Part shown: positions 1-64,000 of the stretch, one piece after another | Numbering within the stretch: position 1 is the stretch's first letter | Layout of the letters: the number at the start of each line of letters is the position of its first letter | Assembly: GCA_903887485.1 (NCBI GenBank) | Contig: CAISPV010000110.1 | Coordinates: 1 to 64,000, forward strand | From: an uncultured Desulfobulbaceae bacterium | Lineage (GTDB): Bacteria; Desulfobacterota; Desulfobulbia; Desulfobulbales; Desulfocapsaceae | Direction of reading: 5' to 3' | Length of the DNA stretch: 64,000 nucleotides | The notes under the pieces: model-generated | Databases searched by the model: none | The model's input: only the letters and a program-made list of their open reading frames with translations | What the model was told of the DNA's origin: nothing | Made by a program: the position numbers and the translations under genes

Positions 1-10
1 TCCCCCCCAT

Positions 11-55
11 TCTGACCCTCCCCCTCCAGAGGGGAGGGAACTTTTAGAACCGGAT
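11..55 (+). repeat. G/C-rich intergenic repeat, copy 1
   Basis: This segment pairs a C-run with a G-run (ccctccagaggggaggg) and ends in 'cttttagaaccggat'. It recurs almost unchanged at 147-192 and inverted at 3839-3890. The self-complementary core can fold as a short hairpin. It looks like a REP-like dispersed intergenic repeat. Confidence 0.75.
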
Positions 56-69
56 TTTTGAATTTATCC

Positions 70-110
70 CCCCCTCCCTCGACGGGAGGGGGTTGGGGGG
101 AGGGTGAAAG
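70..110. repeat. G-tract/C-tract palindromic segment
   Basis: A run of C's and a run of G's flank 'tcgacgggaggggg' and are followed by 'ttggggggaggg'. It lies between the two direct copies of the flanking repeat. The stacked G-tracts could form a hairpin or a G-quadruplex. No coding capacity is seen here. Confidence 0.5.
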
Positions 111-146
111 TGCCGATATGGTCTCATTTGGCGACTTTCCCCCCCA

Positions 147-192
147 CCCTGACCCTCCCCCTCCAGAGGGGAGGGGACTTTTAGAACCGGAT
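147..192 (+). repeat. G/C-rich intergenic repeat, copy 2
   Basis: Near-exact direct copy of 11-55, again ending in 'ttttagaaccggat'. It lies just upstream of the first hybrid kinase. An inverted copy sits 3' of that gene, so the kinase gene is bracketed by the repeat. Confidence 0.75.
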
Positions 193-244
193 ATTACTGA
201 TGCGGAATTGCAGAATAAAGCGAATGCAGAATGAGGGATACAAA

Positions 245-3200
245 ATGGTGAATGAAAACGAATCGAATGCGAAGGCCGGAACTCGGAGTACAGACTCTCT
301 TTCGCCTTCCGCAATCAGCACTCCGCATTCGCCCGGCGACATGCCCGAAATCCTGATCGTCGAGGACAGCCCGCTGGCGACGGAGTTGCTGCGCCGCACC
401 CTCACCAGGGCGGGCTACGCGGTGAGCGTGGCGCAGGACGGCGAAGAAGGGCTGCAAGCGGCGCGGGCGCACCGGCCCGCCCTGGTGATGAGCGATATCA
501 ACATGCCGGTGATGAACGGCTACCAGTTGTGCCGCGCGATCAAGTTTGACGATGACCTGTGGAACATTCCGCTGATTCTGTGCACTGTGCTGTCGGGGCC
601 GGAAGATATCATCGAGGCGATCAATTCCGGCGCCGACGCCTACATCGTCAAGCCCTTCGTTGAGACCAATCTGCTGGAGCGCATCCGTTCCCTGCTCGAT
701 GCCCCGATCGAGAGGCGGCTGGCGGAAGAGCGGCGAGTGGAAGTGGTGAGCTACAACGGCAAGCGCCACGCCATCACCGGCGGCGGCCAGCAGATACTGA
801 ACCTGCTGTTCTCGCTGTACGAGAACACCCTCAATCAGAACCGGGAGATGACAATCATCCAATCCCAGCTCAACCTGCTGAACGAGAGCCTCGACGGACA
901 GGTGCGCGAACGCACTGCGGCGCTGGGAAAAAGCGAGGCACGGTTTCGCAATCTTGTGGAAACCACGAGCGACTTGATTTGGGAGGTCGATGAGAATGGT
1001 GTCTATACTTACATAAATCCGAGAATTCACGACCTCCTCGGCTATCGGCCCGAGGAGGTCATCGGGCAAACGCCTTTCTACCTAATGCCCGCCGAGGAAG
1101 CGCAACGAATGGCGAAGCTGTTTACCGCCAACATCTCGGCGCGCGAAACCTTCGTCAACCTCGAAAATATCAATCTGCACCACGATGGCCATCAAGTCAT
1201 TCTGGAAACAAGCGCTGTCCCCGTCATCGACCAGGAGGGAAATTTTCGCGGTTATCACGGTATTGATCGCGACATCACCGAGCGCAAGCACGCTGAAGAG
1301 GCGCTGGCCCGTGTCAACCGGGCGCTGCGGACATTATCGGCGGTTAATCAGACGCTGCTGCGCGCCAGGGGCGAGCAGACGCTGATGGAAGAGATGTGCC
1401 GGATCATGGTCGAGATCGGCGGCTATCTCCTGGCCTGGGTGGGCTTTGCCGAAGACGACAAGCGCGTGCGGCCGGTGGCTTCCCGGGGCGCCGATGCGGA
1501 TTATATCGACAGCCTGGACATCACCTGGGATGAAACCGCATCGGGCCGCGGCCCAACCGGCACGGCGATCCGCCGGGGCATTCCCGTTACCTGCAGCAAT
1601 GTCCAGACAGACCAGGACTACGGCCCCTGGCGGGAACGGGGGCAACGCTACGGCTTTGCCTCGTCGGTGGCCTTGCCGCTACGGCTGGACGGCGCCGTCA
1701 TCGGTACGCTCAACATCTACGCTGTAAAACCGGACGTCTTCGACAAAGACGTAGTCGAACTGCTCAACGAAGCGGCGGACGATCTGGCCTACGGCATCGC
1801 CATGCGGCGGGCGGAGGCCAAGCACGAGCGGGCGAGGGCCGATATGCAACGGCTGGAAAAGCAAAACACGCTCATCCTCAACTCGGTCGGCGAAGGCATC
1901 TTCGGCCTGGACCAGGCGGGACGTACCACCTTCGTCAATCCGGCCGGCGCGGCGATGCTGCAATTGACGGCGGCAGAGATCATCGACCAGGACATGCATG
2001 CCCTGCATCATCACACCAAGGCCGACGGCACGCCGTATCCCAGGAAAGAATGTCCCATCTACGCGGCCTACCGGAGCGGCGTTGTCCACCATGTGGCCGA
2101 TGAGATATTCTGGAAAAAGGACGGCACGAGCTTTCCGGTTGAGTATGTCAGCACACCCATACGCGACGAGCGGAGCGAACTGGCAGGGGCGGTGGTGAGC
2201 TTCAGCGACATCACCGAGCGCAAGAAATCTGAGGAATTCATTAAAAACATTCTTGAATGCGTTGATGAGGGATTCATTATCATCGACCGTAACTTCCGGA
2301 TCTTGTCTGCCAACAAGGCCTACTCGAAGCTCGTCGAGATGCCCATCGACCAAATCATTGGCAAACACTGTCACGAAGTTTCCCATCACAGCTCTGTTCC
2401 ATGTTCTGAATCCGACCGTGATTGTACGGTGCAGAGAGTCTTCGCGACCGGAAAGTCGCACTCGGCCATTCATAAGTGTGAAGATGCCAAGGGAGGGGTA
2501 GCTTATATAGAGACAAAGGCCTATCCCTACTCAAAAGACAACTCAGGTAAGGTTATCACCGCGATCGAGACGCTTGTTGACATCACCGAAAAGTACCAAC
2601 TCGAAGATCAACTCCGCCAAGCCCAGAAGATGGAGGCCCTCGGCACCCTGGCCGGCGGTATTGCCCACGACTTCAACAACATGCTGGCCCCCATTCTCGG
2701 CTATTCCGAGATGGCCCTGGCCAGGCTTTCCCCAAGTGATCCTTTGGCTGCCGATCTGCAGCAGGTCATCACCGCTGCCGGACGGGCCAAGGGGCTGGTG
2801 CAGCAGATTCTCTCCTTCAGCCGCCAGGCCCCGCAGGAGCGAAAGCCGTTGCGGCCGCAACTGGTGGTGCAGGAAGCGCTCAAGCTGCTCCGGTCCTCCC
2901 TGCCCTCCACCATTGAAATCCGCGAGGAGATTTCCGCGGAGTGTGGCACTATTCTCGCCGATCCAACCCAGATCCATCAGATCATCATGAATCTCTGCAC
3001 CAACGCCTACCATGCCATGCGCGAAACCGGCGGCGTGCTGGGGGTGAAACTGAAAAAAATCACCATTGACGTTGCCGGCAGGGTGCCCAGCTCCGAGCTC
3101 GCCCCGGGAGAGTATGTAATGATTGAGGTCAGTGACACCGGTTGTGGCATGGAGCAAAAAACGTTGGCCCATATCTTTGACCCCTACTTTACCACCAAGG

Positions 3201-3763
3201 CCCAGGGAGAGGGCACCGGCCTCGGTCTTTCCGTGGTCCACGGCATTGTCAAAAGTTATCAGGGGCATATTACGGTGTACAGCGAGCCGGGCAAGGGGTC
3301 GAGCTTTCATGTCTATCTGCCGAGGATGGCAGAGGCGCCTTCCCTGACTGAGACTGCCTACAGCGAGGCTATCCCCACCGGCACGGAACGACTGCTGGTA
3401 GTGGACGATAAAGAGGTTCTTGCCACCATGCTGCAGCGCATGCTGCAGGGTCTTGGCTATCAGGTGCGATCTTCCTGCAACAGCCTGGAGGCCCTGGCCC
3501 TTATTAAGCAAGACCCCATGGCCGTTGACTTGCTTATTACCGACATGACCATGCCGCATCTGACTGGCTTTGAGCTGGCCCACAAGGCGCTGGCCATCCG
3601 GGCGGACCTGCCGATCATTCTCTGCACCGGTTTCAGCGACTTGATCAACAAAGAAAAGGCCCAGGCCTTGGGTATCCGGGCCTATCTGATGAAACCCGTT
3701 TCGGTGCGGGATCTGAGCCAGGCGGTGCGAAAGGTGCTGGATGCAAAGAGGGAACTCTCTTGA
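245..3763 (+). CDS. cytoplasmic hybrid sensor histidine kinase (REC-PAS-GAF-PAS-PAS-HisKA-HATPase-REC)
   Basis: Multi-sensor hybrid kinase with no transmembrane segment. Counting from the first ATG of the open frame at 200, the order is: receiver at ~49-165 (ILIVEDS, phospho-Asp in SDINMP, Lys in IVKPF); PAS ~240-365; GAF ~380-535; PAS ~550-670; PAS ~680-795; HisKA with H-box [17 protein letters not shown]; HATPase with GCGMEQKTL and [18 protein letters not shown]; and a C-terminal receiver with acceptor Asp in [14 protein letters not shown] place the start at 245 because GAGGG lies 8 nt upstream. ATG 341, directly before the receiver, is an alternative, since the intervening codons look like repeat-derived filler. 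Having receivers at both ends suggests a phosphorelay hub. G/C-rich repeats flank the gene on both sides, so it may be a separate insertion next to the operon that follows. Confidence 0.93.
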
Positions 3764-3774
3764 AGCTACATAAT

Positions 3775-3822
3775 GTCCGGTTAAGAACTTGCATGTAGAT
3801 TTTGTCAGTGTTGTCCGGTTAG
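3775..3822 (+). repeat. GTCCGGTTA(A) motif repeated twice
   Basis: 'gtccggttaag' at 3775-3785 recurs as 'gtccggttag' at 3813-3822. The latter is exactly inverted at 3903-3912 ('ctaaccggac'), enclosing the inverted G/C-rich repeat. Its function is unknown; it may mark the edge of a small mobile or REP-like unit. Confidence 0.55.
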
Positions 3823-3838
3823 AATATTGTATTACTGT

Positions 3839-3890
3839 TCTAAAAGTTCCCTCCCCTCTGGACGGGGAGGGTCAGGGTGGGGGGGAAGTT
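3839..3890 (-). repeat. G/C-rich intergenic repeat, inverted copy 3
   Basis: Reverse-complement copy of the repeat at 11-55 and 147-192 ('ctaaaagttccctcccctct' followed by the G-runs). It closes the bracket around the first hybrid kinase. Confidence 0.75.
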
Positions 3891-3973
3891 AAATGCAAAA
3901 ACCTAACCGGACGAAACTGAGGTACGTTATCATAAATTTATTTAAGTCCGACAGGATTCCGGGAGGAAACAAT

Positions 3974-4987
3974 TTGGCCACCACCCTTTTCAACCGACAT
4001 CGCTTATTGAAAAAGAAAACCAGGACGACGGGTATCGCGGTATGCCTCTGTTTCATCGCCTTCGTCGCGAGTGCCTTCGCGTTCAACGGCTGTACAAAGC
4101 AGCAGGAACCGCTGCTGCGCGTTGCCTCGGGGGCATGGATCGGATATGAGCCTCTCTATCTGGCCCGCAGTCTCGGCTATTACGATAACAAGAACATCCG
4201 CCTCCTGGAAATGCCCTCCGCCAGCCAGGCTTCGCAAGCTTTGCGCAACGGCATGATCGAGGCTGCCTGCCTGACCCTTGATGAGATGATCGCTCTCATG
4301 CAGGACGGCATGGATCTGCGGGCTGTGCTGGTCATAGATGTATCCCATGGAGGGGATGTTTTGATGGCCAGTCCCGGGATCGACACCCTGCAATCGTTAC
4401 GCGGCAAAAGGGTCGGCGTCGAAAACGTGGCGGTGGGTGCTATCATGCTGGATGCGGCCCTGGAGGCCGGAGAGCTCCAGGCCAAGGATGTCACGATCGT
4501 CCCGTTAACCATCGATGAGCAAGCCGACGCCTATCTTGCCGGCAAGGTCGATGCCACCGTGACCTATGAGCCGGTACGCAGTAAGCTTCTGAAGGCAGGC
4601 GCCCATGTCCTGTTTGACAGCTCGCAAATCCCGGGCCGGATCGTTGATGTCCTGGTGGTGCGGGCGGAGATTGCCGCCGCCCACACTCAGGCACTCAAGG
4701 AATTGCTGAAAGGCCACTTCCGGGCAAGAGAGTACATTACCAGTCAGCCGCAAGACGCTGAGAAACGAATGGCCCCACGGTTGGGCGAAAATGCCCTGGC
4801 CCAATTTACCGGCCTCAGCCTGTTGGATATCAAGGAGAACCAGGCTTTGCTCGGCGGTAACTCTCCACACCTGAAAATCACAGCCGGCGCACTGGCCGAC
4901 CTGATGCTTCGCCGGAAACTGTTGCAAAAACCAGTCTCTATTGATCGCCTTGCCGATCCGTCATTTCTTCCTGCGGTGAATGAATGA
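3974..4987 (+). CDS. NMT1/SsuA-type substrate-binding lipoprotein (orphan)
   Basis: Periplasmic binding protein of the NMT1/THI5-like, taurine/nitrate/sulfonate group. The mature part opens LRVASGAWIGYEPLYLAR, the usual first strand and ligand loop, and continues with LRGKRVGVENVAVG and DATVTYEP. I prefer the TTG start at 3974, with GGGAGG 7 nt upstream. This gives a basic n-region (RHRLLKKKTR), a hydrophobic core and a lipobox-like FNGC. The frame is open from 3893, but that start has no ribosome site and would bury the signal peptide. No permease or ATPase gene lies nearby. The stop overlaps the start of the membrane kinase (ATGA at 4984-4987), so it probably serves as the periplasmic ligand receptor for that kinase. 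The ligand cannot be told from sequence. Confidence 0.85.
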   Translation: MATTLFNRHRLLKKKTRTTGIAVCLCFIAFVASAFAFNGCTKQQEPLLRVASGAWIGYEPLYLARSLGYYDNKNIRLLEMPSASQASQALRNGMIEAACLTLDEMIALMQDGMDLRAVLVIDVSHGGDVLMASPGIDTLQSLRGKRVGVENVAVGAIMLDAALEAGELQAKDVTIVPLTIDEQADAYLAGKVDATVTYEPVRSKLLKAGAHVLFDSSQIPGRIVDVLVVRAEIAAAHTQALKELLKGHFRAREYITSQPQDAEKRMAPRLGENALAQFTGLSLLDIKENQALLGGNSPHLKITAGALADLMLRRKLLQKPVSIDRLADPSFLPAVNE

Positions 4988-7900
4988 AGAACTTTACCAC
5001 CATCCGCTTGCGCCTCTGGATTCCGATATTTGTCTTTGGGGCATTGAGTCTGCTACTTTTGTTCTTGACATTGCAAGAGTATCGTCAGGATGAGCTCAAC
5101 ATCGAAGAAAGCGCGCTCACTTCGCTGCGAGAGCTGCTCGCTCGGACAGGCCCCAGGATCGAAAATCTCCTGCGGAAGGGTATGAGCCGCCTTGTTGAAG
5201 TTGATATCGCCGATTTAAGCGTTCCCACCGAAGTTCGGTCGGTTGTGCTCGTAGACGACCAGGGACTTGTTCTGGATGGTTCACAAATGGAATGGCGAGG
5301 CCGTCCTGTCCATGAAGTTCTGCCTCTCTTCAACCGGAATCATTTTCTCTCCGCCCAGGAAACCCGAAGACCGGACATCCATCTGTTGGCCGACCGCAAG
5401 ACCATTATTGCCTACCAGCCGGTTGTGCTCGCCGTAGAATCCGGAGAGATTCGGCCCACCCGCGTTGGCATAATTTTCGTTGATTATGACCTGTCCCGGA
5501 GCAAGGCAACTATTTTTTATACCCTGGTTGTCAACAGTACCTCTGTGTGGGCTGTTGGAATCCTCCTGATGCTGGCCCTTTGGGCCGCGCTGGACCACTG
5601 GCTGACGCAACCACTCTTCCATCTGAAAGAAATCGTCAACCGCTTCCGCAACGGTGACTACCTGGTCAGGGCTGATGTCACCGGCCAAGGTGAACTGACC
5701 GAACTTTCCGAGGCCTTTAACGCCATGGCCGATGAAGTGCTCAGAAACATCACCGAACGCCAGAAATCTGAGGAGGCAACGCGGGAAAACGAAGAGTTCC
5801 TTAACAGTGTCGTGGAAAATATCCCGAACATGATTTTTGTGAAGGACGCCAGGGAACTCAAATTCGTCAGGTTCAATAAAGCCGGAGAAGAGTTACTGGG
5901 ATATCAGCGGGAAGATCTTTACGGGAAGAACGACTACGATTTTTTCCCCCATGAACAAGCCGAATTATTTACAAAAAAAGACCTGGTGGTTCTGAATTCA
6001 AAAAAACTCGCTGATATCCCTGAAGAAACTATCGACACGCGTCATCAAGGCAAAAGAATTCTGCATACAAAAAAAATACCGATAGTAGATGCACAGGGAG
6101 ACCCTAAATATCTTCTGGGGATCTCGGAAGACATCACCGAGAGCAAGCAGGCGGAAGAACAGATCAAGGCCCATCAGGATTTTCTACAAAACGCCCTGGA
6201 CGCCCTGACCCACCCCTTCTATGTCATCGACGCCCATGACTATACCATTATCCTGTCCAACAAGGCCTCTCATTTCGGCGAATATCGGGAGGGGACAAAA
6301 TGTTTCCAGTTGACCCACGACCGGAAAGAACCTTGTACCGGGGAAGACCATCCCTGTTCTCTTCTCGAGGTCAAAAGAACGAAACAGCCGGTAGTTGTTG
6401 AACATATTCACACCGATCAAGCCGGAAAGAAAATAAATGTCGAGATCCATGCCTATCCAATCTTTGACAGCAACGGCGAGCTCAGTCAGGTTATTGAATA
6501 TTGTCTGGATATCAGTGAACGCAAACGGGGAGAGGAAGAACGTCGCCGCCTGGTAACCGCCATAGAACAAGGCATAGACAGCGTGGTCATTACCGACAAA
6601 GACGGCATGATCCAGTATGTCAACCCCGGTTTTGAAAAGGTCACCGGCTACAGCAAAGAGGAAGCGATCGGCCAGAACCCACGGATTTTACAAAGTGGCA
6701 AGCAGGATGCCCTCTTTTACCAGGAGATGTGGAAGACCCTGACCAGTGGCAAGGCGTGGCGGGGGCACCTGATTAACAAGAAAAAAAACGGCACCCTGTT
6801 TGAGGAAGAAGTTTCGATCACTCCGGTACTGAATGAAGCCGGCGAAATTATCAATTATGTGGCGGTAAAACGGGATGTGACTGGACAGATGCAACTTGAG
6901 GAGCAACTCAGGCAGGCCCAGAAGATGGAGGCCATCGGCACCCTGGCCGGCGGTATTGCCCACGACTTCAACAACATCCTGGCCCCCATTCTCGGCTATT
7001 CCGAGATGGCCGTGGCCAGTATATCCCCGGGCGATCCCCTTGCTGCCGATCTGCAGCAAATCATCACCGCTGCCGGACGGGCCAAGGATCTGGTGCAGCA
7101 GATCCTTGCCTTCAGCCGTCAGGCCCCGCAGGAGAGGAAACCGTTTCAGCCGCAGTTGGTGGTGAAAGAGGCGCTCAAACTCCTCCGGGCCTCCCTGCCC
7201 TCCACCATTGAAATCCGCGAGGAGATCCCTGCGGAGTGTGGCGCTCTCCTCGCCGATCCCACCCAGTTTCACCAGATCATCATGAATCTCTGCACCAACG
7301 CCTACCATGCCATGCGCGAAACCGGCGGCGTGCTGGGGGTGAAACTGCAAAAAATCACCATTGACGATAACAGCAGGGTGCCCAGCGTCGATCTCGCCCG
7401 GGGAGACTATGTGGTGCTCGAGATCAGTGACACCGGTTGCGGCATGGAACACAAAACGCTGGCCCATATCTTTGACCCCTACTTTACCACTAAAGGCAAG
7501 GGGGAAGGCACCGGACTCGGTCTTTCCGTGGTCCACGGTATTGTCAAAAGTTATCAGGGACATATTACGGTGTACAGCGAACCGGGCAAGGGGACGCGCT
7601 TTCATGTCTACCTGCCGAGGATAGCCGAAGCGCCTTCCCTGGCTGAGGCTGACCGCAGCAAGACCATCCCCACCGGCACGGAACGGCTGCTGGTGGTGGA
7701 TGATGAAACAGTGATCATCACAATGCTCAAGGTAATCCTCCAGGGTCTTGGCTACCAGGTGACCTCTTCCAGCAACAGCCTGGAGGCCCTGGCCCTTATT
7801 AACCAGGACCCCATGGCCTTTGACCTCCTGATTACCGACATGACCATGCCGCACCTGACCGGCTTTGAGCTGGCCCACAAGGCGCTGGCCCTCCGGCCGG

Positions 7901-8058
7901 ATCTGCCGATCATTCTCTGCACCGGTTTCAGCGACCTGATCAACAAAGAGCAGGCCCAGGCCCTGGGTATCCGGGCCTACCTGACAAAACCCGTTTCGAC
8001 GCAAGAGTTGGGCCAGACGGTGCGGAAGGTGCTGGATGCAAAAAGAGAACTTTCTTGA
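4984..8058 (+). CDS. membrane hybrid sensor histidine kinase (TM-sensor-TM-HAMP-PAS3-HisKA-HATPase-REC)
   Basis: Inner-membrane hybrid kinase. TM1 is at ~9-29 and is followed by a ~150-residue periplasmic region. TM2 is at ~178-200, then a HAMP domain (~203-255) and three PAS domains (~270-390, ~395-510, ~515-640). The second PAS carries Cys residues ([13 protein letters not shown]). The H-box is [17 protein letters not shown], the ATPase has the [13 protein letters not shown] lid, and the final receiver has its acceptor in [13 protein letters not shown]. The kinase/receiver half is almost identical, in protein and DNA, to those of the kinases at 245 and 8673. Translation is coupled by ATGA overlap to the binding lipoprotein. 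I infer a two-part sensor in which the lipoprotein captures a small molecule and this protein transduces it. Confidence 0.94.
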
Positions 8059-8144
8059 AGGCAAGAAGTTCAAGGCATAACGCCATACCGCAACCGTAAA
8101 GGCATAATTGCAAAAATCTGAATCCCCCACAAAGGAGTCTCTCC

Positions 8145-8669
8145 ATGGACGAAACAACCGCCATGCAACAACTCAACATCCCCTTAAATAGCGACATTTT
8201 TTTTAAAACCCTGATCCGGGAACTGGCCGGCACGCTGGAGGCAGTGGTTGGCTATGAGGAAGCAGCCGGCTATTTCAGCCTGGTCGGCCAACACATGGGT
8301 GACTGGATCAATACCCTCTACACCAAAGAACTGGGGGTTGCCCCGCTGAGCCGGGAGCAGGTGGCCCAGGTTCTGGTTGACCTGAAACAACGAATCGGCG
8401 GTGATTTCTCCATAGTAACGCAGGACCGCCGGAAGATCGTCCTCTCCAGCTCCTCCTGCCCCTTCCAGGATGCGGTGCTGGACAGGCCATCCATGTGCAT
8501 GATGACCTCCAATGTCTTCGGGGTCATCACCGCCAGCAATCTGGGCTATGCCAAGGTGGTACTCGAAGAGACCATTGCCGGAAGATGCGAACAGTGCCGG
8601 ATTACCATCTACCTGGAACAGAGCCCTGAGGCCGAAACCGCCGAAGGCCGGGAATATTACGGGGACTAA
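8145..8669 (+). CDS. MetOD1 (methanogen output domain 1) family protein
   Basis: Soluble 174-residue protein that I assign to the MetOD1 family from memory of its conserved run: RKIVLSSSSCPFQDAV, RPSMCMMTSNVFGVI, NLGYAKVVLEETIA, then a Cys pair (RCEQC) and a C-terminal EGREYYGD tail. The conserved cysteines suggest metal, haem or redox sensing, but that is inference. AAAGGAG lies before the ATG, which fixes the start. The gene is 3 nt from the following kinase, an arrangement known for this family, which suggests the protein feeds a signal into that kinase. It is not an enzyme I can recognise. Confidence 0.8.
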   Translation: MDETTAMQQLNIPLNSDIFFKTLIRELAGTLEAVVGYEEAAGYFSLVGQHMGDWINTLYTKELGVAPLSREQVAQVLVDLKQRIGGDFSIVTQDRRKIVLSSSSCPFQDAVLDRPSMCMMTSNVFGVITASNLGYAKVVLEETIAGRCEQCRITIYLEQSPEAETAEGREYYGD

Positions 8670-8672
8670 ACC

Positions 8673-11507
8673 ATGCTGACCAAGCTGTTTACAGAACTGA
8701 GCGGCCCCTGGCAGGATGGCTGTTTTCTTCTCACCAGAGAAGGGACAATCGTGACCGCCAATCCTGCCGGCGCCGCCATGCTCGGGCTGCTTCCTCAGGA
8801 GATAGCCGGGCGAAGGTTTGCCGACTGTTTCCGCGAGCCGGCCCAAGTGATTGCTGACTATCTCACGACCTGCGTCAGAAACCGCCAACAGATGCCAGGC
8901 TCCCTTTCCCGTCTGGATCCAAACGGCAAAAACTGGCAATACACATGCTTCGGCTATCGGATCCAACCGCAGCCGGAAGAACCACCCCTTATCTTTATCC
9001 GCTGCTCGCAATCGAAAACCGCAAGCGACAAATTCATCGCCCTCAACCAGCAACTGGAACGACATCAGGCGACCCATCATCAACTGCTGACCTCCCACGC
9101 CATGCTGAAGACCATTCTCGACAGCCTGGACGCCCTGGTCTATGTGGCCGACATGGAGAGCTACGAGGTCCTCTTTGTCAACAAGTACTGCCGGGATATG
9201 CTGGGAAGAGATATCACCGGCGCCATCTGCTGGCAGACCATCCAGAACAATCAAACCGGGCCATGCCCCTTCTGCACCAACCGCTATCTGACCACCCCGG
9301 AGGGAAAGCCGGCAGAGGTGTACACATGGGATTTCCAGAACACCGTCACCGGCCGCTGGCTTCACATCCATGACCGGGCCATCACCTGGACCAACGGCCG
9401 TCTCGTTCGCCTGGAGATCGCCACCGATATCACCGAGCGCAAGGTAGCAGAGGAAAAGAGCAGGCGCGATAAGGACCGGACGGATGCCCTGCTCGCCCTG
9501 GCGGGTCAGCCATGGATCTCCAGGGATGCCCTGGCCGATCAGGCCCTGAACGAGGCGGTGCGGCTCACCAGCAGCGAAGTTGGCTATCTGCATTTCATGG
9601 ATAAAGATCAGCAGACTATTGAGTTTACTGCCTGGTCAGAAAAGGTCAGAGACGAATGCGCTGCGGCAAAATCCGTCCACTCTCCGCTCAAAGATGCCGG
9701 AATCTGGGCCGATTCTATCCGACTCCGTCAACCGGTAATCCACAATGATTACCCAAACACCCCGCATCGCCAAGGCTACCCGGAAGGCCATTTCCCCGTG
9801 TTACGCCACCTGAGTGTGCCGATCTTTGAGGGCGAACGCATTGTCGCCGTCATCGGTGTCGGCAACAAGAAGGAACCCTACGATCAAGCGGATGTGAACC
9901 AGCTTGCCCTCTATATAAACACGGTCTGGGGTATTCTCAAACAGAAGGTCATGGAGCTTGAGATCCGCACGACCAAGGAGCAATGGGAAAAAACATTTGA
10001 CGCCATTGATGATATCATCACCATCCACGATCAGGATATGCGGATCGTCCGGGCGAACAAGGCGGCAGGTGAGCTTTTCCAGATGGCGCCGAGCGAGCTC
10101 ATCGGCAAATACTGTTATGAAGTTTTTTGCGGCGGCGCCGAACCCTGTACCAGTTGCCCGGAGGTTCTCGCCCACCAGACCCGGACCAATCAGCGGGCCA
10201 ACATCTACCACGAAAAACTGGGCAAGACCTTTGCCGCCGCCTCCTTTCCCATTACTGACAGCATCGGGGCCACCGGCTTTGTCCATATTGCCAAAGATAT
10301 CAGCGGGATGATCAAGATGGAGGAGCGACTCAGACAATCGCAGAAGATGGAGGCCATCGGCACCCTGGCCGGAGGCATTGCCCACGACTTCAACAATATC
10401 CTGGTCCCCATCCTCGGTTATGGCGAACTGGCCCTGACCAGAGTTGCCGCCGACAGCCCCCTGGCCTCAGATCTGCACCAGATTACCACAGCGGCCTTGC
10501 GGGCCAAGGATCTGGTGCAGCAGATCCTGGCCTTCAGCCGTCAGGCTCCCCAGGAACGAAAGCCCCTGCGGCCGCATCTGGTGATCAAGGAGGCGCTCAA
10601 ACTTCTGCGATCCTCCCTGCCCACCACCATCGAGATCCGGGAAGAGATCGCCACCGACTGCGGGGCTATCCTCGCCGATCCGATCCAGCTTCATCAGATC
10701 ATCATGAACCTCTGCACCAATGCCTATTACGCCATGCGGGAGAACGGCGGAATCCTGGGGGTACGCCTTTATAAGACAGCTATCGACAAGGAAGACAGCA
10801 AGGTTGTCAGCTCCGAGCTTATGCCCGGCAATTATGTCCAACTTGAGGTCAGCGATACCGGCTGCGGCATGGACCACAAGATCCTGGAACGGATCTTCGA
10901 GCCCTATTTTACCACCAAGGCCAAGGGAGAAGGCACCGGCCTGGGCCTTTCCGTGGTGCACGGCATTGTCAAAAGTTATCAGGGGCAGATCACGGTCTAC
11001 AGTGAGCCGGGCAAAGGCACCTGTTTTCATATCTATCTCCCCCTGATCGCCGAAACGCCAACCCTTGACGAGTCGGCACACACCTCCCCCTTGCCCACCG
11101 GGTCCGAACGGCTGCTGGTGGTGGATGATGAAGAAGTGATCACCTCCATGCTCAAGGCAGTCCTCACCCACCTTGGCTACCAGGTAACTGTTGTCAACGA
11201 CAGTCAGGAGGCCCTGAACCTGATTGCCCTGGCCCCCATGGCCTTTGACCTGCTCATCACCGACATGACCATGCCGCACCTGACCGGCCTTGAACTTACA
11301 ACCAAGACGCTGGCCATCCGCTCAAACCTGCCGATCATTCTCTGCACCGGTTTCAGCGAGCTGATCAACAAAGAACAGGCCCACGCCCTCGGCATCCGGG
11401 CCTACCTGATGAAACCCGTTTCGGTCTACGAACTGGCCATAGCAGTGCGCAAGGCGCTGGATGAAAAAATAAGCTCTCTTCCTCCCCTTTTTATGGAGAC
11501 CAAATGA
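8673..11507 (+). CDS. cytoplasmic hybrid sensor histidine kinase (PAS-PAS-GAF-PAS-HisKA-HATPase-REC)
   Basis: Third hybrid kinase of the locus, with no membrane segment. An N-terminal PAS (~5-120) is followed by a second PAS (~140-265) with CPFC, as in PAS domains that carry Cys-rich loops. A GAF-like domain with a GYLHFMD start lies at ~275-425. A further PAS is at ~440-550, again with paired cysteines (EPCTSC). Then come the H-box ([17 protein letters not shown]), the HATPase ([13 protein letters not shown]) and the receiver ([16 protein letters not shown]). It starts 3 nt after the MetOD1 gene, and its stop overlaps the next start (ATGA at 11504). The pairing suggests MetOD1 is its partner sensor. 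The catalytic half is a close paralogue of the kinases at 245 and 4984. Confidence 0.93.
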   Translation: MLTKLFTELSGPWQDGCFLLTREGTIVTANPAGAAMLGLLPQEIAGRRFADCFREPAQVIADYLTTCVRNRQQMPGSLSRLDPNGKNWQYTCFGYRIQPQPEEPPLIFIRCSQSKTASDKFIALNQQLERHQATHHQLLTSHAMLKTILDSLDALVYVADMESYEVLFVNKYCRDMLGRDITGAICWQTIQNNQTGPCPFCTNRYLTTPEGKPAEVYTWDFQNTVTGRWLHIHDRAITWTNGRLVRLEIATDITERKVAEEKSRRDKDRTDALLALAGQPWISRDALADQALNEAVRLTSSEVGYLHFMDKDQQTIEFTAWSEKVRDECAAAKSVHSPLKDAGIWADSIRLRQPVIHNDYPNTPHRQGYPEGHFPVLRHLSVPIFEGERIVAVIGVGNKKEPYDQADVNQLALYINTVWGILKQKVMELEIRTTKEQWEKTFDAIDDIITIHDQDMRIVRANKAAGELFQMAPSELIGKYCYEVFCGGAEPCTSCPEVLAHQTRTNQRANIYHEKLGKTFAAASFPITDSIGATGFVHIAKDISGMIKMEERLRQSQKMEAIGTLAGGIAHDFNNILVPILGYGELALTRVAADSPLASDLHQITTAALRAKDLVQQILAFSRQAPQERKPLRPHLVIKEALKLLRSSLPTTIEIREEIATDCGAILADPIQLHQIIMNLCTNAYYAMRENGGILGVRLYKTAIDKEDSKVVSSELMPGNYVQLEVSDTGCGMDHKILERIFEPYFTTKAKGEGTGLGLSVVHGIVKSYQGQITVYSEPGKGTCFHIYLPLIAETPTLDESAHTSPLPTGSERLLVVDDEEVITSMLKAVLTHLGYQVTVVNDSQEALNLIALAPMAFDLLITDMTMPHLTGLELTTKTLAIRSNLPIILCTGFSELINKEQAHALGIRAYLMKPVSVYELAIAVRKALDEKISSLPPLFMETK

Positions 11508-14224
11508 CAGAAATACACCTTAAAGGTTTGCGAACCAAACTGGTCATCATCGTCGCCATGGGCATGCTGGCGTTGTTTGCCACCCAATTTACAGCCGCAC
11601 GGACTTTGCTGCTCAAGGGGGTTTCTCAGCTTGAGCTGGACAAAACCCTGATTCAGATCGACAGCGCCGTAAGCCTGTTGCAAGACCAATCTCAACAACT
11701 TGATGGCATCGTCAGTGACTGGGCCCAGTGGGACGACACCTATCACCACATAATAACCCCCAATCCAGCCTATATCGAAAGCAACTACGGCTCCGACACC
11801 TTCCGGCACCTGAATATTAACGGTGTCATTCTCGTCAATCTCGAAGGGGAAACCTTGTTCAAGAAGGGCTTTGATGCCGAGAGCGGGAAACCCTGGCCTA
11901 TTCCCAAGATGATTGAACAGGCAGCGGCCAAAGGGGGCGCACTGCTGGGCTCAACCTCTGGGAAGGGTCATGTCTCCGGCATATTCTGGACACCGGATGG
12001 CATCTGTTTTATTTCTGCTTTCAATGTCCTGCCAAGTAATGGTGAGGGATTCCCCAACGGCAGGTTGATTATGATCCGCGCTCTCGATCAGTCGCTGGTG
12101 CAGCACATTGAGAAGATTGTCGACGCCCATATCACCATCGAGACGTTGGCCGGCCAGGACCTGTCGACGGATCGGCTTGCGGCTGTGGCCAAGATACAAG
12201 GCCAGGACGGCAAGGCAGTAATACCTTTGCGAGACCAGGAAGTAGCCGGTTATGCCTTGATGAAGAACATTGGCGGCTCTGACCAACTCATAGTGCGGAC
12301 AGTGGGTGACCGAAGAATCTTTGAGCAGGGTAAATTCAGCCTGCATTTTTTGTTGTGGTCTATGGCCCTGATCGCACTGGTGCTGGTGGTCTTCAGTTGG
12401 CTGTTCGACAAACTGATCTTGTCGCGGTTGGCGTATTTGAGCGATAACGTGAGACGTATCGGCGAATCTCCCACCGTCACAACGCGCCTGCAGGAACTCA
12501 GCGGCAATGACGAGATCTCCTGTCTCGCCGACGGGATCAACGGTATGCTGGAGCGCCTCAATCAAGCGCAATCTGCCCTGCATTTCGAGAAAGAACGTGC
12601 CCAGGCTACGCTGGCAGGAATCGCCGATGCAGTGATCACCAGTGATGCTGACAGATGCGTCACTTACATGAACAATGCCGCAGAATATCTGAGCGGTGTT
12701 GACCTCAGCGAAGCCAAAGGCAAGACGTTGCAATCATTGTTCTCTCTTCTGTCGGAGGACAAATTCATGCCGATTGACAGCGACTGGCTGATCGATGCGG
12801 CAAGCAATTTTGACGAGGTAATCCTTAATCGCCCCGATGGCCAGGAATTTGTGGTTCGCAAATCGACAGCATCGCTGCATGACCCCAACGGCAGCTCTTT
12901 CGGCGCGGTCACGGTGCTGCATGATGTTACCGCCATACGATCCCTGTCCAAGCAGCTTGTTTTTCAGGCACGGCATGATGCCCTGACCGGCCTGATCAAC
13001 CGTTATGAGTTTGATCGCATTGCCAAAAACGCCATTGAAGACACCTCCCCGGAAAAACCTGCTCACTGTCTCGCCTATATCGATCTCGATCAATTCAAGG
13101 TGGTCAATGACACCTGTGGTCACATGGCAGGCGATATGCTGCTGCGGCAGATTGCGACCCTGCTGAAAGATAAGATGCGGACCTCAGACACGTTGGCACG
13201 TTTGGGAGGGGACGAATTTGCCGTGTTGTTGACCGGATGCGACCTGGATAAAGGGTACAAGGTCATCATGGGCCTGTTGCAAGTGGTGCAGGAATACCGC
13301 TTTACCTTCGACGACAAGGTGTTCAAGGTGGGCGCCAGTATCGGCTTGACCGAAATCTCGCCTTATTACTCCCGCACTCTGAGTGAATTGCTCAGCACTG
13401 TAGATTCCGCCTGTTATGCCGCCAAAGAGGAAGGCGGCAACCGTATTCATGTATTTCGCCCGGATGATAAAGATCTCAAACAGCACAACCGCCAGCTCAA
13501 TTGGCTGTCACGTATCCACCAGGGACTGGAAAAAAACAAGTTGGTCCTTTACGTTCAGCGCATGGAAACCCTGAAGAAGGGAGCTGAGCAGCATTGCGAG
13601 CTGCTTGTCCGCATGCGGGACGATAATGGCACCCTTTATCCACCAGGCTACTTTCTGCCGGTCGCGGAACGCTATCACCTGATGCCGCTCATCGACCGCT
13701 GGGTGATACGGGAAGCGCTCTCGATCATAGCCCGCAAAGGTGCGAATTTCTCAGATATCTGCGCGATCAACCTCTCGGGCCAGAGCCTGTCAAGTGAGGG
13801 GTTTCTCGCCTACATCGTTGACATGATCGGGACATATAACGTGACCCCTCAGCGTTTATGTTTTGAAATCACGGAGACTGCGGTCATTGCCAATCTCGAC
13901 AAGGCCCAGCAGGTTATGCGTGTCCTGCGTAACATGGGCTGCCGTTTCTCGCTGGATGATTTCGGCAGCGGCTTGTCTTCCTTTGCCTACCTGAAAAATC
14001 TTGAGGTGGATTTCCTGAAGATCGACGGCATGTTTGTCAAGGCCATCGTCAATAACAAGATCAACCGCGCCATGGTCGAATCAATCAATCATGTGGGCCA
14101 TGTGATGGGCCTGCAGAATATTGCCGAATTTGCCGAGAACGAGGACATCATCAACATTCTCAGGGAAATCGGCGTTGATTACGCTCAAGGGTATGGCGTA
14201 TGCAAGCCGGAATTATTTCAATAG
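11504..14224 (+). CDS. membrane c-di-GMP turnover protein (CHASE4-HAMP-PAS-GGDEF-EAL)
   Basis: Inner-membrane protein with TM1 at ~10-30. A periplasmic CHASE4 domain shows the signature DWAQWDDTY. TM2 is at ~280-305, followed by HAMP, PAS (~365-480), GGDEF and EAL domains. The cyclase motif is intact (RLGGDEFAVLL). The EAL motif reads ELL (CELLVRMRD), a variant also found in active phosphodiesterases. The downstream DDFGSGLSSF, KIDG and FEITET segments are preserved, so phosphodiesterase activity is plausible. It may be bifunctional, with the CHASE4 ligand setting the balance. The ATGA overlap with the kinase upstream places it in the same transcript. Confidence 0.93.
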   Translation: MTEIHLKGLRTKLVIIVAMGMLALFATQFTAARTLLLKGVSQLELDKTLIQIDSAVSLLQDQSQQLDGIVSDWAQWDDTYHHIITPNPAYIESNYGSDTFRHLNINGVILVNLEGETLFKKGFDAESGKPWPIPKMIEQAAAKGGALLGSTSGKGHVSGIFWTPDGICFISAFNVLPSNGEGFPNGRLIMIRALDQSLVQHIEKIVDAHITIETLAGQDLSTDRLAAVAKIQGQDGKAVIPLRDQEVAGYALMKNIGGSDQLIVRTVGDRRIFEQGKFSLHFLLWSMALIALVLVVFSWLFDKLILSRLAYLSDNVRRIGESPTVTTRLQELSGNDEISCLADGINGMLERLNQAQSALHFEKERAQATLAGIADAVITSDADRCVTYMNNAAEYLSGVDLSEAKGKTLQSLFSLLSEDKFMPIDSDWLIDAASNFDEVILNRPDGQEFVVRKSTASLHDPNGSSFGAVTVLHDVTAIRSLSKQLVFQARHDALTGLINRYEFDRIAKNAIEDTSPEKPAHCLAYIDLDQFKVVNDTCGHMAGDMLLRQIATLLKDKMRTSDTLARLGGDEFAVLLTGCDLDKGYKVIMGLLQVVQEYRFTFDDKVFKVGASIGLTEISPYYSRTLSELLSTVDSACYAAKEEGGNRIHVFRPDDKDLKQHNRQLNWLSRIHQGLEKNKLVLYVQRMETLKKGAEQHCELLVRMRDDNGTLYPPGYFLPVAERYHLMPLIDRWVIREALSIIARKGANFSDICAINLSGQSLSSEGFLAYIVDMIGTYNVTPQRLCFEITETAVIANLDKAQQVMRVLRNMGCRFSLDDFGSGLSSFAYLKNLEVDFLKIDGMFVKAIVNNKINRAMVESINHVGHVMGLQNIAEFAENEDIINILREIGVDYAQGYGVCKPELFQ

Positions 14225-14239
14225 AAAAGGAGGGAACAA

Positions 14240-14758
14240 ATGAAAAAAGTTTATGATTTTAAGTGGGAGGATCTTGGCAATCTGGAGGAAGGCCGGCCAA
14301 ACCTGGGGGGTGAAACCTCGGTAGTGGTTTATCGGCTCATGCAATTTACCTTCAAGGATGTCTTTTCCAAGGAGCTGGGCAAGGAGAAGACCTGCGAGCT
14401 GTTTGTCAAGGCCGGCCTGTTAGCGGGCCGGGAGTTCTGCCGCAATGTGCTCAATTGCGCCCTGCCCTTTGACGAATTTATCGCCGATCTGAAGGCCAAG
14501 CTCATCGTTCTCAAGATCGGGGTACTGCAAGTGGAACAGGCCAACATGGAGGAACTGAATTTTATGCTGACCGTCTCCGAAGACCTTGACTGCTCCGGGT
14601 TGCCGATCTTTGGTGAAGCAGTATGCGATTATGATGAAGGCTTCATCGCCGGTATTCTCAAAGAGTACACCGGCAAAGACTTCACCGCCAGAGAGATAGA
14701 CTGCTGGGCCACCGGTGATCGAACCTGCCGTTTTGAAGTGAAACCCGTCGAGAAGTGA
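14240..14758 (+). CDS. V4R-domain sensory protein
   Basis: Soluble 172-residue protein whose C-terminal half matches the V4R (4-vinyl reductase/BchJ-like) fold: GEAVCDYDEGFIAGIL, then CWATGDRTCRFEV. The final Cys-Trp/Cys pair is typical of these small-molecule or metal-binding modules. The strong ribosome site AAAGGAGGG fixes the start. It lies 15 nt after the GGDEF-EAL gene and 1 nt before the next cyclase gene. I infer that it is the dedicated sensor of that cyclase, as MetOD1 appears to be for the kinase upstream. The ligand is unknown. Confidence 0.82.
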   Translation: MKKVYDFKWEDLGNLEEGRPNLGGETSVVVYRLMQFTFKDVFSKELGKEKTCELFVKAGLLAGREFCRNVLNCALPFDEFIADLKAKLIVLKIGVLQVEQANMEELNFMLTVSEDLDCSGLPIFGEAVCDYDEGFIAGILKEYTGKDFTAREIDCWATGDRTCRFEVKPVEK

Positions 14759-14759
14759 T

Positions 14760-16061
14760 ATGAATTCAACACAGGTCCTGAATGCAATCGGCAGTTGCCT
14801 GGCGCGTGCCATGGAGCGGGGGCTCGGCAAAAACGGTCTGGTTTTTCCCGTAGCGTGCCAGGAAACAGAAGATGATGACTGCCGGAATTCCTGTAGGAAT
14901 CTGGAACAGATCTTCGCCCAGATGAACGAGACCTACCGTTTTGCCGAGGCCCTGGCCAACGGAGAGCTGAAGGCCAATGTCTCCCGCTCCAACATCTTCG
15001 CCATGCCGCTCAAGGCCTTGCAGGCCAGCCTCCGCTATCTTACCTGGCAAACCAATCAGGTTGCGGACGGTGACCTCAGTCAACATGTCGATTTTCTGGG
15101 GGAGTTTTCCCTCTCATTCAACCGCATGATTGAATCGCTGCGGGAGAAGGACTCCCTGGAGCAGCGACTGAAAACCATCACCGATGTACTTGGCGAAGGC
15201 GTTTACCTCGTCGATCCGGAAGGACATCTCATCTTTGCCAATCCCGAGGCCGAGCGCCTGCTGGGCTACGGTTTTCAGGAGATGGCCGGGGAACTGGTGC
15301 TTCACGCCATCTATAAGCAGTATGCCGATGGCACCTTCTTTACCCCGGAAGGAACGCAACTGGTCACTGCCGTTCAGATCGGCCAGTCCTACGATAATGA
15401 CGATTGTGTCTTCGCCTGCAAGTCCGGCCGTCTGATGCCGGTGTCCCTGGCCTGCCGCCCGGTGATCACCGGCGGCAGGCTGGAGGGGACAGTCATTGCC
15501 TTCCATGACATTACCGAACAAAAAAGACATCAAAGGTCCCTGCAGACGATCAACGCCCTGCTGGAAAAACAGGCCTCGACCGACGCCCTGACCGGGATCT
15601 ATAACCGATTGAAGTTTTCCAAACTGCTGGCCCTGGAAATTTCCAGGGCCAGGCGCTACCACTCTTCGATGGCCATTATCATGTTCGACATCGATAAATT
15701 CAAGGACATCAACGATACCTACGGCCATCAGGCAGGCGATAGCGTGTTGATCGATATGGCCCGGGTAATCAACGCCAATATCCGCGCCACGGATATTTTT
15801 GCCCGCTGGGGCGGTGAAGAATTCATGGTCATTGCCACAGGTTGTACTCTTGAACAAGGCATGCAACTTGCCGAGATATTGCGGATCAGAGTAGCAGAGA
15901 AAATCTTTTCCGTTCCCAGGGCAGTCACCGCCAGTTTTGGTGTCTCGGCCTTCAGAGCCGGTGATAATGAAATCAGCCTGACCAATCGGGCCGATCATGC
16001 CCTCTATCAAGCCAAGGAAAATGGCCGCAACCGAGTCGAAGCCGAGGACGCGGCATCATAA
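14760..16061 (+). CDS. soluble diguanylate cyclase (HAMP-like-PAS-GGEEF)
   Basis: The N-terminal ~80 residues are of unknown type and include clustered cysteines (CQETEDDDCRNSC). A HAMP-like helical segment follows (QVADGDLSQHVDFLGE), unusual because no transmembrane helix is present. Then come PAS (~135-255) and a cyclase domain with RWGGEEFMVIA, the active-site variant GGEEF. No clear inhibitory-site RxxD precedes the motif; the residues there are NIRATDIFARW. The gene begins 1 nt after the V4R stop, so the two are translationally coupled. It is the last gene of the signalling run and is followed by a hairpin terminator at 16287-16330. Confidence 0.92.
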   Translation: MNSTQVLNAIGSCLARAMERGLGKNGLVFPVACQETEDDDCRNSCRNLEQIFAQMNETYRFAEALANGELKANVSRSNIFAMPLKALQASLRYLTWQTNQVADGDLSQHVDFLGEFSLSFNRMIESLREKDSLEQRLKTITDVLGEGVYLVDPEGHLIFANPEAERLLGYGFQEMAGELVLHAIYKQYADGTFFTPEGTQLVTAVQIGQSYDNDDCVFACKSGRLMPVSLACRPVITGGRLEGTVIAFHDITEQKRHQRSLQTINALLEKQASTDALTGIYNRLKFSKLLALEISRARRYHSSMAIIMFDIDKFKDINDTYGHQAGDSVLIDMARVINANIRATDIFARWGGEEFMVIATGCTLEQGMQLAEILRIRVAEKIFSVPRAVTASFGVSAFRAGDNEISLTNRADHALYQAKENGRNRVEAEDAAS

Positions 16062-16102
16062 GAAAATCTGGAGTTTATCGTGGTTAAACCTAAAAACTGC
16101 AG

Positions 16103-16255
16103 TTGAAGAAGATTTGTTTTTTCGCCTCCCTCTGGCATGGCGATTACTGGTTTAGAACCGGGGATAATCTCTTTGTCCGCTATCAGGGCGTTCACGGTCC
16201 GCCTGGCACCCCAGAGACCGTGGTCCAGTTGAGCGGAGAGGTGGCTAAAAAATAG
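16103..16255 (+). pseudogene. possible 50-aa coding remnant
   Basis: An open frame runs from a TTG at 16103 to TAG at 16253-16255. Its product contains DYWFRTGDNLFVRYQG and HGPPGTPETVVQLSGE, which reads like a piece of real protein rather than noise. There is no ribosome site, and I do not recognise the family. It could be the tail of a lost gene. Apart from this remnant and the terminator, nothing is seen between 16062 and 16342. Confidence 0.3.
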
Positions 16256-16286
16256 AGCGGGGCGTAGCAGTGGAGCGACGTATTTC

Positions 16287-16330
16287 AAAAAGCCTTCATG
16301 CTGACATTTTTGTCGGTTTGAAGGCTTTTA
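16287..16330. terminator. bidirectional hairpin terminator
   Basis: The arms 'aaaagccttca' and 'tgaaggctttt' flank an inner loop that itself holds a short TGAC/GTCGG stem. A/T runs on both sides suit termination from either direction. It sits between the convergent cyclase gene and the Lgt-like gene. Confidence 0.75.
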
Positions 16331-16342
16331 TGCTTTTTGCAA

Positions 16343-17392
16343 TTACAGACTTTCCCGGACCAGTTGAAAGGAGAGGGTGGAACGAGTGACGGTACTGCGG
16401 CCAAAAATGACGAAAAAGAGCAGCCACAACAGTTGCAGACCAAGAAGCAGGCCGGGCTGCCAGAGGAGACCCAGTCCCAGGCCCACGACCGGAACAGCCA
16501 GGGGGGCCGGAATGAGCAGGGCGATGATCAGGATATACATAACTGCTACTCCGCCCATTTTCTGGTAGGCGGAGATCCGGGCAAATCCGCGGAAGTCGGC
16601 GCGCCATGTCTCCGAAAAGATCCGCCACAGTTGACTGACGGTGATGGAGAGAACGAGCGCGGCCAGGAAATGACCGCGAAGAAAGAGAAAACTGGCGACG
16701 GTGGCGGTCAGGCAGTAGAGGATGCTGGTGATGGCTTGGATCGGGATCAATGGCTCGCCCGCCAGTTGTCCTTCGTAGACCGCCTTTTTCGTCGCCCCCA
16801 GAAAAATGAAGGCGCTCCGGGCAAAGAGGAACTGGAGAAAAGGCGAGCACTCCTTGAGCGGTTTGCCGTAACAGCAGCCGAAGCTGATGCAGCCCAGGCG
16901 GCCCAGACCTTCGCCCAGGGTATAGGCAATGGTCATAGCCGTAAGCACCGGTAGCATCGGCAGCCAGCAGGGCAAGACAAGGTCTGTTACCCGTTCTGCC
17001 AGCAGGATGGCCCAGGGGGCGATGAGCATCCCGACAAAGGAGGCCCCGCCGATGGTGAAGGTGTGGCGTTTTTTTTCGACCAGGATGGCGACGATCCGGG
17101 CGGCGGGGATGCTGACGGTCAGGATCATGGCAATGGCGAGCAGGCCCCCGATCAGCGACACCCTGGCCGCGCCAAGAAGGATCAGCAGTAGGCAGAGGGC
17201 CAGAAACTGGCTGGTGGCGATAAAAAAACCATAAAAAGTAAGGTTGACCCCGCGCCAGAGGCCATCCTCCCGCTTCTGCAAGGGGATGGCGGCCAGCATC
17301 TGCCAGCGTTCTCCGGGAAGGTGGATGCAGCCCCAGGCCAGAAGGATGCCCAGCAGTACTATCATCCCGGTCAAAAAAATAAGATCATTCAT
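16343..17392 (-). CDS. Lgt-like (prolipoprotein diacylglyceryl transferase family) integral membrane protein
   Basis: Protein of 349 residues with about nine or ten hydrophobic helices. The central motif GEGLGRLGCISFGCCYGKP corresponds to the GR-x-x-C/N...G signature of the Lgt family, but it has the GCCYG form found in Lgt-like paralogues rather than the standard NFxNxExxG loop. It also has a long C-terminal hydrophobic region. It is last in a three-gene run: its ATG overlaps the decarboxylase stop (ATGA at 17389-17392). It may transfer a phospholipid-derived group to an unknown acceptor. I would not call it the housekeeping lgt. Confidence 0.72.
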   Translation of the reverse strand: MNDLIFLTGMIVLLGILLAWGCIHLPGERWQMLAAIPLQKREDGLWRGVNLTFYGFFIATSQFLALCLLLILLGAARVSLIGGLLAIAMILTVSIPAARIVAILVEKKRHTFTIGGASFVGMLIAPWAILLAERVTDLVLPCWLPMLPVLTAMTIAYTLGEGLGRLGCISFGCCYGKPLKECSPFLQFLFARSAFIFLGATKKAVYEGQLAGEPLIPIQAITSILYCLTATVASFLFLRGHFLAALVLSITVSQLWRIFSETWRADFRGFARISAYQKMGGVAVMYILIIALLIPAPLAVPVVGLGLGLLWQPGLLLGLQLLWLLFFVIFGRSTVTRSTLSFQLVRESL

Positions 17393-18456
17393 CGATTGTT
17401 CTCCAATAGTGGGTTGGCCAGCTTCTCCCGCCGCCAGGCCAGGGGCGAGCGGAGACGGATATCGGTTTCAACCAGCGGTCTCCCCGAATCGCTGGCGAAA
17501 CGGCTGGTGACGTCATGGCGCCGCGAGTTGACGACAAGATCGGGGGCAAAGTTGATCCTCCCCGGCTGGAAGAGAAGGACATCGGTTGAGCTGCCGGGCC
17601 GGTACAGGCTCTTGGGGCAGCCCTTCCTGACCATGAGACCGGGCCGGACCGGTTGGGGATCGACATAGCCTTCCCTGCTGTAGGCCTGGACGATATCGCC
17701 GATCATCAAGGCAACGATTTCCACCATGGCGACCAGCCCCACCCGGGAGCCGCCCTCCACATCGGTATCGATCACCGTCACCACCCGCCGGTTTTTGGAG
17801 TAGAGGGAGGCGACGGCGATAAAGGCCAGGGGGTTGCAGGAGTGATAGCAGCCATCGACCTCATAGATCGCCGTCACCCGGCCAGAGACCGGCAGATGGT
17901 TGTAGTGGTATTTGTCCGGGGTAAGCCGGCAGACCGCAAAATCGCCGCCGTGAAAATGGGAGGGCCAGAGGCTGTCGCTGCCCAGCAGTTCCTTGATGTC
18001 AAAGAATTTATCCTTGATAAAGAGGGCGGAGCTCTCAGCAAAGGAGCCGATCAGGAGCCGGGCGTCAGCCGGCGAGACAATGACTGCCGGATCCTCATCC
18101 ATCGGCCGCAACTCCCAGTAACGGATCTGCCGCTCAAAGATCCGGCGCATGGTCGAGTAGTAGCCCGGCGGTTGGAGGCATTCCTGCCAGTCAATGCCGA
18201 GGCGGGCAAAAACCTGCTCTGCCGGGCGACGGTGCCCCCCAGGCCGGTCGTAATGGGAAAAGGCGAGGAGGCTTGACATCCTGGCCGAGGTCAGGGCCCG
18301 GAACAGGGTCGGGGCGCTTTCCCGCAGCCTGTTATAGAGAAAGGCGACCGCCCGGTCAGCGATCAGTTTTTCGGTGACGATCCGGCCTGAAGCGCGATCG
18401 ACATACTGGTGGGGGATGGGAGCAATCATGGTTCTATAATTGCTCCTGTTGTTCAT
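17389..18456 (-). CDS. phosphatidylserine decarboxylase homologue
   Basis: Member of the PSD family, which converts phosphatidylserine to phosphatidylethanolamine using a self-generated pyruvoyl group. Visible hallmarks are the His-containing DKYHYNHLPVSGRV segment, the GYYSTMRRIFERQI N-terminal region and the processing site RPGSSTDVLLF (Gly-Ser cleavage). At ~355 residues it resembles the long PSD-like proteins more than compact PSD. The start is either 18456, which overlaps the upstream stop, or 18429, which has AGGAG 12 nt upstream. It is coupled to an unknown 784-aa gene and an Lgt-like gene, so it may act on a special lipid or carrier rather than in bulk PE synthesis. Confidence 0.88.
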   Translation of the reverse strand: MNNRSNYRTMIAPIPHQYVDRASGRIVTEKLIADRAVAFLYNRLRESAPTLFRALTSARMSSLLAFSHYDRPGGHRRPAEQVFARLGIDWQECLQPPGYYSTMRRIFERQIRYWELRPMDEDPAVIVSPADARLLIGSFAESSALFIKDKFFDIKELLGSDSLWPSHFHGGDFAVCRLTPDKYHYNHLPVSGRVTAIYEVDGCYHSCNPLAFIAVASLYSKNRRVVTVIDTDVEGGSRVGLVAMVEIVALMIGDIVQAYSREGYVDPQPVRPGLMVRKGCPKSLYRPGSSTDVLLFQPGRINFAPDLVVNSRRHDVTSRFASDSGRPLVETDIRLRSPLAWRREKLANPLLENNR

Positions 18457-20788
18457 GGTGGATGACGGCCAGACTCACCTGGATGAGCTGCTGGAGCCGC
18501 TCAGGCAAGACTGTCTCATCAAGAATCGCTTCCGTCTCTTCCTCGACCAGGGCCGCAGCGGACCCTTCCCGACCAAGACCGGACATGATCTGGCGAAGGT
18601 GCGGATCACCGAGCCCTTCCAGGCGCCTGCAGTCTTCAACCAGGACCTGGAGTCCTTCCCGTGTCTGCTCTCTCTTCAAGGTGGTGCGATAATAGCGTTC
18701 GGTGGCGCTGTTAAAACAGTCCGCCGGCGTCTTCTCGGGCCGGGACCGGGAGTGCGATTCGGCCATGGCCCCTTTGACCACTCGGTTCAGGGCCGAGGCG
18801 CTTGGATCGCTGAGGCGGTGCCGCAGCTCCTCAATGGTCGCCGCCACCCCCAGCTCCTCAATCAGGTCACGCCCCTCACTCTCGATAATCTCCAACAGGG
18901 CCAGCTGGTAATCATGGACCTTGACCCGGATGTATCCCTTGTAGCGACCGCTGTGGCGCTGGGTTTTGACATGACTGAGGATCTTGCGGAGGAAGCGGTT
19001 GGCGGTGTCGGCCCTGACAAAGAAGGTGGGGATGCCGATGGCCGCGGCAAAGAAGATCTGCCGCCGTTCACTTTCCACCGGGGGCTGGTCGGGGATGTCG
19101 CTGTGACGCACCCGTTCCAGGGTGATGGTGCGGTAGGCTAGGGCGGTAATCAGGTTCTGCATGTCAATGGCCCCGGCCATATCAGCAAGCAGGCTCGGGA
19201 ACAGGGAATAGCTGCGGCCCTCGAAACCCGAATAGCCCATGGTACTGAATTCCCGCTGGCGATAGGGGAGATAGATGGACATGCGCTGGTCGAAGATCCC
19301 GAGTTCGGTCAGCTCCTGCTTGAGCCGGAGCTGGTTGCCGGGCTGGCCGTTGAGGGCCGGGCAGCTCTCGGTGGAGAGCAGGGTCACCAGGTAGTCGATC
19401 AACCGGAAGTCCGGGACCAGATCGCCATGCAGGCGCAGGCAGCGGGCCAGGAGCTGATCCAGCCAGTGCGGGCCGAAGGGGGTAAAGGAATAGCCCAGGA
19501 AACGGAGACTGGCCTTTTTCTGCCAGCGCCGCCAGAGCATGCGCAGATGGGTGTAGTCGAGTTCATGGGGGAGAAAACCCAGAACCCTTTCCGGGTGGAA
19601 GTCGGCGAAATCCAGACGATAAGGGGCGGCGGTGTAGGTGCCGACAAAGAGCGGCAGGAAATGTTCAACGACCTTGATCGCCAGATCGCCCAGGTATTTT
19701 TCAACCCCGGGAGTGAAGCCCGATTGGGGATCAGCTGCCAGCCCGGAAAGGAGTTGGCTGCCGAGGGAGACGTGGGTGCCGTTATTGGCCAGGCAGGTGT
19801 TGGAGGTGTTGGGCAGGACCACCAGGTTGTTGGTGATGATCCCGGCGTCCTTCAGTTTGCTGATGGTGTTGAGCTGGCTGTGGGAGAGGGTCCGGTGGCA
19901 GAGGGCCATGTATTGGTGCTTCTCTTCCCCCCGGTCCCAGCCGGAGAGGCAGGGACTCATGAACAGGTGGCGGTAGAAGCCATCCGGGACGATCTCGTTG
20001 AGCTTCTTCTGGCGGTGCGGGGCGTGCGGGGCGTTGTAGAGCAGACATCGCTGCCCCGACTCCACCAGTCCCAGCTTGGTGTTGGCGTACTGGATCAGAA
20101 GCTGACTGAGGAGAAAACTGCGGGCGGTCTCGCGGGCGGCCAGACGGCCGACCTGCCCCTTACCGGCCACCGGGATGGTGAAGGAGAGGATCTCCGGTGA
20201 GGTGTTGTCACTCAGAAAATGGGAGAGCAGATCGCGGCCGGTCTTGTAGATGACCGGTGAGATTGAGGCGGCAGAGCCAATGGCGTCCGCCAGGGCCAGT
20301 TTCAACAGATAACTGACCGGCAATCGCAGCCAGGACACGCCCTTTTCGGTAAAGAAGAAACGGTGCAGGTCGCTGCGTCTGGGGCCATCAGGCTCCCCCT
20401 TGTCGGCCAGGAGATCGTGATGAAGGATCTTGCGGGCATAATCACTTAACCGTTCTTCCTGGAAACGGACCCAGCTGTTCTCCCAGACCCCGGTCTCGTT
20501 GTGGTCGAGAAAATTGCGCAGGGAGTCGATCCGCCAGGGAGGGAGATCACCACGCCCTACCCGTTTGACCGTATTGCTGAAAAAACTCGACCCGCGAATG
20601 GCGAGGGGAAGATCGACCGTCCGCTGGTCGCCTTCGACCGCGACCTGGAGCTCGTATTCCATGCCGGTGCTGGTATCCCCGGCGGCAAAGGGTTGTGAGC
20701 TGAACGTCCCAATGCGTCGGGCAAACAGGGAGGCCTCGGCCTCAATGTCAGCTTCGTATCTGTTTTCGTAGGTATGGAGGAGTTTCAT
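18434..20788 (-). CDS. conserved protein of unknown function, 784 aa, first gene of a lipid-type cluster
   Basis: Large soluble protein with no signal peptide and no transmembrane helix. I do not recognise the family. The N-terminus contains GMEYELQVAVEG, which faintly recalls the glutamate-binding strand of carboxylate-amine ligases (GCS2). A middle segment (NNGTHVSLGSQLLSG; YNAPHAPHR) has clustered His/Asn that could be catalytic. The C-terminal quarter is charged and helical. The stop lies inside the start region of the phosphatidylserine decarboxylase gene, and that gene overlaps the Lgt-like gene, so the three are one transcript. The context points to envelope lipid chemistry. The carboxylate-amine ligase idea is a guess from one motif. 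Confidence 0.85.
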   Translation of the reverse strand: MKLLHTYENRYEADIEAEASLFARRIGTFSSQPFAAGDTSTGMEYELQVAVEGDQRTVDLPLAIRGSSFFSNTVKRVGRGDLPPWRIDSLRNFLDHNETGVWENSWVRFQEERLSDYARKILHHDLLADKGEPDGPRRSDLHRFFFTEKGVSWLRLPVSYLLKLALADAIGSAASISPVIYKTGRDLLSHFLSDNTSPEILSFTIPVAGKGQVGRLAARETARSFLLSQLLIQYANTKLGLVESGQRCLLYNAPHAPHRQKKLNEIVPDGFYRHLFMSPCLSGWDRGEEKHQYMALCHRTLSHSQLNTISKLKDAGIITNNLVVLPNTSNTCLANNGTHVSLGSQLLSGLAADPQSGFTPGVEKYLGDLAIKVVEHFLPLFVGTYTAAPYRLDFADFHPERVLGFLPHELDYTHLRMLWRRWQKKASLRFLGYSFTPFGPHWLDQLLARCLRLHGDLVPDFRLIDYLVTLLSTESCPALNGQPGNQLRLKQELTELGIFDQRMSIYLPYRQREFSTMGYSGFEGRSYSLFPSLLADMAGAIDMQNLITALAYRTITLERVRHSDIPDQPPVESERRQIFFAAAIGIPTFFVRADTANRFLRKILSHVKTQRHSGRYKGYIRVKVHDYQLALLEIIESEGRDLIEELGVAATIEELRHRLSDPSASALNRVVKGAMAESHSRSRPEKTPADCFNSATERYYRTTLKREQTREGLQVLVEDCRRLEGLGDPHLRQIMSGLGREGSAAALVEEETEAILDETVLPERLQQLIQVSLAVIHHEQQEQL

Positions 20789-20883
20789 AGTGATTCCTAT
20801 CGTAGCGGCAACGAATGAGGAATCTGTTTGTATTCGGTAAGAAACAGATGATTTTTTTTCTGGGAAAGGAGGTCAAACGGGGG

Positions 20884-21077
20884 GAGAGTAAAATTAAATC
20901 TTGCCACAAAACAGGATAAAGCATAGCTTTACCTATGGACAATTTTTTAACCTTATTGTGGATAGAATGACTCGACTCTCAAGAATATCTCCAGCAGGCG
21001 TACCGGTTCATGTCATCCAGCGTGGAAACAACCGGCAGGTTTGCTTTGTTTCCGACGAAGATCACGGAGCCTATGTA
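20884..21077 (+). pseudogene. truncated REP-associated tyrosine transposase (5' relic)
   Basis: The frame from 20967 reads TRLSRISPAG, VPVHVIQRGNNRQVCF and VSDEDHGAY, matching the N-terminus of the full transposase at 43978-44766. Homology stops abruptly at ~21074. The preceding 'agagtaaaattaaatcttgc' is the same 5' flank as in the complete element. The rest of 20789-21177 holds nothing I can identify. Confidence 0.85.
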
Positions 21078-21177
21078 AATTGCGATCATATTCCCCGAAA
21101 GAAAGATATTCTGTACCGGGAATTGGCATACTGCACTGTTGGGCACAAAATAAACCCTGAGTTACAGTGAGATTTCC

Positions 21178-21615
21178 ATGAAAGTTTATCTTGACAACTG
21201 TTGCTTTAATCGACCATATGACGATCAATCTCATCTGCGGATAAGGCTTGAATCAGAAGCAAAATTGAGAATTCAAGAAGAAATACGCGCTGGTGTGTAC
21301 AAACTCATCTGGTCGTACATCTTGGATTATGAAAACAGTAAAAATCCTTTCATAGAGAGAAAACAGCAAATTGCCAAGTGGCGGACGTACGCAGTTGAAG
21401 ACATTCAAGAAAGTGTCGAAATTCTTAGTTCGGCAAGAATGCTTCAAGGGCATGGAATAAGAAAGATCGATTCCTTGCATATAGCATGTGCCATTCATGC
21501 AGGGGCAGGTTTTTTTCTGACAACCGATGATGGAATCTTAAAAAAGGTTACACCACTTCTCTCAAACATCTGTATCACTGACCCCATAGACTTTATCAAA
21601 GAGGTGTTGCTATGA
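21178..21615 (+). CDS. PIN-domain protein (putative VapC-like ribonuclease toxin)
   Basis: 145-residue PIN fold. The first acidic residue is in MKVYLDNCCFNRPYDD, the middle one in RKIDSLHIACAI, and the C-terminal one in FFLTTDDGILKK. These three acidic positions are the metal-binding set of PIN ribonucleases. The stop overlaps the next start (ATGA at 21612), coupling it to a 66-aa partner. The order is toxin first, the reverse of classic vapBC. Base composition is more AT-rich than in the neighbours, and the pair sits next to a transposase relic, which suggests transfer. Confidence 0.82.
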   Translation: MKVYLDNCCFNRPYDDQSHLRIRLESEAKLRIQEEIRAGVYKLIWSYILDYENSKNPFIERKQQIAKWRTYAVEDIQESVEILSSARMLQGHGIRKIDSLHIACAIHAGAGFFLTTDDGILKKVTPLLSNICITDPIDFIKEVLL

Positions 21616-21812
21616 TTACCGACACAGAAATAAAGACAAAAGGATTTCAGGTGCTTGCTCAATATCTTGGCGATATCGAAGCGGAACGCTTTGTAGCACT
21701 CATTCAAAGAGAGCCTTTTGATTATACCAAGTGGAGACAAGACATGGATGAAGATTTGAGTCTTGAGGAAATAAGCCGGAAAGCAATGATGCTAAGGGAA
21801 AAACATCTATAA
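21612..21812 (+). CDS. small partner of the PIN protein (putative antitoxin)
   Basis: Protein of 66 residues, helical and acidic, with MITDTEIKTKGFQVLAQYLG, ERFVALIQREPFDYTKW and a C-terminal EEISRKAMMLREKHL. From memory, such small proteins recur beside PIN-domain genes in many bacteria, but no DNA-binding fold is evident. The 4-nt overlap with the PIN gene and the small size support an antitoxin role. That role is inferred from context only. Confidence 0.68.
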   Translation: MITDTEIKTKGFQVLAQYLGDIEAERFVALIQREPFDYTKWRQDMDEDLSLEEISRKAMMLREKHL

Positions 21813-22014
21813 TGTCGGCAAGTCCGATAACCCCCGACTGCTTACCTTGATCGGTATGTCTCAAGAGTGTAAATTTCCTCCAACTTCGATTTTTTTTGGT
21901 AAAGAGCCCAGACGGCAAAACACGGATGCTGAATTTTTACCGTTCCCCTGCGCCGAAGAGGAACGAGAGTGAACAAGTTTGAATTGTGGTCTGGATGGAG
22001 CGTCAGCGGAATCC

Positions 22015-22263
22015 CAAGTCTTTATCTACTGCGTGGCTCGGCGCGGGGTCACCGGCGTCAAGTCGGTGATTGGTGCAGAGGTGGTTGAATATCTCGGGCG
22101 TTGCCGCCAGGCGACCATCCTGCCTCTGGCTGTGGGTTTCGGTATCCAGAACCACGATGATGTTCGTGCCTTCATCGGCAAGGCGGATATGGCGGTGATC
22201 GGTTCCCAGACCATCCGTCTGGTGGATGAGAAAGGGGCTGGGCGGTGGGGCCGTTTATTGCAG
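22015..22263 (+). pseudogene. trpA: trpA (tryptophan synthase alpha) C-terminal fragment
   Basis: An internal frame reads FIYCVARRGVTGVKS, ATILPLAVGFGIQNHDDV and ADMAVIGSQTIRLVDEKG. These are the C-terminal barrel strands of TrpA, including the phosphate-binding G-F-G-I loop. The first ~170 residues of the enzyme are absent and the tail runs into unrelated sequence, so this is a relic. There are no other trp genes nearby. The stretch 21813-22014 has no other recognisable content. Confidence 0.85.
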
Positions 22264-22329
22264 GTCTACGTTAGCTCTGCCCCTATTTTCTGTCTCTTAT
22301 ACTATTAGCGATTTTATTTCGGTGGCCAA

Positions 22330-23391
22330 ATGGCATTTGTAACTCCTCGTTTTCAAAAGCATGAAATTAATCGTGCTGGCAAAATATTATCGTCTACTGA
22401 TCCTTCTGATAATTTTATAGATTGGTTTTGGGCACATGAAGTCCTTGCCAATTGGCGTGCTTGCCATGGTTATCCGATTAATACATTCCAAGCACTTCTT
22501 AGGAATAGAGTCAAAAAACTTTGTAAAAATGGAATTGTCGCCCAAAGGCTTAAACGGGCACCATCAGTTGTATCAAAACTTAAGAGGTTTTCATCAATGA
22601 ATCTTGCACAAATGCAGGATATTGGTGGCCTTAGAGCTGTTGTAGAAACAATTGCACATGTGCGTAAACTTGAAAATTTATATAAAAATAGCAGATTTAA
22701 TCACAAACTTCTTTCGTCGAAAGATTATATAGCCACGCCGAAAAAAGACGGATATCGCAGTGTTCATCTTGTTTATAAATATTTCAACGACGGTGCTCCA
22801 GAATTTAATGAATTGTTGCTTGAAATCCAATTAAGGACAAAATTGCAACACTCTTGGGCAACGGCTGTAGAGACAATGGGAACTTTTCTCGGCCAAGCCC
22901 TCAAGTCAGGCCAAGGGGAAAGACCGTGGCATGAATTTTTCGAAATTGCCAGTGCTGCGTTCACTCATATTGAGGGGACTGAACCTATCCCTGGTTTCGA
23001 GTCATTATCTAAGGATGATATACTGTTACTTCTAGATAAAGCTGAAAATGATCTTCATGTTTTAAATAAACTTCAGGGGTTTTCTATTGCTGCAAACAAG
23101 ATTATTGCCGCGAAGGGCTCCGGTAGCTATCATCTTGTCATTTTGGATTCTTTAAATCGAACTGTCTCAATTAAACCATACCCAAAAACCCAACTTGAAC
23201 AGGCAAGCATCGAATATGCGAAAGTTGAAGAGCGTGGTCAAAAAGGAGAACCAATCGAAGCAGTTTTGGTTTCCGCTGGTCCCATTGAGGCTTTAAAAAA
23301 GGCTTATCCAAATTACTTTCTTGATACACATGAATTTGTGATTCAAATAAAACGTTTACTTAAACGGCCGAAAATGTCGGATGCGCGTTAG
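22330..23391 (+). CDS. RelA/SpoT synthetase-domain protein (small alarmone synthetase-like)
   Basis: Protein of 353 residues with the nucleotide-pyrophosphotransferase core only and no HD hydrolase, TGS or ACT domains. Synthetase motifs are visible: LAQMQDIGGLRAVVE (the D-x-x-G-x-R step), TPKKDGYRSVHLVYKY (G-Y-R/Q-S-x-H) and LLEIQLRTKLQHSWATAVE. The ~130-residue C-terminal region is unassigned (GSGSYHLVILD, THEFVIQIKRLL). The coding sequence is clearly AT-rich, unlike the flanking GC-rich genes, and it lies between relics, so it was acquired recently. Proteins of this class make (p)ppGpp or related nucleotides; some are toxSAS toxins. No antitoxin is evident beside it. Confidence 0.85.
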   Translation: MAFVTPRFQKHEINRAGKILSSTDPSDNFIDWFWAHEVLANWRACHGYPINTFQALLRNRVKKLCKNGIVAQRLKRAPSVVSKLKRFSSMNLAQMQDIGGLRAVVETIAHVRKLENLYKNSRFNHKLLSSKDYIATPKKDGYRSVHLVYKYFNDGAPEFNELLLEIQLRTKLQHSWATAVETMGTFLGQALKSGQGERPWHEFFEIASAAFTHIEGTEPIPGFESLSKDDILLLLDKAENDLHVLNKLQGFSIAANKIIAAKGSGSYHLVILDSLNRTVSIKPYPKTQLEQASIEYAKVEERGQKGEPIEAVLVSAGPIEALKKAYPNYFLDTHEFVIQIKRLLKRPKMSDAR

Positions 23392-23493
23392 CAAAAGGTT
23401 TAATCTAATGCCGGCTAGCTTTCCGGATTCACCTGCGCTTTCGGGAGAAATTCGGTACACTCTCCGTATTTTCAGAATTTGAGTTTTACCGCT

Positions 23494-23595
23494 ATGACTG
23501 CACAAGGATGGGGAAATAGCCTCGCCGTTTCCCAGGTGTTACGGAATCTCGGCGACCTGTGTATCATAATGAACAAAAACAGGAAAAGTATCTAA
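23494..23595 (+). pseudogene. MazE/AbrB-type antitoxin remnant
   Basis: A 33-codon frame begins MTAQGWGNSLAVSQVLRNLG. WGNSLAV is the hallmark start of MazE-like SpoVT/AbrB antitoxins, which normally continue R-I-P; those residues are missing here, and the frame ends early. No toxin gene follows. It is too short for a functional antitoxin, and I read it as a degraded copy. Otherwise nothing is seen in 23392-23614. Confidence 0.5.
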
Positions 23596-23614
23596 AAATT
23601 CCCCCAATCTTTTT

Positions 23615-25024
23615 TTAGATATTTTTCTTCGTTCGACGTTGCCACCAGCACACCGTTGCCATGCCGACCACCAGTGTGGCGATCCATACCAGGCGACTTT
23701 GATAACGGTCGTGTGGATTGGACAGAGCGCCGCAGATAAAGGCGTTGCCGAGAAGGGCCACTAACGTAAAAAGCGCCAATCCCGCGAGATCATGCCGCCT
23801 GGCACGCAGACCCCAGCCGACAACGATCAGCAGCCCCAGTACCGACAGGTGGACTATGGGAACATGTACCGTGTTCAAGGCATCGAATAACGGTTGGGTT
23901 ATCCGGCCCTGCTGCTGGCGGGCGGCATTGAATGATCCGGCAGTACGGGGAAGGAGATCAGTAAAAAACGCACGCACGGCAGGCTGGTATTCGTCCAGCC
24001 CGTCTCCTGTTTCTACCCTTGCCATCTGCTGACCAGTGGCTCGCAAAGAAGTCCAGATAAAGGCGCCGGGATATGTCCTGATGCACGCCTTTACCAGATA
24101 ACCCAATTCGGCATCGGCAGCTCCGCTCCAGCCGCCGATATCCTGAAACGGCGAGGTGTCGCCCCAGAGGAAATCATCGGCTGTCTTGGGGATGCGGTCT
24201 TGCAGCCCGCACAGCTTGATGCCGGGGACCGGGCAATGCTCGGCCAGCCAGCGTTGGGCAATGCCATCCTGCACCAACCCTCCAAAAACAAAGACAGGGC
24301 CTCCCGGCGTATAGGTCGCCTTTCCCACCAGGGCCAAATGCAGCAGAGGCATTAACAGCAGGCTCGCGGCCACTACCGCTGCCGGGGGCAGGATAAATAC
24401 CGACAGCAACCATCCTCGCCCACGCAGGATGATCCGGGCGACAAGGATGACGATGATCAGCCCGATCGCCAGGGCCATGCACGACATATGCGACAGCAGC
24501 CCAAGCAGAACCAGTGCTGCCAGCCCCGCGCGTTCGCTTGGGTCCAGCTTTTCCCAGCGAAAACCCAGGAGCCACAGGCCAAGGACCACCAGCGGCACCA
24601 GTGCATCGGGCATCAACTGGCTGGTGTACCAGGAAATCCCGGTCAACAGTCCCAATCCCCCGCAAAAGATTGCGGTTGTAAGCGGGCCGGTCGGCAGGTC
24701 ATGGACGCGGAGCGTAAGACGGATAATCCACAGGCTAAAAAGGGATTGCGCCAGCACCGGCCCCCAGAAGGACCACCAGCCCAATGAGGTGGCCCAGAGG
24801 AAGAGTCCATAGAAGAAGGATCGCCCCGGAGCCAGTGTCATATCCAGCACCCGCCCCACATACCCGCCCGTATCAAAAAACACGATGGCGAAACCATTCC
24901 ACAAGGCAGGGGCAAGGAGTACGGCAACGCTGAACAGAAGGCAGAGCGCCCAGGCGCTGCCGGTTGTTATCATGGAGGAGCGGGAGGATGACGAGGGGGA
25001 TTTGTTAACAAGCATGAGCATCAT
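23615..25024 (-). CDS. polytopic membrane protein of unknown function
   Basis: 469 residues with roughly ten to twelve hydrophobic helices. A large non-cytoplasmic loop lies in the second half (the region with WLAEHCPVPGIKLCGLQDRI), and the C-terminus is basic. The first loop has an Asp (FFDTGGYVGRVLDM), a layout reminiscent of GT-C glycosyltransferases. I see no diagnostic DxD or ExD motif, so the function stays open. It is followed after 21 nt on the same strand by an atypical pyruvate kinase gene; co-transcription is likely. Confidence 0.75.
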   Translation of the reverse strand: MMLMLVNKSPSSSSRSSMITTGSAWALCLLFSVAVLLAPALWNGFAIVFFDTGGYVGRVLDMTLAPGRSFFYGLFLWATSLGWWSFWGPVLAQSLFSLWIIRLTLRVHDLPTGPLTTAIFCGGLGLLTGISWYTSQLMPDALVPLVVLGLWLLGFRWEKLDPSERAGLAALVLLGLLSHMSCMALAIGLIIVILVARIILRGRGWLLSVFILPPAAVVAASLLLMPLLHLALVGKATYTPGGPVFVFGGLVQDGIAQRWLAEHCPVPGIKLCGLQDRIPKTADDFLWGDTSPFQDIGGWSGAADAELGYLVKACIRTYPGAFIWTSLRATGQQMARVETGDGLDEYQPAVRAFFTDLLPRTAGSFNAARQQQGRITQPLFDALNTVHVPIVHLSVLGLLIVVGWGLRARRHDLAGLALFTLVALLGNAFICGALSNPHDRYQSRLVWIATLVVGMATVCWWQRRTKKNI

Positions 25025-25045
25025 CGTATAATCTTGGCAGGCTTA

Positions 25046-27064
25046 TTATCCTTCCTGTTTTGGCTCGGGTGCCGTGTCTCGTCCGGTTGGCAGCACGTGG
25101 GCCAATCGCAACTCACGGAGCATGGCCCGCTTCTTGGCTTGGTGTTCCTGCATTCGACGCAGGATATCGTCCAGAACCCGCACGGCGCTGACCACATAGG
25201 GGCCCTTGTTGAGCATGACACACTCGGCACGGTCCCCCATCGCCGCGTCCGTGATCTCGGCACGCGATGGCATTCCCTCCTTGGCCAGGGTTTCTAATAC
25301 CTGCGTTGCCCAGATGACAGGGACGTGGGCCGCTTCACAGATCCAGAGAATCTCTTCCTGAACTTCCGCCAGGCGCTCGAACCCGCATTCGACAGCCAGA
25401 TCTCCCCGGGCGATCATCACCCCGCAACAAGGCGCCCGCATGGCCATCAATAACATGTCAGGCAAGTTGTCAAAGCCGCGCCGTGTCTCGATCTTCAGGA
25501 CAATGGCTGGCTGTCGATCCCCTAACCGCGCCAGGTGTTGCTGGAGGGACTCCACGTCCCGGGCACTGTTGGCAAAGGACAACTCGACGATGTCGGCATG
25601 CCGGGCCACGAAGGCCAGATCCTCGAGGTCCTTGGCAGTCGTGGCTGCCAGGCGAAGGTCGCTCTCGGGAAGGTTGATCCCTTTATCGGATGATAGCTTC
25701 CCGCCGCTTACGCGGGTCTGGGTGATCCGGACAAGAACCCGGCTGCTGTCAACCTTCTCGATCACGCCGCCGATCTTGCCGTCATCAAACCAGATTGACT
25801 CCCCTGGCCGGACGTCGTCGAACACCTCTGGAATCGTGCAACCGATAGTGGCAGGGGTCAGCAATTGTCCCTCACTGTCCCAGATTGCGGGATACCCTGG
25901 TGTGAGGTCGCGGGTCAGGATCAGAAGGTCTCCTTGTTGCAGGGAAATGGCGTTTTTACCGAGCGGCAACTTGCCGACCTGAGCCTTGCGCTCATCCCCT
26001 TTGGTTCCGGTCGTTTTTTGCAGGACGGTGCCGGGGACAACATAAGTCGTCTGGGTCGCTTCTGCCCAGCATCCGCTGTCCATGGCGGCAACGACTGTAA
26101 AAGTTCGTTTGGCATCCCTGGCATCGGTGAGTTTTAATTGTTCACCGGAGTGCAGGCGAGCCAGCCACGTCGCCGGTACGGGAAGGGAGGCAGCCGCCGG
26201 CGAGGGAGGCAACTGGGGAGAATTCTCCGGGGTCAGCCATACCCGTGCAGGGGCGGTGACCCGTCCGTAGATATCACGGCAGGGACGAATTCTGGCCACT
26301 GCCGGACCCGGCTCAAGCGGCCCGGTGCGCAGCTTTGGCCCTGCCAGATCCATGACGATCCGGCAGGATCGCCCTAGTGATTGCTCGGCCCGTCTCAGAT
26401 GCTCAATCATTTGCAGCCACGCTGCAGCGTCGTCGTGGGCGCAATTGATGCGCATGCAATCCATACCTTGCTGGAGCAGGTCGTGAACGAGGGTGAAATT
26501 ATCCGCTGCTTCACTCGGCATGGTGACCATGATCCGGACCCCGCGTCCGGGGATGGCGGGGCCGAAAAGGCATTCGGTGTGTTCGGCAAGGAGTCGTTCA
26601 CCGTTGGCAAAATCAACAACATCGGCCTCTTTCGAGGGTGGTTGCCAGGAACGATGCATCAGGCGGTGCAGCACTCCTAAAACTGCGTCGACTGTAACCA
26701 GGACGTGTGTCTCGGCGCGCCCGAGTGAGGACAGTCCCAACGCGGCCAACTGCAGTTGCAACGGCCGGAGGTCGTGACACCTGAGGGCAAGGTAATGCAG
26801 GAGATTGCGGGCGCTCTCTTGATGGTTGCTGTGAACCTCATTGAGACGTAGGTGGGATCTGGCCATCTCAGCAACCATATTCACCCGGATGGCCGTGAGT
26901 TCCCTGATAATACGATCGATATCCGCGATGCCCAGATAAGCACTGTGGGCGGTATCTTCAGTTATCACGGTCATTGTTGCCAATGACCTCATGCCCCAGG
27001 TGAGGCGCGCTATTTTTCTGTATCTTCTCCACCTGATTGGTAAGTGATGATTCCTTCTTCTCAT
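25046..27064 (-). CDS. atypical pyruvate kinase-family protein with N-terminal extension
   Basis: The barrel domain is recognisable by RINCAHDDAAAW, IVMDLAGPKLRTG, VLKIETRRGFDNL, MIARGDLAVECG and ATQVLETLAKEGMPSRAEITD. Differences from standard PykF/PykA are clear. About 170 extra N-terminal residues carry a helical region (SARNLLHYLALR). The B-domain region is long. The usual MLSxETA loop reads MLNKGPY. The protein stops shortly after the barrel, lacking most of the C-terminal allosteric domain. This matches a known but poorly characterised pyruvate-kinase subgroup. The start is uncertain: ATG 26974 (MTVITEDTAHS) fits the domain boundary better than 27064, and neither has a strong ribosome site. 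Catalytic activity is plausible but unproven. Confidence 0.85.
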   Translation of the reverse strand: MRRRNHHLPIRWRRYRKIARLTWGMRSLATMTVITEDTAHSAYLGIADIDRIIRELTAIRVNMVAEMARSHLRLNEVHSNHQESARNLLHYLALRCHDLRPLQLQLAALGLSSLGRAETHVLVTVDAVLGVLHRLMHRSWQPPSKEADVVDFANGERLLAEHTECLFGPAIPGRGVRIMVTMPSEAADNFTLVHDLLQQGMDCMRINCAHDDAAAWLQMIEHLRRAEQSLGRSCRIVMDLAGPKLRTGPLEPGPAVARIRPCRDIYGRVTAPARVWLTPENSPQLPPSPAAASLPVPATWLARLHSGEQLKLTDARDAKRTFTVVAAMDSGCWAEATQTTYVVPGTVLQKTTGTKGDERKAQVGKLPLGKNAISLQQGDLLILTRDLTPGYPAIWDSEGQLLTPATIGCTIPEVFDDVRPGESIWFDDGKIGGVIEKVDSSRVLVRITQTRVSGGKLSSDKGINLPESDLRLAATTAKDLEDLAFVARHADIVELSFANSARDVESLQQHLARLGDRQPAIVLKIETRRGFDNLPDMLLMAMRAPCCGVMIARGDLAVECGFERLAEVQEEILWICEAAHVPVIWATQVLETLAKEGMPSRAEITDAAMGDRAECVMLNKGPYVVSAVRVLDDILRRMQEHQAKKRAMLRELRLAHVLPTGRDTAPEPKQEG

Positions 27065-27098
27065 AGGTCATTAAACCGTTCATCCTGACTTTGAAAAA

Positions 27099-27194
27099 TT
27101 AGGCACTCTCTTTCCTTGTTGGGTGTAAACTTATGGTTCTCAAAAAGGACGCGGCAACAAGGGACAGGGCGGCAAAAGCAAGTGTTTTCTTCAT
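27099..27194 (-). CDS. tiny secreted-type ORF (31 aa)
   Basis: AAGGAG stands 7 nt before the ATG at 27194. The product begins MKKTLAFAALSLVAASFL, a textbook short signal peptide, and ends 13 residues later at TAA. It is either a genuine micro-secreted peptide or the surviving start of a truncated exported protein. No homologue is recognised. It lies between the receiver gene and the pyruvate-kinase gene, on the same strand. Confidence 0.45.
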   Translation of the reverse strand: MKKTLAFAALSLVAASFLRTISLHPTRKESA

Positions 27195-27280
27195 CTTGTT
27201 TCTCCTTTTGTTTTGATATATTATTTTTGCCCATATGTGCCTATGTGCTTCTTCTTAAAATGCTACTTACTGATCCCGTC

Positions 27281-27757
27281 TCAATCGAGCAAGGCCGCCT
27301 TGATGGCCAATCCCAGCTCGCAGAGGGTGTATGGTTTTTTCACCAGTTGGCTGGCGCCCAGTTGCAAGGTCCTGTTGATCTCGCTTGAATCCGCGAATCC
27401 ACTGACAATAATCGCCCGCTGGTCCGGCCTGAAGGCAAGCATCTTCTCGTAGGTCTCCCGGCCATTTATCCCTGGATTCATCTGCATATCGAGCATGACC
27501 AGATGGGCCTGATTCTGCGTCAGGTAGGAGGCCGCCATCTCGCCGCTGGCCACCGCCATGACTGAATAGCCAAGGACTTTAAGCATATTGGTGGCCATAT
27601 CCCGCACCATCACATCATCTTCGACAATCAGGACATGCTCGCCATTTCCTTGGATCAGATCTATTGTGCCTGTCATCTCTGGTATCATTGCTTCTTTACT
27701 CCCTGGAAATTTATTCACAAAAGCCGTTGAGTCTCTTGCAAAAGGTTCATTCTTCAA
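27281..27757 (-). CDS. stand-alone response-regulator receiver protein
   Basis: 158 residues. The receiver begins at EHVLIVEDDVMVRDM with the acidic pair, the acceptor Asp is in LVMLDMQMNPGINGRE, the Ser/Thr is in AIIVSGFADS, and the Lys is in LVKKPYTL. There is no output domain. The leader TIDLIQGNGEHVLIVEDD resembles the ATPase-receiver linker of hybrid kinases, so this may be a receiver that has broken off a hybrid kinase. The start could be 27757 or an internal ATG such as 27688 (MIPEM). It could act in a phosphorelay with the hybrid kinases at the start of the window, but nothing links them directly. Confidence 0.85.
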   Translation of the reverse strand: MKNEPFARDSTAFVNKFPGSKEAMIPEMTGTIDLIQGNGEHVLIVEDDVMVRDMATNMLKVLGYSVMAVASGEMAASYLTQNQAHLVMLDMQMNPGINGRETYEKMLAFRPDQRAIIVSGFADSSEINRTLQLGASQLVKKPYTLCELGLAIKAALLD

Positions 27758-27790
27758 TTTATATATTTTTCTTATCAGGTCAAACCTTTA

Positions 27791-27815
27791 ATCCGTTCAG
27801 ATCGAACGGATTTTT
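27791..27815 (+). terminator. hairpin with T-run
   Basis: 'aatccgttc' and 'gaacggatt' are separated by agatc and followed by ttttt. This is a good rho-independent shape for + strand transcription, although both flanking genes read on the - strand. It may block antisense transcripts. Confidence 0.45.
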
Positions 27816-27853
27816 GTCAGTTATTATCTGGCGAAGCGAACTCTGATCTGCAT

Positions 27854-27882
27854 GAGGATGATTTTAAAAGGAAATCATCCTC
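27854..27882 (-). terminator. 11-bp perfect hairpin at the end of the GT2 gene
   Basis: 'gaggatgattt' pairs with 'aaatcatcctc' across a 7-nt loop. The stem overlaps the stop of the glycosyltransferase gene. No strong U-run follows in the - direction, so termination there is likely but not certain. Confidence 0.5.
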
Positions 27883-28900
27883 CAATATGTACCTGCTGGA
27901 GGAGATGGTTCTGTCCTGCCGCGCAATAGATCTGCCCGCCCTGGCCATCGGGACCGGGTGCGGCAACGGTGAGGTAGCGTAATCGTTTCAGCTCCCGACG
28001 GCCATGGGTAACCGTGTCGAGGATCAGGCCGCAGGCCAGGCTGAGACAGGCCAGGAGCATGATGCCGGTGGCGAGGATGGCGGTGGGGAAACGGGGAACG
28101 AGACCGGTCTTGGCATAGGTGAGCAGCACGGGAATGGCAAGGCCAACGGAGATGGCGGCCAGCAGGCAGAAGAGGATGGAAAAGAAGATCAGCGGCCGTT
28201 CCTTCTTGAAGAGGGCGATGATGGTCAGCAGGATCCGGTAGCCGTCCCGGTAGGTGCTGAGTTTGCTCTCCGAACCAACAGGCCGTGAGCCATAGGGGGT
28301 GATCACTTCGGCCACAGGCATCTTCAGTTCGAGGGCATGGATGGTGAGTTCGGTCTCGGTCTCAAAGCCTTGGGCCAGGGCCGGGAAGGATTTGACAAAG
28401 CGGCGGGACATGACCCGGTAGCCGGAGAGCATATCGGTGAGCTGGCGGCCAAAGAGCATGGACATGAAGCCGGTCAGGAGATGATTGCCCAGTTGATGCC
28501 CCCGCCGAAAGGAGGCGTCTCCTTCATGGGCGGTCAGGCGGGTGCCGACCACCATGTCCAGTTGTTCGGTCAGCAGTTTATCAATCATATCCGGGGCGCT
28601 GGCGGCGTGGTAGGTGCTGTCGCCATCCACCAGGATATAGATGTCGGCCTCGATATCGGAAAACATCCGCCGCATCACATTGCCCTTGCCCTGGTATTTT
28701 TCACTCCTGACAATGGCGCCTGCCTCTGTCGCCTTCCTGATCGTTTGATCTCCCGAGTTGTTGTCATAGACGTAGATCATCGCTCCCGGCAATACCTCCC
28801 GGAAATCCTGCACCACCTGGGCCACGGTTTGTTCCTCGTTATAACACGGGATCAGAACAGCAATACGTTGTAAAAATGGTATGGGGTTTCCCTGGGTCAT
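27875..28900 (-). CDS. family 2 glycosyltransferase with C-terminal membrane helices (DPM1/GtrB-like)
   Basis: 341 residues. The GT-A domain begins AVLIPCYNEEQTVAQVV, carries the metal-binding D-x-D region in ILVDGDSTYHA, and has LTDMLSGYRVMSRRF and GFETETELTIHA, typical of polyprenyl-phosphate sugar transferases. Two hydrophobic helices follow (~245-310). It probably loads a hexose onto undecaprenyl phosphate for transfer on the periplasmic side. Its ATG overlaps the stop of the upstream membrane protein (28897-28900), whose GT-C-like topology makes it the natural acceptor-side enzyme. Confidence 0.87.
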   Translation of the reverse strand: MTQGNPIPFLQRIAVLIPCYNEEQTVAQVVQDFREVLPGAMIYVYDNNSGDQTIRKATEAGAIVRSEKYQGKGNVMRRMFSDIEADIYILVDGDSTYHAASAPDMIDKLLTEQLDMVVGTRLTAHEGDASFRRGHQLGNHLLTGFMSMLFGRQLTDMLSGYRVMSRRFVKSFPALAQGFETETELTIHALELKMPVAEVITPYGSRPVGSESKLSTYRDGYRILLTIIALFKKERPLIFFSILFCLLAAISVGLAIPVLLTYAKTGLVPRFPTAILATGIMLLACLSLACGLILDTVTHGRRELKRLRYLTVAAPGPDGQGGQIYCAAGQNHLLQQVHIGG

Positions 28901-30531
28901 TTTGTGTTCCTCTCGTTTTGGGTGTAGCTATCCATGGGGGTGACTGCGCAGAAATAAAAAGGGTCGGTGATCCGGTTTTCGATATGGGGGTTCATCTGTT
29001 GACATGCTTTCTCGTTGATCCGCAGGTTGAAGTGCTGCAGGGCGGCCCTGCTTTCTTTGTCTTCGTTGGATCGGTAGAGGACATAGAGTGGGCCCTGATG
29101 GTCGGTGATCAGTTGTTGCATGCGGCGGTCAATTCCGTTGGGGGTCTCTGAAGGGCCGGTGAAATAGCTCTCGATTCTGACAAAACGAACCGGCTCCGGG
29201 AAAAAGGGAATAACATAGGAAAAGGGCTCCACCCCGGTCATGAGCACCATGCTCTTGGCCGGATCAGCCAAGGGCGGTGGGGTAACGCCGAAATAGTCGG
29301 AACTCCAGGGCACCCGTCCCCAGCTTCCCGGTTTCAGGGTGACAAGCCACAGGATCAGGCAGGCAAAGATGGCCATCTGCCGGGCAGGAAGACGTAAAGG
29401 AAAGCGGTCAATGAGCAGCCAGATCGCCAGGGGTGCCAGCATTTCCAGGGGCAGGAGATAGCGGTAGATGGCGAAGAGCTTCAGCCAGACCAGGTAAGAG
29501 ATCACGATGGCGGTCAGGAAGAAAAATCCCTTGTGCCGGGTAAGTGGTGGCTGAAAATCGGCGCCGCTCCGGCGCAGGGCAATGATGCCGGTAGGTATCA
29601 GGGCGAGGATGAGCAGGACAAAGCGCAGGTCGCGAAATTCGATCTCACCCACCCGAAAGGGATTGATCACTATCAGGAATGGCAGGAAGATGGATTCCCA
29701 AAGACTGGGTGGCAGAAAATGGATGTCCCGGTAAGAGGCAGCTGCGCCCATGGGTGAGCGGAACAGGTCATTGAAATAGGGGAACAGCGGGTTACCGTAG
29801 TGAACCCAGAGCTCATGCATCCAGAAGCCGCCGGTGATCGCAATCCCGGTCAGGACGCCGATGCCGAAGCAGAACGCCAGCAGGATGCGGCGCGAGAAGG
29901 CCACGGGCAGGACCAGAAAGGCGGCGCACCAGCCCACGGCAAAGGTGGCGGATGGCTGTTTCAGGCCGGCGGCCATCCCGGTCAGGATGCCGGCGCAGGC
30001 AACGATCAGCAATATCCTTGCCGTCTTCTCCCGGCGCAGGTCTTGAAAGTTAGCCATGAGCAACCACATTCCGCCCAAGAGAGGCAGGCTGATCAGGTTG
30101 TCGCCAAAGGTGGTGCCCAATTCGGCCAGGGTGCCGGCCCCTAATAATCCAAGGAAGGCGGCCAGATAATAATGCCAGTCGGGGCGCTTCCGTTCTTCGC
30201 CCATGATGCTGCGGGCTATGCCGACGAGGATGGGGAAATTCAGCCCCTGCACGGCCCCGATCAGAAATCCGGTGACCATGGGCGGCAGAGCCATGACTGC
30301 CCAATAAAACGGAATGTGCAGGAGGGGATTATAGAAGTTGGCTACCTGGGCCGGCACCATGTCAAAGTCCAGACGATGGTGGAGAAAGGCAAAAGGGTTA
30401 TACAGATGATAATTGCGGAGATCCCAGTTGGCATCCTGTCCCAGCAAAAGGGCCAGCAGGCCGAAAAAAAGAGGCCCGGCGAGCCAGGGGAAAAAACGGG
30501 AGATGCGATGTGGTGAATCAGAACGAGTCAT
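28897..30531 (-). CDS. GT-C-like polytopic membrane protein, partner of the GT2 enzyme
   Basis: About eleven transmembrane helices. An acidic pair in the first periplasmic loop (LLGQDANWDLRNYHLYNPFAF) is the usual catalytic feature of GT-C transferases. A soluble C-terminal tail of ~110 residues follows. The open frame extends to 30621. I prefer ATG 30531 (MTRSDSPHRISRFF) because the extra 30 residues are unlike a signal or helix; no ribosome site decides it. Coupling to the glycosyltransferase by ATGA overlap suggests a two-step glycosylation of lipid or protein. The acceptor cannot be inferred. Confidence 0.72.
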   Translation of the reverse strand: MTRSDSPHRISRFFPWLAGPLFFGLLALLLGQDANWDLRNYHLYNPFAFLHHRLDFDMVPAQVANFYNPLLHIPFYWAVMALPPMVTGFLIGAVQGLNFPILVGIARSIMGEERKRPDWHYYLAAFLGLLGAGTLAELGTTFGDNLISLPLLGGMWLLMANFQDLRREKTARILLIVACAGILTGMAAGLKQPSATFAVGWCAAFLVLPVAFSRRILLAFCFGIGVLTGIAITGGFWMHELWVHYGNPLFPYFNDLFRSPMGAAASYRDIHFLPPSLWESIFLPFLIVINPFRVGEIEFRDLRFVLLILALIPTGIIALRRSGADFQPPLTRHKGFFFLTAIVISYLVWLKLFAIYRYLLPLEMLAPLAIWLLIDRFPLRLPARQMAIFACLILWLVTLKPGSWGRVPWSSDYFGVTPPPLADPAKSMVLMTGVEPFSYVIPFFPEPVRFVRIESYFTGPSETPNGIDRRMQQLITDHQGPLYVLYRSNEDKESRAALQHFNLRINEKACQQMNPHIENRITDPFYFCAVTPMDSYTQNERNTK

Positions 30532-30690
30532 TATGGCTGCTGCGAATCTGGATTGAGTGATAAATGAGCTGTGAGGAAGGTTCGATCTGGTGAAAATACA
30601 GCCTTTTCCCTTCCTGCTCATTATTGCTTTACTCTTTGTACTGCGTGCTTGTTAATGTCTGATTTTTTTTTGGTTAGAATATGGTTCGGG

Positions 30691-32403
30691 TTAGGGGCGG
30701 GCGACACGGACAAAAATCGGATTGGAATAAAACCAGAGATCGGCATAGGCCTTGTCCTGGGTATTGGGCGCTAAAAGATCGTCACTGAGCGGATTGCCCT
30801 GCTCGTCAGTCTCATTCTTGACATCACGGCCAAGATTGGTGCCGCGCAGACGGAAGTACATATCACGATCCAGGCGCGGCATCTGATAGACAATGGATTG
30901 CCAATTCTCCTCACCTGCTTTTCTTCCATCCCGTCCCGACAGTTCCTCCTTCCAGTCTTTCCGGGCAAAGGAGGCCATTATCCGGGTGCCGGCATTGATC
31001 TCGCCCTCATAGTCAGGATTGGGGGTAACCCCATCGGCAAGAAACTTGGGCGCCTTCGCCCGCACCTCACCACCGATCAGGTCGATATGATCCACGGCCA
31101 CCGTATCCCCGTTGTTGTTTCTGGACGGGCTGCGGAAGCGGATGGTCATCTGTGGGTCGCACCCATCCTGCGTTTCCAGGGTCCCGCCCATCCAGGTAAT
31201 TTTTTGCTTCTGCTGCCGGCATTGGATGGAAAACTGCAAGCCGTCAATCAGATCGCCCTGGACAATAAAGGAGTTGCCGGAACGCAACCCTGCTATCAGT
31301 TCATCGGCGGAATAGCTGCCGTCATGATTCAGATCCTGCACATAGGTATGATTTTTTGCATACTCACCAGGCCAGAAATCGTGCTCCGTCGTATGGAAAT
31401 CAGAATTGACAAAGACAAAAAACCGGCGGCCTTCGCCAAGCAGGGCGTCCCAGGCCCCTCCGACCCTGGCCAGCATATAATCCGCGCCGCCATAGGTGCG
31501 CGCCCTGAAGGTGATATCCCGGCCGGCGCTGTCCTTGAAAGGCCCACCGTCATAATGGCCACGCTGTGCTGCCTTTTGATGGCCGGGCAACCCCTCAAAA
31601 CCAAAGGCCACATTGGGGGCGGCATCATGAAAATCACGAATGGCACCAATGGAATAATTCTGCCAGCGGGAGGGATGATTGATCAGGAAATAACTGCTCT
31701 GTGGATAATACTGATCCAGCCACTTGACGCCTGCCACCGCCTTGGCGTGATTGTTTTCGAGCAGCTTGCCGCTCGTGCCAAGATCATTGTCAGCCGTGGT
31801 GCCGCTATCCTTATCGTCAAACAGATATTCGTGCCGGGCAATGGCCAGGCCCCCCTCTTCCGCCGGGCCAACGATGGCGACACTGGCATGATCATGGCCC
31901 GGCACATTCCATTCATAGCCCTGGACAATGAGCTTGTCCGGCCAGGTCGCCCGGGCCTTTGCTACCAGCGGCCAGGAGTATTGCCATAACGATTGCCATC
32001 GCCACATCTTTCCGGCTGGAGGAGAACCCAGAAAATCGGTGTCAGCCGGCCAGGACTGCCCCTCGGCATTGCGACCGAATGCCCCGCCATGTTCGGAATT
32101 GGCGATCCAGTCAAGACCGAACTGAAAGGCATGGGCAAAGACCTGATCGGGAACATTGCTGCCATCAGTGAGATAGGTATGATTATGGAGATCCCCGGCC
32201 AGCCACCGTCCGGTGTCCGGTGTTTCCGGTTGCTCTTCTGCCAGGGCGTTCCCTGATGCGAGCGACACTTGCAGGCCTGCTTTTTGCGTGCTTACCTGGG
32301 CGTCCATGCCTTGCGACTGCGGAGCATGATAATTCAAAAAGGTCAGCGCCAAGATACCAACACCTGTTATTCCCTTCACAACCGTGACCCAAATTTTTTG
32401 CAT
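30691..32403 (-). CDS. exported PHP-type metal-dependent phosphoesterase
   Basis: The PHP active-site histidines and acids are visible in WLAGDLHNHTYLTDG, DWIANSEHGG, NHPSRWQNYS and FVNSDFHTTEHDFWPGEY. The start at 32403 is set by AGGAGGG 5-6 nt upstream and leaves a hydrophobic N-terminal segment (WVTVVKGITGVGILALTFL) that serves as signal or anchor. The frame itself is open to 32508. PHP proteins hydrolyse phosphodiesters with a metal cluster. With the neighbouring UshA-type protein and its location outside the cytoplasm, a role in extracellular phosphate or nucleotide scavenging is reasonable. The substrate is unknown. Confidence 0.82.
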   Translation of the reverse strand: MQKIWVTVVKGITGVGILALTFLNYHAPQSQGMDAQVSTQKAGLQVSLASGNALAEEQPETPDTGRWLAGDLHNHTYLTDGSNVPDQVFAHAFQFGLDWIANSEHGGAFGRNAEGQSWPADTDFLGSPPAGKMWRWQSLWQYSWPLVAKARATWPDKLIVQGYEWNVPGHDHASVAIVGPAEEGGLAIARHEYLFDDKDSGTTADNDLGTSGKLLENNHAKAVAGVKWLDQYYPQSSYFLINHPSRWQNYSIGAIRDFHDAAPNVAFGFEGLPGHQKAAQRGHYDGGPFKDSAGRDITFRARTYGGADYMLARVGGAWDALLGEGRRFFVFVNSDFHTTEHDFWPGEYAKNHTYVQDLNHDGSYSADELIAGLRSGNSFIVQGDLIDGLQFSIQCRQQKQKITWMGGTLETQDGCDPQMTIRFRSPSRNNNGDTVAVDHIDLIGGEVRAKAPKFLADGVTPNPDYEGEINAGTRIMASFARKDWKEELSGRDGRKAGEENWQSIVYQMPRLDRDMYFRLRGTNLGRDVKNETDEQGNPLSDDLLAPNTQDKAYADLWFYSNPIFVRVARP

Positions 32404-32653
32404 CACACCCTCCTGATAAACTTCATCATAAAATAAAAATTTCTCTCTCCAATGTTTCTTCCTGTCCGCCCATGATCCTGGTTGCCCTGCCGACATTTTG
32501 TACACCATAACATGTTTTTTTCATTGCAGGTCGTAACTCATCAAAATTTAACGGAAAATTCATCACTGGCTAATATTCTTTGACCATAAGAAAGGCACTG
32601 ATTCAAAAAACGAGACATGCCCAATCACCTTTCTTATATTCAAGGAGGCCTTA

Positions 32654-34210
32654 GTGAAGACATCTCCCGCCTGCAAGCCGTTAAGGATTAAAAAGATCTC
32701 GCTTTTCTGCCTCCTCATTGTTCTTTGCAGTGCGATCCCCCAGGGATGCTGGGGAGGTGACAGGCCCCACCCTTCCTCCCGCTGGCCCTCCTGCGATACG
32801 GATGCCTCCTCCCAGCAGATCTCATTTGTCCATGTCGCAGACACCCACGCCCGCTACAATCCGACCCCCGACGGATCAAGCCCTCTGGCCAGGATCCGGG
32901 GATATGCGGAACAGGTGCGAGCTGAAAACCCCTATACCGTTTTCACCAATGCCGGAGATGATTACGAGAAGGGATCGATTGCCGAGGAACTCTCGCGGGG
33001 ACGCACGACGCGGCAGGTGGTTCAGGCCATGCGGTACGATGTCCGCACCATCGGTAATCATGATTTCGCCTGGGGACTGGAAGAATTGCTGGCATTCAGC
33101 CATGATCCGGTAGCTGCGGTGCTTGCCTCCAATACCCGAATGACCGGCAATGTCCCTGGCAGGCAGCCCGGATGGGTGGACTACGCGGAACTGACGGTCG
33201 GCTGCGTCAAGATCGGCTTCTTTGGGCTCGTCTCCAAGCCATGGAATGAAAACGGCGAACAGTATGACGGCCCTTTCTATCACAACCATCCTGAGCTGCA
33301 AACGGACTCCCGCTATGTCGCCATTACCAGGGAGATCATCGCCCGCCATCGCCGGGACGTTGACCTGCTGGTGCTGGTCAGCCATCTCGGCATCTATGAC
33401 GATATCTCCCTGGCCGAGCAGACGCAGGGGATCGACATCATCCTCGGCGGCCATACCCATACCACCATGACCGAATCGCTGCGGATCAACAAGACGACCA
33501 TCATTCATCCTGGCTCTCATGGTGAGACGATTGGCCGGTTTGATCTCGACTTCAATCTCCGGGATAAACAAATGGCAGACAGCCATTTTGTCCTGGTCTC
33601 CAACCAGGAAGGTGTGACACCGGTGGACGAGACAACCGACCGGGAGATAAACAGGATCATCAGTCCGTATCAGGCGGCGATTCACGCAGATTTTGCCCGT
33701 CTCAACACCAGCCAGAGTGGAAAAGGGATGGCGCTTATTGCCGCCCGGGCCGCTGTCGAAACTCTGAAGAGTGACGCCGCCTTTGTCAATCCGCAATCGG
33801 CCTGGAAAGGCAGGTCCCCCGGTGGGCTGACAGCGCAGGATATCCTGGATACCTTTCCGGTGGAACGCGAACCAGCCGGAGAACCAGGGAGCAGCAGCTT
33901 TTTCCTGATCAGGGGAACCGGCGCCGCTTTACTCCAGGCCCGGGCCTCACTGCCTGATTTTGCCTATTGGGGGCCAGAGGATATCAGTCCGGCAATGACG
34001 TATACCATTGCTCTTCCCAAGGCCCAGGCCCTGGGCCAGAAAAGATATTTTGGTCGGGAGATCGGTATGATGCCCCCTGAGTCCGCCGGGGAGTTATGGG
34101 AGGCGGTGGTCGCATTCGGTCGTGATCGGAATAACGCCAATCTTTCGCTCGACGAAAGGGGCCAGGACAGAAATCGCGAGCTGATTGCCGCCTTGCTGAA
34201 GGGCCGTTAA
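32654..34210 (+). CDS. UshA/CpdB-type 5'-nucleotidase lipoprotein
   Basis: A GTG start is set by AAGGAGG five nt upstream. The N-terminus is hydrophobic with a lipobox-like IPQGC. The metallophosphatase set is complete: HVADTHARYNP, FTNAGDDYEKG, TIGNHDFAWG, LVSHLGIYDD and ILGGHTHTTM. A shortened C-terminal substrate domain follows (~330-518), smaller than in E. coli UshA. It is predicted to hydrolyse nucleotides or related phosphate esters in the periplasm. It is divergent from the PHP gene, with a ~250-bp shared upstream region in which I see no clear operator. Confidence 0.87.
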   Translation: MKTSPACKPLRIKKISLFCLLIVLCSAIPQGCWGGDRPHPSSRWPSCDTDASSQQISFVHVADTHARYNPTPDGSSPLARIRGYAEQVRAENPYTVFTNAGDDYEKGSIAEELSRGRTTRQVVQAMRYDVRTIGNHDFAWGLEELLAFSHDPVAAVLASNTRMTGNVPGRQPGWVDYAELTVGCVKIGFFGLVSKPWNENGEQYDGPFYHNHPELQTDSRYVAITREIIARHRRDVDLLVLVSHLGIYDDISLAEQTQGIDIILGGHTHTTMTESLRINKTTIIHPGSHGETIGRFDLDFNLRDKQMADSHFVLVSNQEGVTPVDETTDREINRIISPYQAAIHADFARLNTSQSGKGMALIAARAAVETLKSDAAFVNPQSAWKGRSPGGLTAQDILDTFPVEREPAGEPGSSSFFLIRGTGAALLQARASLPDFAYWGPEDISPAMTYTIALPKAQALGQKRYFGREIGMMPPESAGELWEAVVAFGRDRNNANLSLDERGQDRNRELIAALLKGR

Positions 34211-34372
34211 GCAATCGGAAGTCGCCCGTTCAGGTTTTGTCTTGTTCTCTTTTGGGGATAACATTGGCGAAAGTGCGGAGATCTGCTTCAAGAACCTTTC
34301 CATCGCTGATGGAACTGCTCGGCTTCCGGTACTTATTATCCACATGAAACAGCGAGGGACCAACAGTCATCC

Positions 34373-34399
34373 ACCACCGCCAGAGCCGGTGGTTTACCT
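34373..34399 (+). terminator. possible rho-independent terminator
   Basis: 'accaccg' pairs with 'cggtggt' across a 7-nt loop and is followed by a T-rich stretch (ttacctgtttttt). It lies 160 nt after the 5'-nucleotidase gene. The rest of 34211-34444 has no recognisable content. Confidence 0.45.
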
Positions 34400-34444
34400 G
34401 TTTTTTATTACTTTAGATGTCATTCAGCAGATAACCAAAAACCG

Positions 34445-36292
34445 TCAAGCAGCCAAACAGAGCAATGATGCTTGCGATTCGCTGCGTCTGTTGCTGATGA
34501 TGGCCGAGCCTTTTTTCATCTTGGCCGCCCGTTTGACTTCCGAGGCCAGAAAGGCCAGCTCTCCGTAGGAACTGACCGTGCAATCTTCCGTGCTGACGAT
34601 CCCAATGGACAAGGAAAGCAACGAAATATTACGGAGCTGCCCTTGCCGGTCCGTGGCCTGATAGTACCCATTCACAAATTCCTGTTTCCCATGAAATTCA
34701 GGCAACAATCGTTGCAATCCATTGATGATCTGCTGACAGAGCTGTACTGACGAATGCGGCCGGCTGATCACAATAAAATCATCGCCGCCGATATGGCCGA
34801 CAAAACGAAACTGGTCGATATTACCGCCCGGCTGCACTACATCCACAATAAGTTTGGCGATCCCCTTGATGACCATGTCCCCTTTTTCAAAGCCGTAGTA
34901 ATCGTTGTAGGGCTTGAAATCATCAATATCCACATAGCACACATCAAAGGTCACCCTTTGCTCAATCAGACTGGTCACTGTGCGCTGGATAAACTCATTG
35001 CCGGGAAGCCCCGTGAGTGGGCTCGCCCCTTTGGCCAACTGGATGCTTTTCTGGGTAATGGCATCAAGCAAGTTATGAATGGCAACGGAGCCCTGATATT
35101 TGCCATTCTTGCTCACACAGAGATCATCGTACAAAGAGATCCCGCGCCGTCCCTGGATCAGGCGCACCACCTCTTCCACCGGGGTCGTAGCCTCTACCAG
35201 CAGGAAATCAGGCTCCAGCACGTCCTTGAGCAGCCGGTGTTGGGAAAGGGCGTAGCCAAACCCATGCGGCCCGATCATGTGCTGCTCCAGAAAACGCATG
35301 CGGGGCAACATACCCATTACCCGCTCTTGCGCAACAACCGGTATCCCCTGCAGATTGTTATCACTGTGAAAACGCTTAAACGCCGCCATCACAGGTTCTG
35401 CGGGGCCAAGAGGTTCCACATACTGGCAGATACTGCCGATCACACAGGAAGAAACCAGAGAATCAGCGCAGTCATAGACATCATTGCGCTGGCCGGGAAT
35501 ATCGACACATCTATCCGACAACCCCGGCCCCGGACGCTCAAGATAATAGCCCTGAAAAAGGTCAATGCCGAAACGGGAGACGATCTCCATCTCTTCCCGG
35601 CGCTCAATCCCCTCGGCAATAACCATGATGCCCAGCTTATGACAGACGGTGGCCATGGCATCCACCAGGTTATACTTAAAGGGAAAGCGATCGAGCTCAT
35701 CAATAAAATGGCGGTCAATCTTGACATAGTCAGGCTGGACAATGGACAGCATCTTCAGCCCGCCATATCCTACGCCGAAATCGTCAATGGCAATCTTGTA
35801 GCCCCGCTTGCGATAATGTTCTATTGACCGTTGAAAAAGATCATAGTTTTTGATGGCCTCCTGCTCGGTGATCTCCAGCACAATCCTGTCTTTAGGAATA
35901 CCGCACTCCTCGGCCAGACGATCGGTGACCCCTCCCCGATGATCTGGGTGAACGAGGGTACCGGGACAGATATTCAGATAGAGGTAGGCGTTTTTTTGCA
36001 GGAAACCCAACTCGGCCGCCCGGCAAAAGGCATTTTCCCGGCACTGCATATCAAGAGACGCTATGATGCCTTCAGCCTGGGCCTTGGCAAACAATTTAGA
36101 GATATCAAAATGGGGAGCAGCGCCGTCCCGAACCCTGGCCAAGGCCTCATAGCCGTAGATCTCGCCGTTCTGCCGGGAAAATATCGGCTGAAACCAGGAA
36201 GTAAGGCTGTTGGTATCCAGAAGGTGGAACAACAGATCCCGCGACACCGTTGTCTGCACATTTTTCTCAAACATGGCTGATTCTAAAAACAT
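34445..36292 (-). CDS. c-di-GMP phosphodiesterase-type protein (EAL-CBS2-GGDEF)
   Basis: 615 residues, cytoplasmic. The N-terminal EAL domain is intact: IYGYEALARVR, LYLNICPGTL, IVLEITEQEA, IAIDDFGVGYGG, VKIDRHF and FQGYYLERP. A CBS pair follows (~280-410), then a GGDEF domain whose motif reads GGDDF (HIGGDDFIVI), a change that may lower cyclase activity. A predicted phosphodiesterase with CBS-mediated nucleotide control. AGGAGGT eight nt upstream fixes the start. A degenerate duplicate of its first codons lies at 38283-38333. Confidence 0.92.
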   Translation of the reverse strand: MFLESAMFEKNVQTTVSRDLLFHLLDTNSLTSWFQPIFSRQNGEIYGYEALARVRDGAAPHFDISKLFAKAQAEGIIASLDMQCRENAFCRAAELGFLQKNAYLYLNICPGTLVHPDHRGGVTDRLAEECGIPKDRIVLEITEQEAIKNYDLFQRSIEHYRKRGYKIAIDDFGVGYGGLKMLSIVQPDYVKIDRHFIDELDRFPFKYNLVDAMATVCHKLGIMVIAEGIERREEMEIVSRFGIDLFQGYYLERPGPGLSDRCVDIPGQRNDVYDCADSLVSSCVIGSICQYVEPLGPAEPVMAAFKRFHSDNNLQGIPVVAQERVMGMLPRMRFLEQHMIGPHGFGYALSQHRLLKDVLEPDFLLVEATTPVEEVVRLIQGRRGISLYDDLCVSKNGKYQGSVAIHNLLDAITQKSIQLAKGASPLTGLPGNEFIQRTVTSLIEQRVTFDVCYVDIDDFKPYNDYYGFEKGDMVIKGIAKLIVDVVQPGGNIDQFRFVGHIGGDDFIVISRPHSSVQLCQQIINGLQRLLPEFHGKQEFVNGYYQATDRQGQLRNISLLSLSIGIVSTEDCTVSSYGELAFLASEVKRAAKMKKGSAIISNRRSESQASLLCLAA

Positions 36293-36428
36293 CGTTTTAT
36301 ACCTCCTGAATATTCAAGATTACCCGGAAAAGCAGAGAACAAACCACTCAACAGATCGGGAAAAGACATAAACCCGTAGGCCTTTTCTAACGACACCGGG
36401 CCAGAGCCACGACCTCCAGCTCTGGCCA
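36221..36428. repeat. ~205-bp direct repeat, copy B
   Basis: Covers the first codons of the EAL-CBS-GGDEF gene, its ribosome site and the spacer. It aligns over its whole length, with only small indels, to 38281-38486. I judge roughly three-quarters of positions identical by eye. The PstS-OmpA fusion gene lies between the two copies. Confidence 0.8.
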
Positions 36429-36431
36429 CAA
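36387..36431 (-). pseudogene. tail relic of the small Cys-rich protein gene
   Basis: On the - strand this reads WPELEVVALARCR then stop, matching the last residues (WPELEVVTLARCR) of the small protein at 38444-38671. Only the tail is present here, just 5' of the EAL-CBS-GGDEF gene. Confidence 0.65.
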
Positions 36432-36454
36432 GCATTTTATTCTTAAACAATGGC

Positions 36455-38212
36455 TTACCGTTGACTAACTTCGGGTCTTGCTCTGTACAACCAGACTTCC
36501 ACCCGGCGATTTTTAGCCAGACTTGCCGGTTCATCTTCACGCGGGTCAAGCAGAAGCGATGGTATTGCCCCAAAGCCAGTTGCGACTTCCACCTTCAAAC
36601 CTTCTGCCTCCAACTGTTCTTTAACCTTGCCGGCTCGTTGTTTGGAAAGCCCAAGATTCTTCGTCGCATCACCTTTCGGATCAGCGAAACCAACCAGAAT
36701 GAGCTTTGCCCCGGCAAATTCCGGTCCGGTTAGTTTTGTTGATAAACGTCCGACATCGCGAAAAGCTCGATTGTCAAGCTCAAACGAGCCAGACTGGAAA
36801 CGAAAATTCAGAGGTGTGTCCATACGGTCTGCATTCCGTATCAACTCTTTATAACCTTTAGGAATAGCAGGGTCAGTCAGCAGGCGTTGCTTGTCTGTAT
36901 CCCCATCCATTGCAGATCTGGCGGCTATTGCCTTATCATTCTCACCCAGATTGAGTCCTACCGAACCAGCAGCGCTCACCACGTTCTGGCCTTCATTGCT
37001 CAAAGCAAATTGAATGAATTCGACAGCCAACGGTTTTAGCTGATTGACCTGGTACAGGAAGAGACGACGAGCGAGCGGATAGTCTTCAGTCTTGATCGTA
37101 AAACGGGTAGGGGCAAGCGCATTCACATTGTCAGCCATACTGACTTTCACAGGTTTGGATATGCCGATATAATTCAGGCCGATAAAACCAATTCCGTTCA
37201 AATCACTCGCCACATTTGAAGATAACACCTTGCTGTCCTCGAAACATTTCAGGTTTTCTCCTTTGTCACAATCAAGTTCTTTTCCAGATAAAACCAGCGA
37301 TTTGAAGGTATCATAGGTGCCGGACTGATGATCGCGTGAGTATATGTTAATTTTTCCTGCCGAACCACCCACTGCTGACCAGTCGGTAATCTCACCAAGG
37401 AAAATTTTTCTGATCTTCTCCACACTCAGCTTGTCAATGGCGTTATTGGGGTTGACGATAACCGCCAAGCCATCAAGCGCAATAATATGCTCTTGCGACC
37501 TTGATGACAGATTACCCAAGTGATTTGCCTGAAACTTCTCGATAATCTCTTTCTTGACCGGACTCGAAGACATGCCGACATCACAGTACCCGCCCAACAA
37601 ACCGACCTTCTTGTTTTTATCAGTCTCATCAAATGCCGTACTGGAACCGTGAGCCTTGATTTCAATTGCATCGGATTCAATCGCACCCGGCTTTTTACCT
37701 TTAATCAGTACCTCCAGATCAGTTAATGGGACTGTTTTAATCTCTGTATAGCCCTTTTCCTTCATGAAATTTTCAGCCAAAGCAGGGGCAAGTTTTGCCC
37801 CAATAGTATTAGAACCGTGTAACCTGAGGATGATATTAGGAGTTGACTGCTTTGCTTTGTTTGGTACAGGCAACGGTGAAGTTGGCTGGACCATGGCCAC
37901 GGCAGTGGGTGGCGGCGCTGGTGCAACAAGGGTGCTTGTTGTTTGAGGTGCAATCGGATAGCCGACAAGTTTCCAAACGGAAAAACCGCCAACTCCTGCT
38001 AACAGCAGCAAAGGCAATACCAGCAAAACCCATTGAGGTATTTTGGATAGCAATCCCCCACGTCTTTCCATCTCCGGTAATGATATAGAGGGACGTAGCG
38101 GCATACTGCATTCCGTACAGAAAAAATTATCTTCTGTTGAGTCAATTACATAATGCCTGTCTGCCAATGTGCATTTGCCATGATTAGCACATATCCCAAG
38201 TTTTCTTTCCAT
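36455..38212 (-). CDS. zinc-ribbon / PstS-like / OmpA-like fusion membrane protein
   Basis: 585 residues. An N-terminal four-cysteine cluster (C8, C14, C32, C35; FFCTECSMPL) looks like a treble-clef or zinc ribbon on the cytoplasmic side. A transmembrane helix lies at ~58-84. A Pro-rich linker follows. Then comes a periplasmic phosphate-binding-protein domain (LHGSNTIGAKLAPALAE; SRDHQSGTYDTFKSLV) and a C-terminal OmpA peptidoglycan-binding domain (LILVGFADPKGDATKNLGLS). GGAGGT before the ATG fixes the start. No pst transporter genes are near. It may sense phosphate or another anion while tethered to the cell wall. The gene lies between ~205-bp direct repeats. Confidence 0.85.
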   Translation of the reverse strand: MERKLGICANHGKCTLADRHYVIDSTEDNFFCTECSMPLRPSISLPEMERRGGLLSKIPQWVLLVLPLLLLAGVGGFSVWKLVGYPIAPQTTSTLVAPAPPPTAVAMVQPTSPLPVPNKAKQSTPNIILRLHGSNTIGAKLAPALAENFMKEKGYTEIKTVPLTDLEVLIKGKKPGAIESDAIEIKAHGSSTAFDETDKNKKVGLLGGYCDVGMSSSPVKKEIIEKFQANHLGNLSSRSQEHIIALDGLAVIVNPNNAIDKLSVEKIRKIFLGEITDWSAVGGSAGKINIYSRDHQSGTYDTFKSLVLSGKELDCDKGENLKCFEDSKVLSSNVASDLNGIGFIGLNYIGISKPVKVSMADNVNALAPTRFTIKTEDYPLARRLFLYQVNQLKPLAVEFIQFALSNEGQNVVSAAGSVGLNLGENDKAIAARSAMDGDTDKQRLLTDPAIPKGYKELIRNADRMDTPLNFRFQSGSFELDNRAFRDVGRLSTKLTGPEFAGAKLILVGFADPKGDATKNLGLSKQRAGKVKEQLEAEGLKVEVATGFGAIPSLLLDPREDEPASLAKNRRVEVWLYRARPEVSQR

Positions 38213-38280
38213 GCTTTACCTCCGTCTTAAAAAATAAATTGTTTAAATCAATGGTTGTCTAATGGATGCCATGAATTCAA

Positions 38281-38486
38281 AAGATGGAGCAACAGGTACT
38301 GCGACACCGTCGCCTACACTTTTTCTCAACATGGTTAATTGCTAAAAGCGTATTTTTATGTCACCTGCATATTCAAAATTACTCGGAAATGCAGGGAGCC
38401 GATCACACGACAGATGATAATAAGAAGAACCCGCAGCTTTTCCCTAACGACACCGAGCCAGGGTCACGACCTCTAACTCCGGCCAG
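38281..38486. repeat. ~205-bp direct repeat, copy A
   Basis: Diverged direct duplicate of 36221-36428. It overlaps the 3' end of the small Cys-rich gene and a degenerate copy of the EAL gene start. Confidence 0.8.
38283..38333 (-). pseudogene. degenerate duplicate of the EAL-CBS-GGDEF gene start
   Basis: On the - strand an ATG is followed by sequence aligning to the codons for MFEKNVQTTVSRDLLFHL, but single-base losses shift the frame, and homology ends at 38281. Only the first ~17 codons exist. Confidence 0.65.
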
Positions 38487-38671
38487 AAACATCTATCATG
38501 CAGAGGCGGAAAAGATTGAAAAAAAACCGGGCACTGCTCATGCCTGCCGGCCTTGCAGTAGTTTTCAAGTTCCTGCACACTCGGGACATACGGTATTCCA
38601 TGGAATGAACAACTGGCCACCGACCAGGTATTATTGGCAGGGGTGTAGCAGGAAAGATATTTACAGGGCAT
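38444..38671 (-). CDS. small Cys-rich protein (75 aa)
   Basis: A near-perfect ribosome site (GGAGG) precedes the ATG at 38671. The product starts MPCKYLSC and contains ASCSFHGIPYVPSVQELENY followed by CKAGRHEQCPVF. The spaced Cys/His residues suggest a metal- or Fe-S-binding mini-protein; I recall similar 50-80-residue proteins with 'YxPS..EL..YC...H..CP' in sulfate- and metal-reducing bacteria. The last 14 codons lie in the 205-bp repeat, whose other copy at 36387 retains just this tail. The ancestral order was probably this gene directly upstream of the EAL-CBS-GGDEF gene. Confidence 0.7.
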   Translation of the reverse strand: MPCKYLSCYTPANNTWSVASCSFHGIPYVPSVQELENYCKAGRHEQCPVFFQSFPPLHDRCFWPELEVVTLARCR

Positions 38672-38894
38672 GACGTTCCTCCATAATTCGCTTTTTTTTA
38701 TTGTGCGTTCATGAAAAGGAAAATAGCGCCCCTGTATTAAGATGGGGTTAAAATGGAGTTATTTTTCCGTAATGTAAACAGAAAGGCAGCTACATCTGAA
38801 TAGACATCTGAGTTACCACCCCCGCGAAAATGGTAATGGACACGATCCGGGTTATGGGATAAATTATTCTTTCCAATCTTAAACAACCTGTCCC

Positions 38895-41800
38895 ATGGGG
38901 AACGCTTCACGGTCATTCGCCATCCTGCAGCCAGCCATGCAAACATCCATACCACCCGACACCATGACCACCACATCCGTTGAACTTATCGCCCGCTATC
39001 AGGCCCTCGCCGCTCTGGAGCAAACCATTGTCCGCCTGCTCTGCCTCAACATCGGGACCATGCGCCAGGACGAACTGCTTAGCTGTCTGGAGCGTCTTGA
39101 TCTTCGCAACCAGAAAAAATGGTACCCGGAGCGCAAAGAGATTGCCGCGGCCCTGCACCGGCTCGAAGAAGCCGAACTGACCTGTAAACAAAAAGGGATG
39201 GCCAGCCATCAACCGCTGCTCAGAGGCCATGTCCTTCTTGATCTCCTTGACCACAATCTTTTTACCACGCTCAACGATTGCCTGACCGCCCTTTACCAAA
39301 ACGCCAAACCCGCCTGGAATCGTTTTTTCCCATCCCTTGACCATGCCCTGCGGATCCTGCAGGGGCAGATCTTCGACCAGTCGATATCCATGACCGGGGT
39401 GCAAAAGACCATCGACACCATCTATCATGAATTTGGTCATGTCATGGATTCTCATCCATTCAACACCCTGTTCGGTTCGCCCCTCTCCTTGCCGCTCCTG
39501 CGCCACTCACCCCACCGCCAAACCATTGGCCGCCATTTTCTTGAAGATGCCCTCAACTCCATGCAGCCCAACCCCGAACTCGCGGCCTTCCTGTTTGAGG
39601 ATTTTCGCAGTGCGCCCATGACCGGTTCTCCCCTGTCCCTGATCCTGTATCTGCTCGTGACCGGCAAGATGGATCAAGCCATGGAGCTCGTCAATCTATC
39701 CTGGCCTGACCACTTTTCCACCAGCCGGAAGAGCGGCCAGGCAACCATCCATTTTCTCCAGGGACGATACGAAGCGGCCAACCAGCTCTTTGCCGAGGCC
39801 CTGGTAGAGATTAAAAAATACACGGGAAAACGAAAAACAATCATTTTCGGGATCCCCGGCATCTTCCACCTCTGCTCGCTCTTGGCCATCCCTGGGATGC
39901 AGAACCTGAAGACAGGCACTGATCTGGTGGAAACCGCTCACAAGCAGGAGCTGCTGCCGGATGGAATCACCAACAACCTCAAGATCGTCTTTGCCCAGCA
40001 AGAAGGCCAACCGCATGGAGAAGGGTATTGGGATAAAAACAACTTATCCCAATATCCCCTACACCAATTCCTGTATTTCCTCAGCCTCTGGTGGGCTTAC
40101 CGGGAGAAGGCATACCAGGTGCTGCCCAAGCTGTGCGAGCCCCTTTACCTCAATGCCATTAAAAATGGTTACCCCTGGATCGCCGCCGAATGCGCGGCCC
40201 TCCTGGCGGCCATGGGCCGGGAGACAAGCAACAACAAAAAGCTGGCGGATGATCTCCATAAGCGTTGCCAAACCACCAGTTGCGTTCCCATCGTCCAGCC
40301 CAAGGACAAGAACACCCAGCGTCTGCAGGCCCTGCTGGCCCTGATTGCCAAGGATAGTTTGCCGGGAAATGCGGCGGTCCCCAATGGTCAACGGCTGATC
40401 TGGATGTTCTCCTACTACCCATCAAAAAGTTACTGTATTCTCGCCCCGGTTCTGCAGAAGATGGGAAAAACCGGCAAGTGGAGCAAGGGGAGGGGTGTCG
40501 CCCTCAAGACCCTGTACGAGCAGTTTGAAAAGATGGAGGGCCTGAGCGACCAGGACCGGCGTATGTGCCGAACCCTTATCTACAATCGCCAATATTATTA
40601 CTACGAGGATGCCTACCAGTTCGATATGAAGAAGACCCTGGTTGCGGCCATTGACCACCCCCTCCTGTTCCTGGCGGATACCCCCGGGGTGCAGGTTGAA
40701 CTGATGCGGGGCGAGCTGGAGTTGCGGATCACCAAAAAAGACGACAAACTCACCCTCGCCCTGTGGCCACCCCCGCCCGCAGCCGCTACCACTGCCTTTC
40801 TCCAGCGGGAGAGCGGTACCTCCTTCAAGGTCTATGAGATCAAGCCGGCCCAGGCCAACCTGGCCACCCTGCTCAGTGAGCAACTGGTTCTGCCCGCAAG
40901 CGCCACCGAGCAGGTGCGGGAGTTGGCCTCCTCCCTGTCGGCCATGGTCACGGTTCATTCCGATGTGGGCGGCGGTCAGGAGGTGGAAGAGGTGGATTCA
41001 GACCCCCGGCCTCATCTCCAGTTGCTTCCCTTTCAGGACGGATTGCGGGCCGAGATCCTGGTCAGGCCGATCAGCACCGGCGGCTCCTGGCTTCAACCGG
41101 GCCAAGGCGGGGCTATTGTCTTTGGTGAGCAGGAGGGTAAACGAGTGCAGGCCAGGCGTGATCTGGCCAAGGAATCGAACCACCGCGACCGGCTCCTTGA
41201 AACCTGTCCGATCATGACTCATACCGAAGAGGTGGATGGCCAGTTTTTCTTTCCCGAACCGGCTGCCAGCCTGGAACTGCTCTGTCAACTGCGGCAGTTT
41301 CCCGATTGCACCCTGCACTGGCCAAAGGGCCAGACCTTTTCCCTGCGGGCGGAGACCGGCTTTAACAACCTCTCCCTGCACATCAAAAAAGATCGCGACT
41401 GGTTTGCCGCCTCGGGCGGCCTGCAGGTGGATGGGGAGACCGTCCTTGATCTGCAGAAGCTCCTGGGTCTGCTCGACCAGGCCAAGGGCCGCTTTATCCC
41501 CCTGGAGGACGGCTCCTTCCTGGCCTTGACCAAGGCCCTGCAAAAACGGCTGGAGGAATTTCGTACCTATTCGGAAAAGGGCAAGGACGGGATTCGCTTC
41601 AATCCCCTGGCGGCGCTGGCCCTCGATGACCTGACCTCAGAGGCGTCCGTGGACGGCGACAAAGAGTGGCAGGCCCACAAGAACAGGCTGGCCGAAGTTG
41701 TACAACCCCCTGTCCCCTCGACGCTCACCGCCACCTTACGTGACTACCAGCGCCAAGGCTTTTCCTGGCTGGCCCAGCTCAGCCACTGGCGGATGGGGGC

Positions 41801-43127
41801 CTGTCTCGCCGATGACATGGGCCTGGGCAAGACCATCCAGGCCCTGGCCGCCATCCTCCTCCGCGCTCCCAAGGGGCCGACCCTGGTGGTCGCCCCCCTG
41901 TCGGTGGCCGGCAATTGGCAAGAGGAGGCCGGCCGTTTCGCCCCCACCCTGCAGGTCAAGATCTTTGGCCAGGGTGATCGCCAGGAGATGCTGGCCGGTC
42001 TTGGCCCTTTTGACCTGCTGATCTCAAGTTACGGCCTGCTCCAGGTGGATGGAGAACGGCTGGCCGGGGTCGCCTGGCAGACCGTGGTCCTCGACGAGGC
42101 CCAGGCCATCAAAAACCGCCAGACCAAAAGGGCCAAGGCGGCCATGGCCCTGAATGCGGAATTCCGCATCATCACCACCGGCACCCCCCTGGAGAATCAT
42201 CTGGGCGAGTTGTGGGCCCTCTTTCACTTCATCAACCCCGGCCTGCTCAGCACCCATCAACGCTTCACCGAGAACTTTGCCACCCCCATTGAGCGCGACA
42301 AGGACCGTAATCGCCTGCAGCAGTTGCAGCGACTGATCCACCCCTTCATCCTCCGGCGCATGAAAAATGAGGTCCTCCAGGAGCTGCCGGCCAAGACCGA
42401 GATCACCCTGCAGGTGGAGATGTCCGTTCAGGAGGCAACACTCTACGAGGCCCAGCGTCAGACTGCCCTTGCCAGGCTGGAAAGTGACGGCAATGGTCAG
42501 GGTGACACCCAGCACCTGCAGATCCTAGCCGAGATCATGAAACTGCGCCGCCTCTGCTGCAATCCGGCCCTGGTCCTGCCGGAGGCCGGTATTGAAAGCT
42601 CCAAGCTCAAGGTCTTTGGTGATATCCTGGCCGAGATGCTGGAAAACAGACACAAGGCTCTGGTCTTCAGCCAGTTTATCGACCACCTGGCCATCATCCG
42701 CACCTTGCTGGATGAGAAAAAAATCCCCTACCAGTACCTGGACGGGTCAACTTCAGCCGCGCAACGCAAGGAGCGGATCGCCGCCTTCCAATCGGGGATA
42801 GGTGAGGTTTTTCTGATCAGCCTCAAGGCAGGCGGCTCCGGCCTGAATCTGACCGCCGCCGACTATGTGATCCACATGGACCCGTGGTGGAATCCGGCGG
42901 TAGAAGACCAGGCCTCGGACCGGGCCCACCGCATCGGTCAGGAAAGACCGGTCACCGTCTATCGGCTGGTGATGAAGGACAGCATTGAGGAGCAAATCAT
43001 CGGCCTGCACAAAGACAAGCGTGATCTTGCCGACTCGCTGCTGGAAGGCGCCGATGTTGCCGGTAAACTGAACGCGGGCGAACTGCTCGCCCTGCTCCGT
43101 GACAGCGGCCGGAAAGAAGGGATATGA
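38895..43127 (+). CDS. SNF2-family DNA helicase/translocase with a ~940-aa unassigned N-terminal region
   Basis: 1410 residues. The C-terminal ~460 hold the complete SNF2 engine: LRDYQRQGFSWL, Walker A DDMGLGKTIQ, TLVVAPLSVAGNW, the DEAQ box (VVLDEAQAIKN), TGTPLENHLGELW, KALVFSQFIDH, LKAGGSGLNLT and the final DRAHRIGQERPV. The N-terminal two-thirds are helical with repeat-like stretches at ~230-460 (MDQAMELVN, GRYEAANQLFAEALVEI) that resemble TPR-type helices. Such proteins remodel protein-DNA or RNA-polymerase complexes. No ribosome site decides among ATGs at 38895, 38937 and 38964. No methylase, nuclease or other defence partner adjoins it, so it is probably chromosomal maintenance. Confidence 0.9.
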   Translation: MGNASRSFAILQPAMQTSIPPDTMTTTSVELIARYQALAALEQTIVRLLCLNIGTMRQDELLSCLERLDLRNQKKWYPERKEIAAALHRLEEAELTCKQKGMASHQPLLRGHVLLDLLDHNLFTTLNDCLTALYQNAKPAWNRFFPSLDHALRILQGQIFDQSISMTGVQKTIDTIYHEFGHVMDSHPFNTLFGSPLSLPLLRHSPHRQTIGRHFLEDALNSMQPNPELAAFLFEDFRSAPMTGSPLSLILYLLVTGKMDQAMELVNLSWPDHFSTSRKSGQATIHFLQGRYEAANQLFAEALVEIKKYTGKRKTIIFGIPGIFHLCSLLAIPGMQNLKTGTDLVETAHKQELLPDGITNNLKIVFAQQEGQPHGEGYWDKNNLSQYPLHQFLYFLSLWWAYREKAYQVLPKLCEPLYLNAIKNGYPWIAAECAALLAAMGRETSNNKKLADDLHKRCQTTSCVPIVQPKDKNTQRLQALLALIAKDSLPGNAAVPNGQRLIWMFSYYPSKSYCILAPVLQKMGKTGKWSKGRGVALKTLYEQFEKMEGLSDQDRRMCRTLIYNRQYYYYEDAYQFDMKKTLVAAIDHPLLFLADTPGVQVELMRGELELRITKKDDKLTLALWPPPPAAATTAFLQRESGTSFKVYEIKPAQANLATLLSEQLVLPASATEQVRELASSLSAMVTVHSDVGGGQEVEEVDSDPRPHLQLLPFQDGLRAEILVRPISTGGSWLQPGQGGAIVFGEQEGKRVQARRDLAKESNHRDRLLETCPIMTHTEEVDGQFFFPEPAASLELLCQLRQFPDCTLHWPKGQTFSLRAETGFNNLSLHIKKDRDWFAASGGLQVDGETVLDLQKLLGLLDQAKGRFIPLEDGSFLALTKALQKRLEEFRTYSEKGKDGIRFNPLAALALDDLTSEASVDGDKEWQAHKNRLAEVVQPPVPSTLTATLRDYQRQGFSWLAQLSHWRMGACLADDMGLGKTIQALAAILLRAPKGPTLVVAPLSVAGNWQEEAGRFAPTLQVKIFGQGDRQEMLAGLGPFDLLISSYGLLQVDGERLAGVAWQTVVLDEAQAIKNRQTKRAKAAMALNAEFRIITTGTPLENHLGELWALFHFINPGLLSTHQRFTENFATPIERDKDRNRLQQLQRLIHPFILRRMKNEVLQELPAKTEITLQVEMSVQEATLYEAQRQTALARLESDGNGQGDTQHLQILAEIMKLRRLCCNPALVLPEAGIESSKLKVFGDILAEMLENRHKALVFSQFIDHLAIIRTLLDEKKIPYQYLDGSTSAAQRKERIAAFQSGIGEVFLISLKAGGSGLNLTAADYVIHMDPWWNPAVEDQASDRAHRIGQERPVTVYRLVMKDSIEEQIIGLHKDKRDLADSLLEGADVAGKLNAGELLALLRDSGRKEGI

Positions 43128-43138
43128 TTGATGACGGA

Positions 43139-43258
43139 TTATTTTTTGCGGGCAATACAGCAGGTGCTGACAGAGGTCACCGGGACACCCTCCGCAGCGC
43201 CAAAATGGGTCAGATACTCTCGCTCAAAACGCTAGAGGTTGGGCCTGGTCCAGCGATG
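43139..43258 (-). pseudogene. bioC: bioC 3'-end relic
   Basis: The - strand frame reads RWTRPNL, then TAG, then RFEREYLTHFGAAEGVPVTS and CCIARKK. This matches the last 38 residues of the intact bioC at 46445-47242. The surrounding DNA also matches (43126-43258 versus 46432-46564). An in-frame stop and missing upstream part show it is a fragment. Confidence 0.85.
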
Positions 43259-43317
43259 ACCAATACACATATTTCTTGATCGATTACTTCATCAACGATG
43301 ACGGTAACCGCTGGCCC

Positions 43318-43647
43318 TTATGGTGCGAATATTTCAGCAATGACTGACAACACATCTGCCTTTGTTTTTGGGTCAATCTCGCCGAGTTTGTGAACCAATC
43401 GCGATTTGTCAATGGTTCTGATTTGGTCAAGCACTACCTGCCCATCCTTACCATCGAAAGAACAAGTTACTCTGGTAGGGTAGTCTCTGCCTTTGGTAGT
43501 CATGGGGGCAACGATAACTGTAGCAACATAACGGTTCATTTCGTCTGGTGAAATTATAAGACATGGCCGAGTCTTACGAATTTCGCGCCCGACCGTGGGA
43601 TCAAGGCTGACCAAGTAGACCTCAAAGCGTTTGACTACCATTGCCAT
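43318..43647 (-). CDS. mazF: MazF/PemK-family endoribonuclease toxin
   Basis: CcdB/PemK fold: KRFEVYLVSLDPTVGREIRK, RPCLIISPDEMN, the TTKG loop in IVAPMTTKGRDYPTRV, VVLDQIRTIDKSRLV and LGEIDPKTKADVLSVIAEI. These are the RNA-binding and catalytic segments of MazF mRNA interferases. The start at 43647 (MAMVVKRF) has GAGG just upstream. The frame extends to 43662, and 43641 is also possible. It overlaps the antitoxin stop by a few nucleotides, so the two are coupled. Confidence 0.9.
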   Translation of the reverse strand: MAMVVKRFEVYLVSLDPTVGREIRKTRPCLIISPDEMNRYVATVIVAPMTTKGRDYPTRVTCSFDGKDGQVVLDQIRTIDKSRLVHKLGEIDPKTKADVLSVIAEIFAP

Positions 43648-43889
43648 TCGTCCTCGTCCCATGAGGATTGACTAGGAAGTCCACCGTCCAGGAGGATGTC
43701 ATCTCCCGTCGCAGCCATGCACTTGAACTTTTCGTCCCAGCCCTGGCGGGGAAATGATGCTGAGCGAATAATTAACTTTTCGCCCTCAACTTGAAGCTCA
43801 ACATCCGGCCCCAAATGGCACTGTTCAATGATAACTTTCGGGATTCTGATTCCCTGTGAATTTCCGATACGAACAATACTTGTACGCAT
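43635..43889 (-). CDS. mazE: MazE/AbrB-type antitoxin
   Basis: 84 residues. The N-terminal swapped-hairpin DNA-binding domain reads SIVRIGNSQGIRIPKVIIEQ, and an acidic, Trp-rich tail (SSWDEDEWQW) binds the toxin. It probably represses its own promoter upstream of 43889. The pair lies in an island between the bioC fragment and a transposase, consistent with mobility. Confidence 0.9.
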   Translation of the reverse strand: MRTSIVRIGNSQGIRIPKVIIEQCHLGPDVELQVEGEKLIIRSASFPRQGWDEKFKCMAATGDDILLDGGLPSQSSWDEDEWQW

Positions 43890-43970
43890 ACCTTCCTCCT
43901 ATGTCAGAACTGACTTTAAATAGATACATTGTAATTACATGGGGAGGATATTTCAAGCAAATTTCCGCAA

Positions 43971-44791
43971 AATAGGGTCAGAGTAAAAAAACTTTTTCTT
44001 TACGCCATCCTGCTGGCCGCCCCCTCTTATTAGGTGTCAGCCGTCTGCCGGTCAATGCCCCTATCTCTTCTTTAAATCGGTCATTCCCAACGGCCATACC
44101 TTTATGAGTGTCGCGCCGAATCTCTTCCAATAACTCGCCTTCTATGTGATGGGTGAAAAGCTCACGATAATTTTCCAGCCTTTCAGGAATCGAGATTCCC
44201 AATGATAGATACTCCTGGTGGGGTGTGCATAAATCTGAACTCTTTCCCATTCCATTTATTTGGTAACTGGACCAGCGGTATTCTCCAGGGCTTGCCACAA
44301 TTCCTGTCCGAACAGGATTGAGTTCAATATATTTATATAATTCCAGTAGATAACGATCTGACTGTACCAGACAAGATTTAAATCTGCCTTCCCACAGGGT
44401 GCCGCTACGATGATATTCAAAGTTGAAATATTGAACATATCTACGCCCCAATGACTGCATCATTCGACTTACGCCACCCTCCTGTCTGGGGGTACACAAT
44501 AAATGAACATGGTTTGTCATCATCACCCAGGCATGGACTTCTACGTTGTACTTTTTTGAATATTCTTGAAGCCAACCCGCATAGGCCGCGTGATCTTCAT
44601 CAGAAACAAAACAAACCTGACGATTATTTCCGCGCTGGATAACATGAACCGGTATATCTGCTGGAGCTATTCTTGAAAGTCGAGCCACTTTATTCCCGCT
44701 ATCTGATTTGATAAGAGTCTCAATTCTATGTGTGATGAGTCTGCGTCTCACCATGTCTAAATGCAAGATTTAATTTAACTCTGACCCTATT
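43971..44791 (-). mobile_element. RAYT transposase unit with short inverted terminal motifs
   Basis: 'aatagggtcagagtaaa' at 43971-43987 is mirrored by 'tttaactctgaccctatt' at 44774-44791, enclosing one transposase gene. The same end sequence occurs at 44818-44838, twice at 46316-46350, and degenerately at 20884. It therefore travels with the transposase and its relics. Confidence 0.75.
43978..44766 (-). CDS. REP-associated tyrosine transposase (Y1_Tnp/RAYT)
   Basis: 262-residue HUH single-strand transposase. The HxH metal pair is in VMMTNHVHLLCT, a conserved Tyr region in SLGRRYVQYFNFEYHRSGTL, and EGRFKSCLVQSDRYLLELY is the family signature. The start DIPVHVIQRGNNRQVCF matches the relic at 20967. 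Complete and apparently intact, with terminal motifs on both sides. The ATG at 44766 falls right after the conserved 5' flank 'ttaaattaaatcttgc'. Confidence 0.92.
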   Translation of the reverse strand: MHLDMVRRRLITHRIETLIKSDSGNKVARLSRIAPADIPVHVIQRGNNRQVCFVSDEDHAAYAGWLQEYSKKYNVEVHAWVMMTNHVHLLCTPRQEGGVSRMMQSLGRRYVQYFNFEYHRSGTLWEGRFKSCLVQSDRYLLELYKYIELNPVRTGIVASPGEYRWSSYQINGMGKSSDLCTPHQEYLSLGISIPERLENYRELFTHHIEGELLEEIRRDTHKGMAVGNDRFKEEIGALTGRRLTPNKRGRPAGWRKEKVFLL

Positions 44792-44894
44792 TACTCCACA
44801 CGACCTTGCCCGGCCGCACTTTTACTCTGACCCCCTTTATTACGACTTTTTAACTTTTATTCTACGATTGGCGATTGGAGTAATCGTGGCGATG

Positions 44895-45458
44895 TTACTT
44901 ATTATTTAAAAAACGAGCAAAATTATAATTATTTTCGATCCAGTCAAAAACTGATTTGATTTGGTCAGGCGATGCACAATCTTTAAAATCAACAAAGGAC
45001 TGCGTTCGTGTTGCCAGGTAAGAATCTATATTTTTACTGTCCTCAGAAAAAGAAGCTACAACATTTTCACCAAGCCAATGCCAGTCAAGATTGGTTGAGT
45101 CAAACTTAAAAGATTGGTTTGTACAATGGTTTGGGATTGCTAGGTTTCCATATAAAATATCCCAGTTTATGAAACCACGTAATTGTTTTTTAGTATTAGG
45201 ATCTTTTATTAAATTGACATAACGAAGAGAAAGACCTCTTTTATCTTTATCAAAATATATTGTTTGAAATTCTTGCATGATAGAAAGATCGTGTTTTTTC
45301 CAGTCCAGCTTTTGGTTAATTGATGCGGTTTCTGTTTGTATGCGAGATCCAAAGTAAAATATGATTAATGGGACAGCGACTGAAGCAAGTGAAGCAAGTA
45401 TCTTAGAGCAAATGTCAAAAAAATCTTGAATTTTGTCTTTGGTCAGCGTGTAGCTCAT
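44895..45458 (-). CDS. membrane-anchored protein of unknown function (integron-cassette-like ORF)
   Basis: 187 residues, strongly AT-rich. One N-terminal transmembrane helix (ILASLASVAVPLIIFYFG) is followed by a soluble, Trp/Tyr-rich domain (NWDILYGNLAIPNH; LDWHWLGENVVASF). AAGGAG lies 10 nt upstream of the ATG. No homology recognised. It reads downstream of the attC site at 45529-45623 on the - strand, as the next cassette of an array would. Its own attC is not visible and may have been lost at the transposase junction. Confidence 0.72.
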   Translation of the reverse strand: MSYTLTKDKIQDFFDICSKILASLASVAVPLIIFYFGSRIQTETASINQKLDWKKHDLSIMQEFQTIYFDKDKRGLSLRYVNLIKDPNTKKQLRGFINWDILYGNLAIPNHCTNQSFKFDSTNLDWHWLGENVVASFSEDSKNIDSYLATRTQSFVDFKDCASPDQIKSVFDWIENNYNFARFLNNK

Positions 45459-45528
45459 TTTGTTAATTCTCCTTGAGGGTTTTACGATAAAAAGTTGCGT
45501 AGATCATACCATTAGTAGTCTTGGCGTA

Positions 45529-45623
45529 ATCCAACGCTATGCATCATCAGCGGCGGCCACTGAACTAGGGCGCGAATAGCGCAACGCTACTCCCCGCCGT
45601 CTGAGTGTATGCGATTGTTAGGC
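45529..45623 (-). other. integron-type attC recombination site
   Basis: On the - strand the site opens GCCTAAC (R''), 11 nt after the stop of the 217-aa gene, and closes GTTGGAT (R'). In between, the arms form an imperfect inverted repeat (AATCGCATACACTCAGACGG against the complementary left arm, sharing GCAT, TCAG and GGCGG). Size, core boxes and position after the ORF are those of a gene-cassette attC. No integron integrase gene is in the window. Confidence 0.7.
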
Positions 45624-45634
45624 ATGCTTTCTCA

Positions 45635-46288
45635 TTATGATGCCCTTAACCTTACCGGTTTCTCTTCTCTGTACCAACGTGGGGAAAACCCTGTCTTTGG
45701 AATCTCTATAATCCCTTTTCCTTTAAATTTATCCTGATAATCAGGATAGCTCAGCATAAATACAGATGGTTTGTATTCACCATTGACCGAGAGATCGATA
45801 GATATATTATCGATAGACAGCACTGCTGCTTCTGACAATGGAAGTTCCGAAGCAAATGGAGCACAATACAATCTCAATGCCGTAGACTCCTTGTTCTTTA
45901 ATAAAACTGGTAGGAATACAGATGATTTTGTTTCTGTAGAATCAAGCGGTAGTGCAGAGTATTTAGATTCACGATTTAGCGTTTTTTGGGCATGCAGAAT
46001 AACAGGAACCTGCTTACTTGCCGAAAAACCTCGTATCGCCAGATCAGTTAATACTACATTGTCGCCACCATTGTTTGTTAATGCGATATCAATTATCAAT
46101 GATGGAAGTTCATCATTCACTTGTGTAACCGCTGGTGGAATAATTAATAATGAATACGGGGATAAATTAGCTCGCCAGTATTGGTAGAAAGAAAAGAAAA
46201 ACGCAAGACAGGAAATGGTTATCGCAACCCATGGAGCCATAGCAAAATCCTTTATTGGTATTGTATAATTTCTGATCCAATGCCCCAT
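45635..46288 (-). CDS. gene-cassette protein of unknown function, one TM helix
   Basis: 217 residues, AT-rich. One transmembrane helix near the start (WVAITISCLAFFFSFYQYW), then a β-rich extracytoplasmic-type domain (LIIDIALTNNGGDNVVLTDL) that resembles an immunoglobulin-like fold. Its stop is 11 nt before an attC core site, as expected for an integron cassette. Family unknown. The upstream cassette boundary is missing; a transposase relic begins within ~60 nt. Confidence 0.72.
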   Translation of the reverse strand: MGHWIRNYTIPIKDFAMAPWVAITISCLAFFFSFYQYWRANLSPYSLLIIPPAVTQVNDELPSLIIDIALTNNGGDNVVLTDLAIRGFSASKQVPVILHAQKTLNRESKYSALPLDSTETKSSVFLPVLLKNKESTALRLYCAPFASELPLSEAAVLSIDNISIDLSVNGEYKPSVFMLSYPDYQDKFKGKGIIEIPKTGFSPRWYREEKPVRLRAS

Positions 46289-46315
46289 CGCAATGACTCT
46301 TATTGGTATCGAAGC

Positions 46316-46436
46316 GAAATAGGGTCAGCGAAATAGGGTCAGAGTAAAATTAAACTTTCTCTTTACGCCATCCTGATGGCCGCCTCCTCTTATTATTAGA
46401 TTTTAGCCGTCTGCGTGTCAATGCCTCTTTAGATTG
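46316..46436 (-). pseudogene. C-terminal relic of a RAYT transposase
   Basis: The - strand reads KEALTRRRLKSNNKRRRPSG then WRKEKV and stop, aligning to the last residues of the intact transposase (GALTGRRLTPNKRGRPAGWR). It carries the terminal motif 'aatagggtcagagtaaa' and a second partial copy. Truncated at the bioC boundary. Confidence 0.85.
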
Positions 46437-46444
46437 ATGACAGA

Positions 46445-47242
46445 TTATTTCCTGCGGGCAATACAATAGATACTGACATAGCTCACCGGGACACCGTCGG
46501 CAGTGCCGAAACGGGTCAGATAGTCCCGCTCAAAAGACCGGAGGCCGGGCCTTGTCCAGCGATAGTCACGCACCCCGCCCACACCGGTGGCACGCAGGTG
46601 ATGGAGGACATCCCTGGGGGCGGGCAACCACAACCGGTTCTGCTCCGTTTCCATCTGTTCCAGAACAAAATCTTTTTCCACTAACGAGGCGATCTGCTCC
46701 GGCGTGCGGTAGCTGAGGCCGACACCGGTCAGTTCCGTAAACTCGGCCAGGGTGCCGGGGCCAAAGATGGAAAAGGCGAGGAAACCATCCCGATCCAGGG
46801 CCGGCGCCAGGCGATGCAGGAATCCCGGCAGGTCATCCAGCCACTGGAAGGTGGCGCTGGAGATGACCAGAGAAAGCCTCTCCGGCAGCGAGAGCTCTTC
46901 GATATCACCAAACCATGGCAGCAGCTTTGGCATCCTCTCTTGGGGAATCCCGGCCCTGACCGATTCCCCAAAATCAGCAACCAGATCATTGACATAAAGG
47001 GTTCCCACCCGCTGCTGCCGGCAGAGCATCCGGGTCAGCAGCCCGGTACAACAACCGATCTCCAGCACCCGCTCATAGCTGATGGCAGGGACCTGCCCGG
47101 CAAGTTCCAGCAGCCGTGCGCCGACCCGCCTCTGCACCGTCGCGTGAAGGTCATAGGTAGCCATGGCCTGCCGGAAACAGCGGGCCACCCTCTCCTTGTC
47201 CAGGGTCATGGGCTCTCTCTTCTCCCTGCTTGTGCTCATCAC
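46445..47242 (-). CDS. bioC: malonyl-ACP O-methyltransferase BioC
   Basis: SAM-dependent methyltransferase that caps malonyl-ACP to start pimelate synthesis. Motif I is VLEIGCCTGLLTRML. The family start RVARCFRQAMATYDLHATVQ and FQWLDDLPGFLHRL are typical of BioC. It is last in the biotin operon; its ATG overlaps the bioG stop by 4 nt. A fragment of its 3' end is duplicated at 43139-43258, on the far side of an island. Confidence 0.93.
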   Translation of the reverse strand: MMSTSREKREPMTLDKERVARCFRQAMATYDLHATVQRRVGARLLELAGQVPAISYERVLEIGCCTGLLTRMLCRQQRVGTLYVNDLVADFGESVRAGIPQERMPKLLPWFGDIEELSLPERLSLVISSATFQWLDDLPGFLHRLAPALDRDGFLAFSIFGPGTLAEFTELTGVGLSYRTPEQIASLVEKDFVLEQMETEQNRLWLPAPRDVLHHLRATGVGGVRDYRWTRPGLRSFERDYLTRFGTADGVPVSYVSIYCIARRK

Positions 47243-47904
47243 AGGGTGGCCACCAGCTCATCCCAGCTTTGCCAGCCATAAAAGGGGAAATGGGCCCCCT
47301 CGATCCTGTGCACCTTTTTCCCCTGCCAGAAGGCGAGCTGATTAGCGGTGGGCACCACCAGATCCTTATCGGCAATCACAACCTGGGTGTAGATCGCATC
47401 CTCAGCCGGCCAGCAGCTCACCTGCCCATGCAGGGCCGCAAGCTCCAGACGCTGATTCTTCACCGACCGCTGTGGTTGATTTTTGAGAAAGGTATCGACG
47501 CTCCGATGATCCCGGCACATGCGACGGTAGAACTTCAGACGGCTGGCCTCACTGAACTGCGCCAGGGTGGCCTCATAGAGTAACACCGGAATACCGAACT
47601 GGTCATGGATGGGACAGAGGGTGCCGTTGACGGCAATCGCCTTCCGCAAGCGATGCGACCAGGGCTGGAATATCTGCTGTCCGGCCCACACCCCCATGGA
47701 CCAGGAGATGAGGACGATATCCTGATAGCTTCCGAACAGGGTCTCAAGATCACAGTCAAGGCTCAGATCGTAATAATCGAAGAACATGAGCAGATCATAA
47801 TCCCGGATGCCAATGGGCTGAAACGGGGTGGCGTCCATCCCCCAGCCATTACAGAAAATGATCAACCGCTCCTGCCGGCGCTGGTGCAGCCAGGCGGTTT
47901 TCAT
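47239..47904 (-). CDS. bioG: pimeloyl-ACP methyl ester esterase BioG
   Basis: 221-residue DUF452/BioG α/β-hydrolase that removes the methyl cap from pimeloyl-ACP methyl ester, taking the place of BioH. Signature: LIIFCNGWGMDATPF, the nucleophile in LISWSMGVWAG, and the C-terminal His in EGAHFPFYGW. Overlapping both neighbours (bioF, bioC) by 4 nt, it is tightly coupled. Confidence 0.92.
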   Translation of the reverse strand: MKTAWLHQRRQERLIIFCNGWGMDATPFQPIGIRDYDLLMFFDYYDLSLDCDLETLFGSYQDIVLISWSMGVWAGQQIFQPWSHRLRKAIAVNGTLCPIHDQFGIPVLLYEATLAQFSEASRLKFYRRMCRDHRSVDTFLKNQPQRSVKNQRLELAALHGQVSCWPAEDAIYTQVVIADKDLVVPTANQLAFWQGKKVHRIEGAHFPFYGWQSWDELVATL

Positions 47905-49112
47905 CGGGTGTCCCCTCCCCCTGTCCGGCCCCGAGAGCTGACGGCGAGTTCACGGGCAAAGATCTCGGGAAGCCCCTGCAGATCCGGCCAGCTCATATCC
48001 GCAGTCAGAGACAGACGGAAACGGGCCGTGCCTTCCGGGACGGCAGGCGGGCGCACCGGAAAGATAAGGAAACCATGATCCTGGAGCTTTGCGGCCAGTC
48101 TCACCGCTTGCCGGTCAGCGCCGATAATCAGCGGGATGATATTGGTATCCCCGCCTGTGGGCAGACCGTGCTGCTGCAGGGCCTGACGCAGTTGAAGGGA
48201 GAGAGCGGCCAGATGACGCCGTTGTTCGCCCATGGTCTGCTGATGGTGAAAGACAAAGCGATTCCAGTTGAGCACCACCGGCGGCAGGGCGGTGGTGAAG
48301 ATCAGCGACCGGCTGTGATTGATCAGATAGTCATGGATATCCTGACCACAAATGACAAAGGCGCCGATAGAGGCAAAGGCCTTGCCGAAAGTGCCCATCA
48401 GCAGGTCGATATCCGCGACAACTCCCTGCTCCTCCGCCTTGCCAAGTCCGCACTCCCCATAGAGGCCGACCGCATGGGCCTCATCCACATAGAGCAAGGC
48501 ATCAAACTCTTTTTTCAACTGCACCAACCGGGCAAGGTCGGCCACGTCGCCATCCATACTGAAAACCGACTCGGAGACAATCACCACCCGCTCATAATGG
48601 TGGCGATATGTGGCCAGCAGACGCTCAAGCTGGTTATAATCACAGTGGGCAAAGCGTTTATGGGCGGCCCGGCAGAGCTGCATGCCGTCATGGATGGAGG
48701 CATGATTGAGCTTATCGGAAAGGATCAGATCATTTTTACTGAGCAGGGCCGGCAGGATGCCGATATTGGCATGATAGCCGGAGTTGAACAACAGGGCAGC
48801 GGGACGCCCATAGGCCAGGGCCAGATCCTGCTCCAGTTGATGGGCCAGATCGGTATCACCTGCAAGCAGCCGGGAAGAGGCCGCGCCCAGGCCGTAGCCC
48901 TCAAGCAGGTTCCCCGCATCCATCCCCTCATAAAAGCGGCGGAGCAGAGAGGCATCTCCGGCCAGACCCAGATAATCATTGGAGGTCAGATTCAGCAGCT
49001 CTTGTCCCTGACACTGAACATGGCTGCCTTGGCGACCGGCAAGGGGCCTGAGCTGCCGCAGTCGTCCGCTTTCCTGGAGCCGGGCCAGCTCTTCCTTATA
49101 ATCAGCGCTCAT
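47901..49112 (-). CDS. bioF: 8-amino-7-oxononanoate synthase BioF
   Basis: PLP enzyme condensing pimeloyl-ACP with alanine. [15 protein letters not shown] at the start, [22 protein letters not shown]-type segment ([14 protein letters not shown]) and the PLP lysine in [15 protein letters not shown] are all present. 403 residues, normal length. Overlaps bioA (49109-49112) and bioG. Confidence 0.95.
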
Positions 49113-50401
49113 AGCCGCCCCTCACCCGCCACCACCTGAACAATAGCCGCAGTCAGGATCTGCAGATCAACGGCCGTGATACAGTAGGGCGGCATCACAT
49201 AGACCAGACGGCCAAAGGGCCGCACCCAGACCCCGCGCTCGACAAAGGCCGCCTGCATCTCACGCATTGCCACCGGCTTCTTCAGCTCCACCACGCCGAT
49301 GGCCCCCAGCACCCGGACATCCGCAACCTGCGCCAGTTCCCGGCACGGCGCCAGCCCCTGTTCCAGCAGCCGCGCAATCCGGGCCACCTGCTGTTGCCAG
49401 TCAGATTCGACTAGGAGCCGAATCGAGGCACAGGCGACATGACAGGCCAGGGGATTGGCCATGAAGGTCGGGCCATGCATAAAGACGCCGGGCTTGCCCT
49501 GGGAGACACCCCGGCCCACCTCGGAGGTAGCCAGGACCGCGGCCAGGGTCATGGTCCCGCCGGTCAAGGCCTTGCCCAGACACATGATATCAGGGCTGAT
49601 CCCGGCATGATCGCAGGCAAAGAGGGCGCCGCTGCGGCCAAAACCAGTGGCAATCTCATCGGCAATCAGCAGCACGCCATAGGTATCGCAGAGGTACCGC
49701 ACCTGCCGCAGATATTCGGGGTGATAAAAACGCATGCCGCCAGCGCCCTGAACAATGGGTTCGAGGATCACCGCGCCCAACTCCTGATGGCGCTGCTCGA
49801 TCAACCGCGCAAACGAGGCGATATCGCGGTCATCCCAATCGTGTGAAAATGTACATTCGGGCCGATCGGCAAAGAAATATTGGGGCAGGACACCGGCAAA
49901 GAGTTGGTGCATGCCCCCCACCGGATCAGAAACCGACATGGCATGAAAGGTATCCCCATGATAGCCGCCCCGGATAGTGAGAAAGCGGCAACGCTCGGGA
50001 TGGCCGGCTGCATACTGATACTGGATGGCCATCTTCATAGCCACCTCGACTGCCACCGACCCCGAATCGCAGAGGAAGACCTTGTCAAGGCCCGCCGGGG
50101 TCATCTCCACCAGCAGCCTGGCCAGCTCCACCGCCGGGGTATGGGTGAGCCCGCCGAACATTACATGGGACATCCTGGCCGCCTGTTCCTGCAGGGCCTG
50201 AACCAGGGCCGGATGACTGTAGCCATGAATCGCCGACCACCAGGAGGCCATACCGTCAATCAGCTCCCGGCCATCCATGAGGCGGATGCGCACCCCGGCA
50301 GCCGATTCCACCGGATAGACCGGCAAGGGATCGGACATGGAGGTATAGGGATGCCAGAGATGCTCCCGGTCGTAATTGAGAAGGGTTTGGGTGTCCATCA
50401 A
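49109..50401 (-). CDS. bioA: adenosylmethionine-8-amino-7-oxononanoate aminotransferase BioA
   Basis: Class III aminotransferase. [15 protein letters not shown] is the classical BioA N-terminus, with [15 protein letters not shown] and the PLP lysine in [17 protein letters not shown]. 430 residues, full length. Lies 27 nt after bioB and overlaps bioF. Confidence 0.95.
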
Positions 50402-50428
50402 GGTGAATATTTCAGTGGTCAGGCTGTT

Positions 50429-51385
50429 TTAAAACCGGAATCCCATCTTGCCAATTGCTTGCAGATCCTGTTCCAGACCGTTGCCGGCCGTGGTCAGATA
50501 GTTGCCGACAATGGCGCCGTTGGCCCCGGCCCCAAAGCATTGATACTGATCCGGCCCGAACTGATTGCGGCCGCCAGCCAGACGGATAACCGCCTGCGGG
50601 TTGATCAGACGGAACATGGCGATGGTGCGCAGGACCTCGGGAAAAGAGATGGGTTCCACTTCGGCCATAGGGGTCCCGGCAATGGGGGTCAGGATATTGA
50701 TGGGGATAGACATGACCGCAAGTTCCCGCAGCTCAAAGGCCAGTTGCAGGCGCTGCTCCCGGCTTTCGCCCATGCCGATGATGCCGCCGGAACAGATATC
50801 CATGCCCGCCGCCCGGGCCAGAAGAATGGTCTCCACCTTTTCTTCCCAGGTATGGGTGGTGCACACCTGCGGAAAATAATCGCGGCAGCTCTCCAGATTG
50901 CAGTGATAACGCCGTACCCCGAAGGCGACTAATCGTTCTGCCTTGTCGCGGGTCAGCAGTCCCATGGAGGCACAGAAAAGAAGCCGTGTCTCCCGGCCAA
51001 GCTCCGTGTACAACCTCCCCAGATCCTCAAGCTGGTCGATGGCAATCGACCGGCCAGCCGTGACCAGAGACAGCCGGCGCACGCCGTGGCGGTCATTTTC
51101 CCTGGCCTGTTCCAGCGCCACCGCCGTCTCGATCTGCACATAGCTGTCAATGGCCGCCGGATAGCGGGCGGACTGGGCACAGTAGCGGCAGTCCTCGGAA
51201 CAGCGACCGGAACGGGCATTGATGATGGAGCAGAGGTCAAACGAGGTGCCATGAAAAAAGCGACAGAGTTCATCTGCCGCCAGGCATAATTCACGCAAGT
51301 CAGAACCATCGGCCAACGCCAGCGCCTGCTCATAGTTGAGTGCGCCGCCATTGTGAATCTGCTGAAGACAGCTTTGAATGCTCAT
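50429..51385 (-). CDS. bioB: biotin synthase BioB
   Basis: Radical-SAM sulfur insertion enzyme converting dethiobiotin to biotin. The SAM cluster motif is in RCSEDCRYCAQSARY, with family segments CSGGIIGMGESREQR and RLAGGRNQFG. 318 residues. First gene of bioBAFGC. No bioD is present in the window. I see no clear BirA or BioR operator in the ~50 bp upstream. Confidence 0.96.
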   Translation of the reverse strand: MSIQSCLQQIHNGGALNYEQALALADGSDLRELCLAADELCRFFHGTSFDLCSIINARSGRCSEDCRYCAQSARYPAAIDSYVQIETAVALEQARENDRHGVRRLSLVTAGRSIAIDQLEDLGRLYTELGRETRLLFCASMGLLTRDKAERLVAFGVRRYHCNLESCRDYFPQVCTTHTWEEKVETILLARAAGMDICSGGIIGMGESREQRLQLAFELRELAVMSIPINILTPIAGTPMAEVEPISFPEVLRTIAMFRLINPQAVIRLAGGRNQFGPDQYQCFGAGANGAIVGNYLTTAGNGLEQDLQAIGKMGFRF

Positions 51386-51434
51386 TGAGGAAATCTATTG
51401 ATAACGGCAGGATGCGTGTCGTCTGGCAGCGACC

Positions 51435-51887
51435 TTATTTTTTCACACTGCCAAAAGCAAACTTACTGATCAGGGATTCCAAGTCAACCGCTGACTCGGT
51501 CTCAGTCAACACGCCCCCATCAGTAAACAGTTTCTCATCACCGCCCAGGGTAAGTTGAATGAATTTATCACCAACAATCCCCTGCGATTTGACTGAGGCC
51601 ATCGAATTAACAGGAACCCGCACCCCGTTATCAATCTGCAGGGCCACATGGGCGAGATCATCCTTGCCCAGCCAGGTGTTCTTGACCTGGCCCACAACCA
51701 CCCCGGCAATCTGGATCGCCGCGCCCTTTTTAATCCCGGAGATATTGTCAAATTCGGCATTGACCACATAGCTCTTCCTCGCGCTTAAAATCCCGACCTC
51801 ACCAAGCTGCAAGGCCAGATAACCAAAGGCAAGAAAACCAGCCACCATAAAGAGACCAACAACGAATTCAAGACCATTCTGTTTCAT
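51435..51887 (-). CDS. mlaD: MlaD-type MCE-domain lipid-transport protein
   Basis: 150 residues: one N-terminal transmembrane helix (LEFVVGLFMVAGFLAFGYLA) and a single MCE domain (VVNAEFDNISGIKKGAAIQI, GVVVGQVKNTWLG). It forms the periplasmic hexameric ring of the Mla complex. Same strand as mlaF, with 131 bp between. No mlaC or mlaB follows. Confidence 0.92.
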   Translation of the reverse strand: MKQNGLEFVVGLFMVAGFLAFGYLALQLGEVGILSARKSYVVNAEFDNISGIKKGAAIQIAGVVVGQVKNTWLGKDDLAHVALQIDNGVRVPVNSMASVKSQGIVGDKFIQLTLGGDEKLFTDGGVLTETESAVDLESLISKFAFGSVKK

Positions 51888-52018
51888 TTTTCCACCATTC
51901 CATCACATAACTCTGAGACATTTCACTGATTGATTAGTACCTTAGGAATTCATTTCTTGTTTTTTATGAATGAATTTCGTGAAGGTACTTATCCCGGCAT
52001 ATTTCCCGTTTACCGGGG

Positions 52019-52807
52019 TTAGATTATACTGTTCTCTTTCACTGACTCACTGCAGCCCATTGTGCTTTCCACAAAGGCGCGGATATGCGGTTCCTGCGAT
52101 TTTTGCATGGCCTCAGGGCTGGAAAACACATCGGTTTTCCCCGCATTTAATATAACAATCTGATCAGCCAGCCGAAAGACCTTGGGGATGTCATGGCTGA
52201 CAATCACCGCCGTGTACCCAACCTGCTTCTGGGTCCTGGCAAAAAGATTATAGATATCCTCGGTCATGGCCGGATCAAGGCCGGTCGTTGGCTCATCAAA
52301 AAGCATGATCTCCGGTTTCAACTGCAAGGCCCGAGCCAGCCCGACCCGCTTGCGCATGCCGCCGCTTAACTGGGCGGGGAACTTTTCCTCATGACCGGTC
52401 AACTCAAGCTGGGTCAGCATAGCCATGACCTGTTCTCGAATCTCCTGTTCCGACTTGCTGGTTCGCTCGCGCAATGGCAGGGCCACATTCTCAAAGACAC
52501 TCAAGGAGTCAAACAGGGCCGCCCCCTGAAACAGGACCCCAAACCGGGTGCGCAACTGCTCAAGGGCCCGCCCCCGCAGGCCGGTCACGTCGTTGCCCGA
52601 AACCAGAATCCGGCCGCTGTCCACCTGCATCAGGCCAAGGATCAGCTTCAGAGTGACACTTTTCCCCTGACCGCTGCCGCCGGCAATAACGGTGGTCTTG
52701 CCGACAGGGATGGTAAAACTCACATGATCCAAGATCATCTGCCGCCCCCCATCCGTTTGGGCAAAGGATTTAACCACATCCCTGAATTCTATAGCAAATT
52801 CACTCAT
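52019..52807 (-). CDS. mlaF: MlaF-type ABC transporter ATP-binding protein
   Basis: 262 residues. Walker A is AGGSGQGKSVTLKL, the signature is LSGGMRKRVGLARAL, Walker B is MLFDEPTTGLDP, and the switch His is in IVSHDIPKVFRL. Drives the MlaE permease in phospholipid trafficking between membranes. Ten nt after mlaE; same operon. Confidence 0.95.
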   Translation of the reverse strand: MSEFAIEFRDVVKSFAQTDGGRQMILDHVSFTIPVGKTTVIAGGSGQGKSVTLKLILGLMQVDSGRILVSGNDVTGLRGRALEQLRTRFGVLFQGAALFDSLSVFENVALPLRERTSKSEQEIREQVMAMLTQLELTGHEEKFPAQLSGGMRKRVGLARALQLKPEIMLFDEPTTGLDPAMTEDIYNLFARTQKQVGYTAVIVSHDIPKVFRLADQIVILNAGKTDVFSSPEAMQKSQEPHIRAFVESTMGCSESVKENSII

Positions 52808-52817
52808 AAAACGTCAC

Positions 52818-53609
52818 TCATAACAGCACCGCTGTCAATAGATAGTCGAAGATAAGCACGGCAATAGATGAAAAGACCACGGCTTGGGTGGTCATCCGGC
52901 TGACACTCTGGGCCCCGAATCCGGCCCCACGGATCTGATAAAGCAGATAACCGCGTCCGGTACAGATCCAGACCACCAGCAGGGCAAAAACAAAGGATTT
53001 AACCGTCCCCAGCCAGATATCATGATTGGTCACGCTGGTACGCATTCCCTCCAGAAAACTGCCGGGATTCACCCCCATAAGCTTCACCCCGGCAACATAA
53101 CCGCCGGCAATCCCGACCACATCAAAAAGGGCCGTCAGCAAGGGGATAGACACCAGCGCCGCCAGGAATTTGGGGGAAATCAGATAGCGGAAGGGATCAA
53201 CGGCCATGCACTCCAGGGCATCAATCTGCTCCGAGATCCGCATGATGCCAAGCTCGGCACACATGGCAGAACCAGCCCGCCCGGCGACCATGATGGCGGT
53301 CAGAACCGGCCCGAGCTCCATGATCAGCGTCAGTGAGACCGCAGAGCCAAGCATCCCCTCCGCTCCGAACTTGTGCAGCGAATAATAACCCTGCAGGCCC
53401 AACACCATTCCCGTGGAGGCTGCGGTAAAAAAGATGACCATCACCGACCCGGCCCCGATAAAATGCATCTGCCGCATGAACTCGGCGAAACGAAAAGGAC
53501 GCCTGAATATCCCTTTAATCGCAAGCCATAGATACAGACCCATCCGCCCCATATCCTGAAGCACATAGAGGCCCGTCTCTCCTAATTTTTCCACGGGATT
53601 TCGTTGCAT
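52818..53609 (-). CDS. mlaE: MlaE-type ABC transporter permease
   Basis: About 263 residues with six hydrophobic segments. GPVLTAIMVAGRAGSAMCAE and MRISEQIDALECMAVDPF are the MlaE signature. The start at 53609 has AAGG 6-7 nt upstream; the frame is open to 53636. First gene of mlaEFD. Confidence 0.94.
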   Translation of the reverse strand: MQRNPVEKLGETGLYVLQDMGRMGLYLWLAIKGIFRRPFRFAEFMRQMHFIGAGSVMVIFFTAASTGMVLGLQGYYSLHKFGAEGMLGSAVSLTLIMELGPVLTAIMVAGRAGSAMCAELGIMRISEQIDALECMAVDPFRYLISPKFLAALVSIPLLTALFDVVGIAGGYVAGVKLMGVNPGSFLEGMRTSVTNHDIWLGTVKSFVFALLVVWICTGRGYLLYQIRGAGFGAQSVSRMTTQAVVFSSIAVLIFDYLLTAVLL

Positions 53610-53710
53610 ACTGCCTTCACCCTGCTTAAACACCATCTAAAATATCAGCAAAAACACCAAATCATTTTGGTTAGAATACCTCACCTGCAGCCAAATCGCA
53701 CCTATCATTT

Positions 53711-53763
53711 AGGTGCCGTAATGAAATGAGCCGTGCTTTTTTGCTCATTTCATTACGGCACCT
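53711..53763. repeat. perfect 21-bp inverted repeat (hairpin)
   Basis: Arms 53711-53731 and 53743-53763 are exact complements, separated by an 11-nt T-rich loop. It lies between yejE (ending 53877) and mlaE (starting 53609). May terminate the yej transcript or be a REP-like element. The rest of 53637-53876 is non-coding. Confidence 0.75.
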
Positions 53764-53773
53764 TATGCCGCTT

Positions 53774-53809
53774 CACAGAAACAGCCAATCTCTTCCGGCT
53801 ATTTCTGTG
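53774..53809. repeat. second hairpin (13-bp arms, one mismatch)
   Basis: 'cacagaaacagcc' (53774-53786) pairs with 'ggctatttctgtg' (53797-53809). It stands 11 nt after the perfect hairpin; the two form a tandem structured spacer. Confidence 0.65.
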
Positions 53810-53876
53810 AGTGGCGTCTGGCAGATACCATCCAAGGAGTCGTTACGAAAGTTATGATGGTGTGGGCGCCCAATCC

Positions 53877-54965
53877 TTACATCTTCCGGGGATCAAAGGC
53901 CTCACGCAGGGCCTCGCCAATAAAAATAAGCAGGACCAGGGTTCCAACCAGTAGAATAAAAGTGGATAGAGAAAGCCACCAGGCATCAATATTGGCCTTG
54001 CCCTGGGCCAGCAGTTCACCCAGGCTGGGAGTGGCGGGAGGCACACCGAGGCCGAGGAAGTCGAGACTGGTCAGGGCCAGGATCGAGGCCGACATCCGAA
54101 AGGGCAGAAAGGTGATGACCGGCGTCATGCCATTCGGCAGAAGATGACGGTACATGATCGTGACATTGGAGACCCCAAGGGCCCGGGCCGCCTTCACATA
54201 CTCCATGTTCCGTCCTTTGAGAAATTCGGCGCGGACATAATCGGAAAGTCCCATCCAACTGAAAAGCGAGAGCAGGAGCAGGAGCAGAAGAACGCTCGGT
54301 TTAAAGATCGAGGCAAAGATGATCAGCAGATAGAGCTCGGGCATGGCGCTCCAGACCTCGATAAAACGCTGAGACAGGAGATCCGTTCTGCCGCCGAAGA
54401 ATCCCTGGATAGCCCCGGCAAAAATGCCCACCAGGGTGCCTACCAGGGTCAGGGCAAAGCCAAACAGCACACTCAGCCTGAAGCCATAGAGCAGCCGGGC
54501 CAGGACATCCCGCCCCCGGTCATCGGTACCCAGGACATTCTCGCGGGTCGGCGGGGAAGGCACCGGACCGTCTATGGCCAGATTGATGGTGTTGAAACTA
54601 TGGCGGTTGAGCGGGAAAAAGGCCCGATTGGTGCCACTGGTGATCCGCTCCAGGATATAGGGATCTTTATAGTCTGCCTCGGTCTCAAAGTCCCCGCCGA
54701 ACACCTTCTCGGGATACGCGCGCACCAGGGGAAAATAAAAATCACCATGATAGATAATCATTACCGGCACATCATTACTGAGCAGTTCGGCGCCAAGGCT
54801 GATCACAAAGAGCAGGCCAAAGAGCAGAAGGCTGACATAGCCGCGCCGGTTCCGCTTGAACCTCCGCCAGCGTCTGAAGCCCGGGGGTGCACTCCGCCTG
54901 GAAGCGCTGCGCAGCGAAGACTCGGGGATGTGGCCGGAATCAGGCGTTGAATCTTGCTCTTCCAT
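53877..54965 (-). CDS. yejE: YejE-type oligopeptide ABC transporter permease
   Basis: Inner-membrane permease with an extended N-terminal region (~55 cytoplasmic residues, RRWRRFKRNRRGYVSLLLFG), a periplasmic loop and the binding-protein-dependent permease core (LGTDDRGRDVLARLLYGFR; EYVKAARALGVSNVTIMYRH, the EAA loop). I set the start at ATG 54965, one nt past the yejB stop, rather than the TTG at 54983. Transports peptides with YejB. The usual ATPase YejF and binding protein YejA are not in the window. Confidence 0.9.
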   Translation of the reverse strand: MEEQDSTPDSGHIPESSLRSASRRSAPPGFRRWRRFKRNRRGYVSLLLFGLLFVISLGAELLSNDVPVMIIYHGDFYFPLVRAYPEKVFGGDFETEADYKDPYILERITSGTNRAFFPLNRHSFNTINLAIDGPVPSPPTRENVLGTDDRGRDVLARLLYGFRLSVLFGFALTLVGTLVGIFAGAIQGFFGGRTDLLSQRFIEVWSAMPELYLLIIFASIFKPSVLLLLLLLSLFSWMGLSDYVRAEFLKGRNMEYVKAARALGVSNVTIMYRHLLPNGMTPVITFLPFRMSASILALTSLDFLGLGVPPATPSLGELLAQGKANIDAWWLSLSTFILLVGTLVLLIFIGEALREAFDPRKM

Positions 54966-54966
54966 C

Positions 54967-56019
54967 CTACTCAACACTTTCAAAGCTTATTCGGGGATCC
55001 ACCAACAGATAGCTGAGATCTGACAGCAGGCGGGAGATGAGACCAACAATGGTAAAAAAATAAAGCGTTCCCAGCACCACGGGATAATCCCGGTTTAAAA
55101 CGGATTGATAGGCAAGCAGCCCCATCCCGTCAAGCGAGAAAATCGTTTCAATCAGCAGACTGCCGGTAAAAAAGGCGGCGATAAAATAACCGGGAAACCC
55201 GGTAATAATGGGGATAATGGCATTTCTGAAGACATGTTTATACAACACCTGCTGCTCACTGAGCCCTTTGGCCCGGGCGGTGAGCACATACTGCTTGCGG
55301 ATTTCTTCAAGAAAGGAATTTTTAGTCAGCATGGTCATCACCGCCAGGCTGCCCACGGCACTGGCCGTAATAGGGAGCACCATGTGCCAGAGATAATCGG
55401 TGATCTTGCCAATCAGGCTCAGTTGCGACCAGTTATCAGAGACCAGCCCCCGCAGAGGAAAGACACTCCAGAAGCTGCCGCCGCCAAAAAGGACAATCAG
55501 GGCAATGGCCAGGACAAAACCGGGGATAGCGTAGCCGATCAGAATGACGGTGGAGGTGAGGATATCAAAACGCGAGCCATCACGCACCGCCTTGGCAATG
55601 CCCAAAGGAATGCACGCCCCATAGACAATAATAAAACTCCACAAACCAAGAGACATGGAGACCGGCATCCGGGAGATCACCAGTTGGGCCACACTGGTAT
55701 GATAATAATAGGACGAGCCGAAATCAAAGACCAGATAGTCTTTCATCATGCGCAAAAAACGCGTAAGCGGAGGCTGGTCAAAACCATACAACGCCTTCAG
55801 CTTGGCCACCTTTTCATGATCAAGGCCGGAGTTCCCGCGATACATGGACGAGGTGGCCGCGCCGACCTCACCGCCGCCCTTGCCATGACCCTCGATCTGG
55901 GCAATCATCCTCTCTACCGGCCCACCAGGGACAAACTGGGTAACGGTGAAGGTGACAAGCATCACCCCAAACAAGGTCGGGATCATCAGCCCTATGCGTT
56001 TCAAGATATAATAGAACAT
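54967..56019 (-). CDS. yejB: YejB-type oligopeptide ABC transporter permease
   Basis: 350 residues; starts MFYYILKRIGLMIPTLFGVM. It contains TQFVPGGPVERMIAQI and the EAA loop (LTARAKGLSEQQVLYKHVFR), with six transmembrane helices. AGGAAAGAGG directly before the ATG. Pairs with yejE downstream; divergent from rnd. Confidence 0.92.
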   Translation of the reverse strand: MFYYILKRIGLMIPTLFGVMLVTFTVTQFVPGGPVERMIAQIEGHGKGGGEVGAATSSMYRGNSGLDHEKVAKLKALYGFDQPPLTRFLRMMKDYLVFDFGSSYYYHTSVAQLVISRMPVSMSLGLWSFIIVYGACIPLGIAKAVRDGSRFDILTSTVILIGYAIPGFVLAIALIVLFGGGSFWSVFPLRGLVSDNWSQLSLIGKITDYLWHMVLPITASAVGSLAVMTMLTKNSFLEEIRKQYVLTARAKGLSEQQVLYKHVFRNAIIPIITGFPGYFIAAFFTGSLLIETIFSLDGMGLLAYQSVLNRDYPVVLGTLYFFTIVGLISRLLSDLSYLLVDPRISFESVE

Positions 56020-56222
56020 GCCTCTTTCCTATAACGTCGCGCTGACGGCAAGCCACGCAACCCAAGTTGGAACCGGAAGATGAAAAGAATGCTCACAGCC
56101 CATGGGAATTGCAGCGGGAATTTCTCTTGTGTTTTTTCCATCTTTATGTCTTTGTGCACAGATAAAATAACTTCTGAAAACAAATCCTTCAATTTTAAAT
56201 GGGTTCTCCCAGACCGTCAACA

Positions 56223-57317
56223 ATGATCACCAACCAAGAAGATCTGCGAGCCCTGATCGACCGGGCGCGAGCCATTGATGCCGTTGCCCTCGACACTGAA
56301 TTTGTCTGGGAACGCACCTATTACCCGAGGCTGGGGCTCATTCAACTGGCACTCTCCAATGAGGAATGCTTTCTCATTGATCCCTGCGCCTTGACCGATC
56401 TTTCTCCCCTGGGAGAATTACTCGGAGATCCAGCGGTTGTCAAAATATTTCATGATGCCCCTCAGGATCTGGCGATTCTGTACCAGGCCACCGGCGTTCT
56501 TCCCCAAACGATCTTTGACTCCAGACTGGCTGCGGGCTTTGCCGGAATCTCGGCCACGATCTCACTCGGCAATCTGATCAAGGAACTGCTCGACATCGAT
56601 CTGCCAAAAACCGAGACCCGGACCAACTGGCTGCGCCGACCGCTCAACCCAAAACAGGTCGAATATGCCCTTGATGATGTCCGCTATTTACGGGCCCTGC
56701 GGGTCTTGCTCCTCGCCCGTATTCTGAACCCGACAGTCACAGGCTGGTTCCAGGAAGAACTGGAGCGATACAACGAGCCGGGATTCTACCAGCCGCCAGC
56801 CGATGAAACCCGTTACCTGAAGATCAAAGGCGCTGACAACCTCAACCGGCAGGCCCTGGCCTCACTCCAAGAGTTGGCTGGCTGGCGCGAACAGGAGGCG
56901 CGGCAACGCAACCGTCCGCGTGGCCATATCCTGACCGATCAGACCCTCCTCTGGCTGGCCGCAAGACAGATCCAAACCCTTGACGCCATGCAACAATGCG
57001 AGATGCTGCCAAAGCATGCCATTGACCAATACGGCCCACAGCTCCTTGCCCTGATTCACAAGGGTCTGTCTTGCCCTGAACAAAGCTGTCCGCCCTCACT
57101 CCAGACTGCAAAACTGAATAAAACGGAACAGGAAAAATTAAAAAAACTGCACGAATACATCACCCTGAAAAGCGATGTTCTTGGCCTGGATCCCAGCCTG
57201 ATAAGTAATAATGCCGAACTGCGGGCCCTGATTCGATCCGAGAAACAACCGGAGCAAATCTACCCAAAAAGACTGGCCGGCGGCTGGCGAAAAGGGTTTC
57301 TGGCGGAAATGCTTTGA
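56223..57317 (+). CDS. rnd: ribonuclease D
   Basis: DEDDy 3'-5' exoribonuclease for tRNA/structured RNA maturation. Exo motifs: AVALDTEFVWERTYYPRLG, KIFHDAPQDLAIL, FDSRLAAGFAG, and YALDDVRYL with the general-base Tyr. An HRDC domain follows (LAGWREQEARQRNRPRGH). ATG 56223 (MITNQEDL) fits the family start better than the in-frame 56199; neither has a strong ribosome site. Confidence 0.93.
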   Translation: MITNQEDLRALIDRARAIDAVALDTEFVWERTYYPRLGLIQLALSNEECFLIDPCALTDLSPLGELLGDPAVVKIFHDAPQDLAILYQATGVLPQTIFDSRLAAGFAGISATISLGNLIKELLDIDLPKTETRTNWLRRPLNPKQVEYALDDVRYLRALRVLLLARILNPTVTGWFQEELERYNEPGFYQPPADETRYLKIKGADNLNRQALASLQELAGWREQEARQRNRPRGHILTDQTLLWLAARQIQTLDAMQQCEMLPKHAIDQYGPQLLALIHKGLSCPEQSCPPSLQTAKLNKTEQEKLKKLHEYITLKSDVLGLDPSLISNNAELRALIRSEKQPEQIYPKRLAGGWRKGFLAEML

Positions 57318-57336
57318 GCTAGTCGCGATGGGGTGA

Positions 57337-57473
57337 CTGAAGGCTGAAGGTTGAAGACTGAAGGTTTTTAGGGACAGACAATGCGCGACCATACAAAACG
57401 CCAGGACTCTTGACATACTGGCCTGCTCTGACCGTTGCGTGCAGGTTGAGATACTTCAGGCTTCAGTCTTCAG
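57337..57473. repeat. inverted CTGAAG-type repeats
   Basis: 'ctgaaggctgaaggttgaag' begins at 57337; its complementary form 'cttcaggcttcagtcttcag' is at 57454-57473. The second arm encodes the last codons and stop of the SulP gene (SLKTEA). Together they may serve as a terminator between the convergent rnd and SulP genes. Confidence 0.55.
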
Positions 57474-59282
57474 ACTAAACACCTCTGTTTTTATATTTTC
57501 TCTAACTGCCGGCAAATCCCTACACTCTAAAAAAATCCGGGCCTGACAACGGGCGCAGATATCCCTATCCAGCCGCTTAAAGATGGCGGCAACGGCCTCA
57601 TTCTTCAGCTCAAAGACGTTATCAGCGCTCAGGACATCCCACTCACCACCCTGTTGCAGGGCGTCCAACACCGGCCTTTTGATCTCGCAGAAGTACAGCT
57701 TTTCCCCTTTTTCCCGCTCCTTTTTAATCAGATCGACAATAAAATCCGCCCCGGCCATATCAACGAAATTAATGCCGGCAAAGATCAACAGAAAATTCTT
57801 CTGCTGGGGAGAGGCACGAAACAACAAGCGCAGTTGCTCCTGCACATGGTTAATCGCCCCAAAGAAAAGAGAGCCGTCAATCCTGACAATCTTCAGTTGC
57901 GGACACTCGGGCAAAGACGGGTCGGTGATAAAGGTTCGCAGGGGATGATGGGGGTCCGGGACCCGGCTCAGCACCCGGGGATGGGAGGTCTGGTTCAGAT
58001 AGAGCATCAGGGAAAGCATAACGCCAAAAAGAATGGCAAACTCAAGTTCCAGAAAGAGCGTGGCCAGGAAGGTGACCACCAGAATGACACTGTCGGCCCT
58101 GCTCGCCTTCAGGATCCGCTGGATATGATGAAAATCAATCAACCCCCAGGCCACAAGAAACAAAATACCGGCCATGGCGGCATTGGGAAGATAGCTGGCA
58201 TAAGGGGCCACAACCAGCACCACCACCATCAGCAAGGCACCCGCAAAGATTGCGGCAAGCGGGGTCTTGGCCCCGGCCTGAAAATTCAGACCACTGCGGT
58301 TAAAAGAGCCGGTGGACACATATCCGGAAAAAAAACTGCCGATCATATTCGAAAGCCCCTGACCGATAAACTCCTGATTGCCATCCAGATCCTGTCCGGT
58401 CTTTACTGCCAGCGACCGGGCAATGGAAACCGCCTCGGTCAAGGCAAAGAGGGTCATTGCCAGGGCCACAGGGGTCAGATCCCTGATTGTACTCAAGGTA
58501 AAATGCGGAGAAGACAACGGCGGCAGGGAAGAAGGCAAGGCGCCGACCATCGGAATATTGGCCACCCCCGTCCCCACATATCGGGAAAGGCCAAAGGAGG
58601 TGACACAACCAACCAGCATGGCAACAATCATATAGGGGACTTTCGGCAGAAAACGACGGATAAGAATCCCGGAGATCATGGCCGCCAGTCCAACCCCAAC
58701 CACATAGGGATTAAACTCGACCCACCTGCTGGCCACCCCGTACACCGTCTGGTGGAAATGGCCGCCTCTGGGAAGCTCTATACCAAAAAAGTGTTTCAAC
58801 TGGCTGGAGGCAATCAGCAGGGCCGCCCCAGCGGTAAAACCAACGACCACGGAATGGGAAATAAAATTGACAAGGGCGCCTAAACGGGCCAGCCCCATAA
58901 CCAATTCAATCAGCCCCACCATTATGGTCAAGGTCAGCGCCAACTGGACATATTCAGCGCTGCCGGGCACCGCATATTTACTAAGACTCGAAAACAGAAC
59001 CAGAGACGCCGCAGTTGTCGGCCCGGACACCAGCTGCCAGGAAGAACCGAACAGGGCTGCGACAATGGCCGGGACCATGCCGGCATAGAGGCCATACTGG
59101 GGAGGCATACCGGCAATAGTGGCAAAGGCAACCCCTTGCGGCAGGGCGAGAATCGCCCCGGTCAGACCGGCAAGCAGGTCGGCACGCAAGGTAATGGGCG
59201 TTACCCGAGGCCACCATTTTAAAAAGGGCAGGCAGATTGAACACCAGCCACGGCAATCTTTTGAATCCACTGACTCTTCCAT
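57456..59282 (-). CDS. SulP-family anion permease with STAS domain
   Basis: 608 residues, about 12-14 membrane segments (LPQGVAFATIAGMPPQYGLYA; GAALLIASSQLKHFFG), then a STAS domain (~440-560; NFVDMAGADFIVDLIKKE). Family transports sulfate, bicarbonate or other anions. GAGGTG eight nt before ATG. In a putative sulfate reducer, sulfate is an attractive substrate but is not shown. The final codons lie in an inverted repeat. Confidence 0.92.
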   Translation of the reverse strand: MEESVDSKDCRGWCSICLPFLKWWPRVTPITLRADLLAGLTGAILALPQGVAFATIAGMPPQYGLYAGMVPAIVAALFGSSWQLVSGPTTAASLVLFSSLSKYAVPGSAEYVQLALTLTIMVGLIELVMGLARLGALVNFISHSVVVGFTAGAALLIASSQLKHFFGIELPRGGHFHQTVYGVASRWVEFNPYVVGVGLAAMISGILIRRFLPKVPYMIVAMLVGCVTSFGLSRYVGTGVANIPMVGALPSSLPPLSSPHFTLSTIRDLTPVALAMTLFALTEAVSIARSLAVKTGQDLDGNQEFIGQGLSNMIGSFFSGYVSTGSFNRSGLNFQAGAKTPLAAIFAGALLMVVVLVVAPYASYLPNAAMAGILFLVAWGLIDFHHIQRILKASRADSVILVVTFLATLFLELEFAILFGVMLSLMLYLNQTSHPRVLSRVPDPHHPLRTFITDPSLPECPQLKIVRIDGSLFFGAINHVQEQLRLLFRASPQQKNFLLIFAGINFVDMAGADFIVDLIKKEREKGEKLYFCEIKRPVLDALQQGGEWDVLSADNVFELKNEAVAAIFKRLDRDICARCQARIFLECRDLPAVRENIKTEVFSLKTEA

Positions 59283-59444
59283 CGCCGCACCTCAAAAGAA
59301 ATGATTGAAGACCGAAAAAACAAAAGGCTGAAAGATCTTTTTAGCCCTGGATGAGCACAACCATCCACTATTATTAAATCATATCATTTCCTCACCAGAA
59401 TAGAAAGCAAGGGCATGAGAAGACGCAACCGGGATTATGACCAG

Positions 59445-60992
59445 TTATTTGATCTCGATTATCCGTCCCTCAACCGCTGGCGCCACTGGCGATCCTTTGG
59501 CCAGGGCGTCCAGCACCACATCCCGCAGAAACCCACCAGGATCATTGTACACCAGCCTGCTGCTGCGCATGGCCCCGCCAGTTTCGGCATAATCGCCGGC
59601 GCTTTTGATCGCCTGAGCAAAGGCGGTATAGCCGTCCCCTCCAGCCGCCATAAAGTCAAGGGTGGCCACGGTATATTCCTGTAACGGATCAATAGGTTGC
59701 CCGCCAAGGGTGGCAGAGATAATCCGCTGGCCCACCGGCTTGCGGCGATCAAAGGTGAAGGTCAGCCCCGAGACCTGCGGGAAACGCCCTTCTCCCCGCT
59801 CCACCCCGGAGACCCCATGTTCCAACGTCTGCAGCAAAAGCTGCCCGCTCATCCTCACTGCCACCAGATAGGTATTGAACGGAAGCGCGGCATAGATCTG
59901 CCGGAAAGTGATCTCACCCTTGGCCAGGCCGGTCCGCAGACTGCCGCCGTTGATCAGGGCCGCCTGGGCGCCAGTCGTGCGGCGGACGATATCGGCAACC
60001 AGATTTCCCAGATTGGTCTCCTGCTGACGCGCCCCCTCCTGAATCAAATCAACCTCTGTTGTCCCGGCCTTCTGGTTCAACACGATATCCACCTGGGCGT
60101 TATATCGTTCTACCACCGCGGCTGTTGCCGGATCAGCGCCGCCAGGTGTTGGCACAATCTCCTCCAGCCGGCCTGTTGCCGCCAGCAATTTTCCCTGATC
60201 AACGGTCATATCCACCACCCCTAGAAACCGGCCATGATCACCGGCCTGCACCACCGCGCAATTGCCGATCCGCACCGGCGTTGGCACCACGGTATGGGAA
60301 TGGCCGCCGACAATCAGGATGGGGGCATCAAGGGCATCGGGGCCCGTACAGAGATTTCCAGCGAGCGCCAGATCCTGTTCATGACCGATATGAGTCAACA
60401 GCACGACCAGTCGGGTGTTCTTTTCTCTGGCCCTGATTTGGTCCCGTGCGGTCGGCAACGGCGGGGCAAAGGTCAAGCCTTTGGTATTGCGAGGATGGGA
60501 GGACTGAGGCACGTCATCGGTCACCAGACCAATGACGGCAACCTTTCCCCCGGGGAGATTAAAAGAAGCCTGGGAAGTGACGCCCGGCAAACCCATAACA
60601 TTAGCGGCCAGAACTGGGAACCTGGCCTCGCGGATCCGCTGTTTCAGCACATCCTGACCAAAATCATACTCATGATTGCCGGTTACCATGGCGTCAACCT
60701 GTAACTGATTGAGCAGGGCAATGGTCGAATACCCCTGTGAAAAATTTGTCCAGGTATCCCCCTGGATCATATCTCCTGCGGCCAGAAAAATACCCGGCTG
60801 CTCAGCCCTGAGCTCTTTCAACCGCGTAGCCAGCCAGGCCGCACCCCCTTGCCGGTCTTTTGTTCCGGGAGGTTGAGTCGGATTGGCAAAGCCGTGAAAA
60901 TCATTGATATGGTAAATCCGAAAGGTAACAGGAGCGGCAAAGCTTGTCGAGCTGACACTCAACAACAGAACCAGACCGAGAATAAAGGTCTT
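59445..60992 (-). CDS. periplasmic UshA-family 5'-nucleotidase
   Basis: ~515 residues. Signal peptide MKTFILGLVLLLSVSSTSFA; the start at 60992 has GAGG upstream (frame open to 61025). Metal motifs: YHINDFHGF, GDMIQGD, VTGNHEYDFG, LLTHIGHEQD, VGGHSHT. The C-terminal 5'-nucleotidase domain is complete (NLVADIVRRTTG, LINGGSLRTGL, MAAGGDGYTAF). Full-length UshA-type, unlike the shorter lipoprotein at 32654. Follows the protease gene after ~30 nt. Confidence 0.92.
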   Translation of the reverse strand, partial: KTFILGLVLLLSVSSTSFAAPVTFRIYHINDFHGFANPTQPPGTKDRQGGAAWLATRLKELRAEQPGIFLAAGDMIQGDTWTNFSQGYSTIALLNQLQVDAMVTGNHEYDFGQDVLKQRIREARFPVLAANVMGLPGVTSQASFNLPGGKVAVIGLVTDDVPQSSHPRNTKGLTFAPPLPTARDQIRAREKNTRLVVLLTHIGHEQDLALAGNLCTGPDALDAPILIVGGHSHTVVPTPVRIGNCAVVQAGDHGRFLGVVDMTVDQGKLLAATGRLEEIVPTPGGADPATAAVVERYNAQVDIVLNQKAGTTEVDLIQEGARQQETNLGNLVADIVRRTTGAQAALINGGSLRTGLAKGEITFRQIYAALPFNTYLVAVRMSGQLLLQTLEHGVSGVERGEGRFPQVSGLTFTFDRRKPVGQRIISATLGGQPIDPLQEYTVATLDFMAAGGDGYTAFAQAIKSAGDYAETGGAMRSSRLVYNDPGGFLRDVVLDALAKGSPVAPAVEGRIIEIK

Positions 60993-61024
60993 CATAATGT
61001 CCTCATATCGTTGCGAAAAGGCCA

Positions 61025-61918
61025 TTACCTTTTATGCAGCAACAACATGAGCCAGGGCAGAGTGTTGGAAGCCGCTCCGGTAAACTGGGCAGCCGACACA
61101 TACTGTTTGATAAAATCCACAAATGCCGAACTGCGGGTATAAACCCCATAATAACCATTCGCTTCCTGGCACCCATAGCCATAGGAAACAAGCCCCACAT
61201 GCGCCCACTGTCCATCCACCTTCAGCATCATGGGACCGCCGCTATCACCGCTGCAGGCATCCTTGGACACCGCATACCCGGCACAAAGCTGTGAACCTGA
61301 CAAGGTATGCAAAAAAGCATCACTACAATGCGAATTCGTCACAACCGGCAGATTAACCTGCCGCAATCTCTCAGGATAATACCATGATGTCGGGGTGTCA
61401 GCGAGTCCCCAGCCGACAAGGGTAGTCATCTGGCCCAGAAGATTTGCATTGCCCCCCTGCACAGAAACGCCGGAAAATATGGTGACGGGTTGCTGCCCCG
61501 AGGCACTACTCAACTCAAGCAGGGCAATATCGTTAGCCAAATAACTTACATAAGCAGGATGCTTGACAATCCTTTTCACCGCAATTCTTTTCCCGCTCCA
61601 GTTTCTCAGGTCATAGACACCAACCGCCACCTGCATATCACTGGCCTTCTTTCCCTCAACACAATGACCGGCAGTCAGCACCCAGGTGGGGGCAATCAAC
61701 ACCCCGCCACAATACTGGGCTGCATACAGATCAGATTTACTGGCATCTAAAATTGCCGTCATCGATGGCCAATCGCCACTGGCTGCCTCAGAGCCACCCA
61801 TTATCTGGGGAACAGCCGGGAGACTGCTCGATGAGGTCAACGGTTGTTCAGCAGCATAAAGCACCTGACTGAAAAGACTAAAAAAAAGCGCATAAAAAAT
61901 GAATACCGATTTTTTCAT
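61025..61918 (-). CDS. secreted trypsin-like serine protease
   Basis: 297 residues. Signal peptide at the start (SVFIFYALFFSLFSQVLYA), short propeptide, then an IMGGSEA-type activation site. Triad: His in VLTAGHCVEG, Asp in ANDIALLELS, Ser in CSGDSGGPMML. The C-terminus ends SNTLPWLMLLLHKR, a short hydrophobic stretch plus basic residues, suggestive of a GlyGly-CTERM/rhombosortase-like anchor though shorter than usual. GGGAG precedes the ATG. Confidence 0.9.
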   Translation of the reverse strand: MKKSVFIFYALFFSLFSQVLYAAEQPLTSSSSLPAVPQIMGGSEAASGDWPSMTAILDASKSDLYAAQYCGGVLIAPTWVLTAGHCVEGKKASDMQVAVGVYDLRNWSGKRIAVKRIVKHPAYVSYLANDIALLELSSASGQQPVTIFSGVSVQGGNANLLGQMTTLVGWGLADTPTSWYYPERLRQVNLPVVTNSHCSDAFLHTLSGSQLCAGYAVSKDACSGDSGGPMMLKVDGQWAHVGLVSYGYGCQEANGYYGVYTRSSAFVDFIKQYVSAAQFTGAASNTLPWLMLLLHKR

Positions 61919-61949
61919 TGGTTGCTCCCTCGTTTAAGAAATATTTCAG

Positions 61950-62516
61950 CTACAACAACAGGGTATGCTCCACCAGAATCTTCACCCCGATTCCACACAG
62001 CGTAAGACCACCGAAAACCTCAACCCGCTTTCCCCAGATACCACTGACACGGCGGCCCAGCAACATCCCAACCACGGTCAGCACCCCAGCCGTAAGACCA
62101 ATCACCAGAGACGGCACCCAGACGCTGACACTGAGCAAGGCCAGGGTCAAACCCACCGCCAGGGCATCGATACTGGTGGCCACCGACAGCAGAATCAGCG
62201 ACCAGCCGCGGGTCGGATCACGGCCCAGATCGTCTTCATCATGGTCGGCAAAGGCCTCGCGAATCATCTTGCCGCCAACAAAGACCAGGAGGGCAAAGGC
62301 GATCCAATGAGCATAGGCGGCAATCCATCCCTGGATGGTCATCCCCGCCAGCCAGCCAACAACCGGCATCAACGCCTGAAAAAGACCAAAATGAAAACCC
62401 AGACGAAAGAGGTGCCGCCCGTTCATAAGGGGTAACGCCAAACCGGTGGCCAAGGCAACGGCAAAGGCATCCATGGCCAGGGCCACGGCAATGCCTAATA
62501 AGGTGATTGTATCCAT
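61950..62516 (-). CDS. mntP: manganese efflux pump MntP
   Basis: 188 residues, six helices in two repeats. Conserved acids lie in AMDAFAVALATGL and TSIDALAVGLTLAL, plus the central charged loop (DHDEDD). Exports Mn2+. No yybP-ykoY-type leader is possible in the 26-nt gap to the upstream gene, so regulation is likely by shared transcript. Confidence 0.93.
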   Translation of the reverse strand: MDTITLLGIAVALAMDAFAVALATGLALPLMNGRHLFRLGFHFGLFQALMPVVGWLAGMTIQGWIAAYAHWIAFALLVFVGGKMIREAFADHDEDDLGRDPTRGWSLILLSVATSIDALAVGLTLALLSVSVWVPSLVIGLTAGVLTVVGMLLGRRVSGIWGKRVEVFGGLTLCGIGVKILVEHTLLL

Positions 62517-62542
62517 GTTTTTCTGCTCTTCCCTTTTACCTG

Positions 62543-63658
62543 TCAGCCTTCAGCATCATTCAGGATCCACTCCTGAAACACCTGGTCAGCAAGGGGCAGA
62601 ACCGTTAAAGTCTGTGTTTCTCTTCCCATGGTAACACGTACATTTCCCTCCGGGGAGCCATCTTTTATCTTTTTGCCGAAGCGCACCACCAGTGCTGCCG
62701 CCAGTTGCAATGCCTCCCGCAATTGAGTGTCATGCTCATAACAGCTCACCGGTCGCTCCTGCGCCGTCCTTGGCGCCTGCGACACTGGGCCGTCCATGGC
62801 CTGCGCCCGTCTAAGAATGGCAGTTGGGCCGGGACGCACCGGCATGGAGAGCACCGCGTCACCATCCTGGACCATGGTCAGCAACCGCGCGTTTTCCTGC
62901 TCGTTGCGCCCCAGGATCAACCAGCCGCCGCCGGGCAGCAAAAACTGCCGGCCCGTAAGAAGCAGACGCACATCCGCCACCGTGATATCTTCGACACTAA
63001 CAATGGAATTTCCTTGATAGATGCGGGCAATCCGGGGGCTGAGATTAGGATCGGTCAGGATACAACCGCCGGCCGGGGTTGGAAAATCAACGATCCCCAG
63101 ATCTCTGGCGAGAGCAATCTGGCGGGAGCGGCCACGGCCATTCATATCCAGCAGTTTTTCCCGATCAATCCAGCCACGCGCCTCGGCCTCGGTCTCAGGG
63201 AGCAGTTTGGCCGACAGAGGGCGCAGCAGGAAACGATCAGCGCCGGAATCACGTTCGATGACCCGCAGGGTATCACGACGCTGCGACATGGGCCGCTGTC
63301 CCAGCACCTCACCGGTGACCAGAAAAGAGGCGCCCAAAGCGGCCATCATCTCCTGGGCCCGGACAAGCATGAGAATCTTGCAATCGATACAGGGATTAAA
63401 GTTCTTACCAAAACCATGCCGGGGATTATGGAGTAGTTCCAGATAGCCGCTGCTGAGGTCTTCAAGGAGCACCTCAATCCCATACTTTTTGAAGACCTCC
63501 TGCCGGTAGGCATCAGGAGCAGCCAGAAGCTCATAATCAAAGAAAGGGGTCACAAACTTGACGGCCACTACCCGGATGCCCTGCGCCGCCACCACCCGAC
63601 AGGCAAGGATCGAATCCAGACCGCCTGAAAAAAGGGCCAGGGCCGTTATCTGGGGCAC
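62543..63658 (-). CDS. PP-loop tRNA-thiolation-type protein (ThiI/MnmA-like) with C-terminal domain
   Basis: 371 residues, GTG start. The ATP-pyrophosphatase loop is LFSGGLDSILACRV. Cysteines at NPCIDCKILM and PTPAGGCILTD could handle sulfur or an Fe-S cluster. The C-terminal ~130 residues (GGGWLILGRNEQENARLL) resemble an NFACT-R-type RNA-binding domain. The family is widespread in Desulfobacterota and usually annotated as tRNA thiolation; the exact nucleoside is not known to me. Overlaps the recN stop by 13 nt. Confidence 0.82.
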   Translation of the reverse strand: MPQITALALFSGGLDSILACRVVAAQGIRVVAVKFVTPFFDYELLAAPDAYRQEVFKKYGIEVLLEDLSSGYLELLHNPRHGFGKNFNPCIDCKILMLVRAQEMMAALGASFLVTGEVLGQRPMSQRRDTLRVIERDSGADRFLLRPLSAKLLPETEAEARGWIDREKLLDMNGRGRSRQIALARDLGIVDFPTPAGGCILTDPNLSPRIARIYQGNSIVSVEDITVADVRLLLTGRQFLLPGGGWLILGRNEQENARLLTMVQDGDAVLSMPVRPGPTAILRRAQAMDGPVSQAPRTAQERPVSCYEHDTQLREALQLAAALVVRFGKKIKDGSPEGNVRVTMGRETQTLTVLPLADQVFQEWILNDAEG

Positions 63659-64000
63659 ACAGCCCCTTTTTCCTTTAGTCCAGCCTGTCCGCTCTTTCCC
63701 TTGGCCAGCAGTTCCTGAGCCCAGGCACGGGTCTGGGCTGAAACCGAGTCACCCGCCAGCATCCGCGCCAACTCATCCACCCTTTGTTCAGGGGCAAGCA
63801 GTGAAAAAGAAGAGTGGGTGCGGCCTTGCGCCATCTGTTTGGCCACCCGGAAATGGGTGTTTCCCCTGGCGGCAATCTGGGGCAGATGAGTGACACAGAA
63901 GACCTGATGATGACCGGCCAACTCCTGGATCTTGCGGGCCACCGCCTCGGCCGCCTCGCCGCCGATACCCGCATCCACCTCATCAAAGATAACGGTCTCG
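63646..64000 (-). CDS. recN: RecN DNA repair ATPase, C-terminal part (cut by window edge)
   Basis: The frame runs off the window's end. Walker B/D-loop region ETVIFDEVDAGIGGEAAEAV, then VFCVTHLPQIAARGNTHF and the ending ELARMLAGDSVS are the RecN SMC-like head. Only the last ~118 residues are visible. Confidence 0.93.
   Translation of the reverse strand, partial: ETVIFDEVDAGIGGEAAEAVARKIQELAGHHQVFCVTHLPQIAARGNTHFRVAKQMAQGRTHSSFSLLAPEQRVDELARMLAGDSVSAQTRAWAQELLAKGKSGQAGLKEKGAVCPR

Follow-up and report, generated by a model that had tools for sequence, protein, structure and literature searches.

The window, by which we mean the whole stretch of 64,000 nucleotides that was analysed, carries three coupled genes on the minus strand at 16343-20788, encoding in order a predicted ligase, a relative of phosphatidylserine decarboxylase (PSD) and a relative of Lgt. 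The preliminary description had marked out this three-gene module, a delimitation that stands, as the same order and strand recur in 42 of 42 uncut loci elsewhere. The features of the locus are the following:

18434-20788, minus strand: 784-aa predicted ligase (GS/GCL fold) without Pfam or NCBIfam family
20648-20665, minus strand: GMEYEL, ligase residues 42-47, predicted GxExE metal/ATP motif; G42, E44 and E46 conserved to at least 90% among 75 sequences
20477-20485, minus strand: WEN, ligase residues 102-104, candidate second acidic site (role inferred); at least 90% conserved
19772-19786, minus strand: NNGTH, ligase residues 335-339, candidate catalytic His motif; N335, N336, G337 and H339 invariant in 75 sequences
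19214-19228, minus strand: GFEGR, ligase residues 521-525, candidate ExR motif; G521, E523 and R525 invariant in 75 sequences
17389-18456, minus strand: PSD-like pyruvoyl decarboxylase, extra paralogue, 355 aa, PF02666
17584-17595, minus strand: GSST, PSD-like residues 288-291, self-cleavage motif; LGST variant with one extra residue
16343-17392, minus strand: Lgt-like membrane protein, extra paralogue, 349 aa, PF01790
16865-16903, minus strand: GRLGCISFGCCYG, Lgt-like residues 164-176, altered form of the Lgt signature (in E. coli GRLGNFINGELWG); C168, C173, C174 and G176 invariant in 51 sequences
16287-16330, strand not applicable: hairpin, probable terminator (-19.6 kcal/mol, z -5.6); not in the consensus list

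The genes had been described as overlapping, which is right for the PSD-like and Lgt-like genes, sharing an ATGA over 4 nt, while the 23-nt overlap of ligase and PSD as called by ORF is probably a start-site artefact. Since PSD homologues begin near 'HQYIER', the true PSD start is likely Met10 (18429), 4 nt past the ligase stop, and AGGAG, a ribosome-binding site, lies ahead of it inside the last ligase codons. The hairpin is located 3' of the last, Lgt-like gene, between convergent genes. A short remnant upstream of the module, at 20965-21110 (plus strand), resembles a REP-associated transposase (ISPAGVPVHVIQRGNNRQ). The window also holds a small PIN-like ORF (21178-21615) followed downstream by a 353-aa frame at 22330-23391 (plus strand) that resembles a stand-alone RelA/SpoT-type nucleotidyltransferase, and a 672-aa protein encoded at 25046-27064 (minus strand), parts of which look like pyruvate kinase and whose N-terminal region is unusual.

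The distribution of the module was followed in a first set of 42 loci with relatives of the 784-aa protein, obtained by an exact-peptide scan of 84,980 species, and in a sample of 395 genomes taken evenly across Desulfobacterota. Long relatives of the 784-aa protein occur in 44 of the 395 genomes; all three families are found together in 43 (about 1 in 9) and none of them in 350, the two remaining genomes being contig ends, of which one (G118) stops right upstream of the PSD and the other (G332) ends within the ligase. At all 43 loci not cut within the ligase, comprising 42 checked by HMM scan and the window itself, the other two genes accompany it with order and strand unchanged. Searched separately, the alignments of module-type Lgt and of module-type PSD returned 44 genomes each, the same set except for G118 and G332. 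At four loci of the first set (L004, L006, L008 and L013) the genes are not all adjacent, yet all three are in the genome. The trio had been read as one unit with the suggestion that its co-occurrence be checked across genomes, and over the 395 genomes the 784-aa protein, far from usually occurring alone, was never without the other two in the 43 uncut genomes: this is an obligate, co-inherited three-gene set. It is carried by 27 families of Desulfobacterota in a patchy manner, being absent from two genomes that belong to the same genus as the window, and no plasmid copy was found. Geomonas and Citrifermentans bremense are culturable organisms among its carriers. The named matches of the exact-peptide scan are all deltaproteobacterial-type, which, as the result of one thin scan beyond Desulfobacterota, suggests only compatibility with a restriction to the phylum. 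No literature on the trio was found in the open-licence papers searched.

The relationship of the 784-aa family to known enzymes is visible by structure only, sequence and profile searches being empty. The protein itself has zero Pfam or NCBIfam matches even at E<=1; among 37 aligned relatives no Pfam family is common to more than two (best E 0.04), and no GCL family is among the Pfam hits; the family has no match among PDB sequences. A glutamate-cysteine ligase proper was rejected on sequence, with an hhalign probability of 0.2% against E. coli GshA and no Pfam or NCBIfam match. An AlphaFold model built from 75 aligned sequences (pLDDT 93.3, pTM 0.94) supersedes an earlier one from 37 sequences whose central part was poor (pLDDT 78.5). 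When this model is compared by VIA-align, the best 28 PDB entries all belong to the GS superfamily (Z 6.1-16.7) and the next entry scores 2.9; the glutamate-cysteine ligases 3ln7 (Z 16.7) and 1va6 (Z 16.3) lead, followed by YbdK (1r8g, Z 15.8), Dop (5lrt, Z 14.9) and PafA (Z 14.6), plant and yeast ligases are also matched, and glutamine synthetases are found at Z 9.0 (1hto) and below. Foldseek puts the same enzymes on top, yet only at E 0.002-0.02. On the strength of the model, the protein is predicted to have the glutamine-synthetase/glutamate-cysteine-ligase fold and to be a new type of ATP-dependent ligase; because the fold is a shared one, it does not fix the substrates. We take GxExE, NGxH (NGxGxH in GS) and ExR to be the motifs that define the superfamily. 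In the model the core sheet's first strand (39-46) carries GMEYEL, the predicted GxExE motif, NNGTH overlaps strand 338-344 and GFEGR is on strand 521-527. The faint resemblance of GMEYEL to carboxylate-amine ligases noted at the outset has thus gained a structural footing, and the His/Asn-rich middle that was remarked on contains the invariant NNGTH. The structure prediction proposed at that stage brought the GS/GCL superfamily to the top and no unrelated enzyme class.

Both partner proteins belong to recognizable families. The PSD-like protein matches PF02666 (E 8e-37; 127 bits, cut-off 22) and falls under all NCBIfam equivalog cut-offs for the PS-to-PE function (137 against 371 bits and 87.6 against 111.75 bits), so that PS is no more than a putative substrate. 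Its active site is predicted to be intact, as the catalytic residues D131, H184, H187 and S290 (equivalents of D90, H144, H147 and S254) are kept in 60 of 60 module PSDs. A second, short PSD adjoins PssA elsewhere in the window genome and represents a separate housekeeping Psd, and at least one further PSD is present in all 43 module genomes.

The Lgt-like protein matches PF01790 (E 1e-7; 32 bits, gathering cut-off 24.9) and finds no match among PDB sequences; a canonical Lgt is also encoded in the window genome. In comparison with E. coli Lgt it keeps Y26, R143, G154, R239, E243 and R246, residues whose roles have been described (PMC4728403; PMC8689077), and R143, R239, E243 and R246 are present in 50-51 of 51 module sequences. 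Across these 51 sequences His103 is replaced by Val or Ile, Asn146 and Glu151 by Cys, and Tyr235 by Thr or Ser, and C168, C173, C174 and G176 are invariant. The four replaced residues are required for lipoprotein modification by the E. coli enzyme (PMC4728403; PMC8689077), and because they are lost the module protein is probably not a lipoprotein Lgt. Lgt binds PG (PMC4728403), and judging from the residues, the handling of this donor looks kept and the acceptor chemistry changed.

Apart from two kinds, a DksA-like gene at some of the loci and phosphate genes, no recurring neighbour of the module stands out. The former, a DksA/TraR-type zinc-finger gene, lies between the PSD and Lgt-like genes or just after them in many Syntrophia-type loci (L017:9459-9884, L036:9346-9771, L022:8931-9389); it was rejected as a fourth member of the module, being present in some loci only. 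With regard to the latter, 10 of the 43 module genomes, spread over ten families, have phoU no more than 10 kb from the ligase, where 0.36 would be expected (P ~2e-12), and an OlsF-like synthase lies within 20 kb of the module in five of the seven module genomes with the long form (P ~3e-9), both P values overstating independence since the loci are related by descent. Within 30 kb of the ligase phoU is found in 14 of the 43 genomes, and 33 of the 43 loci have none within 10 kb; for the housekeeping PSDs, none of 43 is within 30 kb of phoU. PhoB/PhoR-like genes adjoin the module in locus L144 and PstS is found in other loci, the identities of these and of PhoU having been checked; L004 has two two-component proteins and phoU between ligase and PSD, and in L008 and L013 the ligase is apart from its partners and still close to phoU. 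The module is therefore chromosomally linked to the phosphate-starvation locus, and its retention over ten families calls for an explanation. Upstream of the module, PhoB-box-like repeats are found in 25% of cases, the figure for other promoters being 11% (p 0.005), a weak signal. In the window there is no Pho-box-like site upstream of the module, and in its genome no pho genes are near the module, the one phoU lying at the edge of contig C54. Under phosphate limitation, D. alaskensis has been shown to replace most of its phospholipid by glyco- and ornithine lipids (PMC5193443).

The OlsF-like bifunctional acyltransferases near the module and phosphate genes (L129:13887-15737, L130:5843-7663, L132:7537-9318, L135:17022-18845, L025:1056-2957) score 381-427 bits, under the 620-bit equivalog cut-off, and may use an amino acid other than ornithine. 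In one of these loci (L132:10329-13551, genome G254), near the module, a CofD-like and a RimK-type ATP-grasp gene separate the OlsF-like gene from a PhoU-domain protein.

We propose, with a probability of roughly 0.45, that the module is a lipid-remodelling pathway of phosphate limitation that yields a phosphorus-free stand-in for PE. The Lgt-like protein would take diacylglycerol off PG with release of glycerol phosphate, in the manner of Lgt, so that the lipid left would be phosphorus-free, and would pass the diacylglycerol to a small amino acid, the simplest choice being cysteine with its thiol as acceptor. Diacylglyceryl-cysteine resembles PS without its phosphate and would thus naturally suit a relative of PSD, which would decarboxylate such a diacylglyceryl-amino acid; with ATP, the ligase would then form an amide between the amine thus produced and the carboxylate in the side chain of glutamate or of an acid like it, the end product being a phosphorus-free aminolipid in the place of PE. 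Which acceptor and which carboxylate are used, and in what order the steps run, are guesses. Lgt works at the periplasmic face of the membrane, and PSD and ligase are expected on the cytoplasmic side, so that the proposed lipid would need flipping. The choice of a thiol acceptor is weakened by the loss in the module protein of His103, the proposed thiol base in Lgt (PMC4728403; PMC8689077). The wider claim that this is a new class of membrane lipid, a thioether- or ether-linked phosphorus-free PE analogue made from PG by a repurposed Lgt, a likewise repurposed PSD and a GS-fold ligase of a new family and induced by phosphate starvation, we regard as doubtful.

The preliminary description had instead envisaged a pathway that makes or transfers an amino-phospholipid. 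In such a scheme PSD would make PE from PS, the ligase would add a gamma-glutamyl or other group to the PE amine, and the Lgt-like protein would move diacylglyceryl or remodel the lipid. Ligases with the GS/GCL fold do join amines to glutamate, and the active site of the module PSD is intact; the binding of PG by Lgt (PMC4728403) agrees with this scheme too. Against this scheme, a separate PSD stands beside PssA in the window genome and every module genome has another PSD, and the phoU, pst, phoBR and OlsF-like linkage points to phosphate limitation, hence to a phosphorus-free lipid rather than an amino-phospholipid. What survives of the original idea is the co-inherited unit and the carboxylate-amine-ligase fold predicted for the 784-aa protein, and the phosphate in its product, against which the loss of essential Lgt residues also speaks, has become unlikely.

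Pyruvoyl decarboxylases act on free amino acids too, and the nearest solved structures to the 784-aa model are glutamate-cysteine ligases, which together could suggest a soluble thiol or amine metabolite, formed by gamma-glutamylcysteine-type chemistry and amino-acid decarboxylation, with the membrane protein as its transporter or exporter. Such a product is rather improbable given that PF02666 and PF01790 are families of lipid enzymes, that the PG-handling residues are conserved in the Lgt-like protein, and that the module is linked to OlsF-like genes and phoU. The presence of PafA and Dop among the fold matches (Z 14.6-14.9) could also point to protein or peptide modification, in which the Lgt-like protein would lipidate special substrates and the ligase would make isopeptide bonds like PafA; as no small-protein gene recurs beside the module, the Lgt residues required for lipoproteins are lost and a pyruvoyl decarboxylase has no obvious place there, we consider this very improbable.

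Under phosphate scarcity, many anaerobic bacteria of sediments and the subsurface must swap their phospholipids for other lipids, and the lipids of these bacteria have been identified only in part. If the phosphorus-free aminolipid proposed here exists, a pathway that co-occurs strictly and begins with an enzyme lacking a family name would offer a concrete genetic handle on one such lipid. The 784-aa family would also add a branch absent from Pfam to the GS superfamily, and relatives of Lgt and PSD have apparently been recruited out of their textbook roles. The predicted ligase shares with the superfamily of GCL, YbdK, Dop-PafA and GS its fold and the GxExE, NGxH and ExR motifs, but differs in having no recognizable sequence relation, long insertions and partner genes of its own. 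The module PSD resembles other members of PF02666 in its family match and conserved catalytic Asp, His and Ser, whereas its GSST with an insert, its sub-equivalog score and its being always extra to another PSD set it apart. Likewise, the module Lgt has the PF01790 match and the residues Y26, R143, G154, R239, E243 and R246 in common with Lgt, but His103, Asn146, Glu151 and Tyr235 are replaced and there are three invariant cysteines. None of the three enzymes is part of the known routes of lipid remodelling under phosphate limitation, namely the Agt glycolipids, OlsF ornithine lipids and BtaAB betaine lipids, whereas the linkage of the module to pho and OlsF-like genes, together with the precedent of D. 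alaskensis (PMC5193443), is what it has in common with them.
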